A stretch of 64,000 nucleotides of DNA, taken from assembly GCA_001462345.1 (NCBI GenBank), contig LIUM01000040.1, forward strand, positions 1-64,000, read 5' to 3'. Shown one piece after another: positions 1-64,000 of this stretch. This DNA comes from Fibrobacteria bacterium AD312. Lineage in GTDB: Bacteria; Fibrobacterota; Fibrobacteria; Fibrobacterales; Fibrobacteraceae. The first letter of the stretch is position 1. Each line of letters begins with the position of its first letter. The translations under genes were made by a program, and so were the position numbers. Below the pieces are notes generated by a model. It was not told the DNA's origin. It saw nothing but the letters and a program-made list of their open reading frames with translations, and searched no databases.

Positions 1-33
1 TAGCTAAATTATGAACAGAAACTATCACTTCAA

Positions 34-3000
34 GTGTCCATCACTTGGGGGCATCTCAGTTACAAGGATTCTATAAAGACAAAACGTCCTAAAGAACTTG
101 TAGAAATTCGTGCAAAATTGAATGCTGATAAAGTTTATAGGCTTTCTTATCTTAACGATTCGTCATATTTTGTGCTGCTTGATTCTATTAAAGTCAATGA
201 AAATGGAGACTACCGTTTGCAATGGTTTAATGTAAACAAGCTACAAGGCAATACTCAATTCCTTTTGACTTGGGGCGGTAATGATGCTAATCTTTACTGT
301 AGTGCATTTGACTTAATCATAGGCTCCCAAGTAAATAAAGCTTCTACTAATACGATTCAATCGTTGTTTGGTGATTTATCTGTTACATTCCCTAAAAATG
401 CCTTATTTGAAAATAAAGATGTAACAGTACGAACTGTAGATGCCTCTGATTATCATTTTAATGTATTCAATGATATGGTTATTACAGGTCCCATTATGGA
501 AGTTCTTCCACATATGACTTTTGAAAAAGATACAGCACTACCTAGAATACAAATGAAAATTTCTAAAGCAGAAATGGATGCAATGCAAGTAACACCACAA
601 ACACTTCGTTTGTATAAAGTTGACTTTGAAAATGAAAAGTTAGTTCCACTGACTAATGCTCTTTACGGATATTTAAACGCTGATGGAAGTCCAGCTGTGC
701 AAAATGGTACGGACTCTGCAACATGTAAATACCCATTGGATTACGCTTGCTACCCAGGAAATGAAAAATGGGAGTACATCCTTATTTCCGCAGAAACAAA
801 AACGTTCTCGGTATTTGTGGCACTAGATTATGCACGGGCGGAAACGAACGATTATACTGTTGAATTTTTACCAAAAATTGCAACTGAAAATGGTCGCGAT
901 GTCCGTGTAAAAGGAATTAATGCTTTTAATATGTATGTAGATAATGATTCATTATTGCGCGATTCTTTGGACATAACTCCTGCAATACTTGTTTCTGCAA
1001 TGAAGGATACAAATGATATTATACATATTGAAAATCTTCCATGGAAAAATGCAGATTCAATTGATTCCGTTTGGGCTTTTATACAACCCAAAACTAATGA
1101 TACTACAATTTCATTTGCCGTTCCTAAATCAGCTATTGCGATTCGTGTACCTAACGAATTTAACTGCTATATTGGTTCTGACTCTCTGTGGCTTGGACTT
1201 GATAATGGTTACATGTTTTATGATGTTTCTTGTACTCATCCAGGCCATGGGTTTATGAATCTTTATAGGAGTGGAAAAACTGTGGTTGAAATCAATACAG
1301 CTACCCATTCTCCCATTTACTATGATGGTTATAATGGATTAAATAAAATTCAAGATGGAATATATGAATCTCGCTATGTGGGTACTTCTGTTTTGGGGTC
1401 ACAAGTACAGATTGCAGGACCAATAGTATATACGGATTCTGCTAGGCCTGTAATTGATAATCTTAAAATTGAAAAAACTTATGATGTACTAGCTCATGTA
1501 TATGATATAACTGCTGTAGTAACAGACAAAAAATCTGGTATTAATTATGCAAAAGTAACAACAACTTTTGGCAATGATACAACTTTCACACAGAATTTAA
1601 TTCCAGATTCTACAGGCAAAGTACAGACGTCGATTCGCCTAAGTCGCAAGAAAGTTTCCGATTGTACTGGTTGTCGTCTTACTATTAATGTATATGTGGA
1701 GGATTTAGGACATAACTACACAGATACCTTGTGGCGTTCTGAACCTCTCTTCCCATATCCTAATGAACTTGCCTTATGGTATCAAGCTCTTGAAGGCTTT
1801 GGAAAAATTGCATATGAGTTTACAGGCACAGGCCACGATCTTAATTTGTATATGCTTAGTCCTTGGCTTTCTGCAAGTGGTTTATATTTCTATAACCCTA
1901 TAGATAGAGCTGTTGGAAAAGGGAATGTAGACCTCGGAACAAGTAGTGAATATTCATTAGAAGCTCGTATTCGCTTAGGAAATACCCAAGACACTTTATG
2001 GCGTCGAATTTTAGGATTTGTAGGAACTTCTGGCTTGAATATAGAACTTCAAAATCAGGGTAAAAATTTACGTCTTGTAGAAGGTTCTAAAAAATGGATT
2101 TTGCGCGGTTACTTACCCGCAGCGAAATGGTCTAATGTTGTTGTTACCGTAGATTCTACAAATGTACGATTTTACATAGATGGAGTCATGATTAAGCGTA
2201 TGGTTTCAACTCCTATGGAACGCGAATTCTATGGAACATTCTCCATGGGTGAACACTCAACGAATAGTTTTATTGGACATATTTCTGATATTCGTCTTTA
2301 TACAAAGGCTTTAAATGATGAAGAAATTTTAGCATTAACTCAACCGATAACAGATGAGAATGATTCTTCCGAAATTCATACGATTATAGTTCTTGGAAGC
2401 GAAATGCAAGGAGAAGATAAACAATTTTCATGTGCTGTATCTGGGTATAATTACTTTATTGGAAATAAAACGACAAATAAGCTAAACATATCTGCCTATA
2501 TTCCTTCTTCTGATGATTATAAAGTTATTCTATATGCTCGTTCAGCAAATCATAATAATGCTGATATCAAGGTGGCTGTAAATGAAACTACAATGCAAAG
2601 TGGATATATTCAACTTGAAAAAACGTGGCGCCCTTTAGAAGTAACTGGTGTAAAGCTTATCATGAATGCTGGAATCCAAAATATTACTTTGAATATCCCA
2701 GAAGGAGTAGAAGTTGCAGGTGTTGCTTTCACAAATGGTGATATGATTAAACCAGCACATATTTCTTGGAAATCTAGTAGTATAAATGGACTAGGAAACC
2801 CATCATCGGAATCATCTTTTGAACAAAAAGTACACACATCTATTCGCTTTGAGGGTTATCCATTAGATAAGTCTATGCTTCGTCCACGAATTCAATTAAA
2901 AAATATTTCTAACGAAGTGCTAACTGGTTTTAAAATTCGATATTATTTTAGAGGTGAAGAACCTAATCAAGTTCATGTAAGTGCCTTCTATCCAGCAAAT

Positions 3001-4044
3001 GATACTTTGGGTCTTGCCGTATACAGCGAAAGCTTCAATACAGGCTATGTAGAATGGGCTTTTGACACCACTCGAATTCTATCAGGTAGTTTCCCTTATT
3101 TTGGTGAAGGTCCTTTAATGGGAATCTATAATACTGGATACGTTCCATGGTATGCTGAAGATGATCCTTCTTATGTACCTCAATTAACATCTGATGTTAA
3201 TGCTTATACGGATAATTTCGGTCTTGTAGTTCTTGATACTGATAATAACCTTGTTGGTGGTTCTTGCGTGGAAATGGAAGACCCTATAGAAGCATTGCCG
3301 CCCTCTGTAAGAGTTCTTGCTGCAGACGTTCACGACGACACACTTACAGCCTCAGAAATTCAATTAAAATTAGAAAATCTTGGTTCTATTTCACTTAAGA
3401 ACTACGATATGCGTTATTACTTTTATGTAGAAGAAGGATTACAACCGATTCTTGAAATATATCATTCCCCTTCATTTGTACAAAATATAGAAATGCGTTC
3501 TCTAGGGAAAGGTCGTTATGAAGTAAATATCCATGTAGAAGATACACCTCTTACTCCACATACTGTATGGCCTAATGAAGTGAAATTTGCATTACATTTG
3601 CATAATTGGGAACGAATTTGGATGCCTACAGATGATCCATCTCACAAGAACCTTTCAAAAACATATGCTCCCTCATTCGGAATATGTGTTTTCGATTCGA
3701 CAAACATGAAAATTTATGGAGAAGATCCAATATGGCCTACACCTAATGTTATAAAAGAAACTTCTGATTCTACAAATGTTCCAGATTATGGCTATAATTC
3801 AGATAACGTTCCAGTGATTCGAACCGAAGATGGGTTACTAATAATAGTAGATGGTTATCCGTATGTTCAATTAGATTTAGTATATGCGAATGGTATTCCT
3901 ATACGTAGTATTTTTGCTGGTACAGTAATGCCTGGTGAACAATTCATATTTGTAGATTGGTCTGATATAGATCTAAATCATACATATCTTGTTATGCGAA
4001 AAAACTCAAAAATTATTTCTACAAAACTTTTAAATAATTTATAA
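34..4044 (+). CDS. C-terminal part of a giant surface protein (LamG, CBM6-like, two CBM3-like domains), 5' end missing or broken
   Basis: A 1336-residue reading frame from GTG 34 with no signal peptide and no ribosome binding site. Domains read by eye: beta-rich repeats up to about residue 570; a LamG/concanavalin-like sandwich at about 578-770; a CBM6-like sandwich at about 785-900; two CBM3-like sandwiches at about 936-1080 and 1090-1235, both with the IRYYF/MRYYF-type strand; a short C-terminal sandwich at about 1275-1336 resembling type IX secretion tails. Such proteins in fibre degraders are outer-surface adhesins or enzymes; I see no catalytic domain here. TAG at 1-3 is in the same frame, and the other two frames are closed at 5-7 and 12-14, so no longer upstream frame can read into this gene. 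It is probably the 3' part of a broken gene. The next gene follows after 10 bases. Function is inferred from domains only. Confidence 0.6.
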   Translation: MSITWGHLSYKDSIKTKRPKELVEIRAKLNADKVYRLSYLNDSSYFVLLDSIKVNENGDYRLQWFNVNKLQGNTQFLLTWGGNDANLYCSAFDLIIGSQVNKASTNTIQSLFGDLSVTFPKNALFENKDVTVRTVDASDYHFNVFNDMVITGPIMEVLPHMTFEKDTALPRIQMKISKAEMDAMQVTPQTLRLYKVDFENEKLVPLTNALYGYLNADGSPAVQNGTDSATCKYPLDYACYPGNEKWEYILISAETKTFSVFVALDYARAETNDYTVEFLPKIATENGRDVRVKGINAFNMYVDNDSLLRDSLDITPAILVSAMKDTNDIIHIENLPWKNADSIDSVWAFIQPKTNDTTISFAVPKSAIAIRVPNEFNCYIGSDSLWLGLDNGYMFYDVSCTHPGHGFMNLYRSGKTVVEINTATHSPIYYDGYNGLNKIQDGIYESRYVGTSVLGSQVQIAGPIVYTDSARPVIDNLKIEKTYDVLAHVYDITAVVTDKKSGINYAKVTTTFGNDTTFTQNLIPDSTGKVQTSIRLSRKKVSDCTGCRLTINVYVEDLGHNYTDTLWRSEPLFPYPNELALWYQALEGFGKIAYEFTGTGHDLNLYMLSPWLSASGLYFYNPIDRAVGKGNVDLGTSSEYSLEARIRLGNTQDTLWRRILGFVGTSGLNIELQNQGKNLRLVEGSKKWILRGYLPAAKWSNVVVTVDSTNVRFYIDGVMIKRMVSTPMEREFYGTFSMGEHSTNSFIGHISDIRLYTKALNDEEILALTQPITDENDSSEIHTIIVLGSEMQGEDKQFSCAVSGYNYFIGNKTTNKLNISAYIPSSDDYKVILYARSANHNNADIKVAVNETTMQSGYIQLEKTWRPLEVTGVKLIMNAGIQNITLNIPEGVEVAGVAFTNGDMIKPAHISWKSSSINGLGNPSSESSFEQKVHTSIRFEGYPLDKSMLRPRIQLKNISNEVLTGFKIRYYFRGEEPNQVHVSAFYPANDTLGLAVYSESFNTGYVEWAFDTTRILSGSFPYFGEGPLMGIYNTGYVPWYAEDDPSYVPQLTSDVNAYTDNFGLVVLDTDNNLVGGSCVEMEDPIEALPPSVRVLAADVHDDTLTASEIQLKLENLGSISLKNYDMRYYFYVEEGLQPILEIYHSPSFVQNIEMRSLGKGRYEVNIHVEDTPLTPHTVWPNEVKFALHLHNWERIWMPTDDPSHKNLSKTYAPSFGICVFDSTNMKIYGEDPIWPTPNVIKETSDSTNVPDYGYNSDNVPVIRTEDGLLIIVDGYPYVQLDLVYANGIPIRSIFAGTVMPGEQFIFVDWSDIDLNHTYLVMRKNSKIISTKLLNNL

Positions 4045-4054
4045 GGAAATTTTT

Positions 4055-4789
4055 ATGACACATATAGAAAAAAAAGATCAAATACTTTATAATAGATTCT
4101 CTTTGAAAAAAACTACTCTAAAGGGTGCTTTTTTACTTATACTTCTCGTTTCCAACTCCTTTGCATTAGATATCAATGCTGTTTTTGATAATCAAAAAAA
4201 AGCCGCTTTTCCAGACACTGCGGAGATTATCATGGAAACATCGATGTCTTTACCAGGTGTTCCTATGCAAAGGATTAAAACGACACTTCTTTCTGCTGGG
4301 TCTGAAAAAACGAAAACCACAATAAAATCACAAATGATGTATATGGAAATTGTAAAGAATGGTAACAATATGCGCGTAACTGACCTGAAAACTGGCAAAA
4401 AGTTACCAACACAAAATTTACCACAAAGTGGAACACCAGATATAGTAAATCAAATGGGGAACCCTGAAGACTACACAACGCCAATTAAAGAAAATAATCT
4501 TTGGAAAATTGTACCTAAAGAAAACAATAAACCTACATTCTATTATTCAGATAAAATCAAACGTGTAGTCAAAATGTTGATAAATGTTCCGATAGATGCA
4601 TCAGGTAGTGAAGCTACATCAGAAGCTAACTACAAGTATTGCGATTATAGTTGCAATTTTCCAGGAACACTTTCAAGTGTAGAAATTAAAACACAGATGC
4701 CAAATGCACAAGAATCAAATGTAAAAGTTGAGATTATTTCAGTAAAAAAGATCAATCATTTACCAAAAAGTATGTTTGATCTAAAATAG
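4055..4789 (+). CDS. Secreted protein, possibly LolA-like fold
   Basis: 244 residues, not confidently recognised. An N-terminal signal sequence is visible (hydrophobic stretch at about residues 25-38 ending in SNSFA before LDI). The mature part is rich in alternating polar strands with phrases such as MMYMEIVKNGNNMRV and LWKIVPKE, reminiscent of LolA/outer-membrane-lipoprotein-sorting folds, but this is a weak resemblance. Two cysteines sit close together near residue 192 (YCDYSC). The ATG is preceded by AAGGAA overlapping the stop codon of the large surface-protein gene, so the two are probably translated from one message and this may be a periplasmic helper for it. That role is inference from position. 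Confidence 0.6.
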   Translation: MTHIEKKDQILYNRFSLKKTTLKGAFLLILLVSNSFALDINAVFDNQKKAAFPDTAEIIMETSMSLPGVPMQRIKTTLLSAGSEKTKTTIKSQMMYMEIVKNGNNMRVTDLKTGKKLPTQNLPQSGTPDIVNQMGNPEDYTTPIKENNLWKIVPKENNKPTFYYSDKIKRVVKMLINVPIDASGSEATSEANYKYCDYSCNFPGTLSSVEIKTQMPNAQESNVKVEIISVKKINHLPKSMFDLK

Positions 4790-4904
4790 AAGTGAAAACG
4801 TTCATACTACCGCATTTTTTTGATGCAAATACTTTTGCAAAACAAACGCATTTTAGCCTCAAAAGGGCTCATTCCCATTGATTAGAAGATTAAGTAAAAA
4901 TATA

Positions 4905-4932
4905 TTGTAAAAACGATTCATATATCTATATT
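4905..4932 (+). promoter_or_regulatory. Promoter of YD-repeat gene copy 1
   Basis: TTGTAA at 4905-4910, a 16-base spacer, and TATATT at 4927-4932, about 37 bases before the start codon. The same element is kept in the second copy. Confidence 0.5.
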
Positions 4933-4968
4933 ATAAATATAGCGATTAAAACAGGGCGGAGATATCAA

Positions 4969-6273
4969 ATGGCAACTGCTTTTCTAAAGGGAAGAATCTG
5001 TTTCATATTCATTTTATTACTCACTGCAACAGGCGTTATTGCTGCACCATCGAAGAAATTGGAGAGCCTTTTTAAATTGGGTTTTCCTCGCCATAGCCAA
5101 GTACAAAAAGCCTTGCAGAACAGCCAAATTCAAAAACAAGGTGTACTGAAAAAATCAGCTCCAAGACAGGACTACTCTGAAAAACTAGATAGTACGATAA
5201 CTCAATACTATGATGGTCAAACCCTTACTTATGAAAAAACAAAATCTATTTACCTTTATGATTCTTATGGTAACCTCATTTCTGAAATTGAGTCTGAATA
5301 TAATGATGGAAAGTGGGAGAATATAGAAAAAAGCGATTATTCGTATGACACTAATGGTAACCTTGTTTCCACAATCTTATCTGTTTCAGAGAATAGCGAA
5401 TGGAAACCAGATGATAAATATGAATATTCTTATGATTCAAATAACACACTCATTTTTTCAATTTGGACTGAAATTGAAGATAATAATTCATCGGATAATA
5501 AAGTTGATTATTCATATGATTTAAATGGTAATCTTATTTCTGAGATTGAATCTTTTGGTTACAATAATCAGTGGGATGTTGAACGTAAAACTGATTATTC
5601 ATATGATTCAAAAGGTAATCTTATTTCTGAGATCTCATCTTATGAGAGCGATAACCAGTGGATTGAGGAACGTAAAATCGATTACTTGTATAATTCTAAT
5701 GGCAACCTAATTTCACAAGTCATTTATGAAGATGAGCTTGGCCCAATACAGGAGTTTCAAAAAGACGAGTATTCTCATGATTCTAATGGCAATTTCGTTT
5801 CTTTGATGTTTTATCGATGGGATAATGAGTGGGTAAATTACGCAAAACTTGAAATAGAGTATGATCTTTCGGTTTCAATAGAAAACATTGCCTTTGGAGC
5901 TGCCTCTGAATTTTCATCTTTGGGCCTAATGCAAATGGTAAATAAACCAACTCATATAACAAGTAATGTGGACATTGATATGTTCCTATACTACTCGCCT
6001 TTCAAAACCACTTCTCTTACAAAAAAATCAGTCGCTAGCCGAGCAAATGCCTCTGTATCCATCAATAAAATACAGGGTAATTTTATGTTCACTAATCATC
6101 TCAATGAACCAGTGGAACTCATCGTTCATGCGCTTGATGGCAAGCGAATGAGTACCTCGTTTATCCAGCCTGGTACAAACTTCGTTGACATGACTGGGTA
6201 TTCGGTCGGTGTGTATCTTGTTTCATGCCGTATCAATGGAAAACAGATTCAGTCATTCCGAATCGCACGATAA
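4969..6273 (+). CDS. Secreted YD-repeat protein with type IX-like C-terminal domain, copy 1
   Basis: 434 residues. Signal peptide at about 1-26 (hydrophobic FIFILLLTATGVIAA). Residues about 70-300 hold seven imperfect repeats of about 27 residues built on YSYDSNGNLISEI followed by a short tryptophan-containing segment, similar to the YD-type repeats of secreted Bacteroidetes proteins. Residues about 365-434 form a sandwich domain of the type IX sorting-signal kind (LIVHALDGKRM and GVYLVSCRINGK). The protein is therefore expected on or outside the cell surface; no enzymatic motif is visible. The start ATG has GGCGGAG just upstream. It is followed by a close paralogue from tandem duplication; both copies keep the same tail and leader but differ in the repeats. 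Confidence 0.75.
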   Translation: MATAFLKGRICFIFILLLTATGVIAAPSKKLESLFKLGFPRHSQVQKALQNSQIQKQGVLKKSAPRQDYSEKLDSTITQYYDGQTLTYEKTKSIYLYDSYGNLISEIESEYNDGKWENIEKSDYSYDTNGNLVSTILSVSENSEWKPDDKYEYSYDSNNTLIFSIWTEIEDNNSSDNKVDYSYDLNGNLISEIESFGYNNQWDVERKTDYSYDSKGNLISEISSYESDNQWIEERKIDYLYNSNGNLISQVIYEDELGPIQEFQKDEYSHDSNGNFVSLMFYRWDNEWVNYAKLEIEYDLSVSIENIAFGAASEFSSLGLMQMVNKPTHITSNVDIDMFLYYSPFKTTSLTKKSVASRANASVSINKIQGNFMFTNHLNEPVELIVHALDGKRMSTSFIQPGTNFVDMTGYSVGVYLVSCRINGKQIQSFRIAR

Positions 6274-6446
6274 AGCATTTATTACTACCATGTAGTGCTT
6301 GTGCATGGAGTGCTCACTTTGGGCAGTGGGTTTAAAAGCAGATCTAGAGCATACCTTTATTTTATATGAAAGGATTTGCAATACAAACGCATTTATAGCT
6401 TCAAAAGGGCTCGCTCCCATTGATTAGAAGATTAAGTAAAAATATA

Positions 6447-6474
6447 TTGTAAAAACGATTCATATATCTATATT
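6447..6474 (+). promoter_or_regulatory. Promoter of YD-repeat gene copy 2
   Basis: TTGTAA at 6447-6452, 16-base spacer, TATATT at 6469-6474; the duplicate of the element in front of copy 1. Confidence 0.5.
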
Positions 6475-6510
6475 ATAAATATGGCGATTAAAACAGGGCG
6501 GAGATATCAA

Positions 6511-7833
6511 ATGGCAACTGCTTTTCTAAAGGGAAGAATCTGTTTCATATTCATTTTATTACTCACTGCAACAGGTGTTATTGCTGCACCTTCAAAGAAT
6601 GTGGAGAACCTTTTTATATTCGGCATCCCTAGCCATAACCAAGTGCAAAAAGCCCTGCAGAACAGCCAAATTCAAAAACAAGGTGTACTGAAAAAATCAG
6701 CTCCAAGACAGGACTACTCTGAAAAACTAGATAGTATAGTATATCAATACTATGATGAAGAATTCATTTTTGATGCCTATGAAAAAAGAAAAGAAACTTT
6801 TCTTTATGATTCTTATGGTAACCTCATTACCAGAATTAAGTCTGAATATAATGATGGAGAGTGGGAGGATGTAGATAAAAACGATTATTTGTATGACTCT
6901 AATGGTAACCTCGTTTCCAAAATGAGCTATAGTTTATCTGGTGACGAATGGGAAGCAGATGTGAAATATGAATATTCGTACGATTCAAATAACACACTCC
7001 TTTTCATGACTACTACTTATTGGGATTATATCGAAGGGGAATGGGAGGGTGTGAGTATCAAATACGATTATTCGTATGATGCTAAAGGCATCCTTATTTC
7101 TGAAATTCGTTCTTATATGAATAATAACCAGTGGGAGAATGGAGGTAAAACCTATTATTTATATGATTCTATTGGCAACCTCATTTCAGAAATTAACTCT
7201 AAATATAATGATGGAGAGTGGGAGGAAGAAGAAAAAATCGATTATTCATATGATTCTAATGGTAAACTCATTTCAGAAATTGACTCTGAATATAATGATG
7301 GAGAATGGGAGGATGTAATAAAAGGCGATTATTCACATGACTCTAAAGGCAATCTCGTTTCTTTGATCTGGTATCGATGGAATAATGAGTGGCTAACAAG
7401 CCGAAAATATGAAGTAGAGTATGATCTTTCGGTTTCAATAGAAAGCATTGCCTTTGCAGCCGCCTCTGATTTTTCATTTGCTGGCAAACTACAATTGGTA
7501 AACAAACCTATCTATATGAAAAATGGCCTAGAATCTGAAACGTTCCTATACTACTCGCCTTTCAAAACCTCTTCTCTTACAAAAAATTCCGTTGCTAGCC
7601 GAGCAAATGCCTCTGTATCCATCAATAAAATACAGGGTAATTTTATGTTCACTAATCATCTCAATGAACCCGTGGAACTCATCGTTCATGCACTTGATGG
7701 CAAGCGAATGAGTACCTCGTTTATCCAGCCTGGTACAAACTTCGTTGACATGACTGGGTATTCGGTCGGTGTGTATCTTGTTTCATGCCGTATCAATGGA
7801 AAACAGATTCAGTCATTCCGAATCGCGCGATAA
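6511..7833 (+). CDS. Secreted YD-repeat protein with type IX-like C-terminal domain, copy 2
   Basis: 440 residues from ATG 6511. An in-frame ATG at 6481 exists, but in copy 1 the same position reads ATA, and the GGCGGAG binding site lies right before 6511, so 6511 is chosen. Signal peptide, seven repeats of about 27 residues (YDSNGNLVSKM, YDSIGNLISEI and variants) and C-terminal sorting-like domain match copy 1. The first 60 and the last 75 residues are nearly identical to copy 1, whereas the repeats differ at many positions (for example more EWE-type segments here). This pattern fits either selection for variation in the repeats or gene conversion of the ends. Ligand and role are unknown. 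Confidence 0.75.
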   Translation: MATAFLKGRICFIFILLLTATGVIAAPSKNVENLFIFGIPSHNQVQKALQNSQIQKQGVLKKSAPRQDYSEKLDSIVYQYYDEEFIFDAYEKRKETFLYDSYGNLITRIKSEYNDGEWEDVDKNDYLYDSNGNLVSKMSYSLSGDEWEADVKYEYSYDSNNTLLFMTTTYWDYIEGEWEGVSIKYDYSYDAKGILISEIRSYMNNNQWENGGKTYYLYDSIGNLISEINSKYNDGEWEEEEKIDYSYDSNGKLISEIDSEYNDGEWEDVIKGDYSHDSKGNLVSLIWYRWNNEWLTSRKYEVEYDLSVSIESIAFAAASDFSFAGKLQLVNKPIYMKNGLESETFLYYSPFKTSSLTKNSVASRANASVSINKIQGNFMFTNHLNEPVELIVHALDGKRMSTSFIQPGTNFVDMTGYSVGVYLVSCRINGKQIQSFRIAR

Positions 7834-7909
7834 AACATTTATTACTACCATGTAGTGCTTGTGCAAAGAATGCTCACTTTGGGCAGTGGGTTTGCTCTTA
7901 TGCAATGAT

Positions 7910-9295
7910 CTATAAAAGCTTTTTGGCTTTTTCAAACTGGGCTTTGACGGAGTCTGGGCCTGTGCCGCCTTCGATATTACGACGGCTGACAGAAAATTCA
8001 AAAGTCAATTGATTTTTAATTTTCTCAACGTCACGAACGCCTGCTTTTTCCCAGATTTCATTTGATAAATCTGTGAATTCCATTTTCTGTTTCGCCGCTT
8101 CTCCGACTAAATGCCCCACGATATGATGCGCATCTCTAAAAGGAATCCCTGATTCTACCAGGAGATCGGCGAGGTCTGTAGCGAGCAATGCGGGGAGCAT
8201 TTTTTTGTGCATGTTTTCAAAATTCCATGTGGCCGTGAGAATGGCTTCGTTCATTACTCTTAAAAGGACTTTGATGGTTTTAACGCTATCAAAGACGGGC
8301 TCTTTGTCTTCTTGTAAGTCGCGGCTATAAGAAAGGGGAGCGCCTTTCACCAAGGTAAAGAGGGCGGTGTAGTTTCCAATCATACGGCCAGCTTTGCCTC
8401 GTATGAGTTCCATGCTATCAGGGTTCTTCTTCTGAGGCATCATAGAAGAACCGCTGCTGAAGGCATCGTGCAAAGTTAAAAATCCAAATTCGCTGGAGCT
8501 CCAGTTGACAAAATCTTCAGCGTAACGGCTGAGTGTCGCTGCAATAATCGAAAGTGAAGAGGTTAATTCTAAGGCCATGTCTCGATGGCTTACCGCATCA
8601 ATGCTATTGGGGCTTGGATTTTCAAAACCAAGAGCTTTGGCGACTAAGTTTCTTTGGTACGGGAACGCCGACCCTGCCATAGCACCACTTCCAAGAGGTA
8701 GCTCATTGTGGAGGGCAAGGAAATTTTTTAAGCGTTTTTCATCACGGTCAATCGCAAAGAAGAAGGCCATCATATAATGACTAAAATAAATTGGTTGGGC
8801 TTGTTGCAAGTGCGTGTAGCCTGGCATCAATTTTCCAAAATGATCTTCGGCCGTTTTGAGAATGGTTTTCTTTAAGTCTGTGATAAGATGAATGATTTCT
8901 TGTGTGCGATGGCGCATGTACAATTTGAAATCAGTAGCGACTTGGTCATTTCGGCTGCGCCCTGTGTGGATCTTTTTACCTAGGCTCCCGATGCGTTCGG
9001 TGAGAACACGTTCTACGGCCATGTGAATATCTTCGTCGCCGTCGTTCCAAAGAGGTTTTCCCGATTTATAATCTGAAAGAATAGTGATTAAGCCATCGGT
9101 AATGGTTTTGTATTCTTCTGGGGTGAGTACGCCAGATTCAACAAGGCCTTTTCCATGGGCAATGGATCCTTCAATGTCTTCTTCAATAAGTTCGGCATCA
9201 AAATGCAAGCTAAAACTTAAATCAATCATGCTTTGAGCCATTCCACTTTCAAAACGGCCATCCCACATTTTTTTCTCATTCGATTTGGAAGACAT
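7910..9295 (-). CDS. argH: Argininosuccinate lyase
   Basis: 461 residues, the usual family length. Splits argininosuccinate into arginine and fumarate, the last step of arginine synthesis, in the cytoplasm as a tetramer. The fumarase/lyase superfamily signature GSSMMPQKKNPD is present near residue 280, as are the N-terminal MWDGRFESG segment and the TGRSRNDQVATD motif near residue 112. It is the upstream gene of a minus-strand pair or stands alone; the radical SAM gene lies 24 bases upstream on the same strand. The partner gene argG is about 6 kb away at 15309, so the arginine genes are scattered. The tandem duplication ends just beyond its stop codon. Confidence 0.97.
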   Translation of the reverse strand: MSSKSNEKKMWDGRFESGMAQSMIDLSFSLHFDAELIEEDIEGSIAHGKGLVESGVLTPEEYKTITDGLITILSDYKSGKPLWNDGDEDIHMAVERVLTERIGSLGKKIHTGRSRNDQVATDFKLYMRHRTQEIIHLITDLKKTILKTAEDHFGKLMPGYTHLQQAQPIYFSHYMMAFFFAIDRDEKRLKNFLALHNELPLGSGAMAGSAFPYQRNLVAKALGFENPSPNSIDAVSHRDMALELTSSLSIIAATLSRYAEDFVNWSSSEFGFLTLHDAFSSGSSMMPQKKNPDSMELIRGKAGRMIGNYTALFTLVKGAPLSYSRDLQEDKEPVFDSVKTIKVLLRVMNEAILTATWNFENMHKKMLPALLATDLADLLVESGIPFRDAHHIVGHLVGEAAKQKMEFTDLSNEIWEKAGVRDVEKIKNQLTFEFSVSRRNIEGGTGPDSVKAQFEKAKKLL

Positions 9296-9319
9296 AAAAA
9301 CCTCTAGAACAAAACTGTT

Positions 9320-10207
9320 TTACGATTTCAAAGATAATAACTTTTCAACTTCTTTAATAATGCGATCGCGTTCTCCAGCCCAAGAAGGGCCTATTAATAA
9401 GTCATCTGGGCTCTCGCCGCTGAATCTTTCGATAGCAATTTCTTTGCCTAGGATTTTAATCATTTCGGCAACGGCTTCCGTGTACGCTTCAAAAGAGAGT
9501 AATTCAAATTCGGCGTCGGCGTAATCTTTTGCTAAAGCGGTTCCACAGACAATGTGGAGTGGATGTATTTTTACGGCAGCGATGGGTAGATTTTTAACTG
9601 CTTGTGCCGTAGCCTTAAAATCATCTAACGTTTCGTGAGGCAAACCCACTATTAAATGGGTGGTGACAATCAAGCCCGCTTTGTGTAATCGCTCCACAGC
9701 CTCTTTAAATTCGTTAAAAGTGTGCTTACGGTTAATCGCGACTAGCGTTTTATCATTAGAGGTCTGGAGCCCAACTTCTACAATAATCGGTTTCACTTGA
9801 TTCATCTCAGCAAGGAGCGCCACCGTTTCATCAGGTAAACAGTCTGGCCTTGTACCAATAGAGATTCCTGCAATATCTGGATGCATTAAAACGGGTGTAA
9901 ATATTTCTCTTAAGCGAGAAGCTGGGGCATACGTATTCGTATAAGGCTGAAAGTAAGCCAGAACCCCTGCTTTAGGGTACTTATTTTTTAGTGGAGGTAA
10001 GAATTTTTCTAATTGGGTTATAATATCTGTTTTCGCAAGATCCCATACAGGGCTAAACGATTTGTTATTGCAATAAGAACAGCCAGAAAAACTCTTCGTT
10101 CCATCTAAGTTAGGGCATGTCATCCCGCCATTTAAGGGCAGCTTTCTTATTTTAGGATAAGAAGGGAAGGTTTTGGCTAAAAAATCTCGGTATGGAGTAT
10201 ATTGCAT
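9320..10207 (-). CDS. Radical SAM protein, YhcC/TIGR01212 family
   Basis: 295 residues. N-terminal PYRDFLAKTFP and the cluster motif C31-x11-C43-x2-C46 (CPNLDG...GCSYC) place it in the YhcC-like radical SAM family, in which three cysteines bind a 4Fe-4S cluster that cleaves S-adenosylmethionine. Family motifs AYFQPYTNTYAP, SIGTRPDC and EVGLQTSND follow. Members have been linked to RNA modification, but the substrate of this one cannot be read from the sequence. It sits 24 bases upstream of argH on the same strand and is probably cotranscribed with it, without an obvious functional link. Confidence 0.85.
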   Translation of the reverse strand: MQYTPYRDFLAKTFPSYPKIRKLPLNGGMTCPNLDGTKSFSGCSYCNNKSFSPVWDLAKTDIITQLEKFLPPLKNKYPKAGVLAYFQPYTNTYAPASRLREIFTPVLMHPDIAGISIGTRPDCLPDETVALLAEMNQVKPIIVEVGLQTSNDKTLVAINRKHTFNEFKEAVERLHKAGLIVTTHLIVGLPHETLDDFKATAQAVKNLPIAAVKIHPLHIVCGTALAKDYADAEFELLSFEAYTEAVAEMIKILGKEIAIERFSGESPDDLLIGPSWAGERDRIIKEVEKLLSLKS

Positions 10208-10379
10208 AAAACAATAATAAAAAATGAATTTTTGATTGACTTTTAGAACACTTTAAAAAGGTGTTTTTTCTTCTTTTGATAGGTGCATTTTTTATGATAC
10301 CCAATTTTTAAAGTTATTTTTATGACATTATAATCTATAATGATTTGGCTCGCCCACTTAAAGCTAAGGGAAGAATGTT

Positions 10380-11564
10380 ATGAATGCTGATAGTACTCTC
10401 GCGATAGGTATACTTGTTGCTTCTATTGTGGTGATTTTTTCTTATTTGGTAGATATTTTTTCTCATCGTATCAGAATCCCTTCGGTATTGTTGCTGATGG
10501 CTTTTGGTATGGGGATCAAAGTATTTTTGGATGTCACGGGTATAGGCGCTCCAGATTTCACAAAGATGCTTCCATTTTTAGGGACAATCGGTTTGATTCT
10601 AATTGTGTTAGAAGCAGCCATGCATTTGCATTTAACAAGAGATGCCTTGGAAGTAATGTCTAAAGCGGCGATAGCGGCAGCCTCTCTTTTATTAGTGACG
10701 TCGGGCGTTATCACTGGTTTACTGCACTTGGTGAGTGGAGAAACTTTTCATTCTTGTCTTGTCAATGCAATTCCTTTTGCTGTGATTTCAAGTGCGATGG
10801 CAATTCCTAGCGCTCAAAATTTGTCACCAGAAAAAAAAGAGTTTGTGATTTATGAATCGACTTTTTCTGATATTTTAGGCATTCTATTTTTTACTCTAGC
10901 GTCAAATAATTTGGGCGGGGTAGATGATTGGGTTCTTGGCATTTCTAAGAGTGTTTTAATTACGATTCTTTTTTCTGCAATTTTTACTGTGGGCTTGGTT
11001 TGGCTTGTCACAAAACTTCGTAATCACGTGAAGTTCTTTTTGATTTTATTCTTGCTTCTTTTAGTGTATAGTGTCGCGAAGTTATTCCATTTACCCGCTT
11101 TATTGTTAGTGTTCTTATTTGGCCTTGCCTTAAACAATACCTTCTTATTAAATCGCTGGAAATGGTTAAGTGAAAAAATTGATTTAGAAAAAGTACAAGA
11201 AGATCTTAAATACATGCAGGTTTCTGCTACGGAATCCACATTTCTTATACGCACGTTCTTTTTTGTGATTTTTGGATACTCTTTACAGTGGGCTTTGATA
11301 TTAAAGTTAGATGTCATTTTATTATCATTAGCAGTGGCTGCTATTATTTTTGGGCTTCGGTTTGGTTTTTTCAAGCTACTTGCTAAAAAGCATCTATTCC
11401 CTGAATTTTTAATTGCTCCAAGAGGATTGATTACGGTTCTTTTATTTTACTCGATTCCCCAAGACTTGCAGATTGGATCTGTGAATTTGGGCTCTGTATT
11501 TTTAGTTGTTGTAGTTACGGCGATTACAATGGCTGCAGGTACTTGGAAAAAACGTCAAAGCTGA
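10380..11564 (+). CDS. Sodium/proton antiporter-like membrane protein (CPA family)
   Basis: 394 residues with about twelve hydrophobic segments, typical of the membrane part of CPA-type cation:proton antiporters. The N-terminal SHRIRIPSVLLLMAFGMGIK and the later IPSAQNLSPEKKEFVIYESTFSDILGIL match the family pattern in which acidic residues in the middle helices carry the ion. There is no cytoplasmic RCK/TrkA domain, unlike the antiporter at 42602. GGAAG precedes the ATG. The xylanase gene starts 7 bases after its stop codon, so the two are likely on one transcript. The ion is not determinable from sequence alone. Confidence 0.8.
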   Translation: MNADSTLAIGILVASIVVIFSYLVDIFSHRIRIPSVLLLMAFGMGIKVFLDVTGIGAPDFTKMLPFLGTIGLILIVLEAAMHLHLTRDALEVMSKAAIAAASLLLVTSGVITGLLHLVSGETFHSCLVNAIPFAVISSAMAIPSAQNLSPEKKEFVIYESTFSDILGILFFTLASNNLGGVDDWVLGISKSVLITILFSAIFTVGLVWLVTKLRNHVKFFLILFLLLLVYSVAKLFHLPALLLVFLFGLALNNTFLLNRWKWLSEKIDLEKVQEDLKYMQVSATESTFLIRTFFFVIFGYSLQWALILKLDVILLSLAVAAIIFGLRFGFFKLLAKKHLFPEFLIAPRGLITVLLFYSIPQDLQIGSVNLGSVFLVVVVTAITMAAGTWKKRQS

Positions 11565-11571
11565 GGTCACT

Positions 11572-13230
11572 ATGTTAAAAAAATACCTAACTCTATTTGT
11601 TTTAGGTTTATGTTCTTTTTCTACGGCTCAAAATATCATGAGCAATGGAAATATGGAATATGGCGATGGGGGTTGGTATCTCTGGAATAAACCAGAAGGA
11701 CCAGCTAAAGTGGAATTCAAAATTGCAGAGCCTAAAATAGGTGTTGATGGTTCTCAGGGTGCAGTAGTCGTCATTAAAGAACCTCCTCATATTTGGTGGG
11801 GCTTACAAATTCAACCTCCAAAATTTCTTACCGATTCAGCTTACTATACTCTTTCCTTTAAGGCAAAGGGTGATATCTTAGTCATTGCCATCGTTCAAGG
11901 CGGGCCTCCCGATTATCGTCAGAAAGAAAGTTCTGTGATTCAATTGACTAAAGATTGGAAAACGTATACGATGACTTTCCTTGCAGATCAAAAAGGCTAT
12001 GGCTTAAATAACGTGAGCTTCCTGATTGGTCATCAAAAGGGAACTCTCTGGCTTGACGATGTTGAAGTGAAATTAGCGGAAGGTGCTGCTGATACAACTT
12101 GGTATCTTTCTGCAGAAGCTAGAATTGATAGTATTCGTAAAGTGGATTTTTCTGTACCTGCAAAGCCAGGAGAAAAAGTCTCTGTAGAATTGCTACGTCA
12201 TGAATTCCCATTTGGTACAGCTTTAGCTCTTTATGATACTAAAGACAGCGTTGAAAAATGGTATCGTAGTACAGCGGCTAAATATTTCTGGCACGGTGTT
12301 ACAGAGAACCAGTTTAAGTGGCCAGAATACGAGCCCAAAAAAGGAAAATTACGCAAAGACGAATTAAACGAGTACTTTAAGTTTGCTAAAGAAAACGGTT
12401 GGGATCTACGTGGCCACGCTTTAGTGTGGGCTATTCAAGGTTACAATTATGACAAGCACTTCTCTAATAAGGGAAGTTGCAAAGAGATTGCCGAGAACAT
12501 TAAAAAACGAATTGATCGTGACTTAAAAGAATATAAGGGAAAATTTGTGGATTATGATGTTTGGAACGAACCATTTCATGAACGATTCCTTTTTGACAAG
12601 TGTGGTTGGGGTTTGATGGATAGTGCTTTTGTTTGGGCTCACCGGGCCGATCCAACGGCCGTTCTTTACATTAATGAGTATAACGTGGTCTCTGCAGGAG
12701 AAACAGACTTTTATTATGATTTAATCAAAAGAATGTTAGATAAGAAAATCCCTGTTCAGGGAATCGGTGTGCAATGCCATTATCAAGCACGTCCAGTTTC
12801 TCCTGGTTTATTTAAAGAAAGAATTGATAAGCTTGCTACTTTTGGTTTGCCAATTAAAGTCACCGAATTTGATATTGGCACCTTTGATCAAGGCTTACAT
12901 GTATCAGAACAAAAGCAAGCCGAAGAATTTGAAAAGTTTATTCGTAGTGCCTATAGCCATCCAGCGATTAGTGGTATTTTGTTGTGGGGTTTCTGGGATA
13001 ATCGTCATTGGCTAAAAAATGGAGGCATTATTGCTTCAGATGGCCGTGCTAAACCAGCAGCAAAAACTGTTTATGATTTATGGCATAAGACATGGACAAC
13101 TCGTTCGACTGTAGTTGCGGACTCTTCTGGCAAGGCTAATTTTAGAGGCTTCCCAGGCAAGTATCAAGTGACTATCGGGAAACAAAAGAAAACCTTAGAC
13201 GTGAAGTCTCAAGTGAAGTTTCGGAAATAA
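11572..13230 (+). CDS. GH10 endo-beta-1,4-xylanase with N-terminal carbohydrate-binding domain
   Basis: 552 residues. Signal peptide at 1-19 (FVLGLCSFSTA). Residues about 22-168 form a CBM4/9-type sandwich (NGNMEYGDGGW, WLDDVEV). The GH10 barrel follows at about 200-505: ENQFKWPEYEPKKG, RGHALVW, acid/base Glu333 in WNEPFHE, nucleophile Glu432 in KVTEFDI, and LLWGFWD. A short C-terminal strand domain (GKANFRGFPGKYQVTI) is typical of this GH10 branch. It hydrolyses xylan outside the cell. The second histidine of the usual GHxLVWH motif is alanine here (Ala287). GAGGT precedes the ATG. The gene is sandwiched between an antiporter and a SUI1 gene with gaps of 7 and 2 bases. Confidence 0.95.
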   Translation: MLKKYLTLFVLGLCSFSTAQNIMSNGNMEYGDGGWYLWNKPEGPAKVEFKIAEPKIGVDGSQGAVVVIKEPPHIWWGLQIQPPKFLTDSAYYTLSFKAKGDILVIAIVQGGPPDYRQKESSVIQLTKDWKTYTMTFLADQKGYGLNNVSFLIGHQKGTLWLDDVEVKLAEGAADTTWYLSAEARIDSIRKVDFSVPAKPGEKVSVELLRHEFPFGTALALYDTKDSVEKWYRSTAAKYFWHGVTENQFKWPEYEPKKGKLRKDELNEYFKFAKENGWDLRGHALVWAIQGYNYDKHFSNKGSCKEIAENIKKRIDRDLKEYKGKFVDYDVWNEPFHERFLFDKCGWGLMDSAFVWAHRADPTAVLYINEYNVVSAGETDFYYDLIKRMLDKKIPVQGIGVQCHYQARPVSPGLFKERIDKLATFGLPIKVTEFDIGTFDQGLHVSEQKQAEEFEKFIRSAYSHPAISGILLWGFWDNRHWLKNGGIIASDGRAKPAAKTVYDLWHKTWTTRSTVVADSSGKANFRGFPGKYQVTIGKQKKTLDVKSQVKFRK

Positions 13231-13232
13231 GT

Positions 13233-13553
13233 ATGGATGAGCGTTCCACAATCGTCTATTCTACAGAAACGGGCCGAATCAAAGAAAAGAAAGAGCCTGA
13301 ACGTGCTCCAGAAGGAGATGGGATTGTTAGAATCTCATTAAAGCGTTTAGGTGGAAGCAAAGCCGTGAGTGTTGTTACAGGGCTTGCTTTAGAAACGAAA
13401 GACTTAAAAGAGGTTTGTCGCTTACTAAAGCAGAAATGTGGCGTTGGTGGAACTGTAAAAGATTTCACCATTGAAATTCAAGGCGACAAGCGCGCTATAA
13501 TTCAGACGGAGTTAGAGAAAAAGGGCTATCGCGTCAAGCTAGCCGGAGGATAA
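13233..13553 (+). CDS. SUI1/YciH family translation factor (eIF1-like)
   Basis: 106 residues; the C-terminal two thirds are a SUI1 fold (LKRLGGSKAVSVVTG, CGVGGTVKDFTIEIQGD, LEKKGYRVKLAGG), the bacterial counterpart of eukaryotic eIF1, thought to influence start-codon selection. Length and motif order fit YciH. It starts 2 bases after the xylanase stop codon, so it is probably translated from the same message, and a strong terminator follows immediately. Confidence 0.9.
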   Translation: MDERSTIVYSTETGRIKEKKEPERAPEGDGIVRISLKRLGGSKAVSVVTGLALETKDLKEVCRLLKQKCGVGGTVKDFTIEIQGDKRAIIQTELEKKGYRVKLAGG

Positions 13554-13582
13554 AAAAAATCCCGACTTTCATCGGGATTTTC
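13552..13582. terminator. Bidirectional terminator after SUI1 and tRNA-Asn 1
   Basis: Seven-base stem ATCCCGA/TCGGGAT around a six-base loop, flanked by A-tract and T-tract, so it can stop both the plus-strand SUI1 operon and the minus-strand tRNA. An identical copy lies at 14021. Confidence 0.85.
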
Positions 13583-13583
13583 G

Positions 13584-13656
13584 CTGCCTCACCTGGACTC
13601 GAACCAGGGACAATTCGATTAACAGTCGAAGGCTCTACCAACTGAGCTATGAGGCA
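13584..13656 (-). tRNA. tRNA-Asn (GTT), copy 1
   Basis: 73 bases including discriminator G. Perfect acceptor stem TGCCTCA/TGAGGCA, D arm GCTC/GAGC, anticodon stem TTCGA/TCGAA with loop CTGTTAA giving anticodon GTT, T arm CCTGG/CCAGG with TTCGAGT. The CCA end is not encoded. Identical to the copy at 14055. Confidence 0.97.
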
Positions 13657-13669
13657 TCAACTTGGGCTA

Positions 13670-13697
13670 AATATACATTCGCATTTATAAAATGTAA
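13670..13697 (-). promoter_or_regulatory. Likely promoter of tRNA-Asn copy 1
   Basis: Reading on the minus strand: TTACAT, 16-base spacer, TATATT, ending 14 bases before the tRNA. It is weaker in the -35 box than the promoter of copy 2. Confidence 0.45.
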
Positions 13698-13888
13698 AGA
13701 AGAATCTATTCAAAAAAAGACTTGATTAAGGGGTGTTTTTGTGGCGTTAAAGGCGTGTTTTATAAAACGATAAAGCACCAAAAAATCATTTTATCCGTTC
13801 ACTTCGAATCAATCATTGTAAACAAGATCTTTGGACTTTGGATTCATGGGTTTTAAGTGAAAAGAATATCGCTTAAGAAGCAATAAAG

Positions 13889-14020
13889 AACGTGGCACAA
13901 ATTTCGCGCAAACCGTGGTGCGAATGTCGCGCGAACGTGGCACAAATGTCGCGCAAACCGTGGTGCGAAAATGACGAGAATATGGCGCGAACTTGGCGCA
14001 AATGTCGCGCGAACGTGGCA
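13889..14020. repeat. 22/23-nt tandem repeat array between tRNA-Asn genes
   Basis: Alternating units of 22 and 23 bases: type A around CGTGGCACAAATGTCGCGC and type B around CGTGGTGCGAATGTCGCGC. Units at 13889, 13911, 13934 and 13956 give a 45-base higher-order period, followed by a partial unit at 13979, another at 13990 and a partial at 14012. The array is GC-rich in AT-rich surroundings and contains many GCGC palindromes. Minus-strand frames across it encode repetitive arginine-rich peptides that look spurious. Confidence 0.85.
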
Positions 14021-14052
14021 TAAAAAAAATCCCGACTTTCATCGGGATTTTT
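14021..14052. terminator. Terminator of tRNA-Asn copy 2
   Basis: Exact copy of the hairpin at 13552 with its A- and T-tracts, abutting the repeat array. Confidence 0.8.
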
Positions 14053-14054
14053 CG

Positions 14055-14127
14055 CTGCCTCACCTGGACTCGAACCAGGGACAATTCGATTAACAGTCGA
14101 AGGCTCTACCAACTGAGCTATGAGGCA
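14055..14127 (-). tRNA. tRNA-Asn (GTT), copy 2
   Basis: Same 73 bases as the copy at 13584: anticodon loop CTGTTAA, discriminator G, no encoded CCA. The shared stretch with copy 1 runs from the terminator through the tRNA (about 106 bases), so the duplicated unit is terminator plus tRNA. Confidence 0.97.
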
Positions 14128-14143
14128 TTAATCGATGCGCACA

Positions 14144-14171
14144 AATATAGTAAGCAATAAAACACTGTCAA
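14144..14171 (-). promoter_or_regulatory. Promoter of tRNA-Asn copy 2
   Basis: On the minus strand TTGACA (14171-14166), 16-base spacer, TATATT (14149-14144), ending 17 bases before the tRNA; a near-consensus sigma-70-type promoter. Confidence 0.7.
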
Positions 14172-14176
14172 GGATT

Positions 14177-15178
14177 TTATTGATTTTTTTGCATTAAAGC
14201 GTCTTTTTCGCGATCTTTTGCTTTTTCTCGAGCGGTTTTGCCAATAATATTCATGTTTTTAAAGGGAAAAATTTTCACTTTCTCGCCTTTTTCGTTATAC
14301 ATGGCAATTCCTTTTTCTTGAATCGCTTGAGATAAGATGTTCACTTTTTTAATCAACTCGTTAATCTTCTCTATTTTTTCAGTCGAAGATAAAAGTTTAT
14401 CAATAGAAGGGTTGTTTTCTATGCTTAAAATAAAGTCATTGGCCCCCGAAGATGCTTTTGAAACTTTAGAGAGGGCTTGGTTTGCTTCTTCGATTTTAGT
14501 GGAGGTGGTTTTCTGTATGGTGTCTAGAAGAGTCTTGGCGTTGTCTGCTGTTTGAATAATCTGCTGAGAGGCATCGGTCGTTTGAACAAGAAGACCATTG
14601 ACCTGTGAATTCACTTGTTCGCTTAGTTTTTCAAGAGAAGAAATGAGATTGTCCATTTGTTCCATTTTCGTCTCAAACATTTTTGGAACAGACGGTGTTA
14701 CGGAGTCGCCGTGGATCAATAGAAGAGCGATATCTCGGATAATATCCATTTGAGTTTGAAAGTTTTCTATTAATCGGAGCGCTTCGGCAATTCCTGGTTG
14801 AAATTCGCCTTCAAAGACATAGTCTTTAGGGACTACTTCGCCTGTTTTAGAACGAATGATTTCAATGCGTCTTTGGCCCATTAGAGCGTAATTGGAGTTG
14901 ATAATACGAGTCCCTTTACGTAAAACAACGGGCTCATCAAACTTTAACTGAAGCCTTGCTTTATCTCCAAGCCATTTTATAGAACCAATTTGCCCGACTT
15001 TATAACCATCAATCGTTACGGCATCTTGAGGTTGGATAGAGCCCAACTCCTTAAAATCCACTTCGATTTCATAAATGTTTATCTGATGGGCATTATACAT
15101 CTCAAGCGTAACTACGCCTAACAACAAGATTATGGCGAAAAAAGAGAAGTAGCCGAGGGCTTTATCAGAAATCTTCAT
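14177..15178 (-). CDS. MCE/MlaD-family lipid-transport substrate-binding protein
   Basis: 333 residues from ATG 15178. A longer frame upstream would overlap the argG start, and the membrane segment typical of the family begins right after MKISDKALGYF, so this start is preferred. Residues about 8-25 form a membrane anchor; about 35-115 is the MCE domain (DFKELGSIQPQDAVTIDGYKVG, ALMGQRRIEI); the rest is predicted long helix with coiled-coil character (SSLEKLSEQVNSQ, NQALSKVSKASSG). MCE proteins bind phospholipids between the inner and outer membranes as part of an ABC transporter; the ATPase and permease genes are not in this window. Divergent from argG. Confidence 0.88.
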   Translation of the reverse strand: MKISDKALGYFSFFAIILLLGVVTLEMYNAHQINIYEIEVDFKELGSIQPQDAVTIDGYKVGQIGSIKWLGDKARLQLKFDEPVVLRKGTRIINSNYALMGQRRIEIIRSKTGEVVPKDYVFEGEFQPGIAEALRLIENFQTQMDIIRDIALLLIHGDSVTPSVPKMFETKMEQMDNLISSLEKLSEQVNSQVNGLLVQTTDASQQIIQTADNAKTLLDTIQKTTSTKIEEANQALSKVSKASSGANDFILSIENNPSIDKLLSSTEKIEKINELIKKVNILSQAIQEKGIAMYNEKGEKVKIFPFKNMNIIGKTAREKAKDREKDALMQKNQ

Positions 15179-15308
15179 GGAATCTTTAATATAATAAATG
15201 TCAAGCGTAAATAGATTGTTTATGCTAAAAACACCGCTTCTTGAGGCTGTCATTACCTTTAGAAAATAACTATATTTTGCCGTATAGAAATTCATCAAAG
15301 GATTATTT

Positions 15309-16586
15309 ATGGCAAAAGCTTCCAAAAAAACAGCTAAAATTTCATCAAAAAAAGTGGTTCTCGCTTATAGCGGCGGGTTAGATACTTCCGTTATTATTCC
15401 TTGGCTTAAAGAAAATTATGATTGTGAAGTCATTGCTTTTGCCGCTGATTTAGGGCAAGGAGATTGTGATGCAGAAGCTTTGAAGAAAAAGGCAATTGCT
15501 ACAGGTGCTTCTAAGTGCTACGTCCTTGATTTACGCAAAGAATTTTTAGAAGATTACGTTTGGCCTACTGTTCGTGCTGGCGCTAAATACGAAAGCACCT
15601 ATTTGTTAGGTACCTCTTTTGCACGTCCTTTGATTGCAAAATACCAGGTTAAAATTGCAGAAGCCGAAGGTGCTTACGCTGTCTCTCATGGCGCTACTGG
15701 TAAGGGTAACGACCAAGTTCGTTTCGAATTAACTTATGCCGCATTAAATCCTTCATTAGTGATTATTGCTCCATGGAAAGACCCAAAGTGGAATATCCAT
15801 AGCCGTGAAGATGCAATTGACTATGCTGAAGCTCGTAAGATTCCATTAAACGGCATCAGCAAAAAGAAAATTTATTCTGAAGATGGTAACCTTTGGCACC
15901 TTTCTCACGAAGGTGGCATTTTAGAAGAACCAGACAAAGAACATAAATATGACATGCTCAAGTTGTCTAATACTTTTGAAAAAGCGCCAGCTAAACCTGG
16001 TTATGTGACTATTGGCTTTGAAAAAGGAACTCCAGTTTCTATTGACGGCAAAAAGATGGACGCTGTTTCTTTACTCACGTATTTGAATAAGATTGGTGGT
16101 GAACACGCTTGTGGCCTTTTAGATATTGTTGAAAATCGTTTAGTTGGCTTAAAGAGTCGCGGCGTATACGAAACTCCAGGTGGCTCGCTTTTATACAAAG
16201 CCCATGAATGCTTAGAACAATTAGTATTAGATAAAGAGACTTTGTTTGAAAAGCAAAAGCTTTCTATGACCTACGCGAACCTCGTGTACAACGGTCAATG
16301 GTTTACTCCTCTACGTCAAGCTTTAGATGCTTTCGTCAATGAAACTCAGAAATTAGTTACAGGTGAAGTAACATTAAAGCTTTATAAAGGCAACATTATT
16401 CCTGCTGGAATGAAGAGCCCTTATAGTCTTTATGATATGGATCTTGGTGGTTTCTCTGATGTAGAAATGTACGACCAAAAAGATGCCACTGGCTTTATTC
16501 GCTGCTTCGGTTTGCCAATGAAAACGAGAGCGTTATTGCTTGGCAAAAAGACAAACGTAGACTTTGGAAAAATCCAAAAGTTTTAG
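15309..16586 (+). CDS. argG: Argininosuccinate synthase
   Basis: 425 residues. Joins citrulline and aspartate using ATP, the step before argH. The PP-loop AYSGGLDTS lies at about residues 19-27 and further family motifs are [32 protein letters not shown] and [10 protein letters not shown]. It has a short lysine/serine-rich N-terminal extension of about 13 residues before [16 protein letters not shown] stands 6 bases before the ATG. A hairpin terminator follows at 16614. Confidence 0.97.
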
Positions 16587-16613
16587 TCTTTTTTATAGGT
16601 GACATTAAAATGG

Positions 16614-16662
16614 CACGTAGGTCTTGTAGTACACTTCGGTGTCGCAGACTACGTGTTTTTTT
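16614..16662 (+). terminator. Terminator of argG
   Basis: Long hairpin: CACGTAGGTCT pairs with AGACTACGTG, with an inner ACAC/GTGT stem around a TTCG loop, followed by eight T. Confidence 0.8.
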
Positions 16663-16705
16663 TGTATGTATAATTGAAATATGAATGGAACGAACTTTGC
16701 TTCGA

Positions 16706-16767
16706 ACGTAGAGGGTACGCTTTTCTCGTTTTTGTCCATGAAATGCTACGTAGAGGGTACGCTTTTC
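16706..16767. repeat. Direct repeat downstream of argG
   Basis: The 20-base stretch beginning ACGTAGAGGGTACG occurs at 16706-16725 and again at 16748-16767, 42 bases apart. The ACGTAG core also matches the stem of the argG terminator. No gene is visible in this 240-base gap. Confidence 0.7.
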
Positions 16768-16824
16768 GCACTCTTCAAAATGGGCACTTGATTCTAATGT
16801 TTGAAATAAAGGAGTGACGTTTTT

Positions 16825-17898
16825 TTAATACCCGCTGTCGATAACCGCTGAACCAAGAACAATATCATTATTATACAAAGTAACGGTTTGTCCTGGAGTG
16901 ACTGATAATTGAGGCGTATCAAAAACAACGTGTAGTTTTTCTTCTGGTTCAATACTAAATGTCGCGGGGACTGCTTTATGCCCGTGACGAATTTTGACAG
17001 TCGCTTGACCTTCGGTAACGTGGTCTTCTAGAGCTAAGCGATTCAAATTGGTACCAATTAAATGCTTGGAAAAAAGCTCATCATGAGTGCCTAAAACCAC
17101 CTCGTTTTTTACTGGGTCTAAACGAGTGACAAAGAGAGGCTCCTTGAGCCCGCCTATCCCTAGGCCTTTCCGTTGCCCAATGGTATAATAGATAATTCCT
17201 TGATGCGATCCTAAAACATGGCCTTCTTTATCCACAAAAGATCCAGGGCGAATGTCTTCTGGATTAAAGAGCAGAGAATAGTCTCCGCATTGAATAAAAT
17301 CTTGACTTTCATTTTTATAAAAAAGTTCTTCAAATCCATTATCTAAAGCGAGTTTCTTAACATCTTCTTTTTTCCAATTGCCTAAAGGGAAGAGTACCTT
17401 TTTCAGCTGTTCTTTTTTTAAGCGAGAGAGAAAATAAGTTTGATCTTTTGTTTGGTCGACGGCTGTTCTTAAGTGATGCCCCTCTTCGGAGAACCTTGCA
17501 TAATGGCCTGTGGCAAAGTAATCGAAATCAATTCCCATTTCTTTAGCGCTACTTAATAAAAAGCCAAATTTCATTAGCTCGTTGCATTTAACACAAGGGT
17601 TTGGAGTCCGACCTGCTTTGTATTCGTCGCGAAAATAATCAATTACAGATTGTTTGTATTGTTTGGCTAGAGGAATAATCAAATGACGAATCCCAAGCTT
17701 TTCGGCCGTCTTTTGCGTGACGGCGAGTGTTTTTGATTCTTCTGGCCCAAAACAACCTTTGCTTCCATTCAAGGGAATATTAAAAGAAGGGTCCCACAAG
17801 CTCATTGTAATACCAACTACATCGTGGCCTTGTTGCTTCAAAAGTAACGCCACCATTGTAGAATCTACACCACCACTAAAACCGACTGCTATTTTCAT
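16825..17898 (-). CDS. mnmA: tRNA-specific 2-thiouridylase
   Basis: 357 residues from ATG 17898 (a TTG eight codons upstream is possible, but MKIAVGFSGGVDS is the standard beginning). Puts sulfur on uridine 34 of tRNAs for Lys, Glu and Gln. Visible motifs: PP-loop GFSGGVDST; the first catalytic cysteine in PNPCVKCNELMKFG; the second in ESQDFIQC; the YYTIGQRKGLGIGG segment and a C-terminal beta-barrel with VKIRHGHKAVPA. Length fits. It is divergent from the chorismate mutase gene with only 54 bases between start codons. Confidence 0.95.
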   Translation of the reverse strand: MKIAVGFSGGVDSTMVALLLKQQGHDVVGITMSLWDPSFNIPLNGSKGCFGPEESKTLAVTQKTAEKLGIRHLIIPLAKQYKQSVIDYFRDEYKAGRTPNPCVKCNELMKFGFLLSSAKEMGIDFDYFATGHYARFSEEGHHLRTAVDQTKDQTYFLSRLKKEQLKKVLFPLGNWKKEDVKKLALDNGFEELFYKNESQDFIQCGDYSLLFNPEDIRPGSFVDKEGHVLGSHQGIIYYTIGQRKGLGIGGLKEPLFVTRLDPVKNEVVLGTHDELFSKHLIGTNLNRLALEDHVTEGQATVKIRHGHKAVPATFSIEPEEKLHVVFDTPQLSVTPGQTVTLYNNDIVLGSAVIDSGY

Positions 17899-17952
17899 AA
17901 AAGAAATAATAGTTTTTTTCAATGATTCCAGAAAAATACTACTTTTCTAAAT

Positions 17953-18207
17953 ATGGATATTTCTCATTGGCGTAAAGATATAGACGAACTGGAAGATCAG
18001 ATTATTGCCCTTTTAAATAAGAGAGCTTCTTATGCTGTCGAAATAGGGAAGATTAAGCACGAACATGGAATTCCTGTGTTTGATGCCACTCGAGAACAAG
18101 AAATTTTGAATCGAGTTGCTGCTAAAACTAAAGGCCCTCTTTCTTCTGACTCCATTCGGTCCATTTTTAAAACGATTATGGAAGAAACAAGAAAAGTGGA
18201 GGGTTAA
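17953..18207 (+). CDS. Chorismate mutase (AroQ type)
   Basis: 84 residues, a single AroQ helical domain: WRKDIDELEDQIIALLNKR, IGKIKHEHGIPVFDATREQEIL, and IFKTIMEETRK. Converts chorismate to prephenate, the branch to tyrosine and phenylalanine. It is the first gene of a four-gene operon; tyrA starts directly after its stop codon, so the mutase and dehydrogenase are separate proteins here rather than fused as in some bacteria. Confidence 0.93.
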   Translation: MDISHWRKDIDELEDQIIALLNKRASYAVEIGKIKHEHGIPVFDATREQEILNRVAAKTKGPLSSDSIRSIFKTIMEETRKVEG

Positions 18208-19314
18208 ATGCAAATTCGCCGCATAACTTTTGTAGGCTTTGGACTTTTGGGGGCTTCCGTTGCCGCTGCCATAAAACAAGCACAAAAGAAAATAAAGATT
18301 AGAGCGGTGAGCTCTCCAGCTACACTGAAGCGGGCAGAAGAACTTGGCCTTGCCGACGAATTCTATGGGTATAAAGATGCCGACTCTTGGGTAGAAGGGT
18401 CTGATGTCATTTTACTTTGCGGCCCTATCCTTCATATTTTATCGATCATTTCTGATTTATCTAACACAAAGCCTTCACACCCTGTGCTTGTAAGCGATAT
18501 AGGCAGTACAAAGGAGAAAATCTGCGAGGCTGGTTTTCAGTTGCCTTCTCCATTTTCTTTTGTCGGTGGCCATCCGATGGCGGGCTCTGAAAAAAGGTCG
18601 TTAGAATATAATGACCCTTCTATTTTTGAAAATGCCTATTGGTTTTTGTGCCCTCCTGATAATATTCAAGAGTCTACTTATTTGCCTTTATCTGAATTAG
18701 TCACTTTTTTAGGCGGGCAACCCGTTCTATTTACTCCAAAAGAACATGATTCTACCATGGCTTGGCTAAGTCACATGCCTCAGATGATTAGTTCTACACT
18801 TGCAGGAAATTTACCTCCTCGCATTTTGCTTAAAGATTACCAGCATTTTGCAGGCCGAGGCTTTCGTGATATGACTCGTATCGCAGGCTCTTCTTGGAAC
18901 ATGTGGCATGATATTCTTCTTACCAATAAAAATGCGATCATCCAAGCTCTGGATGAATTCTCTATTGGGCTAACGGAAACTAAAAAAGCAATTCAAATCA
19001 TTGATGATTATGATGAAAATATGCATCAGGTTTTTGTGGCCGGTAACCAAGGGCGAGCCTCTCTTTTTGCTCCTGGCCGAAACGCCGCTGATCACTTTTT
19101 TGAAATTACAGTCCAGTTAAAAGATAAGCCTGGCTCCATCTTAAGCGTCATGCAACCACTTGCAGAAGAAGGCATTAATATTCGTGATATTGAGCTTATG
19201 AAAGTCCGTGAAAATATTGCAGGGACTTTACTTTTGGCATTTAAAACAGAAGCGGAAGCAGCGAAAGCGATGAGTGTGCTCCGCTATTTAGAATATGAAG
19301 TGAAGGAACGTTGA
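18208..19314 (+). CDS. tyrA: Prephenate dehydrogenase with ACT domain
   Basis: 368 residues. Rossmann motif VGFGLLGASVA at about 8-18 binds NAD(P). The GGHPMAGSEKRS motif holds the catalytic histidine, and HMPQMISSTLA continues the helical domain. Residues about 295-368 form an ACT domain (KDKPGSILSVMQPLAEEGINIRDI), which in this family senses the amino-acid end product. It oxidatively decarboxylates prephenate toward tyrosine. The ATG follows the mutase stop codon directly, with GGAGGG inside the end of the mutase gene as binding site; the downstream gene overlaps by one base. Confidence 0.95.
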   Translation: MQIRRITFVGFGLLGASVAAAIKQAQKKIKIRAVSSPATLKRAEELGLADEFYGYKDADSWVEGSDVILLCGPILHILSIISDLSNTKPSHPVLVSDIGSTKEKICEAGFQLPSPFSFVGGHPMAGSEKRSLEYNDPSIFENAYWFLCPPDNIQESTYLPLSELVTFLGGQPVLFTPKEHDSTMAWLSHMPQMISSTLAGNLPPRILLKDYQHFAGRGFRDMTRIAGSSWNMWHDILLTNKNAIIQALDEFSIGLTETKKAIQIIDDYDENMHQVFVAGNQGRASLFAPGRNAADHFFEITVQLKDKPGSILSVMQPLAEEGINIRDIELMKVRENIAGTLLLAFKTEAEAAKAMSVLRYLEYEVKER

Positions 19315-20669
19315 TGGCCGAATTTGTTGTTAATCCAGATAGTGAAATGATGGAACAAGCTCTTGTTCTTTCCCTTTTAGTGAAAGGGCGAACCGTCTTA
19401 GAAGATTTTCAATGGACTCCTAGAGGGCTTGCTTTTGCGGAGAGTTTGCGTGAATTTGGCTTATCTTATGAATTAAAAGGGCACCAATTAGTGTTAGAGG
19501 GCATGGGTTTTCAATATAAAGCCCCTATGCTACTCCCTTATCGTTTAGAAACGCACGCTCTTATTCTTTTATGGACATTAGCTTCAAGCGATACAGAGAC
19601 CATCTATACCATCGCTTTTGAAGAAGGTGATTCTCTCGCCTCTGAAAAAACAAAGAAATTAATACATCAATATTTTTTAGCCGAATTAGAAAAAGAAACT
19701 TCGGATTCGATTCAATTTCGATTTTTAGAGGGAACCCCTAAATACAAGAAGAACTCTCAAGGAGATCTTCCTTACTTGATGCGAAATCGCTTGCTTTTAT
19801 CGGCCTTGATTCAAGGCGGAGATCTCTCTTTTGAAGAGCGTTCTGCGTTACGAGACCAGTGGACTCGTATGATGGTCTATTTTGGAGCCGACTTAAAATA
19901 CGAATCGAAAGGCATGGAAAATATGGATGAACTTTCACGTCGTATTGCAAAAGCAAGAGGTGTGAAACTCGAACGGACTTGGTCGACTACTTTTTCTCCT
20001 ACGAAAATTTTAACGGCTCGTGAGTATTTTGTTCCTGGAGATGTCACAGAGCTTATTGCTCTTTGTTTAGTCGTGATTCTCGCGAAGATTCCTAAAGACG
20101 AAAGTTTTATTATTAAGAATGTTTGTATAAATACAGGGCGAGCAGGGGCGTTGACTGCCCTTAAACGCATGGGCGCTTCTATAGAAACGATTAGTAAACG
20201 GGAACGTTATGGCGATGCTTTTGGAGATGTCGAAGTGAAGCCTTTAGGCGCTAAACGTTTACAAGGGCGCCGCTTTTCAGAAGATTTAATGGCATCTTGT
20301 ATGGATGAATACCCTTTACTCGCTTTGGCTGCCTGTTATGCAGAAGGAGAGACCATTCTTCGAATTCCTCCAGAGTACAAAGTCTCTTGCAGAGAAGATC
20401 TAGAATGGTTGGCTTTGAATTTGCGAAAAACAGGAGTCGAAATCGGAGTCTATGACGATGGTCTTGTCATTCGTGGAAAGGATGAATTGGATGGCGGTGA
20501 ATTTGACGCAGCCAATAATCCTTTAACTGCATTAACGTTATTTATTGTTTCGCTTTTAGGCCGAGGCAATTCATCGATAGTAGGCTTAGAAAATATGGAG
20601 TCTACTTTTCCTCAGATTTCTGAAAAAATAAAATCGATTATTCAAAAAGGGAATCATGAATCACAATAG
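19314..20669 (+). CDS. EPSP synthase (AroA) family protein lacking the usual active-site residues
   Basis: 451 residues from ATG 19314 (TGATG overlap with tyrA). The two-domain EPSP synthase pattern is visible: PGDVTELIALCLVVILA at 241 for PGDxSSA, NTGRAGALTALKRMGA at 273, DEYPLLALAACYAEGETI at 331, and LRDQWTRMMVYFGA near 179. Yet the substrate-binding motifs are lost by eye alignment: the LPGSKSxSNR loop reads NPDSEMMEQ (7-15), the NxGTxxR region reads YRLETHALIL (76-85), and the RxKExxR segment reads KVSCRED (356-362). Only the aspartate of DEYP remains. The position between tyrA and nadK would suit aroA. It may be a divergent enzyme or a non-catalytic paralogue; I cannot decide without knowing whether a normal aroA exists elsewhere. 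Confidence 0.8.
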   Translation: MAEFVVNPDSEMMEQALVLSLLVKGRTVLEDFQWTPRGLAFAESLREFGLSYELKGHQLVLEGMGFQYKAPMLLPYRLETHALILLWTLASSDTETIYTIAFEEGDSLASEKTKKLIHQYFLAELEKETSDSIQFRFLEGTPKYKKNSQGDLPYLMRNRLLLSALIQGGDLSFEERSALRDQWTRMMVYFGADLKYESKGMENMDELSRRIAKARGVKLERTWSTTFSPTKILTAREYFVPGDVTELIALCLVVILAKIPKDESFIIKNVCINTGRAGALTALKRMGASIETISKRERYGDAFGDVEVKPLGAKRLQGRRFSEDLMASCMDEYPLLALAACYAEGETILRIPPEYKVSCREDLEWLALNLRKTGVEIGVYDDGLVIRGKDELDGGEFDAANNPLTALTLFIVSLLGRGNSSIVGLENMESTFPQISEKIKSIIQKGNHESQ

Positions 20670-21531
20670 AATTGGCATTGTAGGCTGGAAAGATAAAAGT
20701 GCTGATTTAGCACTTGCTTTGGAGATGATTGCCGAGTGGTCCAAAACTCACAAAGAAGTCTCTTTTTGTGCATTAGAATCTTTAAAGGAAGTCTCTCCAA
20801 AAAATATTGAGATTGTCACAGAAGACGCGTTACGAAAATGTGATTTACTTTTAGCCATTGGTGGAGATGGTACTGTTCTTTCTACGGCACGCATTGCTTT
20901 AGGGACTTCTATCCCTATTTTAGGCGTAAATGCAGGGCATGTAGGGTTCTTAGCTGAAACGCGCGTAGAAGATCTAAAAACGACTTTAGATTTAATACAA
21001 GCAGGGGAGTTCTCTACTAGAAATCGGATGATGCTAGATGCGAAGATTTTCCGTGAAGGGAAACAACTTGCTTGCGAAACCGTTTTGAACGAAGTGCATA
21101 TCCGTGCGAGAGCATTAGAACGGATGGTGAACCTTTTAGTAGAATATAATGGACGTTACTTAACAGAATATTGGGCAGATTCGCTACTAGTATCGACTCC
21201 AACGGGTTCCACGGCTTATAATTTATCGGCAAATGGCCCTATTATTCATCCTTCGACATCGGCTTTTGTATTAACGCCTTTAGCCCCAAGTAGTCTTTCT
21301 GTTCGGCCTTTAATTATTCCAGCAAGTGCCATTTGCCAGATATCATCTGTATCGGATTCTTCGCTAAATCTTGTTTTTGATGGCCGAATAAATAACACTC
21401 TTGAATCTCACGATAAGCTAGTTCTTAGCCAGAGCGAGTCGGTAACGACTTTTATTCGGATGAAAAACACAGGCTTTGTAGATGCTCTGAGAGAAAAGCT
21501 AGGATGGACTGGTAAGCCCAAACTAGCTTAG
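20656..21531 (+). CDS. nadK: NAD kinase
   Basis: 291 residues. Phosphorylates NAD to NADP. Motifs: AIGGDGTVLSTAR near residue 74, GVNAGHVGFLAET, LNEVHIRARALERM, and STPTGSTAYNLSANGPI near residue 177. The start codon lies 14 bases inside the end of the AroA-like gene, so translation is probably coupled. It is the last gene of the operon and faces the topoisomerase gene with a gap of 12 bases. Confidence 0.96.
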   Translation: MNHNRIGIVGWKDKSADLALALEMIAEWSKTHKEVSFCALESLKEVSPKNIEIVTEDALRKCDLLLAIGGDGTVLSTARIALGTSIPILGVNAGHVGFLAETRVEDLKTTLDLIQAGEFSTRNRMMLDAKIFREGKQLACETVLNEVHIRARALERMVNLLVEYNGRYLTEYWADSLLVSTPTGSTAYNLSANGPIIHPSTSAFVLTPLAPSSLSVRPLIIPASAICQISSVSDSSLNLVFDGRINNTLESHDKLVLSQSESVTTFIRMKNTGFVDALREKLGWTGKPKLA

Positions 21532-21543
21532 TTTGAAAATAAT

Positions 21544-24093
21544 TTATTCAAACATATCTACAGAATAGGGATCCTTTGCCTTTTTAGACGAAGGCTTTTC
21601 TTCTGGCTCTTCTTCTTCATCTTCTTCGATTAAGCGAGTGGTGCGCTTGACTTTTTTAGCGGTGAATTTACTCCCAAGAGCCTTGTAGCCTTTGACATCA
21701 GCTACTTCTGTTAGGTCTAAGGTTTCTTTTTGCACTTCACGCCCCACTTGGTATTCCATAATCACTTTTGCATTTTTAGTTGCAAAAAATTCTACCAGGT
21801 GAGTGTCTGGGTGATCGGAGAGTAAATTAAAATCCGTAGTCATTGGGCATGCTTCTAATTTAAATCGCTTGACCATGTAATTGAAATTGGAACCCTCAAA
21901 ATAGAGAATCGAATAGACTTGTTCTGGATCGAATTTTTGAATATGAATAATAGCAGTACCCACTAGTAATGGATCGGTCATATCGTATATTCTCGCTAAG
22001 CCATTATCTCGAACGACTAATACTTTGTCGTTTTCTTCAAATTCTCCAAGGCAATCGCCTCTTTTTTGTGTAGAGACAATACCGCTTGGCGCATCATAAT
22101 AAAGGATTCTCGCTCCAAGAGTGCTGACCCCTTTACGTACGCGCTTGACCGTTTTCACCGCATATTTAGTGACTTGGTTTCCAATGGCATTTCTACCTTT
22201 GACTTCAACATCACTGAAATCGACTTCGAAGTTTAATTTAATACGAGGACGAGGCTTCAATATGACTTCTACAATTTCAGCTTCTCCATTTGGATTGCTA
22301 GAAATATAAAGGATTTTGGAGCCAGGTTTCCCTTTGCCCATAAGGTAATCTTTGTCTCGAGTAATGCCACCTACATTAAAACGTTTAATGTAAGAAACAC
22401 CATCTTTCCCTTCTTGATAAATGACATTGTAAATTTGGCGTTCGTCATCTTTATTGAACTTCTCAATTAAAACAACATCTTTACCCACAAAGTCTTTATC
22501 TGAGACGCGGACAATTTTAAAAGAACCATCGGCCTTAAATACAATGATATCGTCGTAAGAAGAAACATCAAATAGATATTCTTCTTTTTTAAGCCCTGTT
22601 CCTACGAAACCTTCTTTTCGATTGACATAGAGTTTTTGGTTCGCAATGGCCACATGAACGGCATTGACCTTACCGAATTCACCAATCGTTGTTTTACGTT
22701 CTTTGCCTTCGCCATATTTTTTAAGCAAGTTCTTAAAATGAGCGATCGCATAATCTGTTAAGTGTACGAGATGATTTTCGGTTTCTTCAATTTGAAGGTC
22801 TAATTCTTTTAACGCTTCATCTGCTTTTTTACGGTCGAAACGGCTGATTCGACGGATGGGGATTTCAGCGAGTTTTAAGATCTCTTCTCGAGTCACTTCT
22901 TTACGGAGCATTTTTTTGACAAAGGGTTTTAAGCCTTCTTCAATTAAGGAGACCATTTCATCTTTGTTTAGCGCCTTTTTAATGACTTCGTAAATTTCTT
23001 TTTCAATAAAGATTTTCTCAAGGCTAGTCATGTGCCATTTTTGGCCCAGTGCAGCAAGTTTATTTTCTAATTCCCATTTTAAAAGCTGAACGGTATGGTC
23101 TGTATTCAGTTTTAAGATTTCGGAGACCCCAATAAATTGAGGCTTTTTATTGACAATAATACAGGCGTTAGGTGCAAGAGACTTTTCGCAATCAGTGAAC
23201 GCATAAAGTGCATCAATCACCACCTGCGGATCCGTTCCAGGGTGAAGATGAATCACGATTTCCACTTCTTGAGAAGTATTATCATCCACGTGTTTAATCT
23301 TAATTTTCCCTTTATCGTTTGCACTAATAATGCTATCAATTAAAGAACCTGTAGTGGTTCCATAGGGGATTTCTCGAATCACAAGGGTTTTAGAATCGAG
23401 TTTTTCTATTTTGGCACGCACTTTAATACGACCACCACGTAAGCCATCATTATAATCGCTCATGTCGGCGATGCCGCCAGTAAAGAAGTCAGGGTAAAGC
23501 TCGAATTTTTTACCACGAAGATGAGCGATAGACGCTTCACAGAGTTCGCAGAAATTATGAGGCAAAATGGATGTGGATAAACCTACAGCAATACCTTCTA
23601 CGCCTTGAGCTAATAAAAGAGGGAATTTGGCAGGTAATGTGACGGGTTCATTGTTTCGGCCGTCGTAACTGGGGATCCAGTTGGTGGTTTCTGGGTTGAA
23701 TAAAACTTCGAGAGCGAATGCAGTGAGGCGTCCTTCGATATAACGAGGAGCAGCAGCAGAATCCCCTGTAAAAGGGTTTCCCCAGTTACCTTGAGCATCA
23801 ATCAACAATTCTTTTTGCCCGAGAGTCACTAACGCATCACCAATAGAGGCATCTCCATGAGGGTGCAATTGCATGGTACGCCCGACAATGTTCGCCACTT
23901 TATGATAACGGCCATCATGCATATCAAATAAAGTGTGTAGAATACGACGTTGTACTGGCTTTAAGCCATCTTCAAAATAGGGAACCGCTCGATCGAGAAT
24001 CACATAACTTGCATAATCCAAGAACCAACCATCGTACAGTTTTTCTAAATAGTTGGCGTTTGATAATCCGAGAGTTTTTCTTTCTTCACTCAT
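21544..24093 (-). CDS. parC: Type IIA topoisomerase subunit A (topoisomerase IV ParC-like)
   Basis: 849 residues. The breakage-reunion domain begins ILDRAVPYFEDGLKPVQRRIL; the DNA-linking tyrosine is Tyr118 in AAAPRYIE. The C-terminal half carries the beta-pinwheel type repeats (GRNAIGNQVTKYAVKTVKRV, VKGYKALGSKFTAKKVKR), and the protein ends in an acidic stretch (EEDEEEEPEE) and DMFE. With the B subunit it passes one DNA duplex through another to unlink daughter chromosomes. Sequence style is that of the Bacteroidetes/Fibrobacter topoisomerase IV rather than gyrase, but the gyrase/topo IV distinction is inferred. The B subunit gene lies 19 bases upstream. Confidence 0.9.
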   Translation of the reverse strand: MSEERKTLGLSNANYLEKLYDGWFLDYASYVILDRAVPYFEDGLKPVQRRILHTLFDMHDGRYHKVANIVGRTMQLHPHGDASIGDALVTLGQKELLIDAQGNWGNPFTGDSAAAPRYIEGRLTAFALEVLFNPETTNWIPSYDGRNNEPVTLPAKFPLLLAQGVEGIAVGLSTSILPHNFCELCEASIAHLRGKKFELYPDFFTGGIADMSDYNDGLRGGRIKVRAKIEKLDSKTLVIREIPYGTTTGSLIDSIISANDKGKIKIKHVDDNTSQEVEIVIHLHPGTDPQVVIDALYAFTDCEKSLAPNACIIVNKKPQFIGVSEILKLNTDHTVQLLKWELENKLAALGQKWHMTSLEKIFIEKEIYEVIKKALNKDEMVSLIEEGLKPFVKKMLRKEVTREEILKLAEIPIRRISRFDRKKADEALKELDLQIEETENHLVHLTDYAIAHFKNLLKKYGEGKERKTTIGEFGKVNAVHVAIANQKLYVNRKEGFVGTGLKKEEYLFDVSSYDDIIVFKADGSFKIVRVSDKDFVGKDVVLIEKFNKDDERQIYNVIYQEGKDGVSYIKRFNVGGITRDKDYLMGKGKPGSKILYISSNPNGEAEIVEVILKPRPRIKLNFEVDFSDVEVKGRNAIGNQVTKYAVKTVKRVRKGVSTLGARILYYDAPSGIVSTQKRGDCLGEFEENDKVLVVRDNGLARIYDMTDPLLVGTAIIHIQKFDPEQVYSILYFEGSNFNYMVKRFKLEACPMTTDFNLLSDHPDTHLVEFFATKNAKVIMEYQVGREVQKETLDLTEVADVKGYKALGSKFTAKKVKRTTRLIEEDEEEEPEEKPSSKKAKDPYSVDMFE

Positions 24094-24112
24094 AAATTTC
24101 TCTTATTCTTTT

Positions 24113-25954
24113 TTAGAGTTCTTCTACTGCTTCAGCACGGAGATTGGTGACAATATGATCTTGTCTCGTAGGAGAGTTTTTACCCATATAATACTCAAGC
24201 ATTTTACCTAAGGAAGCATCAGGAGGCATCATCACAGATTCAAGCCTCATGTCTTCGCCAATAAACTGCCCAAATTCAGAAGGACTAATTTCACCGAGAC
24301 CTTTGAATCGTGTGATTTCAAGCCCATCTTTCCCTAGAGAAGTGCTTGCTTTATTGCGTTCGTCTTCATCGTAGCAGTAGATGGTTTCTTTCTTATTTCG
24401 AACTCTAAAAAGAGGGGTTTGTAAAATATAAAGGTGTTTTTGTTCCACCAGTTCAGGGAAAAATTGCAAGAAAAAGGTCATTAATAAAAGACGAATATGC
24501 ATACCATCGACATCGGCATCGGTAGCGATAATGACTTTATTGTAGCGTAGATTTTCAAGCCCGTTTTCAATATCAAGCGCATGCTGCAAAAGGTTGAATT
24601 CTTCGTTTTCGTAGACGACTTTCTTCGTTTGCCCAAAACTGTTGAGAGGCTTACCTCTTAAGCTGAAAACCGCTTGCGTTTGAACGTTTCTTGCTTTGGT
24701 GATAGAACCAGAAGCAGAGTCCCCTTCGGTAATAAAAATCATGGTCTCTTGGTGAAGAGGACTTTTTACTTCGGTGAGATGAACCTTACAATCGCGGAGC
24801 TTTTTATTATGCAGATTTGCTTTTTTAGCGCGTTCATTAGCAAGCTTTTTAATCCCTGCAATTTCTTTTCTTTCGCGTTCATTTTGCGTAATACGGTCTA
24901 AAAGCTTCTTTTCTGTATCTGGATTCTTAAAAAGATAATTATCGAATTCTTTTGAGACAAAATCCACAATCCAGCTACGAAGGGCAGGCCCATTCGGTGC
25001 TGTAGAAGTACTGCCTAATTTTGTTTTCGTTTGAGATTCAAAAACGGGTTCTTGAATACGAATAGAAATCGCTCCAATAATACAGTTTCTAATATCAGCA
25101 GGGTCAAGGTCTTTTTTAAAATGGTCCCTGGCGCCTTTGACAATGCCTTCACGAAAAGCGGCTTGATGAGTACCACCTTGAGTCGTGTGTTGGCCGTTGA
25201 CGAAACTATAATAATGCTCGCCATATTGGTTCCCATGAGTAAAGGCAACCTCAATATCTTTGTCCTTAAAATGGATTACGTCATAGCGAATGTTTTCATC
25301 AACTCTCTTTTGAAGTAAATCTAAAAGACCATTTGAACTGGAATAAGGTTTTCCGTTCATGATCAGAGTAAGACCCGTATTCAAATAGGCGTAGTTCCAG
25401 ATTTTTTCATCCATGTAGGCTGGTAAATAGCGATAATTCTTAAAAATTTCTGGATCGGGGTTGAAAACAATCTCTGTACCATTTTTTTCTGAAGTCGCTG
25501 CTTCTTTGTACTCTTTAACAAGAATACCACGGCAGAATTCAGCTTTTTTGCAACGCCCATCTCTAAAACTTTGCACAATAAAAGATTCAGAAAGTGCGTT
25601 TACTGCTTTAGTACCCACACCATTTAGACCAACAGACTTTTGGAAGGCTTCAGAATCGTATTTACCTCCTGTGTTGATTTTACTAACGCAATCGACCACT
25701 TTTCCAAGTGGGATGCCGCGGCCGTAGTCTCGGATACGCACAGATCGATCTTCGATTTCAATTTCAATCTTTTTACCAGCGCCCATGACATATTCGTCAA
25801 TCGAGTTGTCTATAATTTCTTTTGCTAGAACATAAATACCATCATCAGGACTTTGACCGTCGCCGAGCTTACCAATGTACATGCCTGGACGGAGTCTAAT
25901 ATGTTCATGCCAATCCAGAGATTTAATACTGTCTTCGTTATATTTTGCTGCCAT
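24113..25954 (-). CDS. parE: Type IIA topoisomerase subunit B (topoisomerase IV ParE-like)
   Basis: 613 residues. GHKL ATPase: EIIDNSIDE near residue 47, DYGRGIPLG near 76, [14 protein letters not shown] near 109. Transducer and TOPRIM domain: TEGDSASGS near 410, RGKPLNSFG, and the metal-binding DADVDGMHI near 480. Short, without the GyrB insertion, which agrees with topoisomerase IV. It is the first gene of the two-gene minus-strand operon with the A subunit. Confidence 0.92.
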
Positions 25955-26535
25955 AAATATTCAATAATTTTAGAATTTGTCCAAACATAGTCAAAAATCA
26001 TTCAAAGCAACCATCAAAATAGGCTTAAATTTGGGGTTTTAGCCAGTTCTTAAAAACGAATTATTAATGATTGCCTAAAATGAAAAAGCATGTTTCATTA
26101 AAAATCAAATATAGAAAAAATATTCTACTGCACAAATGTATAAAAAGAAAGGAGACTCTGTTAGTCTATTTTGTACAAATAGTGTTTTCTAGCATAAAAA
26201 TCTAGTGATGTAAGCCCTTTTTTTTCTTTTTATTCACTAAAAATGGGCAGAATAATGGCTGCGAAGGTCTGAACTAAGGGGCGCAATAAAAAAACAGCCT
26301 TAGCAGTAAATTTGTAGAATTTGGCTCGGAAATCGCGGTTTTGAAAAATTATTATCGAAGCGTACGAAATAACTTGACAGAGCCAAGTAAATCCGCGCAA
26401 GCCTTGTCGCAAAGGGAGCTGTTGCAAACATTTATAAAAAGTGTTGCAAATGTTTTACAATATTTGCATAAAAAAATGTCGATTTGTAGATAAAAGATTT
26501 ATTTAACTAGAGGTGTTTTGGCGATTGAGGTGAAT
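25955..26535. other. Intergenic region between parE and the GH30 gene
   Basis: 580 bases without a convincing gene. The first half (to about 26220) is very AT-rich and must hold the parE promoter. From about 26240 to 26430 the base composition rises (segments such as GGCTGCGAAGG and CCGCGCAAGCC); a 65-codon minus-strand frame crosses it but has no recognised product. The last 100 bases are AT-rich again and end with GAGG five bases before the GH30 start codon. Confidence 0.5.
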
Positions 26536-28494
26536 ATGCAATTTTCTAACGTTAGTATTATAACGAGTGTTTTGGTGGTGGGGCTTTTGATTGCGGCGCC
26601 TGCGATGGCGCAAACTACCGTCGTTGTGGACCCCACGAAAAAATACCAGACCTTCGAGGGTTTTGGTTCCAGTCTTTGCTGGTGGGCGGTCAAGGTGGGC
26701 GCCTGGAACGAGACGAACCGTAACAAGCTTTTGGGGGCCATTGCCGACCCCGACACGGGTCTCGGTTACACGTACTTCCGTTACAACATTGGCGGTGGAG
26801 ATCAGCCAGGCCATAATCACTTGACCAAGGGCGATGGCGGTGCTGCGGTGCCGGGCTACAAACCAAGCGAAAACGGGAGTTACGACTGGAATGCTGACGC
26901 GAGCCAGCGAGTAGTTGCCACAACGCTAGCCAAGATGGCGAAGGACCCGATTTTCGAGGCGTTCAGCAATTCGCCACCGTGGTGGATGACCAACAGCGGT
27001 TGCGTCTCGGGTGGCGTGAACGGCGCAGACAACCTAAAGACTGACTACTACGACGACTTTGCCGACTATCTTTCGGAGGTGGCGCTCCACTTTAAAAAGG
27101 AATGGGGAATTACGTTCCGCACGGTGGAGCCCTTCAACGAACCCAGCGCCGGCTGGTGGAAGGCCAACGGCGACCAGGAAGGTTGCGGCTTTAAGAACAA
27201 CCAGTCCAAGATGATCGTGGAACTTGGCAAGAAGCTCAAGGAAAAGGGGCTGTTCCCCGAAACGTCTGTGGGAGCGGCCGACGAATCTAACATCAGTGAT
27301 GCCCTCAATCAGTTCAAGGGCTACAGCGAAGAGGCTCTCTCGTACATATTCCAGGTGAACACCCACAGCTATTCGGGTTACGATTCCCGCGCGGGGCTGT
27401 TCAACGCGGCCTTCGCGAAAAACAAGAAGGTGGTGCAGTCCGAAACGGGGCCTCTCCACAAGAGCGGCGATGAAAATATCGCACTATGGATGGCGGGCCT
27501 CATTATTGCTGATATCCGCGACATGAAAGCTAGTGCTTGGGTGGACTGGCAGCTGGGCGACCCGGCGGAAAACTGGCGCTCCTTTGCGCTGGACCACTCG
27601 AAGCAGACTTACAAGCCTAACGCTCGCTACTACATGCACGCCGCGTTCAGCCGCGTGCTGCGCCCGGGCTCGCGCATTATCGACAGCGACAACGGCAACA
27701 CGCTTGCGGCCTTGCGCGGAGATGGTGCGCTAGTGCTTATCGTGCGCAACAGTGGTACGGCCGATGCAAGTTACAACTTTGACCTGAGCGGTTTCGATAA
27801 GCTGGGAACTGCGGCGAAGGTGAATGTGTTTGCGCTCCCTGGGAGCTTAACCGCAGTAAGCGATCTGAGCGTTACGGGCAAGTCACTTGCCATAACCGCG
27901 AAGGCAAATACCGTGACAACATTCGTGATTCCAAGTGTCGAGGCAAACGGCCAGTGTACACCAAGCGACATTATCCCCTATGTAAAAATCGGGAACGGTG
28001 GCTGGAATGAACAGACCGAGGTGAACATCGAAAAGGGCGACTCCCTGAGAATCGGCCCGCACCCGTGGGAAGTCGGTCGCTGGATTTGGAGTGGTCCGAA
28101 GGACTTTTCGACCACGAACCGCGAGTTCATATTGAGGAACATGGACGGTACCATGAGCGGGCATTATAAGGCGCAGTACACCAATGCGGTAGGATGCGAA
28201 AGCTCTGTGGACTTCAAGGTTATTGTGAACGATGCGGAATACCCCTACGTGGAACCCGCAGACACTCCTCTAACGAACTTGACAACCGAGAAGCAACGCA
28301 TGACGCTAGACTTACTGCAGCAACAGCGTTATATGACCCTCTATGATATGCAAGGCGTTATCGTGTACCATGCGCGTGTGAACGGCGGGCACATTACCGT
28401 TCCGAACCAAGGCATTACTCGTGGGCGGTACATCTTGCAAGTGCGCAACAACCGCGGGCAAGTCGTAATGCAGAAAACTATTGCAAAAAGATAA
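26536..28494 (+). CDS. Secreted GH30 glycoside hydrolase (endo-beta-1,6-galactanase-like) with Ig-like and sorting domains
   Basis: 652 residues from ATG 26536; GAGG lies 5 bases upstream, so the earlier TTG at 26518 is rejected. Signal peptide to about residue 25 (APAMAQ). The GH30 barrel begins YQTFEGFGSSLCWWA; acid/base Glu202 in VEPFNEPSAGWW and nucleophile Glu303 in VVQSETGP. The SLCWWA and FSNSPPWWM motifs point to the beta-1,6-galactanase subgroup rather than glucuronoxylanase; this specificity is inference. Residues about 475-575 form an Ig-like domain (RIGPHPWEVGRWIWSGP) and the last 65 a type IX-like tail (YDMQGVIVYHA, GRYILQVRNN). The gene is far richer in G+C than every neighbour (the line 27121-27180 has 40 G+C of 60), suggesting acquisition from another genome. 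Confidence 0.9.
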   Translation: MQFSNVSIITSVLVVGLLIAAPAMAQTTVVVDPTKKYQTFEGFGSSLCWWAVKVGAWNETNRNKLLGAIADPDTGLGYTYFRYNIGGGDQPGHNHLTKGDGGAAVPGYKPSENGSYDWNADASQRVVATTLAKMAKDPIFEAFSNSPPWWMTNSGCVSGGVNGADNLKTDYYDDFADYLSEVALHFKKEWGITFRTVEPFNEPSAGWWKANGDQEGCGFKNNQSKMIVELGKKLKEKGLFPETSVGAADESNISDALNQFKGYSEEALSYIFQVNTHSYSGYDSRAGLFNAAFAKNKKVVQSETGPLHKSGDENIALWMAGLIIADIRDMKASAWVDWQLGDPAENWRSFALDHSKQTYKPNARYYMHAAFSRVLRPGSRIIDSDNGNTLAALRGDGALVLIVRNSGTADASYNFDLSGFDKLGTAAKVNVFALPGSLTAVSDLSVTGKSLAITAKANTVTTFVIPSVEANGQCTPSDIIPYVKIGNGGWNEQTEVNIEKGDSLRIGPHPWEVGRWIWSGPKDFSTTNREFILRNMDGTMSGHYKAQYTNAVGCESSVDFKVIVNDAEYPYVEPADTPLTNLTTEKQRMTLDLLQQQRYMTLYDMQGVIVYHARVNGGHITVPNQGITRGRYILQVRNNRGQVVMQKTIAKR

Positions 28495-28542
28495 ATGGTG
28501 CAAAAAGGGATTAGCGAAGAGCAGTAAATGAGAAATACAAGG

Positions 28543-28569
28543 AAAGCCTTGATTCATCCAGGGCTTTTC
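28543..28569 (+). terminator. Likely terminator of the GH30 gene
   Basis: AAAGCCT pairs with GGGCTTT across a 12-base loop, followed by a TTC-rich run. Moderate stem. Confidence 0.45.
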
Positions 28570-28581
28570 TTTCATCCCACA

Positions 28582-28612
28582 AAAAAACCGCAGAGATTTT
28601 CTGCGGTTTTAA
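28582..28612. terminator. Hairpin duplicated from the GH5 3' end
   Basis: AACCGCAGA/TCTGCGGTT hairpin with A- and T-tracts; nearly the same sequence as the GH5 terminator at 29654, including the following ATATAAAATGAAGATTTC. Confidence 0.7.
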
Positions 28613-28630
28613 TATAAAATGAAGATTTCT

Positions 28631-28772
28631 CTATTTTTTTGTTATTCCTAAATCAGCATCGGTCATGCCATAAAATCCGCGGCCTTCATAGCCTTTTTCT
28701 ATAATCATTTTATCAAAAGTTGTTTTTGTAGTGGCTGTATCTAATTCTAAGATATTGATTAGGTAACAGGCT
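28631..28772 (-). pseudogene. Decayed copy of the 3' end of the GH5 cellulase gene
   Basis: Reading on the minus strand from about 28772: CYLINILELDTATTKTTF, then DKMIIEKGYEGRGFYG, then MTDADLGITKK and stop. The first part matches the GH5 protein around residues 490-520 (LLINLLELDTATTKTNF, GYEGRGLYG) and the last part its C-terminus (RFYGMTDADLGITKEK). The roughly 130 codons between are missing, joined in frame at the shared FYG/LYG. Stop codons TGA and TAG close the frame just upstream, so it has no catalytic part and no start. It is the remnant of a duplicated or paralogous GH5 gene. Confidence 0.85.
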
Positions 28773-28827
28773 CTCTATCAATTCCACATGAAAGGATTAA
28801 CGAAACGCATAATATCGCGTAAAAGGT

Positions 28828-29184
28828 TTAAACTTTGTACACAGCTTTCTTGTCTGCGACTGCTAAAGAAGCAGTGTGGCGACGACGTCTGAACTTGATC
28901 TTTGGTTCAAGGTGAATTTGAATTCCCAAAGCAGAAAGGACTTTCATTACCGTTTCAAAACGAGGGTGGGCATTTTCGTTTAATGCTTTATATAGACTTT
29001 CTCGGCCAAGTCCAGTTTTTTCTGCGATGGATGCCATTCCCTTGTTGCGTGCTACGTGACTAATAGCGCGGAGCAAAAGGGCTGGATCTTCCGATTGGCA
29101 GGCCAAATCGAGATATTCGGCAACGATTTCTTCGTTGTCCAAATATTCTGCAATATCAAGAGGGATTATTTTACTTTTTTTCAT
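28828..29184 (-). CDS. Antitoxin of a HigA-like toxin-antitoxin pair
   Basis: 118 residues. N-terminal DIAEYLDNEEIVAEYLDLACQSEDPALLLRAIS and the helix-turn-helix MASIAEKTGLGRESLYKAL match the HigA-like 'addiction module antidote' family (TIGR02684 type), which neutralises the toxin and represses the operon. The C-terminal tail (KFRRRRHTASLAVADKKAVYKV) is basic and longer than usual. It overlaps the toxin gene by 14 bases, toxin first, the usual order for this group. The frame is intact. Confidence 0.88.
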   Translation of the reverse strand: MKKSKIIPLDIAEYLDNEEIVAEYLDLACQSEDPALLLRAISHVARNKGMASIAEKTGLGRESLYKALNENAHPRFETVMKVLSALGIQIHLEPKIKFRRRRHTASLAVADKKAVYKV

Positions 29185-29473
29185 TTTTATATACCTGCCA
29201 AATATTTGCTGCCTTTTTTATATCTCTATCTTGACTAGACTTATCACCGCCGATTAAAAGAACGATTATCACATCACCTTCTCGTGCAAAATACAATCGA
29301 TAACCTGGTCCATAGTCAATTCTCAGTTCAAACACTTCCTTTCCAACAGATTTGAAATCCCCCAAATTGCCGTTTTCAACTTGGGTTAAACGAAACGCTA
29401 CACGAGCTTTCGCTCGCACATCTCGTAATTTGATCATCTATTTTTGAAATTCGGATGTTTGCCTAATCATCAT
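29171..29473 (-). pseudogene. HigB/RelE-like toxin interrupted by an in-frame amber codon
   Basis: The open part (29171-29437, 88 codons) starts MIKLRDVRAKARVAF and carries the family core GNLGDFKSVGKEVFELRIDYGPGYRLYF (TIGR02683 type). The codon directly upstream is TAG (29440-29438), and before it the same frame reads MMIRQTSEFQK from ATG 29473. In the family this first part is typically xxIRxTxxFxxW, so the TAG sits where a conserved tryptophan (TGG) is expected. A single G-to-A change would thus have split the gene. Either the toxin is dead, or restart at ATG 29437 yields a form lacking the first strand. RelE-like toxins of this family cut mRNA on the ribosome. Confidence 0.85.
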
Positions 29474-29510
29474 ACACTATAAGTGTATCTAAATGGATAC
29501 ATCTTGTCAA
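29474..29510 (-). promoter_or_regulatory. Promoter and operator of the toxin-antitoxin operon
   Basis: On the minus strand: TTGACA (29510-29505), 17-base spacer, TACACT (29487-29482). Two palindromes overlap it: GTATC/GATAC arms at 29485-29500 in the spacer and ACACT-ATA-AGTGT at 29474-29486 over the -10 box. This is the layout expected for repression by the antitoxin. Confidence 0.6.
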
Positions 29511-29653
29511 GTAAAAAATAAATAGGCGTCATTTATTTTGTAATACTGATTTTCACATAGTATCAGATATTTTATACGATCCAAGCAGGTATACTCCTGC
29601 GCTTATACGTTATAACTGCCGATGATCGCAATACAAAGTCATCATCCCCAAAC

Positions 29654-29684
29654 AAAAAACCGCAGAAATTTTCTGCGGTTTTAA
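29654..29684 (-). terminator. Terminator of the GH5 gene
   Basis: AAAACCGCAGAA/TTCTGCGGTTTT hairpin with short loop, just beyond the GH5 stop codon; duplicated at 28582. Confidence 0.8.
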
Positions 29685-29702
29685 TATAAAATGAAGATTT
29701 CG

Positions 29703-31607
29703 TTATTTTTCTTTTGTTATCCCTAGATCAGCATCGGTCATGCCATAGAAGCGAATATCGTCAAGGTAGATTTCAAGTGTATCATCTACCGATTCGCCAT
29801 AGCTTTGGCCATTGGCAAATTGAAGATTCTTGACAGCTGTATTGTGTTCTGCCCATGTGGCGCCTTCTGTTTCTAAGGCAGAATATGGAGTAGGTACAAA
29901 TTGATCAAACCAAAGTTTGTATTCTTTCCAATCTTCAGTTAATTCTATTGGTGTTTGGAACTTGCCCCAGTTTTTCCCGCCACAACATGTATCGGTATAA
30001 TCCATTCCAAATGAAACCATGAATTCACCTTTTCCTTTTGCTTTGAAAGTCAAAGCGACTAGTTTGGAAAAATCATAATTTCCGTCATGGATCGATGCAC
30101 CAAAACCAAAAAATGGATAGTTCTCTCCTTTCAAATTGAATTTACCATACAACCCGCGACCTTCATAGCCATTTTCTATAATCATCTGATCAAAATTAGT
30201 TTTAGTGGTCGCTGTATCTAATTCTAATAAATTGATTAGCAAATTCGTAAAAATGGTATCGCCAGAATAAGAAAAGACGCGAGATATAGAATCGTGGTAA
30301 GTGTACCAATAGCCTTTACCCGAATCTAGAGTGCCTTTTTCTTGGAGTGCTAATTTTCCAGAAACTGGATTCATATTGATGTAGTTGTCAGAGTAGGAGT
30401 CAAAGTCATCAAAAAGCACGTAGCTTAAAGTATCTAGTTTGGGGTAACTAGAGTATTGACTGAAATCAATTGAAGGGCGAAGTAGTGCATCCATCAAGTA
30501 GCTATACCATGTGTCAGAGGCATCGTCATAAACGCCAAAGCCCGAAGAATATTCCCAATAGGCAGTCGCAAAGCCGAGTTTAGTAGCGGTTGTACCTACA
30601 AATTCAGTCCACAAGGTTCTAGTCGTAGAATCTGCCGCAGAAAACACGCCAAATTCACCAAGATAAACAGGGATTTTATTTGCATCAGACCAAGCTTTCA
30701 CTTTATCGAATAACTTTGTAATTGTAAGTTGATCTGCACCAGTCGCTTTCCATGAAATATTCGGCGGATAATCGTATTCGCCATCTCCATCAAAATCGGA
30801 TCCTTGATGTGTGACAGACATGGGCTCATAATAATGAAATTCGGCAATAATATTACCAGTACCAGCGGGGATTTTAAGTGATTGTAGCCCTGCAGCAGAG
30901 TTCCAATTATCGCCACCAACCATGATCACTCGTTCTGGGCTAATGCCGCGAATCAGTTCAATGGTTTCTGCCACAAGATTATACCAACCTGTTCCAGCAA
31001 GCTTGCTTCTAGGCTCATTTAAGAGAGCTATAATTAAAGAATCTTCGCTGTATCCTTTAAAATTCGTTGTCAGTTGCTTATAAACGTCTAAGAAGCATGG
31101 CTTTGTACCAGTTGGATTGCTATACATTCCTGCCCAATGGTGTGAGTTTACAACGGCAATCATTCCATTTTTAATGACTTCATCAACGGCATATGTAATG
31201 CGAGCCATCCAAGATGGATCTACAGTACAACCAGTTTCAGAACTATCTGTTAAATGAGTATCCCAGCGAACAGGAATACGAATGTTGGTGAATCCAGAAT
31301 CGGCAAGGGCTTTTACGCCTTCAGCACTAAAGGTTTCGCCCCAAGTGCCTTCATCAGGGGCTTCAAAGACGTTCCCTAGATTGATACCAACGCCCATTTT
31401 CTTGACAAGTGCCGCTGCAATTTCCTTCACTTCTACTTGTGAAGAGGAGGAAACTTCTTCAGAGGACAATGGAACTTCTTCTGAAGATGAAATTTCAGAA
31501 ACAGACGAAGAACTTAGAGTTTCTTCGTCTGTTGTCTTAGAAGGACTATCCGAACAAGCGGAAAAGTAAAGAGAGGAGGCTAAAGCGATGCCTATAATTT
31601 TTTTCAT
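29703..31607 (-). CDS. GH5 endoglucanase lipoprotein with serine linker and CBM11-like domain
   Basis: 634 residues. Lipoprotein signal with Cys18 (LYFSAC), then a linker rich in Ser and Glu (about 31-56). The GH5 barrel spans about 60-375: GINLGNVFEAP, NIRIPVRW, VNSHHW, acid/base Glu198 in ALLNEP, nucleophile Glu318 in YLGEFGVF, and WEYSSGFGVYD. Residues about 395-625 form a sandwich of CBM11 type (FDDFDSYSDNY, LTFKAKGKGEFMVSFGMDY, DDTLEIYLDDIRFYG). It is expected on the outer membrane and cuts beta-1,4-glucan chains. The Ser-rich linker after the lipid anchor is typical of Fibrobacter. A decayed copy of its 3' end lies 1 kb downstream. Confidence 0.93.
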   Translation of the reverse strand: MKKIIGIALASSLYFSACSDSPSKTTDEETLSSSSVSEISSSEEVPLSSEEVSSSSQVEVKEIAAALVKKMGVGINLGNVFEAPDEGTWGETFSAEGVKALADSGFTNIRIPVRWDTHLTDSSETGCTVDPSWMARITYAVDEVIKNGMIAVVNSHHWAGMYSNPTGTKPCFLDVYKQLTTNFKGYSEDSLIIALLNEPRSKLAGTGWYNLVAETIELIRGISPERVIMVGGDNWNSAAGLQSLKIPAGTGNIIAEFHYYEPMSVTHQGSDFDGDGEYDYPPNISWKATGADQLTITKLFDKVKAWSDANKIPVYLGEFGVFSAADSTTRTLWTEFVGTTATKLGFATAYWEYSSGFGVYDDASDTWYSYLMDALLRPSIDFSQYSSYPKLDTLSYVLFDDFDSYSDNYINMNPVSGKLALQEKGTLDSGKGYWYTYHDSISRVFSYSGDTIFTNLLINLLELDTATTKTNFDQMIIENGYEGRGLYGKFNLKGENYPFFGFGASIHDGNYDFSKLVALTFKAKGKGEFMVSFGMDYTDTCCGGKNWGKFQTPIELTEDWKEYKLWFDQFVPTPYSALETEGATWAEHNTAVKNLQFANGQSYGESVDDTLEIYLDDIRFYGMTDADLGITKEK

Positions 31608-31750
31608 GTTGCTCCTTAAAAAGCATTATAAAAGATTGACTTAAAAATAGACTTAAAAAGAGCAAGAGACTTAAAGAGAATGAGAATGTTTGTTTACGAA
31701 AAGAACCATAGGCTATTGTTACTTTACCTCGCTTGTTTTAACTTAATTTG

Positions 31751-32332
31751 TTACGTTTTTTTTACAGGAATTTGAATCTCAGTCAGCCAATCGGCTACTG
31801 AATCTGAATCCCAAACGCCGTGAATATAAGAGAATCGTGGACTCTCCGTTATTTTATAGTGATTTTCTTCAATGTATTTCAAAATTTCGGACATGGACTT
31901 AGGAAAATCTTCATAACTCCCGTAGTGAGAAAAACAAACGGCCGTTTCCACAACGGATAAGTCTCTGAATTTCAAAATATCAGAAGAGCCATGATACTCA
32001 GAAACGACTTCACAGAATTCAAGATCGATATCGTCTGGATTATAGTTTTTATTGTAATCTATTGAAAAACAGTATTCTGTTTCTTTTGGGCAAACGCAAC
32101 CGAGGCGTTCCATCTCTGGGCCAATGACATTAACACAAAGAGGTCCTAGTTCATCATAGCTTTTAAGATGTTTACGAAAACTCGCAACAGTACCACTTGG
32201 AAGAGGTTTGATCGTGATGTTGTCCATATGATTTCCTTTTGTAGCGAATCCTTTTATTTGTTCTAAATCCGCAATACGCTGTCTCAATTTACAAAGTTCA
32301 CTTTTAGCTTCTTCAAGTGCTTTATCGGTCAT
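31751..32332 (-). CDS. GyrI-like small-molecule-binding protein, resembling a MerR regulator without its DNA-binding part
   Basis: 193 residues. Residues about 37-190 match the GyrI/AraC effector-binding fold (SGTVASFRKHLKSYDEL, VCFSHYGSYEDFPKSMSEILKYIEENHYKI, ADWLTEIQIPV), which in BmrR-type MerR regulators binds drugs or other small molecules. The first 27 residues (LEEAKSELCKLRQRIADLEQ) look like the dimerisation helix that links the HTH to this domain, but no HTH is encoded upstream. A shorter start at ATG 32227 with AAAGGA in front is possible and would give a bare GyrI domain. The gene stands alone. Confidence 0.75.
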   Translation of the reverse strand: MTDKALEEAKSELCKLRQRIADLEQIKGFATKGNHMDNITIKPLPSGTVASFRKHLKSYDELGPLCVNVIGPEMERLGCVCPKETEYCFSIDYNKNYNPDDIDLEFCEVVSEYHGSSDILKFRDLSVVETAVCFSHYGSYEDFPKSMSEILKYIEENHYKITESPRFSYIHGVWDSDSVADWLTEIQIPVKKT

Positions 32333-32438
32333 ATTTTATAGTTATTCATAAACAGAAAGCGCCTTTGTTTATGCTATAAATACACCCTTCCCTAAGGTGA
32401 GAGTCAAGAGGTTGTTGTCTAAGAAGACAATTTTTTTT

Positions 32439-34217
32439 CTATTCCATTGTAATGATTGGATTCACCCAGTTGGCGTGATCGAAATTCTTAGAACCCATTT
32501 CATCGGTGATGAGAGATAGTCTTTTCCCGCCACTAATATCTAAAGTTGCCGATTTAGATTGTCTACCTTCCATACGGCCGCTTTCCCAAATTCTTTTTCC
32601 ATCTAATTCTACTATAAAATTAACGACGCCATTGCCTGATTCATCATCAATGCCGCACATAAAGGAAAATGATTTTGCGTTATCAGGGAGTTCATATTCA
32701 TGAAGTGATGGGGCATGCGTGCCAAGCCCTGCTATATAAATATTCCCATTGATGTGTAGGGGATTACCATCTATACTTTTTCCAATCTGAGTGCTTCCAT
32801 AGCCTTGATGTTGACGTAATAGGTCTAATTGATAGACAAATTTTTCATTGGATTTTAAGTCGTAGGCGGAACGTGATACAGAGAGGTATGATGAAAAAGC
32901 TTGGATTGAAATGACTACTAATAATAAGGCATAGGGAGTGATTCCAGGCAATTGAAATCTAGGAATTTTAGCTAGGCATGCTTTTAACCATTTTTTAGGG
33001 AAAGTGTAATTAAAAAGGGCTACGATAAAAGCGACTATGCCACCGACGGCAATCCAAAACCAAAGTGAATCGCCTCGTAAAGAAGTCATCATAGAAATAT
33101 TCAAGAATGCAATTGCAGAAAAAGCGATGGCTGTTCCAAATTTTGGTTTAGGAAATAAAACGGCAGAAGCAACGGCAATCACTGCAGCAGCTAGGCAGTA
33201 GCGTTCATGCATACTAGGGAGTAGCATGAAAAAGGCGAGTGCATTGATGGCACCAAGCATCATGATCTTGCCAGAAGAATTTCGTTTGAAAAAAGAAATA
33301 GCCATAACCATAACAGAGACCATTACAAAAAAGACTTTTCCTAAAAGACCAGGATTTAAAAAGGCTGGCCCGTTTTCAAAAAGAGGTCGAGAATCAGGAG
33401 TCATGTTTCCGACAAGCATCATCCAGATATTACCTGCATTCATAGCGGCGTAAGGGTAAGATTCAACGCTGCTCACATAGGCTTGCTTAAATTCATCTAC
33501 AAAATGACCTGCTAAGATAAAGGGTAAAAAGACTAGGAGAAAAACAAACGCTCCTGAGAATAATCCTTTCCACATGATTTTTCGATAGCGAAGGGAAAGC
33601 CCTGCGACCACTGGTAAAAACATAATCATCTGGAATTTGGTGAGTAAGCCAAAGACAAAAAGTGCCATGCCTAAGGCATACGTTTTAGGACGAGAAATAT
33701 ACCAAAGGGCAAATACACAAATGGTGGCTGGCAAAAGGTCTACTTGCCCCCAAATAGGCCCATCTAAATAGAATGCAGGGTTAGCGACTACGAGAATTAA
33801 GGCCACTTTTTTTATTTCAGGAGACCAAGTTCTTTTTTTAAGGCGTTTCCAAATAAAATGGACAAGCGCGATGTGTGCTAATACAACAGGTATAAGGCAA
33901 AAAAGTTTTAGTTCGTATTCTAGTTTTAAGGAAAAGCCGCTGACTTCATAAAACCAAGAAACGATACGAAGCCAAATAATAAAAACAGGAGGGTAGTCAC
34001 CAGTAAAATTTCCAAAACCAAGACGAAGGGATTCTATCCACTTACGCCAATATTCAAGGTCAGAGCCAAACCCTATTCCATGAAACATGATGAAATTTAA
34101 AAAAAGTGTCAATACGCCCCAAGGAGCAAATGAATTCCCCTTGAAAAATGTTTCATAAAAAGATTGTTTCATTTGTAAGAATTTGGCTTTAATCATAAAT
34201 TGCTTTTGACCTTGCAC
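32439..34217 (-). CDS. GT-C type membrane glycosyltransferase fused to an NPCBM domain
   Basis: 592 residues. Residues about 25-440 hold ten or more membrane helices with an early acidic loop motif (GFGSDLEYWRKW) and YPPVFI, the pattern of polyprenyl-phosphate-sugar dependent mannosyl/glucosyl transferases (GT-C fold, GT39/GT87-like). The last 115 residues are a soluble sandwich with NPCBM hallmarks: IDGNPLHINGNIYIAGLGTHAPS, MCGIDDESG, VELDGKRIWESG, and a closing FDHANWVNP. NPCBM domains usually bind galactose-type sugars on secreted hydrolases. Here it would sit in the periplasm and might bind acceptor or product. The fusion is the odd point. Start could also be ATG 34196 or 34172. Confidence 0.8.
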   Translation of the reverse strand: MQGQKQFMIKAKFLQMKQSFYETFFKGNSFAPWGVLTLFLNFIMFHGIGFGSDLEYWRKWIESLRLGFGNFTGDYPPVFIIWLRIVSWFYEVSGFSLKLEYELKLFCLIPVVLAHIALVHFIWKRLKKRTWSPEIKKVALILVVANPAFYLDGPIWGQVDLLPATICVFALWYISRPKTYALGMALFVFGLLTKFQMIMFLPVVAGLSLRYRKIMWKGLFSGAFVFLLVFLPFILAGHFVDEFKQAYVSSVESYPYAAMNAGNIWMMLVGNMTPDSRPLFENGPAFLNPGLLGKVFFVMVSVMVMAISFFKRNSSGKIMMLGAINALAFFMLLPSMHERYCLAAAVIAVASAVLFPKPKFGTAIAFSAIAFLNISMMTSLRGDSLWFWIAVGGIVAFIVALFNYTFPKKWLKACLAKIPRFQLPGITPYALLLVVISIQAFSSYLSVSRSAYDLKSNEKFVYQLDLLRQHQGYGSTQIGKSIDGNPLHINGNIYIAGLGTHAPSLHEYELPDNAKSFSFMCGIDDESGNGVVNFIVELDGKRIWESGRMEGRQSKSATLDISGGKRLSLITDEMGSKNFDHANWVNPIITME

Positions 34218-34280
34218 TCGGTATAAAGATTGTCATAAATATAAAAAACTTTATGGGTTTGAATTTCAAAAGCAAGAGTC

Positions 34281-35177
34281 TTATGTATTAGAAACCGCCA
34301 TAGAGGCGTTTGCCCCGTCAGCGACAGCCGTAGTCAATTGGCGCATATTTTTCTTTCTACAATCTCCGGCCACATAAATACTAGGCACAGGGGTTTTGCA
34401 ATCTTCACCTATATCAAAAAAGCCTTCAGAATCTATAGGAACTAACCCCGAAAAAGGATTTGTTTGGGGCAGATGACCTATAGCCACAAAGAGCCCGTCT
34501 ACAGATAATGAAGAGGTGGAATTCGTCTTCGTGTTCAATAGTTTTAACCCTGAAAGTTTTTGATCTCCTTGAAGTTCTTGAACAATCGTATCCTTAATCC
34601 AAAAGATATTGCTTCTCGATTCTGCTTGATTCATTAAGCTTAAATCAGCTCTAAAGGAATCTCTTCGGTGTATAACCGTGACGCTTTCGCAGTACGTAGA
34701 TAAGTAGAGTGCTTCGGTAATCGCTGTGTTTCCACCACCGATGACAGCAACGCGTTTGTTTTTGAAGAAAGCCCCATCGCAAAGGGCACAATAAGAGACG
34801 CCGTGCCCAGTGAGTAACTCTTCTTTATCTAAACCTAAAGTGCGATGCTTTGCTCCAGTCGCAATAATTACCGCTTTAGCTTCATATTTTTGATTAGAGG
34901 TAAAGACATGGTGAACGGATTCTTGGGGTTCTATTTTAATGACCTCATCAATCTCTAATTCAACACCGAGTTCTGTCACTTGAGAAAATAAATGATCGGC
35001 AAATTCAATACCGCTCATACGAGGTACTCCAGGATAATTTTCTATCAATGGAGAAGAAGCGATTTGACCACCAATACTTTCTTTTTCAAAAATAAGGACA
35101 GACTTACCTGCACGTGCGGCATAGAGAGCGGCTGTTAACCCGGCACAGCCAGCTCCGATGATGATGAGGTCCTTCAT
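34281..35177 (-). CDS. trxB: Thioredoxin reductase
   Basis: 298 residues. FAD motif IIGAGCAGLTAALYA at the N-terminus; redox pair Cys130-Cys133 in SYCALCDGAFF (the usual motif is CATC, here CALC); NADPH motif VIGGGNTAITEA; C-terminal VAGDCR and QLTTAVADGA. It passes electrons from NADPH to a redoxin. The gene begins 3 bases after nrdD, so it is the last gene of nrdG-nrdD-trxB, and its likely partner is the redoxin domain at the end of NrdD. Confidence 0.95.
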   Translation of the reverse strand: MKDLIIIGAGCAGLTAALYAARAGKSVLIFEKESIGGQIASSPLIENYPGVPRMSGIEFADHLFSQVTELGVELEIDEVIKIEPQESVHHVFTSNQKYEAKAVIIATGAKHRTLGLDKEELLTGHGVSYCALCDGAFFKNKRVAVIGGGNTAITEALYLSTYCESVTVIHRRDSFRADLSLMNQAESRSNIFWIKDTIVQELQGDQKLSGLKLLNTKTNSTSSLSVDGLFVAIGHLPQTNPFSGLVPIDSEGFFDIGEDCKTPVPSIYVAGDCRKKNMRQLTTAVADGANASMAVSNT

Positions 35178-35180
35178 AAG

Positions 35181-37568
35181 TTATCCTTTCACGTATTTCT
35201 TGATATTAGAAACGTTGGCAAAGGATTGTACGTTTCCAGAATTTACAACGACTAGTGTAGGGGCTTGTTGTATTTTGAATTGATTGGTCAAATCAAGATT
35301 CTCTTCAGCATCTACAATTTCGTATTTCAAATCACTGGAGTCTAAAATCATCTTAGCCATTTTGCAATTCGGGCAAGTTTTGCTTGTGAATAAAAAGATT
35401 TTATTATCTAAGGTAGAGGCGACTCCATTGAGATCTTTCACTTCTACTTGGCAAGGCTCTACAGTTTGAGAAGAGGCTCCTTTTGCCTTAAGAACTGAGT
35501 TGTCGATATCATAAAGTTTTCTTTCCTTAAACTCTTGTGCCTTACCATCATTCCAGTTTTGAACAGGTCTGTAGTAACCAGTAATACGGCTGTAATTTTC
35601 TGTAACACCACCGCAGATAGGGCAAGAATGTTGCTCTCCTGGAAGATAACCGTGGTCTTTACAAATCGAATACGTTGGAGATAACGTGTAGTAAGGAAGT
35701 TTGTAGTTTTCAGCAATCTTTTTTACCAAACTTGCTGCCGCTTTCCAGTTAGGCATTTTTTCTCCAAGGAACGCATGGAATACAGTCCCTGAAGTATAAA
35801 GCGTTTGGAGCTTATCTTGAATATCAAGAGCATCAAAAATATCAGAAGTAAAGCTTACTGGTAAATGAGAACTATTGGTATAGTAAGGAACTTCATCATT
35901 CTTAGAAGCAGTGATGATTTCAGGGTAATGCTTTTTATCATGCTTGGCTAGGCGATAGGTAGTAGACTCTGCAGGAGTCGCTTCCAAGTTGTAAAGATCG
36001 CCATATTTTTCTTGATAATCAGCAAGACGTTCTCTCATGTGATTCAACACTTTTTTAGCAAATTCTTGAGTTTCGCTATGAGTCAAATCTTTTTTAAGCC
36101 ACTTGGCATTTAATCCCACTTCGTTCATGCCTATTAAACCAATAGTAGAGAAGTGATTCTGGAAAGAACCAAGATAGCGTTTGGTATAAGGGTAAAGCCC
36201 TTCCTCTAAAAGCTTTGTGATGACATTACGCTTGATTTTTAAGGATCTTGCAGAAACATCCATCATCTTATTTAAGTGCTTAAAGAAGTCTTGCTCGTCT
36301 GCAGCAAGGAATGCGATTCTAGGTAAGTTAATCGTGACAACACCAACAGAACCTGTGCTTTCACCGCTTCCAAAGAAGCCACCAGACTTTTTACGAAGCT
36401 CTCTTAAGTCAAGTCTTAAGCGACAGCACATACTACGCACATCGCTAGGTTCCATATCGCTATTGATATAGTTAGAAAAATAAGGAGTCCCATATTTAGA
36501 GGTCATTTCAAATAACAATTGGTTATTTATAGTTTCTGACCAATCAAAATTATTGGTGATAGAATAAGTTGGGATAGGGTATTGGAATCCACGGCCATTG
36601 GCATCTCCTTCAATCATCACTTCAATAAAAGCGCGGTTGACCATATCCATTTCTTTTTTACAATCTTTATATTTGAAATCCATTTCCTTGCCGCCGACAA
36701 TTGCATTTAATTCAGCAAGATCATTTGGCACGGTCCAATCTAGAGTGATATTAGAGAACGGTGCTTGTGTTCCCCAACGGCTAGGTGTATTCACGCCATA
36801 AATAAAGGATTCAATGCATTTCTTCACTTGTTCATAAGGAAGATTGTCAGCTTTTACAAACGCAGATAAATAAGTATCAAAAGAAGAAAATGCTTGAGCA
36901 CCAGCCCATTCATTTTGCATAATACCTAAAAAGTTCACCATCTGATTACAAAGAGTAGCTAGATGCTTTGCTGGAGCAGAAGTGATTTTCCCTGGAATGC
37001 CACCAAGACCTTCTTGAATCAATTGTTTTAGAGACCAGCCAGCGCAATAACCAGTTAACATCGAAAGATCATGAATATGAATGTCTGCTTGGCGATGGGC
37101 TTTTGCAATTTCTTCATCATAAAGTTCCGTAAGCCAGTAGTTTGCAGTGATAGCACCTGAGTTATTTAAAATTAAACCACCCACAGAATAAGTCACGGTG
37201 GAATTTTCTTTGACGCGCCAATCATTAATTTTTACATAGCTATCTACTAGTTCCTTATAATCAAGAACAGCGGATTTCATATAGCGGATTTTTTCGCGTT
37301 GTTTACGATATAAAATGTAAGCCTTGGCCACTTCTTCGTAACCAGCACGTTGTAATACACTTTCCACACTATCTTGAATTTCTTCAACAGTAATTTTTCC
37401 GTCTTTTACTTTAGGGGCATAGTCGGCAGTGACTTTTAACGCAAGCAAGTCAATGATATCGTTATTAAAATCAATGTTTAAAGCTTCAAAAGCTTTAATA
37501 ATAGCATCGCTGATTTTTGAAATGTTAAAATCAACTGTTTTGCTGTCTCTTTTTACTACTTGATACAT
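35181..37568 (-). CDS. nrdD: Anaerobic (class III) ribonucleoside-triphosphate reductase with fused redoxin domain
   Basis: 795 residues. ATP-cone at about 1-90 (VVKRDSKTVDFNISKISDAI). The ten-stranded catalytic barrel carries DIHIHDLSMLTGYCAGWSL and the glycyl-radical enzyme core. The zinc-binding cysteines are in SICKDHGY and CPICGG, and the radical glycine is probably Gly664 in RITGYYRP. After KERKLYD comes a linker and at about 718-795 a glutaredoxin/NrdH-like domain with Cys732 and Cys735 (TCPNC) and the APTLVV cis-proline motif. It reduces ribonucleotides without oxygen. The fused redoxin plus adjacent trxB suggest electrons come from NADPH rather than formate, as described for the NrdD2 subclass; this is inference. 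Confidence 0.95.
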   Translation of the reverse strand: MYQVVKRDSKTVDFNISKISDAIIKAFEALNIDFNNDIIDLLALKVTADYAPKVKDGKITVEEIQDSVESVLQRAGYEEVAKAYILYRKQREKIRYMKSAVLDYKELVDSYVKINDWRVKENSTVTYSVGGLILNNSGAITANYWLTELYDEEIAKAHRQADIHIHDLSMLTGYCAGWSLKQLIQEGLGGIPGKITSAPAKHLATLCNQMVNFLGIMQNEWAGAQAFSSFDTYLSAFVKADNLPYEQVKKCIESFIYGVNTPSRWGTQAPFSNITLDWTVPNDLAELNAIVGGKEMDFKYKDCKKEMDMVNRAFIEVMIEGDANGRGFQYPIPTYSITNNFDWSETINNQLLFEMTSKYGTPYFSNYINSDMEPSDVRSMCCRLRLDLRELRKKSGGFFGSGESTGSVGVVTINLPRIAFLAADEQDFFKHLNKMMDVSARSLKIKRNVITKLLEEGLYPYTKRYLGSFQNHFSTIGLIGMNEVGLNAKWLKKDLTHSETQEFAKKVLNHMRERLADYQEKYGDLYNLEATPAESTTYRLAKHDKKHYPEIITASKNDEVPYYTNSSHLPVSFTSDIFDALDIQDKLQTLYTSGTVFHAFLGEKMPNWKAAASLVKKIAENYKLPYYTLSPTYSICKDHGYLPGEQHSCPICGGVTENYSRITGYYRPVQNWNDGKAQEFKERKLYDIDNSVLKAKGASSQTVEPCQVEVKDLNGVASTLDNKIFLFTSKTCPNCKMAKMILDSSDLKYEIVDAEENLDLTNQFKIQQAPTLVVVNSGNVQSFANVSNIKKYVKG

Positions 37569-37601
37569 ATACTCTTCTCCATGTATGTCTTAAATTTTGT
37601 T

Positions 37602-38294
37602 TTAGTTCCTGCAAAAAGTATTAGGAACATATTGCCTAGCTATTTTCTGATAATGAATCAATTTTTCAGCGTTTGGAGAATGAAGACCGTTTTGAATTAC
37701 GTCTCCGGAATCTACGAATTGCTGAAGATAATAAGTGCTGTCCCCTTGAATCCATTGTGCCATGGCTTCGATATCGCTTTCGAAATGAAAATCCTCGACT
37801 ATAGTCGTTCTAAATTCATAAGGGACAGCTTTTGAAAGTAAAAACGAAATACTTTCATTTATTTTATCGATATTAAAATTCGATAATCCTGCGGTGGAGG
37901 CATACTTTGCTGGGCTATTCTTGAGATCCATCGCAACATAGTCAACTAATCTTTGATTGACTAACTGTTTTAATTGAGTCGGAATAAATCCATTAGTATC
38001 CAATTTTATTAAAAAGCCTAGCTCTTTTATTTTCTTAATAAAAGGGGCAAGATCTTTCTGAAGTAAAGGCTCTCCACCAGAAATACAAACGGCTTCCAGT
38101 TTATTCTTTCTAGAATCTAAAAACTCAAAAAAAGAATCTTCAGTTATTGAACTTGGGATTATTTTTTCAGGGAGTACTAATGAGGCGTTATGGCAAAAGG
38201 GACAACGAAAATTACAACCAGAAGTAAACACAGTGCAGGCAATGTGCTTAGGATAATCTAGAAGTGATACGCGTTGAAGACCTTGAATTTGCAT
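37602..38294 (-). CDS. nrdG: Anaerobic ribonucleotide reductase activating enzyme (radical SAM)
   Basis: 230 residues. Cluster motif C27-x3-C31-x2-C34 (GCNFRCPFC) near the N-terminus, then CISGGEPLLQ, LDTNGF and YVAMDLKNSP, all as in the longer NrdG2-type activases (TIGR02495). It cleaves S-adenosylmethionine to make the glycyl radical on NrdD. It is the first gene of the operon; nrdD follows after 33 bases. Strong regulatory palindromes lie upstream. Confidence 0.93.
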   Translation of the reverse strand: MQIQGLQRVSLLDYPKHIACTVFTSGCNFRCPFCHNASLVLPEKIIPSSITEDSFFEFLDSRKNKLEAVCISGGEPLLQKDLAPFIKKIKELGFLIKLDTNGFIPTQLKQLVNQRLVDYVAMDLKNSPAKYASTAGLSNFNIDKINESISFLLSKAVPYEFRTTIVEDFHFESDIEAMAQWIQGDSTYYLQQFVDSGDVIQNGLHSPNAEKLIHYQKIARQYVPNTFCRN

Positions 38295-38320
38295 TTTTAT
38301 TACATCCGAACCATTTGTAA

Positions 38321-38414
38321 GTTATTTGTTATAAATAACTAAATGTAGTGGTTTGTGCAATGGGTGTACACTAAATATTGTGTGGTGCACAAATGTATTG
38401 TGATTAAAATCACA
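38321..38414 (-). promoter_or_regulatory. Regulatory region of the nrd operon: NrdR-box-like, related palindrome, CRP/FNR-type site
   Basis: ACACTAAATATTGTGT at 38368-38383 fits the NrdR-box consensus acaCwAtATaTwGtgt at nearly every position. A related palindrome with CACAA/TTGTG arms is at 38388-38402. TGTGATTAAAATCACA at 38399-38414 is a perfect TGTGA-N6-TCACA site of the CRP/FNR superfamily. Another inverted repeat (GTTATTT/AAATAAC) is at 38321-38339. All lie 27-120 bases before nrdG. Confidence 0.65.
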
Positions 38415-38444
38415 TCAAGCTGTTGTTGAAATTGTGTTTTTTAT

Positions 38445-38478
38445 AAAAAAAAGCCAAGAATACTAATTCTCAGCTTTT
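38445..38478 (-). terminator. Terminator of the cdf-blc-prx operon
   Basis: AAAAGCTGAGAAT pairs with ATTCTTGGCTTTT on the minus strand, followed by a T-tract (A-tract 38445-38452 on the plus strand). Confidence 0.7.
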
Positions 38479-38497
38479 GTAAAGATCAATTTACTTC

Positions 38498-39211
38498 TTA
38501 CTTTTTTGTGATTTTATCAAAAATAGTCTTACTATCGAGCTTTTTAGTGCAGAAGAACCAGTCGTGGCAATAAACGTCATTATCTTTGCTTTCCATACGT
38601 TCTTTTGCTACGCCACAAGAACCGGCAGTGGGAACGATAACATCATCACCAGGGTGCCAATCTGCAGGGGTTGCTATGTTGAAAGCGTCAGCTGTTTGTA
38701 GCGCAATTACAATACGAAATAATTCGTCAAAGTTGCGACCAAGGCTTAATGGATAATAAAGTACAGTACGTACGATGCCTTGTGGATCAATAACAAAAAC
38801 AGCTCGAACGGTCTTAGTATTGCTTTCACCTGGTTGGATCATACCATATTGATTCGCTATTTCCATGGTAATGTCTTCAATTAAAGGAAATTGAACTTCG
38901 ACATTTTTCATGCCTTTGTAGTCAATTTTTTCCTTAATTGTACGTAGCCAAGCGATATGGCTATAAAGGCCATCCACAGAAAGACCAACGAGTTTACAAT
39001 TATACTTTTCGAATTCATCTGCTAGTGTGGCAAAAGTCATAAATTCAGATGTACATACTGGAGTAAAGTCAGCCGGATGACTAAATAAAATAACCCAACT
39101 TCCTTCATATTGCTCTGGAAACTGGATTTCTCCTTGAGTGGTGACAGCCTTGAAAGACGGGGCTTTTTCTCCTATTCTAGGAATGCTCTTGATTTCTTTT
39201 TTTTCTTCCAT
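38498..39211 (-). CDS. Peroxiredoxin (Prx6/1-Cys-like)
   Basis: 237 residues. Peroxidatic Cys53 in the PADFTPVC motif; the long C-terminal part with DWHPGDDVIVP is typical of the Prx6 branch. Reduces hydrogen peroxide and organic peroxides. Extra cysteines near the end (GSCG and YCHDWFFC) could act as resolving cysteines, as in archaeal members. It is the last gene of a minus-strand group behind the lipocalin gene (31-base gap) and the CDF gene; AGGAGG is visible before its ATG. Confidence 0.93.
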   Translation of the reverse strand: MEEKKEIKSIPRIGEKAPSFKAVTTQGEIQFPEQYEGSWVILFSHPADFTPVCTSEFMTFATLADEFEKYNCKLVGLSVDGLYSHIAWLRTIKEKIDYKGMKNVEVQFPLIEDITMEIANQYGMIQPGESNTKTVRAVFVIDPQGIVRTVLYYPLSLGRNFDELFRIVIALQTADAFNIATPADWHPGDDVIVPTAGSCGVAKERMESKDNDVYCHDWFFCTKKLDSKTIFDKITKK

Positions 39212-39242
39212 TGTTCCTCCTGGATTTGTATTTGGATTTTTT

Positions 39243-39770
39243 TTATGGGTTGTGTTCCACCCAGATAAGATCGTTTACATTATACCCTAAATCAGACGCT
39301 ATTTTTAAGTAGCTCTGTTTGATTTCTTCAGGAATTGTTTTTTCTCGAGAAAGAATCCATAGGTAATCTAGATTTTTACCACAGATGAGGGCGTATTTAT
39401 AATCTTCATCTAAGGCGATGACATTGTAACTAGCATAGAATGGTCCAAAGAAGGAGACTTTGAGCTTTGCAATGGTTGGATCATCTCTAAACTTCGCTTT
39501 TCCAATGGCTTCTTTCCACTCTTTTGTTTTATAATTAAAACCTCGGTTCTGAACACGAATAGAACCATCTTCATTTACAGAATAGTTTGCCGTCGTGTTA
39601 TTTAAATCTTTTTCAAACTTAAAATCTAAGCGTGCTATTTCGTACCATTTTCCAAGATACTTCTCTTTTTGAAAAGAAGTAATTGGTTTTGCTCCCTCTG
39701 GCATCACAGCGCAGGCGTTCAATAATAGAGCAGATACGCAAGCAATCAATGTGGTTATGGACTTTTTCAT
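39243..39770 (-). CDS. blc: Outer-membrane lipocalin (Blc-like)
   Basis: 175 residues. Lipoprotein signal with LLLNAC (Cys20). The lipocalin signature KYLGKWYEIARLDFKFEKDL, the middle VNEDGSIRVQNRGFN and the closing YLWILSRE strands are those of bacterial lipocalin Blc, an eight-stranded barrel that binds fatty acids or lysophospholipids at the outer membrane. Its start overlaps the CDF gene stop by 4 bases, so the two are translationally coupled. Confidence 0.92.
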   Translation of the reverse strand: MKKSITTLIACVSALLLNACAVMPEGAKPITSFQKEKYLGKWYEIARLDFKFEKDLNNTTANYSVNEDGSIRVQNRGFNYKTKEWKEAIGKAKFRDDPTIAKLKVSFFGPFYASYNVIALDEDYKYALICGKNLDYLWILSREKTIPEEIKQSYLKIASDLGYNVNDLIWVEHNP

Positions 39771-40681
39771 TTTTTCGCCTTTTTATTTATAGAAGGATCA
39801 TATGGTTCCGTGTGAATGTTGATGAGAGTCTTTTTCCCATATTTACAGCGAAGCCGATTTTCTACTTCTGTGGCGACATCATGAGAGGCAACAAAAGTAA
39901 TGGATGGGTCTAATTTTATATGAATATCAATGGCGTATATATTACCAATTTTTCTAGTTCTTAAACGATGAGTATCTTTAATTTCTGGAGATTGATAAAT
40001 TAAGTCTAGGATTTCTTTTTCTACATCTTTGGGAAGTGCTTTTTCTAGGAGTTCATTCACACTTGGTAATCCAAGTTGAACAGCCACTCTGAGAATAAAT
40101 ACACTCACGATGACAGCGGCAATAGGGTCTAATACAGCCCACTTGCCTCCAAGTATAATAGCTCCAGAGATACCAATCAAAGTGCCTATACTAGAGAGTG
40201 CATCGGAACGATGATGCCAAGCGTTTGCAATGACAGCCGTATTGTTTATATTTTTACCGACTTTAACGGTATAACGATAAAGAATTTCTTTAGATACAAT
40301 GGAAACAATGGCTGCTATTAAGGCAATCCATCCAGGGGTTAAAGGAGGAGTTCCTTCAGAAGCCAGTTTGATTTTTTCAATTCCATTCCACATCATGCCA
40401 AGGCCAACAAGAAAAAGAACGCCACTTATAAGAAGCGTTGCAAAAGTTTCAAATTTCCCGTGGCCATAAGGATGTTCTTCATCGCAGTCTTTGCCAGAAA
40501 AACGGATGAAAAAAAGAACAATAAGATCAGTGATGAAATCAGAAAGAGAATGAACGGCGTCGGCAACCATGGCCGCACTATTTCCAAAAATACCAGCAAA
40601 GAATTTAGCTGCTGTTAGGGCTGCATTGATTATAAAACCGATGACTGTAATCCGCTCGGCTTTTTTAGTCCGTTCGTTCAT
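39767..40681 (-). CDS. Cation diffusion facilitator (metal efflux)
   Basis: 304 residues from ATG 40681; a TTG five codons upstream is possible. Six membrane helices followed by a cytoplasmic domain. Metal-site motifs are ADAVHSLSDFITD in helix 2 and WHHRSDALSSIG in helix 5, and the histidine loop reads DEEHPYGHGKFET. The C-terminal domain (LRTRKIGNIYAIDIHIKLDP) is the usual ferredoxin-like dimer domain. CDF proteins export Zn, Fe, Mn or Co in exchange for protons; the metal is not clear. It is the first gene of the cdf-blc-prx group and diverges from the ClC gene. Confidence 0.92.
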   Translation of the reverse strand: MNERTKKAERITVIGFIINAALTAAKFFAGIFGNSAAMVADAVHSLSDFITDLIVLFFIRFSGKDCDEEHPYGHGKFETFATLLISGVLFLVGLGMMWNGIEKIKLASEGTPPLTPGWIALIAAIVSIVSKEILYRYTVKVGKNINNTAVIANAWHHRSDALSSIGTLIGISGAIILGGKWAVLDPIAAVIVSVFILRVAVQLGLPSVNELLEKALPKDVEKEILDLIYQSPEIKDTHRLRTRKIGNIYAIDIHIKLDPSITFVASHDVATEVENRLRCKYGKKTLINIHTEPYDPSINKKAKK

Positions 40682-40856
40682 AAAGAAGTCTCTCAATAAT
40701 TGTTTTTGAAAAAAATAAATACATGTTTTCTATGTATTTACTTTGACTCTCCCAAATAGTTACTTAAATATAATCTTTTTCAATTCAAGAAAACAAGGAT
40801 GTTCCTTTTTACTTTTTGTGGGTAGACCTATGATCAGTTTTTACTAGCTTTTGTTT

Positions 40857-42596
40857 ATGCGAATAAATGTACAGAGGTATTTCGCCCGATTATTTGTGGT
40901 GAATGGCTATATACCTAAAATAATGCTTGCGGCGCTAATTGGATTTGTGACCGGTCTTGTGGCGATTGCTTTTCACGAAATACTTTTATGGGTAATTCAC
41001 TGGGTGCGAATACCATGGACAGGGGACTCTCCTTTGCCTTTTTGGTCTTTTGTCCTTGTACCTCCTTTGGGAGGGTTAATTTGCGGTCTTGTGATTTATG
41101 TTTTGACAAAAACGCCAGAGGCAGCAGGGCAAGGAACAGACAACATGATCTATTCCTTTCATCATCAAGGAGGGAAGATTCGTAAGCGAGTTGCTCCTGT
41201 CAAATTTATTTCAAGTATTATCACTCTTGGTTCGGGAGGGAGTGCTGGTTATGAAGGGCCTATTTCTCAAATAGGAAGTGGAATTGCTTCTGTCATTAGT
41301 TCTCTTTTTAAAATGCCTCGTTCATTACGAGGACAATTTACTCTTGCAGGGACTGCTGCTGGCTTAGGCGCTATATTTAAGGCTCCTTTAGCAGGGGCAT
41401 TAACCTCTGTTGAAGTTTTATATAAAGAAGATTTTGAGTCGAGTGCTTTTGCCACTTCCATTGTCGCTGCAGTTGTTTCTTTTACGGTCTATACCGCTTG
41501 GATTGGTCTTGAGCCTACATTTCCTGGAATGCCCAACTTTTCTTTTATCAATGGAAGAGAACTGTTTTTCTGTGCCTTACTGGGAGTTTTTTGTGTTCCT
41601 TTTTCTTTTTTATATGTATGGGCTTATAATGAAGCCGAAAAAAGATTTGCACGCTTAGAAATTCCAATATTTTTTAAACCTGCTATTGGTGGGCTCTTTG
41701 TAGGGCTTTTATTTTTAGCTTACCCAGAAATTACAGGGGGTGGGTTTGGTTTTATTAGTGAAATGATCTTGAATCAGAAAACGGTTGCAGGGTTTGGAAT
41801 CTTGATTTTAATAGCAGTGGCTATTGCTAAAATCATAGGGACAGCCTTTACTGTAGGCAGCGGTGGATCTGGAGGTGTATTTGGTCCAGCTCTTTTTATT
41901 GGTGCTGTACTAGGTGCTGCCTTTGCAGGTCTTGTGGAATGGTTTCTCCCTGGAACGCTTCGTGAACCAGAAGCCATGATTTTGATTGGGATGGGGGCTT
42001 TTTTTGCGGGCTCTTCCAAGGCTTCTATTGCAGGCGTGGTAATGGTTTGTGAAATGACAGGTAGTTATAGTTTGCTTCCTGGACTCTTAATTGCTTCTGT
42101 GATGCATATCGCTTTATCTCGTCATTGGACTATTTATAAGAGTCAGGTGAAGAATAAATTTGCTTCTTCTGTTCATCGAGCTGAAATGGATCCTGATGTC
42201 CTTCGTGTAATTACCGTTGGTGAAGTGATGCAGAAAACAAAACCGCAAATGCTAGAAGCAAATGAGGGCTTAGAAAAAGTCAAATTATTAATGGATTCCA
42301 AGCACGCTTTTCCTGTTTTGGATCAAGGCAGATACATTGGGGTATTAGATATGAATGCGGCTCGTTATCATATGATTAACACTCCTTCTTTTTCTAATAA
42401 TGTTCTCATTTCTGATTGCACCATTAAAGTCCCTTTACTAAACCAATCTTTAGATTTACACTCTGCAATGAGGCTTTTTTTAAGACTTGGAACGACAGAA
42501 TTTTATGTGAAAGATAAGATGGGGCAGATTATAGGATTACTTTCTTACGCTTCATTATTAAAAGCATACGATCAAGAGATTAGTCAAAAGAAATAG
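40857..42596 (+). CDS. ClC-type chloride channel/transporter with CBS domains
   Basis: 579 residues from ATG 40857 (TTG 40851 possible; no clear binding site). Membrane part with the family motifs: GSGGSAGYEGPISQIGSG containing the gating glutamate, and GSGGSGGVFGPALFIGA for the second anion-binding loop. The first loop reads GQGTD in place of the usual GSGIP. Two CBS repeats form the C-terminal 130 residues (VGEVMQKTKPQMLEANEGLEKVK, VLDQGRYIGVLD), which in this family bind nucleotides. Moves chloride, possibly against protons. Converges on the antiporter gene with a gap of 5 bases. Confidence 0.92.
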   Translation: MRINVQRYFARLFVVNGYIPKIMLAALIGFVTGLVAIAFHEILLWVIHWVRIPWTGDSPLPFWSFVLVPPLGGLICGLVIYVLTKTPEAAGQGTDNMIYSFHHQGGKIRKRVAPVKFISSIITLGSGGSAGYEGPISQIGSGIASVISSLFKMPRSLRGQFTLAGTAAGLGAIFKAPLAGALTSVEVLYKEDFESSAFATSIVAAVVSFTVYTAWIGLEPTFPGMPNFSFINGRELFFCALLGVFCVPFSFLYVWAYNEAEKRFARLEIPIFFKPAIGGLFVGLLFLAYPEITGGGFGFISEMILNQKTVAGFGILILIAVAIAKIIGTAFTVGSGGSGGVFGPALFIGAVLGAAFAGLVEWFLPGTLREPEAMILIGMGAFFAGSSKASIAGVVMVCEMTGSYSLLPGLLIASVMHIALSRHWTIYKSQVKNKFASSVHRAEMDPDVLRVITVGEVMQKTKPQMLEANEGLEKVKLLMDSKHAFPVLDQGRYIGVLDMNAARYHMINTPSFSNNVLISDCTIKVPLLNQSLDLHSAMRLFLRLGTTEFYVKDKMGQIIGLLSYASLLKAYDQEISQKK

Positions 42597-42601
42597 AAAA
42601 A

Positions 42602-44110
42602 TCAATTTTTTCGTACAGAGTAATTGGTGACGCCGAGTTTGGTGTACGCTCTATATAATTCTGTTTCATTATCCGAAATTAAAACCAATTTATCTCCAAC
42701 GGCTAGAGTCGTATTTCCTTTGGGAATAAAAAATTTGTGCCCCCTTTTTACCATAACGACAAGGGTGTTGTCTGGTAATATGATATCCATTAAGCGATTT
42801 CCACTATTTAAAACAGAGGGCACTACTTCAAATTCGGACATCGCTGATTTAATTTCTTCAGGGAGTTCAATACCAAACATGTTCGCTTTTTCTTTTTCGG
42901 CTTCTGAAATACCAAGTATTTTAGCCATTAATGTGACTGTTGTTCCTTGAATTAAAAGCGATAAAATCGTGATGAAAAAGACTAGGTTGAAAAATAAGTC
43001 TGCATTAGGAATGCCTGCAATCAGTGGGTACGTGGCAAAAATAATAGGGACGGCACCACGTAAACCAATCCATGAAACATAAAGCCTAACCTTAAATGGG
43101 ATTTTTAGGAAGGGGGCGAGACATAGAAAAACGGCCACAGGACGTGCGATAATAATCATAAAGGCACCGATCAAAAGACCTGCGCCAGCGACAGGGGTGG
43201 TAAAAAGTTCTATTGGCTTCACAAGTAGGCCTAACGCTAAAAAGATGATGATTTGCCATAACCATGTAAAACCATCAAAAAAGGTCGTCATATTTTTTTT
43301 GTGTAAGAGTTTACTATTTCCAACGACCATACCAGCAATATACACGGCAAGATAACCATTCCCATGAAGAAGATCGGTAACTGTAAAGGTGAAAAAGACA
43401 AAAGCAAATAGTAAAACAGGGTATAAAGCGTCATTCACAAGGTTTATTTTATTGATCACGGTTCGAGTCAATAGTCCCAAGAAATAACCAGTGACAAGAC
43501 CTACTACTAATTGAATGATCACATTTAAAACGGAAAGAGGAATACTTGCTTGATTTGCTTGTAAAATGGTCATAAAAAAGATCATTAGCATATAGGCCAT
43601 AGGATCATTACTACCGCTTTCAAGCTCAAGAAGAGGGCGTGCATTATGCTTTAATTGAAGACCTTTAGATCGAAGAATAGAGAATACCGAGGCCGAATCC
43701 GTAGAAGACATGATGGACGCTAGTAAGAATGATTCCACCCAGCCTAAAGAGATAAAACCGTCAATAAAGTTAGATAAGTAGTGTATGAAAGCCCCTGTGA
43801 CTAGGGCGGTAATCAACACACCAATTGTGGCAAGAGTGACACCTTGAGCAATGACGGGCTTGATTTCGGAAAATCGAGTATCCATGCCTCCAGAGAATAG
43901 AATCACGCTCAGAGCCATTAAACCAATAAATTGCGATACATGAGGGTTATTGAATTGAATTCCAAAGCCATCTACACCCCCAATCATCCCTACGCCTAAG
44001 AAAAGGAGAAGAGCTGGAACGCCAATTTTACCGCCCGCTTTACTAGCAAAAATGCTAATAAATAAAAGAATGGAGCCCGCAAGAAGGATATTTTCTGGTG
44101 TTAAATTCAT
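42602..44110 (-). CDS. K+/H+ or Na+/H+ antiporter with TrkA-C domain (NhaP2/CvrA-like)
   Basis: 502 residues from ATG 44110; an upstream TTG is rejected because MNLTPENILLAGSIL begins the first helix. About twelve helices with ILFSGGMDTRFSEI, SSTDSASVFSILR and ESGSNDPMAYML, the last holding the conserved Asn-Asp pair of CPA1 antiporters. The C-terminal 100 residues are a TrkA-C/RCK-C-like domain (VPSVLNSGNRLMDIILPDNTLVVMVKRG, PKGNTTLAVGDKLVLISD), as in NhaP2, which exports potassium. Unlike the antiporter at 10380 it carries this regulatory part. Confidence 0.9.
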   Translation of the reverse strand: MNLTPENILLAGSILLFISIFASKAGGKIGVPALLLFLGVGMIGGVDGFGIQFNNPHVSQFIGLMALSVILFSGGMDTRFSEIKPVIAQGVTLATIGVLITALVTGAFIHYLSNFIDGFISLGWVESFLLASIMSSTDSASVFSILRSKGLQLKHNARPLLELESGSNDPMAYMLMIFFMTILQANQASIPLSVLNVIIQLVVGLVTGYFLGLLTRTVINKINLVNDALYPVLLFAFVFFTFTVTDLLHGNGYLAVYIAGMVVGNSKLLHKKNMTTFFDGFTWLWQIIIFLALGLLVKPIELFTTPVAGAGLLIGAFMIIIARPVAVFLCLAPFLKIPFKVRLYVSWIGLRGAVPIIFATYPLIAGIPNADLFFNLVFFITILSLLIQGTTVTLMAKILGISEAEKEKANMFGIELPEEIKSAMSEFEVVPSVLNSGNRLMDIILPDNTLVVMVKRGHKFFIPKGNTTLAVGDKLVLISDNETELYRAYTKLGVTNYSVRKN

Positions 44111-44257
44111 GTAACCTATCAAAAAATGGGAAAAAACAACTTTTTTAAAATGTAATTAAAAAAAAGCCTTTTTATTGGGTATTCTTTAAAAAATGGATAG
44201 AGTAAATATTTTTTTTTTCTAAATTACCGAGCATTGTTTATCAAAAGAGGATTTCAA

Positions 44258-45730
44258 ATGAATTATTTTAATACGCTTCCGCTTCGTATCCAGCTTGAAG
44301 AATTAGGTCATTGCCGTTTCATGGACGCCTGTGAATTTTCTAGAGGCGTAGAAGCATTAAAAGGAAAAAAGATTGTATTTGTGGGCTGTGGTGCTCAAGG
44401 TTTACATCAAGGTTTAAATTTGAGAGACAGTGGTCTTGACGTTTCCTATACACTTCGTGCAGAGGCCATTGCTGAAAAACGTGCTTCTTGGAAAAATGCA
44501 ACTGAAAATGGCTTTAAGGTCGGAACTTATGAAGAAATGCTTCCAAATGCCGATCTCGTGTGCAATTTAACACCAGATAAACAACATCATTCAGTGATTC
44601 CAGTCATTATGCCTTTAATGAAGAAGGGTGCTGTCCTTTCTTATAGTCACGGTTTTAACATTGTGGAAGAAGGTCAACAAATTCGTCCAGATATTACCGT
44701 GATCATGGTTGCACCTAAAGGGCCTGGCTCTGAAGTTCGTGCTGAATACGTCCGTGGCTTTGGTATGCCCGCTCTTATTGCTGTGAATCGTGAAAACGAT
44801 CCTGAAGGCAAGGGATGGGATTATGCTAAGGCTTATGCCGTCGGTCTAGGTTCTGACCGTGCTGGTGTTCTCGAAAGTTCCTTCATTGCTGAAGTGAAGA
44901 GTGACTTGATGGGTGAACAAACCATTCTTTGTGGTATGCTTCAGACAGGTACATTGCTTTGCTTTGATAAAATGGTGGCTGATGGTGTCGATAAAGCTTA
45001 TGCATCCAAACTTCTTCAATATGGTTGGGAAACTATTACAGAAGCTTTAAAGCATGGTGGTATCACCAACATGATGGATCGCTTATCTAATCCAGCAAAA
45101 ATCAGAGCTTATGAACTTTCCGAACAGATGAAAAAGATCATGGCTCCTTTATATCAAAAGCATCAAGATGATATCATTTCAGGTCACTTCTCCTCTACAA
45201 TGATGAAAGACTGGGAAGCGTCTGATAAGGATCTTTTGACCTGGCGTGAAGAAACTGGTAAAACAGAATTCGAGAAAACAGCTGCAACAGATAAGGCTAT
45301 TTCTGAACAAGAATATTTTGATCGCGGTGTTTTACTCGTAGCGATGGTTAAGGCTGGTGTGGAACTTGCTTTTGAAACCATGGTCTCTGTTGGTATTAAG
45401 CCAATGAGTGCTTACTATGAATCTTTACATGAAACACCACTTATTGCAAACTTGATTGCTCGTAAGAAACTTTATGAAATGAATCGCGTGATTAGTGATA
45501 CTGCTGAGTATGGTTGCTACTTATTTGCAAACGCTTGCGTTCCTCTTCTAAAAGATTTCATGAAAACAGTGAATAAAGAAGACATTGGTGCTGTTTATGG
45601 TGCTGATAAAACAACAAGTGTTGATAATATGCGTTTAATTTCTATAAACGCTGCTATTAGAAAACATCCTGTTGAAGAAATTGGTGCATGGTTACGTTCT
45701 AAAATGCGTGGCATGACTAAAATCGTTTAA
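44258..45730 (+). CDS. ilvC: Ketol-acid reductoisomerase (class II)
   Basis: 490 residues from ATG 44258, which has AGAGGA seven bases upstream and gives the usual class II length; the TTG at 44234 is rejected. NADPH motif [19 protein letters not shown] near residue 42, followed by [13 protein letters not shown] and the duplicated helical C-terminal domains ([43 protein letters not shown]) that carry the Mg-binding acids. Second step of valine, leucine and isoleucine synthesis. A terminator follows at 45758; other ilv genes are not in the window. Confidence 0.97.
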
Positions 45731-45757
45731 TTTCTTTGTTTTGATCATTAGAATTTT

Positions 45758-45787
45758 AACACCGCTCTTTCGGGCGGTGTTTTTTTT
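45758..45787 (+). terminator. Terminator of ilvC
   Basis: AACACCGC/GCGGTGTT stem with an eight-base loop and an eight-T tail. Confidence 0.88.
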
Positions 45788-45886
45788 GTTTTTCTCTTTT
45801 TTTACATTGGGACATTGGTGTAAAAAAACTATATTTGCCAAAATTTGGCTTTTAGCAACTTGTCGTTTTATACTGGAGACAAAAAA

Positions 45887-48800
45887 ATGAAAAAAGATGG
45901 CGTCGATAAAGTACTAATAATCGGTTCAGGTCCAATCGTCATAGGTCAAGCCTGTGAGTTTGACTATTCTGGAACACAAGCATGTAAGGCACTTCGTGAA
46001 CAGGGTTATAAGATTGTATTAGTGAATTCCAATCCTGCTACAATTATGACGGATCCCGTGATGGCTGATGCCACCTATATCGAACCATTGAATGTAGGCC
46101 GTTTAGAAGAGATTATTGCAAAAGAACGTCCAGATGCTCTTCTCCCTAATTTGGGTGGGCAAACAGGCTTGAATCTTGCTTGTGAATTAAATAAAGCAGG
46201 TATTTTAACCAAGTATAATGTAAAAGTCATTGGTGTCAATTTGGATGCTATTGAACGCGGCGAAGATCGTGAAATATTTAAACAAACAATGCAACAGTTG
46301 GGCATTGATACTCCACGTTCAGATATCGCTTATACTGTAGAAGAAGCAGAATCTATTGCAGAACAATTAAGTTATCCTGTAGTGGTTCGCCCTGCCTATA
46401 CGATGGGTGGTGCTGGTGGTGGATTAGTTTATAATGTCGAAGAATTAAGAACCATTGCTGGTCGAGGCTTAGAACTTTCTATGACTCACCAATGCTTGAT
46501 TGAAGAATCCATCCTTGGTTGGGAAGAATTAGAAGTCGAAGTCGTTCGTGACTCTAAAAATCAAATGATTGCGGTTTGCTTTATTGAAAACATTGATGCC
46601 GTTGGTGTCCATACAGGTGATTCATTCTGTGCTGCTCCTTTTTTAACAATTGATAAAGAATTAGAAAAACGCCTCCAACAAGAGGCGTTTAAAATAGTGG
46701 AAGCAATTGGTGTGATTGGTGGAACAAACGTTCAATTTGCTCATGATCCTAAAACAGGGCGTGTGGTGATTATTGAAATCAATCCTCGTACTTCTCGCTC
46801 TTCTGCTTTGGCATCTAAAGCGACAGGGTTCCCTATTGCTTTGATTTCTGCAAAGCTTGCTGCAGGTATGACTCTCGACCAGATTCCATATTGGCGTGAT
46901 GGCTCTCTCGAAAAGTACACTCCGTCTGGCGATTACATTGTGCTTAAATTTGCTCGCTGGGCTTTTGAAAAGTTCCGTGGTGTGGATGATGTCCTTGGCA
47001 CCCAGATGAAAGCGGTGGGTGAGGTAATGGCTATTGGTAAAACCTATAAGGAAACATTCCAAAAAGCGATTCGTGGTCTAGAAAATGATCGTCATGGTCT
47101 TGGTTTTGCGAAAGACTTTAATCGTAAAACACTTTCTGAATTATTAGATATGCTTCGAATAGCAACTAGTGAACGTCATTTCATTATGTATGAAGCTCTC
47201 CGTAAGGGTGCGACTATAGAACAAATTGAAGCTTTGACTTTTGTGAAAGCTCATTTTATCGAACAAATGAAAGAACTAGTCGAATTAGAAGAAGAAATGC
47301 TTAAAACACCAGGTCGTATGCCTGCGGATAAGCTTTTGATTCAAGCGAAAAAAGATGGCTTTAGCGATCGTTATATTTCTAAGATTTTAGGAATTCGTGA
47401 AAAAGATGTACGCAAACGTCGTATAGAATTAGGTATGGTTGAAGGCTGGTGCGCTGTTCCTGTTTCAGGTAAAGAAAACACCTATTATTACTATTCTACT
47501 TACAATGCAAAAGATGAAAGCGTCACTTCTACAAATCCAAAAAAGATTATGATTCTTGGCGGCGGTCCAAACCGTATTGGTCAAGGTATCGAATTTGATT
47601 ATTGCTGCTGTCATGCGGCGATGGCTCTTCGTGAGCTCGGCTATGAAACCATTATGGTGAACTGTAACCCAGAAACGGTTTCTACAGATTATGACACGAG
47701 TGACAAACTCTATTTTGAGCCTGTGACTCTTGAAGATGTGCTTCAGATTTATGAAAAAGAAAAGCCAGAGGGTGTTATCGTGCAGTTTGGTGGGCAAACA
47801 CCATTAAATATTGCACGTGCTCTTTCCGATGAAGGCGTTAAAATTCTTGGGACAAGCATTGATAGCATTGATATCGCTGAAGACCGTGATTTGTTCCGTA
47901 AGATGATGGAACAATTAGAAATTCCAATGCCTGAATCTGGCATGGTCACTAGTATTGAAGAAGCGATAGAAGAAGTATCTAAAATTGGCTATCCTATTAT
48001 GATTCGTCCAAGCTTTGTTCTTGGTGGTCGTGGTATGGAAGTGATTTACGATGAAACCATGCTTCGTGAATACGTTGCTAAAGCGGTGGGTGTTACACCA
48101 GACCGCCCTCTTTTAGTAGACCGTTTCTTATGTAATGCTCTTGAATGTGAAGCCGATGCATTAGCGGATGGTGAAAACGTCTATATTCCATCTGTGATGG
48201 AACACGTAGAACTCGCAGGAGTTCATTCTGGAGACTCTGCATGCATTATTCCTCCAGTAACGATTGATGAAGAACATCTAAAAACGATTGAAGACTATAC
48301 TCGTAAAATTGCAAAAGCACTTCATGTTTGTGGTTTGATGAACATGCAGTATGCGATTGAAAATGGAAAGGTCTATGTACTAGAAGCAAATCCAAGAGCT
48401 AGCCGTACTGTGCCTTTAGTTTCTAAGGTTTGTAATACACAAATGGCAAATCTTGCTACCCGTTTAATGGTCGGTCAAAAATTTAGTAGCCTTAATTTGA
48501 AGACAAAGAAATTCAAACATTATGGCGCTAAAGAAGCCGTATTCCCATTCGATAAGTTCCCAAAAGTGGACCCTGTTCTTGGGCCAGAAATGCGCTCTAC
48601 GGGTGAAGTTCTCGGGCTTTCAGATAGTTATGCACTTGCTTTTTATAAATCACAAGAAGCCGCTGGTTCTAGACTCCCTTCTAAAGGATCTGTTTTAATT
48701 AGCCTTTCAGATAAAGAAAGCTTAAGTGAACAAGCCATTGCGATTGGTAAAGGGTTTATTGATTTAGGCTTTAATATTTTAGCGACAGAAGGCACTGCCC

Positions 48801-49102
48801 GTTTCTATGAAAAGGCGGGTGTTACTTGTGAAGTGATTGCTAAGATTGGAGAAGGTCGCCCCAACGTTTTAGATGTGATCTTAAACAATCAAGTTTCTTT
48901 GGTAATCAACACTCCTTGGCCTCGTCGTGACGCTGTAGTCGATGAATCGGCAATTCGTCAAGCTGCCATTAAATACAAGGTGCCTTATATTACTACTCTC
49001 GCTGCAGCTTATAACGCAGTGAAAGGGATTAAGGCCGCTAAGACTCCTCAAGAAGAAGTGAAATCGCTACAAGAGTATCACGCTTCTATTGAAGAAGTTT
49101 AA
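45887..49102 (+). CDS. carB: Carbamoyl-phosphate synthase, large subunit
   Basis: 1071 residues from ATG 45887, preceded by GGAGA; the upstream ATG would add 14 residues not typical of the family. Two homologous ATP-grasp halves, each beginning KVLIIGSGPIVIGQACEFDYSG and KIMILGGGPNRIGQGIEFDYCC, with the PAYTMGGAGGG and PSFVLGGRGME loops. The last 130 residues are the MGS-like allosteric domain (ATEGTARFYEKAGV). Makes carbamoyl phosphate for arginine and pyrimidines with ammonia from the CarA subunit, whose gene is not next to it here. The same cell pathway uses argG and argH of this window. Confidence 0.98.
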   Translation: MKKDGVDKVLIIGSGPIVIGQACEFDYSGTQACKALREQGYKIVLVNSNPATIMTDPVMADATYIEPLNVGRLEEIIAKERPDALLPNLGGQTGLNLACELNKAGILTKYNVKVIGVNLDAIERGEDREIFKQTMQQLGIDTPRSDIAYTVEEAESIAEQLSYPVVVRPAYTMGGAGGGLVYNVEELRTIAGRGLELSMTHQCLIEESILGWEELEVEVVRDSKNQMIAVCFIENIDAVGVHTGDSFCAAPFLTIDKELEKRLQQEAFKIVEAIGVIGGTNVQFAHDPKTGRVVIIEINPRTSRSSALASKATGFPIALISAKLAAGMTLDQIPYWRDGSLEKYTPSGDYIVLKFARWAFEKFRGVDDVLGTQMKAVGEVMAIGKTYKETFQKAIRGLENDRHGLGFAKDFNRKTLSELLDMLRIATSERHFIMYEALRKGATIEQIEALTFVKAHFIEQMKELVELEEEMLKTPGRMPADKLLIQAKKDGFSDRYISKILGIREKDVRKRRIELGMVEGWCAVPVSGKENTYYYYSTYNAKDESVTSTNPKKIMILGGGPNRIGQGIEFDYCCCHAAMALRELGYETIMVNCNPETVSTDYDTSDKLYFEPVTLEDVLQIYEKEKPEGVIVQFGGQTPLNIARALSDEGVKILGTSIDSIDIAEDRDLFRKMMEQLEIPMPESGMVTSIEEAIEEVSKIGYPIMIRPSFVLGGRGMEVIYDETMLREYVAKAVGVTPDRPLLVDRFLCNALECEADALADGENVYIPSVMEHVELAGVHSGDSACIIPPVTIDEEHLKTIEDYTRKIAKALHVCGLMNMQYAIENGKVYVLEANPRASRTVPLVSKVCNTQMANLATRLMVGQKFSSLNLKTKKFKHYGAKEAVFPFDKFPKVDPVLGPEMRSTGEVLGLSDSYALAFYKSQEAAGSRLPSKGSVLISLSDKESLSEQAIAIGKGFIDLGFNILATEGTARFYEKAGVTCEVIAKIGEGRPNVLDVILNNQVSLVINTPWPRRDAVVDESAIRQAAIKYKVPYITTLAAAYNAVKGIKAAKTPQEEVKSLQEYHASIEEV

Positions 49103-49120
49103 AAATAGAATAGAAATAAA

Positions 49121-49154
49121 AGTGCCGCTGTTCCTTAGAACGGCGGCGCTTTTG
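49121..49154 (+). terminator. Terminator of carB
   Basis: AGTGCCGCTGTTC/GAACGGCGGCGCT imperfect hairpin with a four-base loop and TTTT tail. Confidence 0.8.
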
Positions 49155-49214
49155 CGTTGTTAGTCATGGGTTGTTCAAGCCAGTTAACAATCAAGAAAAA
49201 TATTATATTTCCAA

Positions 49215-49427
49215 CTACCACCCAAATACAGCATCTCATCGTTCATGGGATATTTGAAAGGAAAATTTCCCATGGTGTTTTTCGATGAACACGCAAATCA
49301 GAAGTATAAGTTCGGGAGTCGTAATTTTTGGTCGACAGGGTATTATGTAAGTACGGTCGGTTTGAACACATCGATGGTTCAAAATAATATAACGACCCTA
49401 AGGGAAGCATGTGATCAATCTACTTAG
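49215..49427 (+). pseudogene. Relic of an IS200/IS605-family transposase (TnpA C-terminus)
   Basis: The frame reads LPPKYSISSFMGYLKGKFP, then VFFDEHANQKYKFGSRNFW, then STGYYVSTVGLN. This is the unmistakable C-terminal half of IS200-type TnpA, including the catalytic tyrosine region GYYVSTVG. The upstream part with the two metal-binding histidines is absent, and the last 15 codons no longer resemble the family. No start or ribosome binding site is expected; it is a degraded fragment. No recognisable IS ends were found around it. Confidence 0.85.
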
Positions 49428-49515
49428 GTTTGAACAAAAAATAAATTTACATAAAAAAAGTATACAGACTATTTTTTATAATGCTACATTAAAAATATCT
49501 TTATTAGGAGGATTA

Positions 49516-49986
49516 ATGAAAAAGTTATTTATTTTAGTGGCGTTAATTTCGTCGTTGTCTTATTCTCTAGATTTAGAGGTATCTGCAAGTGTTATTGCTT
49601 CTCCTAATAGGGGTGCATTAAGTGTAGCTAATTATTTTAGAAATAAAACTATTTCTACCCATGTTCATTTTTCTACGGCTAATTCAAACCATTTAATGTT
49701 GGGTGTTGGTTTTGCTTATCATCCTTTAGGGTATAATGGCCCATACGCTTTTCATTCATCTGATTGGATGATTAATATGGGTGGCGAAGGTCACTTTTGG
49801 CAATTAGATTTTGGTCTTGGATACCAATACGCCTTTCTTAAACATTTTGGAATTTATGCTGAAATAGGCTATGTATTTTATGCGGGTAAAGGCAGTTATT
49901 ATACTTCATATAACGATGATAAAGGGACACTGTCTAATGACGATCTTAATTTTCCTTTTGGGATAGGCCTTCTTTTCCCTTTTTGA
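49516..49986 (+). CDS. Small outer-membrane beta-barrel protein
   Basis: 156 residues from ATG 49516, which has AGGAGG 4 bases upstream; a longer frame upstream is therefore rejected. Signal peptide MKKLFILVALISSLSYS. The rest alternates hydrophobic and polar residues with aromatic strand ends (HFWQLDFGLGYQYAFLKHFGIYAEIGYVFYAG) and finishes in LLFPF, as in small eight-stranded barrels. Function unknown. The transposase relic lies directly upstream. Confidence 0.7.
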   Translation: MKKLFILVALISSLSYSLDLEVSASVIASPNRGALSVANYFRNKTISTHVHFSTANSNHLMLGVGFAYHPLGYNGPYAFHSSDWMINMGGEGHFWQLDFGLGYQYAFLKHFGIYAEIGYVFYAGKGSYYTSYNDDKGTLSNDDLNFPFGIGLLFPF

Positions 49987-50484
49987 GACATAACGTTTTT
50001 TCATGAAGGTGAATTCTATATAGCCATTGTTGACGGAAATGGTTTTTCATTTAATCTCAATAAATGATATTATTGACGTAAAGTGTTTTGTTTTCTCACT
50101 CCGTTATATTCCATATAACATGAACGCTTAGTACTTTAGTACTTAGCGAGAATGATCCCCTTGCGGGAAAAAGTCGTTCGAAAATAAAAGCACTTTCCGT
50201 CTGCTAATTAGCTAGTGTTTGTTATTTTAATTGTATTGTATTTTTCATTTGAGCCTGCGCTATTGAATTTACAATTCAAAATACGCTTGTCTCTGCATGA
50301 AAAAACTGGGCTTGGTTAGAAGAGCATCTCATTGTCTCTTCATAAAAAAGTGCAGTTTGAGAGGATGGTTATCACAAAAAATGAATTTGTATTGGTTTTA
50401 GAGGGACTATTTTCCGAAAATGAGTTATTATTTCATGAATAAAGTTGTTCATTTTTCATGAACGAAAAAAACGGAGCTGTTTAC
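49987..50484. other. Long intergenic region before the FISUMP gene
   Basis: About 500 bases with no convincing gene. Visible small structures: TTAGTACTTTAGTACTTAG near 50129; a TTGAATT-TAC-AATTCAA palindrome near 50263; two TTCATGAA palindromes at 50432-50439 and 50455-50462, 23 bases apart. Several short starts are closed quickly. Confidence 0.5.
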
Positions 50485-51270
50485 ATGATGAATCTTGTTC
50501 GTTATACCATATTCTCTGCCATAGTATTATCTGCTTTTATGGCTTGCAGTGATTCTAAGTCGCCTTCTTCTCCAGAGGCTGATTTTTCTTCTTCTGCTGT
50601 CACAAGTAGCAGCTCATCAGTAGTAAAATCGAGCTCCAGCAACGCTTTGTCCTCTTCTTCTATTGTTTATTCCACCATTACAGATGCTCGTGATGGTCAG
50701 AAATATAAAGTGGTCACCATTGGCTCTCAAGAATGGATGGCAGAAAACTTAAATTACGAGTATAAGGTCGATTCAGTGACCTACGGGAATTACGTAAATC
50801 TTGATTATCCAGAATACGGACGCTTTTACACTTGGGGAGCTGCTATGGATTCTGCTGCTGTGTTTTCTAAAAATGGCGAGGGTTGTGGACGTGTTGAACC
50901 ATGCGTGCCTCCAACTACTGTTCGAGGTGTTTGCCCTGAAGGGTTTCGTTTACCGAATGAGTCTGATTTTGAGACGCTCTCGGATGCTGTTGGCGGTCAA
51001 GCAATAGCAGGCCAGAAACTTAAATCTACTAGTGGTTGGTATGATAATGCTAATGGAACGGATGGCTTTGGTTTTTCAGCGCTTCCAGTGGGTATTTACA
51101 ACAATAAAACATTTGTCAAAGCAAGTAGCTACGCTCACTTCTGGACTACGCGCGGCGGTAATATTGACTATGCTTTTTATATGGGTTTGTACTTTGATAG
51201 CAAGAGCGTGTTCATAAATAGTAGCTATAAGTATTACGGCTATTCCGTTCGCTGTCTAAAGTCCAACTAG
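50485..51270 (+). CDS. FISUMP-domain lipoprotein
   Basis: 261 residues from ATG 50485 (CGGAG lies 9 bases upstream; an ATG at 50458 would put nine charged residues before the signal). Lipobox FMAC followed by a long Ser-rich linker. Residues about 70-260 match the Fibrobacter succinogenes major paralogous domain: TDARDGQKYKVVTIGSQEWMAENLNYE, YGRFYTWGAAMD, GVCPEGFRLPNESDF, GFSALPVG, FWTTRGG and the closing SVRCLK. Two cysteine pairs are probably disulfides. These surface proteins are numerous in Fibrobacter and their role is not known; the fold resembles C-type-lectin/formylglycine-enzyme-like modules. Confidence 0.92.
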   Translation: MMNLVRYTIFSAIVLSAFMACSDSKSPSSPEADFSSSAVTSSSSSVVKSSSSNALSSSSIVYSTITDARDGQKYKVVTIGSQEWMAENLNYEYKVDSVTYGNYVNLDYPEYGRFYTWGAAMDSAAVFSKNGEGCGRVEPCVPPTTVRGVCPEGFRLPNESDFETLSDAVGGQAIAGQKLKSTSGWYDNANGTDGFGFSALPVGIYNNKTFVKASSYAHFWTTRGGNIDYAFYMGLYFDSKSVFINSSYKYYGYSVRCLKSN

Positions 51271-51297
51271 TCTTATAATGCGAAATGCATGTAAACA

Positions 51298-51331
51298 AAA
51301 AAAGTGCAGTTCTTTTGAACTGCACTTTTTA
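51298..51331. terminator. Bidirectional terminator between FISUMP gene and thrC
   Basis: AAAAAGTGCAGTTC/GAACTGCACTTTTT near-perfect hairpin with a four-base loop, serving both converging genes. Confidence 0.88.
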
Positions 51332-51347
51332 ATTTCTAATAAAAAAA

Positions 51348-52685
51348 TTAGCGGCGTCTTTCGGCCATTTCTTTTTTCAATATATCCATCACAGGCCCAA
51401 TCTTTGCAGGAGCTTTAAAGATTGGATTAGCAAAATCACTAGAGATTTTTTCTAAGCTCTTTTCATGATAAGCGACTTTAAACTCTGTGAATTTCAAACC
51501 GTGAGCCGTACTAATCACAACCACTTCTTCGTCTTTAGTAATAGTACCTTGAGATAAAAGTTTTTCAAGAGCTCCAAGAGCAACTCCAGTATGAGGGCAG
51601 CAGTATAGCCCAAAACGATCCGCACGATGAGCGGCATTAGAGAGTTCTTCTTCTGTTACATCAATCACGAGTCCGTTGTATTCTTCAATAGCGCGCTTGG
51701 CTTTTGGGTAGCTAACGGGATTTCCGATTTGAATGGCGCTTGCTAAAGTTTTTTGTGCCTTCACAGGAACTAATTGATCGAAACCGCGCTGGTATGCTTG
51801 ATAAAATGGATTTGCGGCAGCCGCTTGAGCCACAATGATGCGAGGCTTTTTAGAAATAAGACCCATCGCCAGGCAGTCATCAAAGCCTTTGGCGAGCGCG
51901 CTTACATTACCAAGGTTACCACCAGGAATAATGATGGTGTCTGGGACTTGCCAATTCATTTGCTGGCATATTTCAGGACTAATCGTTTTTTGACCTTCCA
52001 CGCGAAGGCTATTCATTGAGTTTGCTAAGTAAATAGAATTATCGGCAGTCACTTGCTGTACTATTTCCATACACCCATCAAAGTCGGTGTCTAGAGCCAA
52101 AACAATGCTTCCATTGCTAATAGGTTGAATCAATTGAGCTGTACTTGTTTTACCAGCAGGTAAAAATACAATGCTTGGTATTCCAGCTTTTGCACAATAA
52201 GCAGACAATGCTGCTGAAGTGTCTCCAGTGCTAGCACAAGCGACGGCTTTAATGGGTTTCCCTTTCTTGATCATGGAATTGACTTGGCTAACAAGCACCG
52301 TCATTCCTAAATCTTTAAAGCTTCCAGTATGAGAATTTCCACATAGTTTCACCCATAGTTTTTTCATTTGAAGCTCTTGGGCAAGAGCACTTCCATCAAA
52401 TAGGGGAGTGAACCCTTCTTGCATCGTCACAATATCTTCTTCTGCAATTTCTGGAAGCACCATTTCTCTCTTGCTCCAAATACCACTAGTATCGGCTGGC
52501 TTAAAGCTTTGACGGCGTTCTGCAAAGAGTTTTTTCCATTCCTCAGGGCTTTTAGATGCTAAGGCTTTACGGTCTTGTTCGACTTCTAATAAGCTGTTGT
52601 CAATAGGGCTTCTATAAATGACTTGGTCTAGAGGATAAGTATCCGATCCATTAATGTTTTTGAAATGTGCATTAAATAAACTCAT
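51348..52685 (-). CDS. thrC: Threonine synthase
   Basis: 445 residues. PLP-dependent conversion of phosphohomoserine to threonine. The PLP lysine is in NSHTGSFKDLGM; the glycine-rich phosphate loop is IPGGNLGNVSALAKG; further motifs are ACASTGDTSAALSAY and the N-terminal YRSPIDNSLLEV. GAGG precedes the ATG. It stands alone, convergent with the FISUMP gene and divergent from the lipoprotein operon. Confidence 0.95.
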   Translation of the reverse strand: MSLFNAHFKNINGSDTYPLDQVIYRSPIDNSLLEVEQDRKALASKSPEEWKKLFAERRQSFKPADTSGIWSKREMVLPEIAEEDIVTMQEGFTPLFDGSALAQELQMKKLWVKLCGNSHTGSFKDLGMTVLVSQVNSMIKKGKPIKAVACASTGDTSAALSAYCAKAGIPSIVFLPAGKTSTAQLIQPISNGSIVLALDTDFDGCMEIVQQVTADNSIYLANSMNSLRVEGQKTISPEICQQMNWQVPDTIIIPGGNLGNVSALAKGFDDCLAMGLISKKPRIIVAQAAAANPFYQAYQRGFDQLVPVKAQKTLASAIQIGNPVSYPKAKRAIEEYNGLVIDVTEEELSNAAHRADRFGLYCCPHTGVALGALEKLLSQGTITKDEEVVVISTAHGLKFTEFKVAYHEKSLEKISSDFANPIFKAPAKIGPVMDILKKEMAERRR

Positions 52686-52801
52686 TGGAACCTCGGGGCT
52701 TCTTTTTGTTTTTACAAGACCAAAGTTAGAAAAGATTTCCTATTCTTAGTAAGTAATAGTTTGTATATTTGAAGTCCGAGATTATTATTTTTGGAGTTTC
52801 C

Positions 52802-54205
52802 GTGAAAAAAACGATGTTTCCTTATTTTTTCGTTTTAATCCCTTTGCTTGGGATTATGGCGTGCGTTTTTGATTCCGATAATGAGGGCGTAAGTACTTTA
52901 TTAGATCATGAAGGTCTCCCATCAAATTATAAAGTGGAAGTTTTAACAATTAGTGATATTGAGCCTTCATCGGCAATTTCTCATTTAGATGAATATCCTT
53001 ATTCAGGGGGGCTTCGAGCCGTTCTAGGAACTTCTTTTGATTTGAATCATGACTTGTTTTTGGATATTGCTTTTAAAGATGAAGACTTTTTCTCTGGATA
53101 TTCATCGGATGATTCGGCTCGTGGTCAATTAGAATTTTATTTAAATAAAGATTTTTATTCTTCTAAAGAATTAACATATAAAGATTCCTTACCTATGAAG
53201 GAAGAACTCACTTTAAGTTATAGTTGGGTATTAAATACAGGGAGTGGAAAAGAGTTTGTTGATAGTATTGGATCTATATACGATACCACATGGTATAGAA
53301 GTGTTAACTCATGGGATAATGAAGTATTTGATACAGTATACTCTGTAAAAATTGAAAACTTTGATTCTCTAGTTATTTTTAGAATACCAGAGGCTCTAGT
53401 TAAAGCCATGCAAGAAGTAGAGAATGCATGCCGTTTACAACTTAAGATTTCTGCAAAAGAATCTGGCCGTTTATACCGTCTAAATGGTTCTCTTTCTGGG
53501 CAACCTCCAGTACTTCGTCTTAAAGGTAGCAATGGCACTTTAACAAGCGTTTCTCCTTTCCGCATGGCCATCAAAAGTTCATTTATAAACGAAGGCGATT
53601 ATTCTAAAGTTCTTCATGGCGGAGGCCTTCGCGAATCTTTAGTGATAGAACTCCCTAAAGAAAAAATTATGAGTGCCTTGAGTTCTTTTTATGGAGATGA
53701 ATTCCCTTATGTAGAAGGCGATAGCATTGATGTTCGTCAATTGGTTGTTTTAGCAGAAATAAAAATTCCATTAGTAGAAGATCAAAGTAAGAATACTTTA
53801 AATAAACCAATACAAATGGTAGTTAGATCTAATATTGATAGTTTAGGCGAAAATATTCTCAAGAAAGAGGTCTACAAAATAAACTCGGATTTGGTTAAAG
53901 AACAAGGTCATCCTAATATGGTCTTTAATGGAAGTGATACTTTATCACTTCAAATTACATACGGCATGCGAGATTTTATTAATAGGGCAAGTCGTCAAGA
54001 CGATTTCCGTTTTGTGATTCATTTAGGTTTTCCTGTACTTCGTCCTAATGACCCCCTTTATTCAGATTATATAAACGAAGATGGTGATTCTATCCGATTT
54101 AATTTTAGTCACTTTGATTATGTTCACTATGATTTAGCCCCATCTTTAGAACAGTCCATGAATTTAAAATTATGGCTTGCGACTAAAAGAGGAGAAGGAA
54201 AATGA
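52802..54205 (+). CDS. Lipoprotein of unknown function, first gene of an envelope operon
   Basis: 467 residues from GTG 52802, chosen because TTGGAG stands 5 bases upstream and the frame then begins MKKTMFPYFFVLIPLLGIMAC, a lipoprotein signal with Cys21; ATG 52814 is an alternative. The mature protein is acidic and strand-rich with no motif I recognise; it has short phrases such as VLRLKGSNGTLTSVSPFRMAIKSSF and LAEIKIPLVEDQS that suggest jelly-roll or DNRLRE-like sandwich modules. The following barrel gene overlaps its stop codon (ATGA), so the two are translated together and may form a surface complex. Confidence 0.75.
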   Translation: MKKTMFPYFFVLIPLLGIMACVFDSDNEGVSTLLDHEGLPSNYKVEVLTISDIEPSSAISHLDEYPYSGGLRAVLGTSFDLNHDLFLDIAFKDEDFFSGYSSDDSARGQLEFYLNKDFYSSKELTYKDSLPMKEELTLSYSWVLNTGSGKEFVDSIGSIYDTTWYRSVNSWDNEVFDTVYSVKIENFDSLVIFRIPEALVKAMQEVENACRLQLKISAKESGRLYRLNGSLSGQPPVLRLKGSNGTLTSVSPFRMAIKSSFINEGDYSKVLHGGGLRESLVIELPKEKIMSALSSFYGDEFPYVEGDSIDVRQLVVLAEIKIPLVEDQSKNTLNKPIQMVVRSNIDSLGENILKKEVYKINSDLVKEQGHPNMVFNGSDTLSLQITYGMRDFINRASRQDDFRFVIHLGFPVLRPNDPLYSDYINEDGDSIRFNFSHFDYVHYDLAPSLEQSMNLKLWLATKRGEGK

Positions 54206-55446
54206 AATATTTATTATTCATTCTAGGTTGTTTATTCACCGTCTCTTCTTATGCCACTTCAATCATGGGACTTGATGCTTTAGGTGCAGAAGATGTTAGT
54301 GGTGCTTCGGCGGCGATTGCTGGTTCTGGTTATGCTGGTCACGCCAAGGCCTCTGATGAAGGTGTGTCTATGGTTAACCCAGCTCGCCTTGCCTACAACA
54401 GGAATGTCTCTTTTTCGGCAAACCTTTCTTATCAAATGGTATCGGCTTCGGTTAAAAATGGATCTCTTGGCTCGCAATCAATTTCCATTCCTTCGTTTTA
54501 CCTTGCTTTCCCTATGGGGCAGTTTGGCGCTTTCTCTTTGGGCCTTTGGCAGCATTACTCTTCAAATTATAGGGCAGAATTAAACGATAGTCTAAATTCA
54601 CAACAAGCGACTCTTGAATACCAAGGAAGCCTTTCTGAATTTACTCCATCTTATGCGATTAAACTTCCTTTTTGGCATCGCTTGTCTGTCGGCGGTACAG
54701 CTCATTTTGTAATGGGGAATAATAAACGCATGTTAACGCTAGGCCCAGATAATAGTGGTGTTTCTGAAAGTGATTCTTGGGCTACCAATAATTCAGACGT
54801 GACAGACGTTGTGAATGGCTCTTGGTCTATATTAAATCACCCTGCTTACTATACTGTCTCTGCTCAGTATCGCGGTAAAATGGCAAGTCTCTTTTTCTCC
54901 TATACGACTGCATACACTTTAGTCAACGATATGGAATATCAGTTGCAAGTAAGTCAACTAGATACTTTAGCTCCAACGAAAATGTCACGGCAAATAGATG
55001 TTCCAATGACATTCGCTTCTGGGGTTTCTTATCGGCTTGCAAAACGACATTTTGTAATGCTTGATTTTATGTGGAAACCATGGAAAAAAGCGATTCCAAA
55101 CATGGCTCAAAGCTGGGATCTGCGTAGTGAAACACTTGTTGAATCGGAATTTTTAATCTCCGCTGGTTACCAACGAGATGGAAGTACTATCTTTTATGAT
55201 AGTTACATGTCCCGCATGGCTTATCGAGCAGGAGCCTGGTACAAAAACGGTTACATTAAAGATGTCTCTGAAATAGGCGGTTCTATTGGTCTTGGGTTCC
55301 CTCTTGGAAAACGAGGCACAACGATTGATGTTGCTTTACAAGGGGGAGTTCGCTCTTCAAAGTCCGAGACCCATTTGGATGAAACATTTATTGGTGTAAA
55401 AATAGGGCTTATGGGTTTAGGTTCTTGGGGCAAAAACGAACGCTGA
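54202..55446 (+). CDS. Outer-membrane beta-barrel, FadL/PorV-like
   Basis: 414 residues. Signal peptide to about residue 18 (TVSSYA). The N-terminal GLDALGAEDVSGASAAIAG and SDEGVSMVNPARLAYNRN resemble the plug region of FadL/OmpP1 and PorV-like barrels (the usual phrase is NPAxLA). Alternating strands with aromatic ends follow, ending GVKIGLMGLGSWGKNER. FadL proteins import hydrophobic molecules, and PorV-like ones assist type IX secretion; which applies here is open. AGGAGAAGG precedes the ATG, which overlaps the lipoprotein stop codon. Confidence 0.75.
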   Translation: MKYLLFILGCLFTVSSYATSIMGLDALGAEDVSGASAAIAGSGYAGHAKASDEGVSMVNPARLAYNRNVSFSANLSYQMVSASVKNGSLGSQSISIPSFYLAFPMGQFGAFSLGLWQHYSSNYRAELNDSLNSQQATLEYQGSLSEFTPSYAIKLPFWHRLSVGGTAHFVMGNNKRMLTLGPDNSGVSESDSWATNNSDVTDVVNGSWSILNHPAYYTVSAQYRGKMASLFFSYTTAYTLVNDMEYQLQVSQLDTLAPTKMSRQIDVPMTFASGVSYRLAKRHFVMLDFMWKPWKKAIPNMAQSWDLRSETLVESEFLISAGYQRDGSTIFYDSYMSRMAYRAGAWYKNGYIKDVSEIGGSIGLGFPLGKRGTTIDVALQGGVRSSKSETHLDETFIGVKIGLMGLGSWGKNER

Positions 55447-55471
55447 GGGATGTAAAAGAAAGGAGTTTTAG

Positions 55472-56686
55472 ATGGCTATAGAAAAAAAGACAACAGCAAA
55501 AGAATCAGTTAAGAAAGTGGCATCAAAGATTGTTGAAAAAGTAATGCCAAAAACAAAAAAGAAAGAAGTTGCTGTAAAGGCTGAAACAAAAAAGAAAGAA
55601 GCCGCTGTGAAAACTGAAACAAAAAAGAAAGCAACGTCTGTAAAGGCTGAATCTAAAAAGAAAGAAGCCGTTGTAAAGGCTGAATCTAAAAAGAAAGAAA
55701 AAGCTGTGAAAGCAGAGTCTAAAAAGCCTGCGGCTGTTTCAACAAAAGAAAAGGGGACGAAGGTGAAAAAAGAAGAACCAAAAAAAGTCGGTCTCAAAAA
55801 ACCTGAAGCAAAAAAGGTGGAGACTAAAAAAGAAGCAGTGAAAAAAGAAACTGCTAAAAAAGAAATTGTAAAAAAAGTCGAAGTTAAAAAAGCAGCGACA
55901 TCAAAAAAAGAAGAAGCCAATCATTCTTTTGCTCCTGAATATTTAGTTTTGATGCAAAAGGATCCTAATTGGTTACAAGCTTTCTGGGAAGTTTCAGACT
56001 CTCGTCTAAAAAAAGTACAAGCAGGCAAAGAGAAACTAGTTCTTCGTCTTTTTGATATTTCTTCTGATTTGACTATTCGTCGTTCAAAGAAAAGAGTTTT
56101 CAAAGACATTGAAATTCCAGCCGATGCAAAAACGTGGTATGTTCAAAACCAAAATCAAGATGGTGGTATTAAGGCCGCTATCGGAACTACTTCTGGAAAT
56201 ACGTTCTCTCCAATTATTGAAACAAGCGAAATGCAAACCTTCAGTTTTGAAGGGATTCATCCAAATACAGAAAGTCTGTTTTTCAAGGCTTCTTTAGGAA
56301 CAACAAATATTGGTGGATCTAATAGTTCTGGCGTTACGAGCGTTTCTGCTGAATCTTGGCTCAAACAACTAGCCAGTTCTTCTGAATCGATGTTCTCTGG
56401 CGTTCTTTCAAGTGGTGCATTAACTTCTAATGTGTCCAAAGACTCCGTAAATTATGGAAAAGACTTTTTCTTATGGGTAAAAACACGTTTGATTGTTTAC
56501 GGTGGTACTCGTCCAGACGCTCATCTTCAAGTGAGAGGCCAACCATTCCCATTAAATTCAGACGGTACTTTTTCTTTAGAAATGGACTTACCTGACTCCA
56601 CACAAGTGATTCCAGTTTTTGCAACTGATAAGGATGGCGATTTCCCAACGACAATCGTTCCTATTGTTGTAAAGCGTACGGAGTAA
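55472..56686 (+). CDS. Lysine-rich repeat protein with DUF4912 domain
   Basis: 404 residues. Residues 1-150 are lysine/alanine/glutamate-rich and disordered or helical, with five 11-residue repeats at 29-83 (KKKEAVVKAES type) and further K-E-rich stretches. From about residue 150, FAPEYLVLMQKDPNWLQAFWEVSD begins a DUF4912 domain, and PDAHLQVRGQPFPLNSDGTF near the end looks like its second conserved block. DUF4912 proteins often lie beside GH57 genes, as here (10-base gap). The basic N-terminus might bind nucleic acid or anionic polymer; that is speculation. Confidence 0.85.
   Translation: MAIEKKTTAKESVKKVASKIVEKVMPKTKKKEVAVKAETKKKEAAVKTETKKKATSVKAESKKKEAVVKAESKKKEKAVKAESKKPAAVSTKEKGTKVKKEEPKKVGLKKPEAKKVETKKEAVKKETAKKEIVKKVEVKKAATSKKEEANHSFAPEYLVLMQKDPNWLQAFWEVSDSRLKKVQAGKEKLVLRLFDISSDLTIRRSKKRVFKDIEIPADAKTWYVQNQNQDGGIKAAIGTTSGNTFSPIIETSEMQTFSFEGIHPNTESLFFKASLGTTNIGGSNSSGVTSVSAESWLKQLASSSESMFSGVLSSGALTSNVSKDSVNYGKDFFLWVKTRLIVYGGTRPDAHLQVRGQPFPLNSDGTFSLEMDLPDSTQVIPVFATDKDGDFPTTIVPIVVKRTE
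55556..55720 (+). repeat. 33-nt tandem coding repeats
   Basis: Five units of 33 bases encoding the 11-residue KKKEAVVKAES-type repeat; the units are similar but not identical. Confidence 0.8.
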
Positions 56687-56696
56687 TCTTGTTTTT

Positions 56697-58262
56697 ATGG
56701 GTGCTCCCGGTAAACTTTTATTTCTTTTACACGCGCATTTACCCTTTGTGCGTCATCCGGATCACGAACGCTTTCTAGAAGAAAATTGGCTTTTTGAAGC
56801 AATCTCAGAGACATACTTGCCTTTAGTGCAGGTGTTGTCTCGTCTTTTAGAAAAAGGTGTTCCAGGTACAATTAATTTAAGTGTTTCGCCGCCTTTACTA
56901 GAAATGCTCTCTGATCCATTGTTAATCGAGCGCTATTCTAAGCACCTCATTAAACAGCTTGACTTGATAGAAAAAGAACTGATTCGTTTTGAGGGAGATC
57001 CAGAAAAACTCCCTGTGATTCGTTTCTATCACAGTAGGCAAAAAGCATTGATTCATACATGGGAACAAGGGTGTCATAGAGATCTATTGTCGGCGTTTAA
57101 GTTATTAGAAGAATCTAAAATTTTAACGATTTTAACTTGTGTAGGGACACACCCATTTTTACCTGCATATCAAAGTGATCCTGATTCCATTCGTCTTCAA
57201 CTTCAAGTTACTTCGAGGTGCTATGAAGAAGCCTTTGGAAAAAAGCCAAAAGGAGTATGGCTCCCAGAGTGTGGCTATTTTGATGGCTTAGATTCGTTGC
57301 TTGCAGAGTATGGTTTTGAATATTTCTTTTTAGAAACGCATGGTGTTTTGTTAGCAAATCCTCCGCCAAAATTTGGTGTATTTGCCCCCATGAAAACGCC
57401 ATCGGGTCTTTATTGTATTGGGAGAGAACAATCTAGTTCCGTAGAAGTTTGGAGCCGTAAATCAGGGTATCCTGGGCATCCTGAATATCGAGAATTTTTT
57501 AGAGACATTGCTTTTGAACGTGAACGAAAATATTTAGGCGAGTACTTCTTTGCTGGAGAAACCCCTATTGAAACGGGCTTAAAATACTATCGCATTACAG
57601 GCGGAGAACAGAAAATGATCTACCGTCCATGGAATGCAATGCACTTAACCGAAGATCATGCTCGTTTATTTATCTCAAATCGTGAAGCCACTTTTTCGGA
57701 TTTACTTCCACACATGGAAGGTAGTAATGCGTGTATTCTTTGCCCTTATGACGCCGAGCTTTTTGGCCATTGGTGGTTTGAAGGCCCTTTATTTATAGAA
57801 GCTTTATTTGAAAAAGCAGCCAGTTCACCTTGGCTAGAAATGGCTTCTGTAGAATCCGTGAGTGCTTCTATAGATGATTCTATTCATCGTCCTGTGTTCT
57901 CTTCTTGGGGAGAAGGTGGCTTTAGTAGCGTTTGGATGAACGACGAAGTACAAGATGCTTACCCACGTTTCTTTAAGATGAAATCACTTTATAATCATTT
58001 ACGTTCCTTAAAGAAAACGAAACGATTACATCGAATCCTCTCTCAAATGGCTCGTGAAATTATGTTATTCCAGTCTTCTGATTGGGCGTTTATGATCCAC
58101 AATCGTTCTGCAGAGGGCTATGCTAAATCGCGTTTGGATGAGCACTACAAGAATGTTCTTTCTCTTTACGATTTAGCACTTTCTAAAAAGTCCGATTTAG
58201 AAGAATTGGACCGTTTAGAAAAAAAACACAATTTATTTCCTTGGATTGGCGAACTTCTCTAA
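56697..58262 (+). CDS. GH57 alpha-glucan branching enzyme
   Basis: 521 residues. Motif order fits GH57 branching enzymes: LLHAHLPFVRH at the start, nucleophile Glu191 in GVWLPECGYFDGL, acid/base Asp352 in CPYDAELFGHWWFEGP, and a helical C-terminal domain (HLRSLKKTKRLHRIL, LYDLALSKKSDLEELD). Transfers alpha-1,4 chains to alpha-1,6 positions in glycogen in the cytoplasm. The gene begins 10 bases after the DUF4912 gene and its last 30 bases overlap the opposing helicase gene. Some GH57 members have other specificities (amylopullulanase, 4-alpha-glucanotransferase), but the WLPECGY motif favours branching enzyme. Confidence 0.88.
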   Translation: MGAPGKLLFLLHAHLPFVRHPDHERFLEENWLFEAISETYLPLVQVLSRLLEKGVPGTINLSVSPPLLEMLSDPLLIERYSKHLIKQLDLIEKELIRFEGDPEKLPVIRFYHSRQKALIHTWEQGCHRDLLSAFKLLEESKILTILTCVGTHPFLPAYQSDPDSIRLQLQVTSRCYEEAFGKKPKGVWLPECGYFDGLDSLLAEYGFEYFFLETHGVLLANPPPKFGVFAPMKTPSGLYCIGREQSSSVEVWSRKSGYPGHPEYREFFRDIAFERERKYLGEYFFAGETPIETGLKYYRITGGEQKMIYRPWNAMHLTEDHARLFISNREATFSDLLPHMEGSNACILCPYDAELFGHWWFEGPLFIEALFEKAASSPWLEMASVESVSASIDDSIHRPVFSSWGEGGFSSVWMNDEVQDAYPRFFKMKSLYNHLRSLKKTKRLHRILSQMAREIMLFQSSDWAFMIHNRSAEGYAKSRLDEHYKNVLSLYDLALSKKSDLEELDRLEKKHNLFPWIGELL

Positions 58263-60008
58263 CCAATCTTCATCTTTAATGATATTGTAAGCGTAGCCTT
58301 GTTCTGTTAAGAACAATTGTCTGTTCATTGCAAATTCTTGTTCTCTAGAATCTTGAGAAACTAAAGTAAAGAAGTGTGCGGAACCACCATCGGATTTTGG
58401 TCTAAGAACACGACCTAAGCGCTGGGCTTCTTCTTGACGACTACCAAACGTTCCAGAAATTTGAATTAAAATATTCGCGTCAGGTAAGTCGATTGCAAAA
58501 TTACCCACCTTAGAAATAATCAAGTGTTTTAAAATGCCATCACGGAACGCTTGGTAAAGTTGGTCTCGTTCAATGTTTGGCGTTTTTCCTGTAATCAAAG
58601 GAATTTTAATTTCTTCGGTCAGTTTTTCGAGTTGATCGATGTATTGCCCAATAATTAAAATGCGGTCTTCTTCGCCATTAAAGTGATTTAACAACATTTT
58701 AACGACGTCTTGCTTTTTTTCGTTTGTGCTAGAAATGGTAATCTTTTCACGCTTGGAGGCTAGAGCATATTTCATCTTCAGTTCAGGATCCATGCAAACA
58801 CGTATTTCGTTACAATCGGCTTTGGCTATCCAACCTTGAGATTCTAATACACGCCAAGGAATATCATATTTTTTTGGCCCAATTAAAGAAAATACTTCGG
58901 TCTCTTTTCCGTCTTCTCGAACTAAAGTAGCCGTTAAGCCAAGTCTTCTTGTGGCTTGCATTTCTGTACTGAGTCTAAAAACGGGAGCAGGGAGCAAATG
59001 AACTTCGTCATATATCATTAGGCCCCAGTGATGAGTATTAAAGAGAGGAATATTCACCATTTCATTTTTATCGAAAGTGATTTCTTCTTCTTCTTCCTTT
59101 CCTTCTAACTCTTCTGAATTTTCATTTGGTTTTTTGCGTTTGCGTTGCGTTAGAATTTGATATGTCGCTACGGTCACGGGCCCTATTTCTTTGACTTCTC
59201 CAGAATATTCTTTGATTTGATCTTCTGTAAGAGAAGTCTTATCAATTAGCTCTCGAATCCATTGTCTAGAGGCTGAAATATTAGGTGTTAAAATCAATGT
59301 TTTTGTCTGAGTTAATGCCATGGTAGCCATACCAATGACTGTTTTCCCTGAACCACAGGGAAGAACGATAACTCCAGAACCACCTTTTTCAGAACCAGAA
59401 GCATAAAAAATTTGTGCGGCTTCTTTTTGATAGTCGCGTAAAGCAAATTCTTTCCCAGAAAGTGTTTCCTTGCGAAGCGACATAGGAAGAGGATCTCCAG
59501 AGATATAACCCGCTAAATCTTCAACTGGAAATCCAGAATTGGTAAGGAGCATTTTCAAAAGGCCACGTCGATTGGCATTGACGTAAGCTCTTTTCTCATT
59601 AATAAACGATTCGACTAGAGGTTTAATTTCTGGGATTTTTACAATTTCTAAAAAAAGAATTTCATTGTCTGATTCAAGAATGAGTTTGTCATCTTCTTTC
59701 ACTAAGCGAAGAATTCCATATCGTCCCATATAATCTTCGATTTCAGTAATGACAGAAGGAGGTAGGGGATAACGACTCTGTGCGTCTAATCGCTCTATAA
59801 CATCCTTGGCTTTAAGACCAGTGGAGGCTGCATTCCATAGAGATAAGTGGGATATTTTGTATGTATGTAAATGCTCCGGACTTTTTACTAATTCTGTAAA
59901 AGGAGCGATTGCATCACGAGCCTCTTCATATTGAGGGTGATGAATTTCAACCAAGATTTCTAGGTTGCTTTGAACAATAATGGCGCCGTTTGTATTCATG
60001 TTGCCCAT
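58233..60008 (-). CDS. XPB/Ssl2-type DNA helicase
   Basis: 591 residues. N-terminal damage-recognition-like part, then helicase motifs: Q-like LRDYQKEAAQIF, Walker A LPCGSGKT (216-223), DEVH box (334-337), GLTATLVRED with the XPB-specific RED motif (364-366), and SRQEEAQRLGRVLRP as motif VI. The C-terminal FFTLVSQDSREQEFAMNRQLFLTEQGYAY is the XPB thumb region. An acidic insert (291-315) lies between motifs Ic and II. Bacterial XPB acts as a 3'-5' DNA helicase in repair. Start may be ATG 60008 or 59999. Its 3' end overlaps the branching-enzyme gene by 30 bases, tail to tail. Confidence 0.93.
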   Translation of the reverse strand: MGNMNTNGAIIVQSNLEILVEIHHPQYEEARDAIAPFTELVKSPEHLHTYKISHLSLWNAASTGLKAKDVIERLDAQSRYPLPPSVITEIEDYMGRYGILRLVKEDDKLILESDNEILFLEIVKIPEIKPLVESFINEKRAYVNANRRGLLKMLLTNSGFPVEDLAGYISGDPLPMSLRKETLSGKEFALRDYQKEAAQIFYASGSEKGGSGVIVLPCGSGKTVIGMATMALTQTKTLILTPNISASRQWIRELIDKTSLTEDQIKEYSGEVKEIGPVTVATYQILTQRKRKKPNENSEELEGKEEEEEITFDKNEMVNIPLFNTHHWGLMIYDEVHLLPAPVFRLSTEMQATRRLGLTATLVREDGKETEVFSLIGPKKYDIPWRVLESQGWIAKADCNEIRVCMDPELKMKYALASKREKITISSTNEKKQDVVKMLLNHFNGEEDRILIIGQYIDQLEKLTEEIKIPLITGKTPNIERDQLYQAFRDGILKHLIISKVGNFAIDLPDANILIQISGTFGSRQEEAQRLGRVLRPKSDGGSAHFFTLVSQDSREQEFAMNRQLFLTEQGYAYNIIKDEDWLEKFANPRK

Positions 60009-60016
60009 ATTTAGAA

Positions 60017-60050
60017 ATAAAAAAGCCCGATTCCCAGAGGAAATCAGGCT
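60017..60050 (-). terminator. Terminator of tRNA-Thr
   Basis: AGCCTGATT pairs with AATCGGGCT around a nine-base loop on the minus strand, followed by a T-tract. Confidence 0.8.
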
Positions 60051-60052
60051 AG

Positions 60053-60125
60053 AGCCACCCAGCAGATTTGAACTGCCGACCTGCTGATTACGAATCAGCT
60101 GCTCTACCAGCTGAGCTAGAGTGGC
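60053..60125 (-). tRNA. tRNA-Thr (CGT)
   Basis: 73 bases including the discriminator. Acceptor GCCACTC/GGGTGGC with one T-G pair, D arm GCTC/GAGC, anticodon stem GCTGA/TCAGC with loop TTCGTAA giving anticodon CGT, T arm GGCAG/CTGCT with TTCAAAT. CCA not encoded. Confidence 0.96.
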
Positions 60126-60285
60126 AAAATGTGCGTTTAAGAACTAAAATCGCATGTGAATTTAGCTATCTCGTACTAGGGCGTCAAGTTTTATTTTGAA
60201 AAGGCTTTATAAAAAGCCTTTGTCCCTAGATTAAATAGTTGAATTTTTATATCTTTAGATTTCAATTTTTCAACATGGATTAAAT

Positions 60286-60957
60286 ATGGCGGAAAATAAT
60301 ACCCATAAAGAATTTTTTGTAGCTTACGGTTCAAAGATCATCATTGCTCTTCTTGCTGTTCTCGTTTTAGTGGCAGTGGTTGTGAAAATCAATCAATCCA
60401 ATAAAAATGATCAAAAACAACAAGCAGAACTTTTAGGCCAAAGTTTTAACTTTATTTACGAAGGGAACGATGATAAAGCTCTTGCTGAGTTAGAACGTTT
60501 AATTCAGAATAAAGAAGTGACAGGTCTTTCTTATGCAAAAGCAGCGTTGCTTGCTGGTAACATCAAATACAAAAAAGGTGATTTTGATGGAGCCGCTGTA
60601 TTATTCCAAAAAAGTTTAGACAATGCAGCTGATGTTGATTTAATTACCGCAGCAGCAATGCATGGCCGTGCTTCAGTAGCTATTGAAAAGCAGGATTATG
60701 CTTCTGCAGTAGGTCTTCTTGAAAAATTCATCGCAAAATATGGTGAAAGAACAGGAAACTTAAGCGATCGTTATCGTAAGGCAGAGCCAGTGGATGCAGT
60801 TCCTTCTGTGCCAGATGCTCTCTGGAAGCTTGCTCTTGTTTACCAACAAATGGGTGCAAACGATAAGGCCAAAGCCACAGCAGAAAAATTGTTGAAGGTT
60901 TATGGCGATTCTCAAATGTATGTGGATCGTGCAAAAAAATTGATCGCGAGCTTATAA
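60286..60957 (+). CDS. Membrane-anchored TPR protein (YfgM/TPR_21-like)
   Basis: 223 residues. One N-terminal membrane helix at about 16-35 (IIIALLAVLVLVAVVV), then helical repeats of TPR type: ALAELERLIQNKEVTGLSYAKAALLAGNIKYKKGDFDGA, ASAVGLLEKFIAKYG, and ALWKLALVYQQMGANDKAKATAEKLL. The arrangement is like YfgM/TPR_21 proteins that work beside the Sec translocon as chaperone helpers; this function is inference. It stands alone between the tRNA-Thr and a terminator. Confidence 0.82.
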   Translation: MAENNTHKEFFVAYGSKIIIALLAVLVLVAVVVKINQSNKNDQKQQAELLGQSFNFIYEGNDDKALAELERLIQNKEVTGLSYAKAALLAGNIKYKKGDFDGAAVLFQKSLDNAADVDLITAAAMHGRASVAIEKQDYASAVGLLEKFIAKYGERTGNLSDRYRKAEPVDAVPSVPDALWKLALVYQQMGANDKAKATAEKLLKVYGDSQMYVDRAKKLIASL

Positions 60958-60982
60958 TTTTTTGAATCAATAAAAGAATTGT

Positions 60983-61018
60983 TGCCAGCTATTAATAAAT
61001 AGCTGGCATTTTTTTTTG
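60983..61018 (+). terminator. Terminator of the TPR gene
   Basis: TGCCAGCT/AGCTGGCA perfect stem with a ten-base loop and nine or more T. Confidence 0.88.
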
Positions 61019-61085
61019 CACCAATAAATAATTCATGCAAAGCTTATATTTAAAGATGAATTGATTCTTTTGAAAAACTTTTGCA

Positions 61086-61121
61086 TAAAAAAAACTCGAA
61101 ATAATCTTCGAGTTTTTTTTT
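61086..61121 (-). terminator. Terminator of the GH116-like gene
   Basis: AAAACTCGAA/TTCGAGTTTT hairpin with A- and T-tracts on both sides, 16 bases beyond the minus-strand stop codon. Confidence 0.85.
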
Positions 61122-61136
61122 GCTTTCGTTGAATCT

Positions 61137-64000
61137 TTATTTCATGAATTTAGCCGCTTGGACAATGGCGAAAACCATGCCTGGTCTAAAATATTTCCCT
61201 GCGGTATATTTTAGAGCGGTATTATGAATTAAGGAGAATAGAGCCGTCTCATTTACTTTTGCTGCTTGAATTAAAGACTTGTAGGTCTTCTTAAAAGTAG
61301 CGAGGTCTCTTGTAAGCTTAGGAGATACACGACTATCAGGCAATAGAATTTTTGCCGATAATAGATTCTTATGTAACTTCACAGCATTCGCCTTGGAAAG
61401 GTTAAGATTCTTTTCAATGGCTTCAGGGTGTAATCTACAGCTTCCGTTAAAACCTTCTGGAGCAGCAAAAGGAATACGAGCTTCGTTGTAAAGGTTTTTC
61501 ACCATACTTTCGATTAAGTCTTCCGCTTCGCTTTTTAGACCATGCATGAGCATTGCTGTAATCAAGCTAAATTGAATACCAATCCAGACATCGTGAGCTT
61601 GGAAATTAAATTCATCTAAAGGCGAGCCATCGACATGAACCAAATTAGCAGCACCGATGAGAGGGCTGTTTGCCTTATAGTTCATTTCATAAACTTTCTT
61701 CAATGAACGACGTACTTTCTGCACATCTGTGATAGGGGATAATCCGAGAAGTCTCAGATAAGTATCGGCAAGCATGGAGTCTACAAAAATATCATCATTA
61801 TCTAAGTGAATCTTTTTCTGCCAAGATGGAGCAAAGGCTTTAGGGCATTGTGCAGTAATCCATTCTTTTTTGAATTCTCTCAATTGACGACGAGATAAAT
61901 CCACCTCATCAGGAATATTCGTTTCATTTAACCAAGAATTGATTTCAATGACCATCTCCATTTTTGATTCAGAAAGAGGTATGGATTCGTGAACGGCTTT
62001 GCGTAAATTTTCTAATTGATTATCGACAAGATCATTCATTTCAATTGGAGTGACAAAGAAATGGAAATAGCCTTCTTGTTCATCCCAAAGAGCCTCATGA
62101 AATTCTTCGGCAGCCAGTTCTGATTTGGCGTTCCAGTCGGTGGCATGAGCTTCATCACCGAGGATCTGAGCAATGCGAGCGGCGGCACGTAGACCAGCAA
62201 TCCAAAGAGAACCGCAATAAACAGAAATACCATGAGAAGATAAATTATCAAAGGTGTCGTCTGTACCATGTGTTAGTGGGAAGCTTTGACCTTCTTCGAC
62301 CATCGCTTCTAAATATTCCATACAAGCATAAACAGCATCACGACAATCATTTAATACAAAACGATCTCCAGTTGTATTGTAGTGGCGTAGAACCATTAAT
62401 ACAAATTTAGGAGCGAGGTCTTTCCATTCCTTCACATTATGCCAGTCATAAGCATCGGGCTTGGCGTCAAAAGGACTTCCAAGATCGTGAATGACTGCGC
62501 CTCGAACAGCACGTGGCCCTTCTAGTTTAGGGTCTGGTAAGTCAGCGTAAGGGTGGTTTACATATTCATGATGACGTCTTCTTGTGTTGTCCACTGCTAA
62601 AATGGCAGATGCAAAATGACGCATAACAGCACCATCTAAGCGAGGCAAAAAGGCAAGAAGAGAAAAACTACCGTAGAAATAGACATCGAGAGAATTGAAG
62701 AAAGGATAATCGGCGCATTCACGCACAAGAAAACGATCTTCACGATCCCATACAGTGGCTTCTGCTAAGAAGCTTAGACTATTTAAGGTGAGACTCTTTA
62801 AATCACTTTGTTTTGCTTTGGATTTTGGATAAATCTTATCTAAAACATCCGTAGAAATTAAGTTGCTAAATGATTTATCTAATTCGGAAGAAATTCTTGC
62901 ATCTGCACTTAAGGCTTCTTTAAGAATCTCTTGTACTCGCCCAAAAGCTTCTGGATAAAAGACAGTGTATTTCTTTTGAGATTCTAAACCATTTAAGCGA
63001 ATAAATGGAAAATCTAAAACAGAATTAAACTGAAATGAAACGGATTGTTTTGGTTTTAAAACGGCGGTGACTACCACGGCACAAGCAATGGTTTCACGAC
63101 CACTATAAACGTTTTTTACAAATGTTTTAGAAACACGACCGCTTTGAAGAGCACCCTCTAAAATTTTTGGTGCATCATCTTGATAAAATACAGGTTTAGT
63201 ACTGATATTTAATTCGTCTTTTGGATCCCAAGAAACGCTAATTCCCATACAGCCATCAAAATCGCTTTCAGAAAGACGGTTTTGATTATAGAATTCAACG
63301 CCTCTGACTTGGCGACCATCTTGTGCATAAAAATCAAATTGTACTCCCTTAGGATTTCTGGCGGCAGGAGTGAGCACAAACGAAGAATCTTGAACACCTT
63401 GACGATCTTTTTGAACTAGGTAACCGCAAAGACAATCTTGTATTTGAACAATGGTGATTTCGCGAGTTTGTGCTGTTGGATTTTGAATGGTAAAAGTAGT
63501 TCCTGAAACAGGTAAACTCGAGAGCCTTTCTTCGTTTGGCAAAACATAACTGAATTGAGAACGATGAATAGAAAGGCCTTGATTCTTATATTCTGTATGG
63601 CTTACAGGGTAGAGAGCAGAATAGCTCATCTTTGAAGGATCATAACCTTCCATACCAAGGAATGATTCCTCGTTTCCCCAAGCGGCAGTGAGAGCACCAG
63701 ATTTTGAAACCTCTTCACCAACAACGCCATCATAAAAATCAATTAAAACAGAACGATTAAAGGCTGGAGACGTAGTGTCTCCTTTTTTGATCAAGGCATT
63801 TGTTCTATCGCTCCATTCGATTTGAAAACGAGAAAAGGCCGCTTCATTTGAACTAAAGAATTTCTTGTCTTTAAGAATTCGGTTTAATTTTGCGGTCGCT
63901 TCTTCTAAATTATTTTCTGTAAAAAGAGGAGATCCTTTGGCGTCTGTTAGAGTGTAAAAAGCATTACGGCGTTGAAAAGAGGTAAAATTGTAAATCTCTA
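61137..64000 (-). CDS. GH116/DUF608-family glycoside hydrolase, 5' end beyond the window
   Basis: The open frame runs from the stop at 61137 past TTG 63794 to the window edge without a start, so about 954 codons are visible and the N-terminus is cut off. An N-terminal sandwich (VLIDFYDGVVGEE, STTFTIQNPTAQ-type strands) precedes the helical barrel. Family motifs: FFNSLDVYFYGSFSLLAFLP, AVIHDLGSPFDAKPDAYDWHNVKEWKDLAPKFVL (in two pieces), DDTFDNLSSHGISVYCGSLWIAGLRAA with the candidate acid/base aspartate, and VRECADYPF near 62719 with the candidate nucleophile. GH116 enzymes remove beta-linked glucose, xylose or N-acetylglucosamine. The last 110 residues form an extra helical tail (KLHKNLLSAKILLPDSR, FKKTYKSLIQAAK). 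Substrate is unknown. Confidence 0.8.
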   Translation of the reverse strand, partial: EIYNFTSFQRRNAFYTLTDAKGSPLFTENNLEEATAKLNRILKDKKFFSSNEAAFSRFQIEWSDRTNALIKKGDTTSPAFNRSVLIDFYDGVVGEEVSKSGALTAAWGNEESFLGMEGYDPSKMSYSALYPVSHTEYKNQGLSIHRSQFSYVLPNEERLSSLPVSGTTFTIQNPTAQTREITIVQIQDCLCGYLVQKDRQGVQDSSFVLTPAARNPKGVQFDFYAQDGRQVRGVEFYNQNRLSESDFDGCMGISVSWDPKDELNISTKPVFYQDDAPKILEGALQSGRVSKTFVKNVYSGRETIACAVVVTAVLKPKQSVSFQFNSVLDFPFIRLNGLESQKKYTVFYPEAFGRVQEILKEALSADARISSELDKSFSNLISTDVLDKIYPKSKAKQSDLKSLTLNSLSFLAEATVWDREDRFLVRECADYPFFNSLDVYFYGSFSLLAFLPRLDGAVMRHFASAILAVDNTRRRHHEYVNHPYADLPDPKLEGPRAVRGAVIHDLGSPFDAKPDAYDWHNVKEWKDLAPKFVLMVLRHYNTTGDRFVLNDCRDAVYACMEYLEAMVEEGQSFPLTHGTDDTFDNLSSHGISVYCGSLWIAGLRAAARIAQILGDEAHATDWNAKSELAAEEFHEALWDEQEGYFHFFVTPIEMNDLVDNQLENLRKAVHESIPLSESKMEMVIEINSWLNETNIPDEVDLSRRQLREFKKEWITAQCPKAFAPSWQKKIHLDNDDIFVDSMLADTYLRLLGLSPITDVQKVRRSLKKVYEMNYKANSPLIGAANLVHVDGSPLDEFNFQAHDVWIGIQFSLITAMLMHGLKSEAEDLIESMVKNLYNEARIPFAAPEGFNGSCRLHPEAIEKNLNLSKANAVKLHKNLLSAKILLPDSRVSPKLTRDLATFKKTYKSLIQAAKVNETALFSLIHNTALKYTAGKYFRPGMVFAIVQAAKFMK

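What the first reader, a model, noticed from the sequence alone, without database searches (positions are those of the whole stretch)
29171..29473. Toxin gene split by TAG at its conserved tryptophan codon
Reading through TAG 29440-29438 restores the family N-terminus MMIRQTSEFQK-[W]-MIKLRDVRAKAR exactly in frame. The antitoxin and operator remain intact, so the pair may be a neutralised addiction module, or the toxin may be made by readthrough or by restart at the next codon, which is ATG.
Basis: partly seen in the sequence, partly recalled or inferred. Interest (0 to 1): 0.6.

Follow-up and report, generated by a model that had tools for sequence, protein, structure and literature searches.

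The report
Broken toxin beside an intact antitoxin
A small bacterial toxin gene in a Fibrobacter relative is cut short by a stop codon where all 109 relatives compared have tryptophan, while its antidote gene and control site are intact: an ordinary case of a toxin-antitoxin pair losing its toxin, as many related bacteria have also done.

Summary
On the minus strand at 29440-29438 an in-frame TAG interrupts a RelE/ParE-type toxin of family TIGR02683 (upstrm_HI1419); the partner at 28828-29184 is an intact TIGR02684/PF21716 antitoxin. All 109 relatives compared carry tryptophan at that codon and none carries a stop. Reading across the TAG raises the family score from 112 to 127 bits. The methionine that follows is an inherited residue, present in most close relatives, not a start codon of the family.

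Suppression is unlikely: RF1 is encoded, none of 44 tRNAs reads UAG, and TAG ends 8 of 37 long window ORFs. The restart ORF (88 aa) lacks strand 1 and helix 1 of the fold and has no Shine-Dalgarno.

I read it as a recently defused toxin-antitoxin module with antitoxin, promoter and operator kept. This recurs in the family: by my count, of 59 antitoxin loci in 111 genomes, 35 keep a full toxin, 5 have a damaged one, 16 have none, and 3 antitoxins are partial. Most toxin-less loci keep the operator, and their antitoxins look constrained. Toxin decay and orphan antitoxins are known, so interest is modest. An assembly base error cannot be excluded without reads.

The parts
29171..29473 (-). remnant of the TIGR02683 / PF05973 RelE/ParE-type toxin gene, interrupted by an in-frame TAG
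   Evidence: translation; TIGR02683 127.3 bits when read across the stop, cut-off 62.85; only copy in the genome
29438..29440 (-). in-frame TAG at toxin codon 12, at the family's conserved tryptophan
   Evidence: 109 of 109 relatives have Trp there
29441..29473 (-). first 11 codons: strand 1 and start of helix 1 of the fold
   Evidence: TIGR02683 match extends to profile position 2; secondary structure of an intact relative E2-5, H7-15
29171..29437 (-). 88-aa ORF after the stop, starting at the ATG next to the TAG; keeps the conserved ELRIDYGPGYR and GGDKSSQ segments; would probably pass as a complete toxin in automatic annotation
   Evidence: lacks strand 1 and helix 1
28828..29184 (-). intact antitoxin, TIGR02684 / PF21716 dnstrm_HI1420 (HTH); its start overlaps the toxin's end by 14 nt
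   Evidence: PF21716 119.6 bits, TIGR02684 110.4 bits; 64-75% identical to antitoxins beside intact toxins of the same subgroup
29485..29500 (-). operator GTATCCATTTAGATAC (inverted GTATC/GATAC) between -35 and -10
   Evidence: same spot and form in most Fibrobacteraceae loci
29482..29510 (-). promoter TTGACA-17-TACACT; ends 8 nt before the toxin ATG, so the mRNA probably has little or no leader
   Evidence: 10 of 12 consensus bases; geometry shared with relatives

Best explanation
This was a reverse-order (toxin first) type II toxin-antitoxin operon of the TIGR02683/TIGR02684 kind in a member of the Fibrobacteraceae. A nonsense mutation at the conserved tryptophan of codon 12 stopped production of the full toxin, which by family is probably a ribosome-dependent mRNA endonuclease (inferred). 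The promoter, the operator and the antitoxin remain, so the cell very likely still makes an autoregulating antitoxin but no active toxin. The lesion is recent compared with the age of the gene, since the other 88 codons still read as a conserved family member with signs of loosening. The retained antitoxin could persist neutrally, or because it still neutralises related incoming toxins or represses its own operator. Shown: the stop, the family, intact antitoxin, operator, no suppressor found, parallel losses in relatives. Inferred: loss of toxicity, antitoxin expression, and the reason the antitoxin stays.
For: Trp in 109/109 relatives. Upstream codons add 15 bits. No CUA anticodon among 44 tRNAs, RF1 present, TAG ends 8 of 37 window ORFs of 200 aa or more. 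Single copy, no paralogue. Toxin own-branch length 0.313 against 0.167 for the antitoxin, normalised ratio 1.64; 7 departures from otherwise invariant columns (one being the stop) against at most 2 in any intact close relative, including Glu at position 46 where 93 of 99 relatives have Gly. Antitoxin and operator intact. Parallel losses: 5 damaged and 16 missing toxins among 59 antitoxin loci, needing at least 15 changes on the antitoxin tree, 7 forced by starred branches. Decay of chromosomal modules by nonsense mutation or deletion is documented (PMC7167474, PMC2654758).
Against: The 88 codons after the stop contain no further lesion, and across the whole branch change is still mainly synonymous (pN about 0.2, pS about 0.75), which fits a recent lesion but also a still-used frame. 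The rate excess is borderline (by my rough estimate about 25 versus 15 expected changes). A single draft base could be wrong.
Confidence: 0.78

Rival explanations
1. Assembly or sequencing error: the real genome has tryptophan there and the module is intact.
For: One base separates the stop from the family codon; it is the only lesion; the frame is otherwise clean; no reads or second genome of the species were available (two congeners lack the locus).
Against: Contig C40 is 168 kb in a 50-contig, 99% complete assembly; toxin-specific loosening, including the change at a near-invariant glycine, suggests a real loss of constraint.
Confidence: 0.12
2. Restart: ribosomes finishing the 11-codon ORF at UAG resume at the adjacent AUG and make an 88-aa protein that keeps some toxin or co-repressor function, and keeps ribosomes moving towards the overlapping antitoxin start.
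For: TAG and ATG are adjacent; the 88-aa ORF is open, scores 112 bits against TIGR02683, and is modelled at mean pLDDT 89; toxin and antitoxin ORFs overlap by 14 nt.
Against: No Shine-Dalgarno before the ATG; no relative starts there; the methionine is an ordinary inherited residue; the product lacks strand 1 and helix 1; toxin-less relatives keep their antitoxin without such a frame.
Confidence: 0.08
3. Amber readthrough makes small amounts of full-length toxin.
For: Reading through restores the family exactly.
Against: No CUA anticodon in 44 tRNAs (tRNAs in unassembled rRNA operons would be missed), RF1 present, TAG in ordinary use, no relative with a stop at that codon.
Confidence: 0.02

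Closest known systems
TIGR02683/TIGR02684 (HI1419/HI1420-type, HigBA-like) type II toxin-antitoxin modules
   Same: Both families above their cut-offs; toxin first; overlapping genes; operator inside the promoter
   Different: The toxin here is interrupted at codon 12
Decaying chromosomal toxin-antitoxin loci, e.g. ccdO157 of E. coli (cited in PMC7167474 and PMC2654758)
   Same: Nonsense mutation or deletion of a chromosomal module
   Different: Another family and phylum; here only the toxin is hit
Orphan antitoxins, e.g. in Klebsiella pneumoniae (PMC7192599)
   Same: Antitoxin kept without a working toxin; anti-addiction and remnant explanations proposed there
   Different: Here the toxin remnant is still present and almost complete
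HigB1 of M. tuberculosis and HigB2 (PDB 7nbu, 7awk, 8a0x)
   Same: Closest solved folds to the intact relative's model (Foldseek E about 7e-4, TM up to 0.71)
   Different: Only 15-23% identity; no solved chain found by sequence

Membership tests
TIGR02683 RelE/ParE toxin (upstrm_HI1419) | Family score above cut-off | tested here: met
   112.4 bits for the 88-aa ORF, 127.3 read across the stop; cut-off 62.85
TIGR02683 RelE/ParE toxin (upstrm_HI1419) | Intact reading frame including the N-terminal strand and conserved tryptophan | tested here: not met
   TAG at codon 12; Trp in 109/109 relatives. So it is a broken member, not a working one
TIGR02683 RelE/ParE toxin (upstrm_HI1419) | RelE-like fold | tested here: inconclusive
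   An intact relative models at pLDDT 93 and matches HigB/RelE structures; the window's own 88-aa form lacks strand 1 and helix 1
TIGR02683 RelE/ParE toxin (upstrm_HI1419) | Growth inhibition or RNA cleavage | not testable with these tools
   needs expression
TIGR02684 antitoxin (dnstrm_HI1420) | Family score, intact frame, directly downstream of the toxin | tested here: met
   110.4 bits, cut-off 53.7; 118 aa open; 14-nt overlap
Type II toxin-antitoxin operon | Shared promoter with an operator the antitoxin can bind | tested here: met
   TTGACA-17-TACACT with GTATC/GATAC repeat, conserved in relatives; sequence only, binding itself not tested
Suppressed or recoded amber gene | UAG-reading tRNA or absent RF1 | tested here: not met
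   no CUA anticodon in 44 tRNAs, RF1 present

The most novel reading that the evidence does not exclude
In Fibrobacteraceae, the antitoxin with its operator is a unit selected in its own right (against related toxins on mobile elements, or as a regulator), so that toxins are repeatedly discarded while promoter, operator and antitoxin stay; the window locus has been caught soon after the toxin died.
Probability: 0.3. Interest if true: 0.45.

Novelty: new member of a known kind. Interest (0 to 1): 0.22.

Why it matters
Alone it is a routine pseudogene, but automatic annotation would probably list the 88-aa remainder as a working toxin. With its relatives it gives a series of states (intact, amber, frameshifted, partly deleted, cleanly removed) in which the antitoxin and its operator survive the toxin, a useful set for testing why orphan antitoxins persist.

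Tried and rejected
Suppressor tRNA: 44 tRNAs found and read, none with CUA. Code change: RF1 present, TAG in ordinary use. The methionine as the family's true start: rejected by 109 relatives. A second copy elsewhere in the genome: none. Same allele in the genus: both congeners, which are 74-77% complete, lack the locus. Solved homologue by sequence: none. Mobile relatives: plasmid and viral homologues exist, but those listed are about 49-62% identical, so a specific anti-addiction partner was not found. Synteny through the neighbouring GH30-like gene was not informative: the gene is widespread in the family but not found in the congeners, and no empty site was worked out. Two alignment calls failed on coordinates.

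Full report
Observation. On the minus strand, 29473-29171 reads MMIRQTSEFQK*MIKLRDVRAKARV...KNEKK*, with TAG at 29440-29438 followed directly by ATG. The 88-aa ORF after the stop matches TIGR02683 (112.4 bits, profile 15-93) and PF05973. Read across the stop, the match becomes 127.3 bits over profile 2-93. The eleven codons before the stop are therefore part of the gene. The downstream ORF 28828-29184 matches TIGR02684 and PF21716 well above cut-off and overlaps the toxin frame by 14 nt.

Is the codon normally tryptophan? I collected 29 toxin loci from the same family of genomes and 80 from public genomes; the closest named records are Fibrobacter or Fibrobacterales. All 109 have tryptophan at the aligned codon and none a stop; the two sets overlap in part. 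The next residue is M in 23 of 110 sequences including most close relatives, so the adjacent ATG is an inherited residue. Starts lie about 11-13 codons before the tryptophan in nearly all.

Could the stop be read? RF00005 found 44 tRNA genes; ARAGORN assigned anticodons to them and none is CUA. tRNAs in unassembled rRNA operons would be missed. RF1 (prfA) is present. In the window, 8 of 37 ORFs of 200 aa or more end in TAG. Readthrough is unlikely.

Could translation restart? The ATG adjoins the stop, but the preceding sequence CAAACATCCGAATTTCAAAAATAG has no Shine-Dalgarno. An intact relative is modelled (pLDDT 93) with strand 2-5, helix 7-15 and the rest of a RelE-like fold, closest to HigB1/HigB2 structures. 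The 88-aa form lacks the first strand and helix. A fold prediction does not measure stability or activity, so weak residual function cannot be excluded.

Control region. TTGACA-17-TACACT encloses GTATCCATTTAGATAC and ends 8 nt before the toxin ATG. Relatives have the same geometry, with GTATC/GATAC or GTAGCC/GGCTAC repeats. The toxin message probably has almost no leader; this is inferred from spacing, not measured.

Constraint. Aligned with close relatives, the window toxin departs from otherwise invariant columns 7 times (one being the stop itself), intact relatives 0-2 times. One change puts Glu at position 46, where 93 of 99 relatives have Gly. On a fixed tree its branch is 0.313 in the toxin and 0.167 in the antitoxin, 1.64 times the tree-wide proportion. 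By my rough count this is borderline. Pairwise pN about 0.2 against pS about 0.75 shows that most of the branch was lived under constraint. The lesion is therefore probably recent.

Wider pattern. In 111 genomes of the family I count 59 antitoxin places and 40 toxin places. Every toxin has an antitoxin beside it. Thirty-five toxins are full length; five are damaged: the window (amber), G089 (remnant of the C-terminal part), G081 and G003 (one-base frameshifts, possibly draft errors), and G098 (in-frame loss of 8 residues in the conserved YGPGYR segment). Sixteen antitoxins have no toxin, and three are partial. Where the toxin is present the operator lies 295-307 nt before the antitoxin start. 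In toxin-less loci it lies 19, 25, 29, 29, 33 or 34 nt before it, or directly at the antitoxin start in five further loci; five toxin-less loci lack a matched operator. In L172 the junction falls at an ATTTGG that is present at both ends in intact relatives, as in a simple deletion between short repeats. On an antitoxin tree, intact versus lost needs at least 15 changes, 7 forced by starred branches; tree support is modest. Toxin-less antitoxin pairs with unsaturated dS show dN/dS of about 0.04-0.19, so they seem maintained, provided the toxin was lost before each pair split.

Interpretation. The simplest account is a toxin-antitoxin operon whose toxin was recently broken. The antitoxin and its control site remain, as in other members of the family. 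Decay of chromosomal modules by nonsense mutation and deletion is established (PMC7167474, PMC2654758), and orphan antitoxins are common in Klebsiella (PMC7192599). What is shown here is sequence; loss of toxicity, antitoxin expression and the reason for retention are inferred. A wrong base in the draft is the main rival and needs reads.

Novelty. A broken member of a known kind. The recurrent loss with operator retention in Fibrobacteraceae is the more useful part, and I found no paper on it in the library by title or abstract, which is a limited search.

Noticed in passing
L172, L187, L196, L197, L204, L205: Antitoxins without a toxin that keep promoter and operator 19-34 nt upstream (295-307 nt where the toxin is present), as if the toxin had been cut out cleanly.
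   Followed up: partly
L174, L176, L177, L191, L192 (and fragment L201): A group of toxin-less antitoxins whose start follows the promoter/operator directly, with a different N-terminus (MCMHKRLDIAEYL in most); dN/dS 0.04-0.17 among the five complete ones.
   Followed up: partly
L203 (G098): Toxin with an in-frame loss of 8 residues in the conserved YGPGYR segment beside an intact antitoxin: a different way of disarming the same family.
   Followed up: partly
L189 (G081), L202 (G003), L190 (G089): Toxin frameshifts and a C-terminal remnant beside intact antitoxins; draft errors not excluded.
   Followed up: partly
window 29482-29473: The -10 element ends 8 nt before a doubled ATG, so the toxin message may be leaderless; many Fibrobacter relatives share the spacing, others have GGAGG there.
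   Followed up: partly
window 29399-29420: Stable hairpin TGTGCGAGCGAAAGCTCGTGTA inside the toxin frame soon after the stop (fold z-score -2.0); terminator-like by pattern, unexplained.
   Followed up: no
window 26518-28494 and 29703-31607: The module sits between a GH30-like glycosidase gene and a cellulase-like gene; the first is widespread in the family but not found in the two incomplete congeners. Enzyme names are from reading the sequence, not from a family scan.
   Followed up: partly
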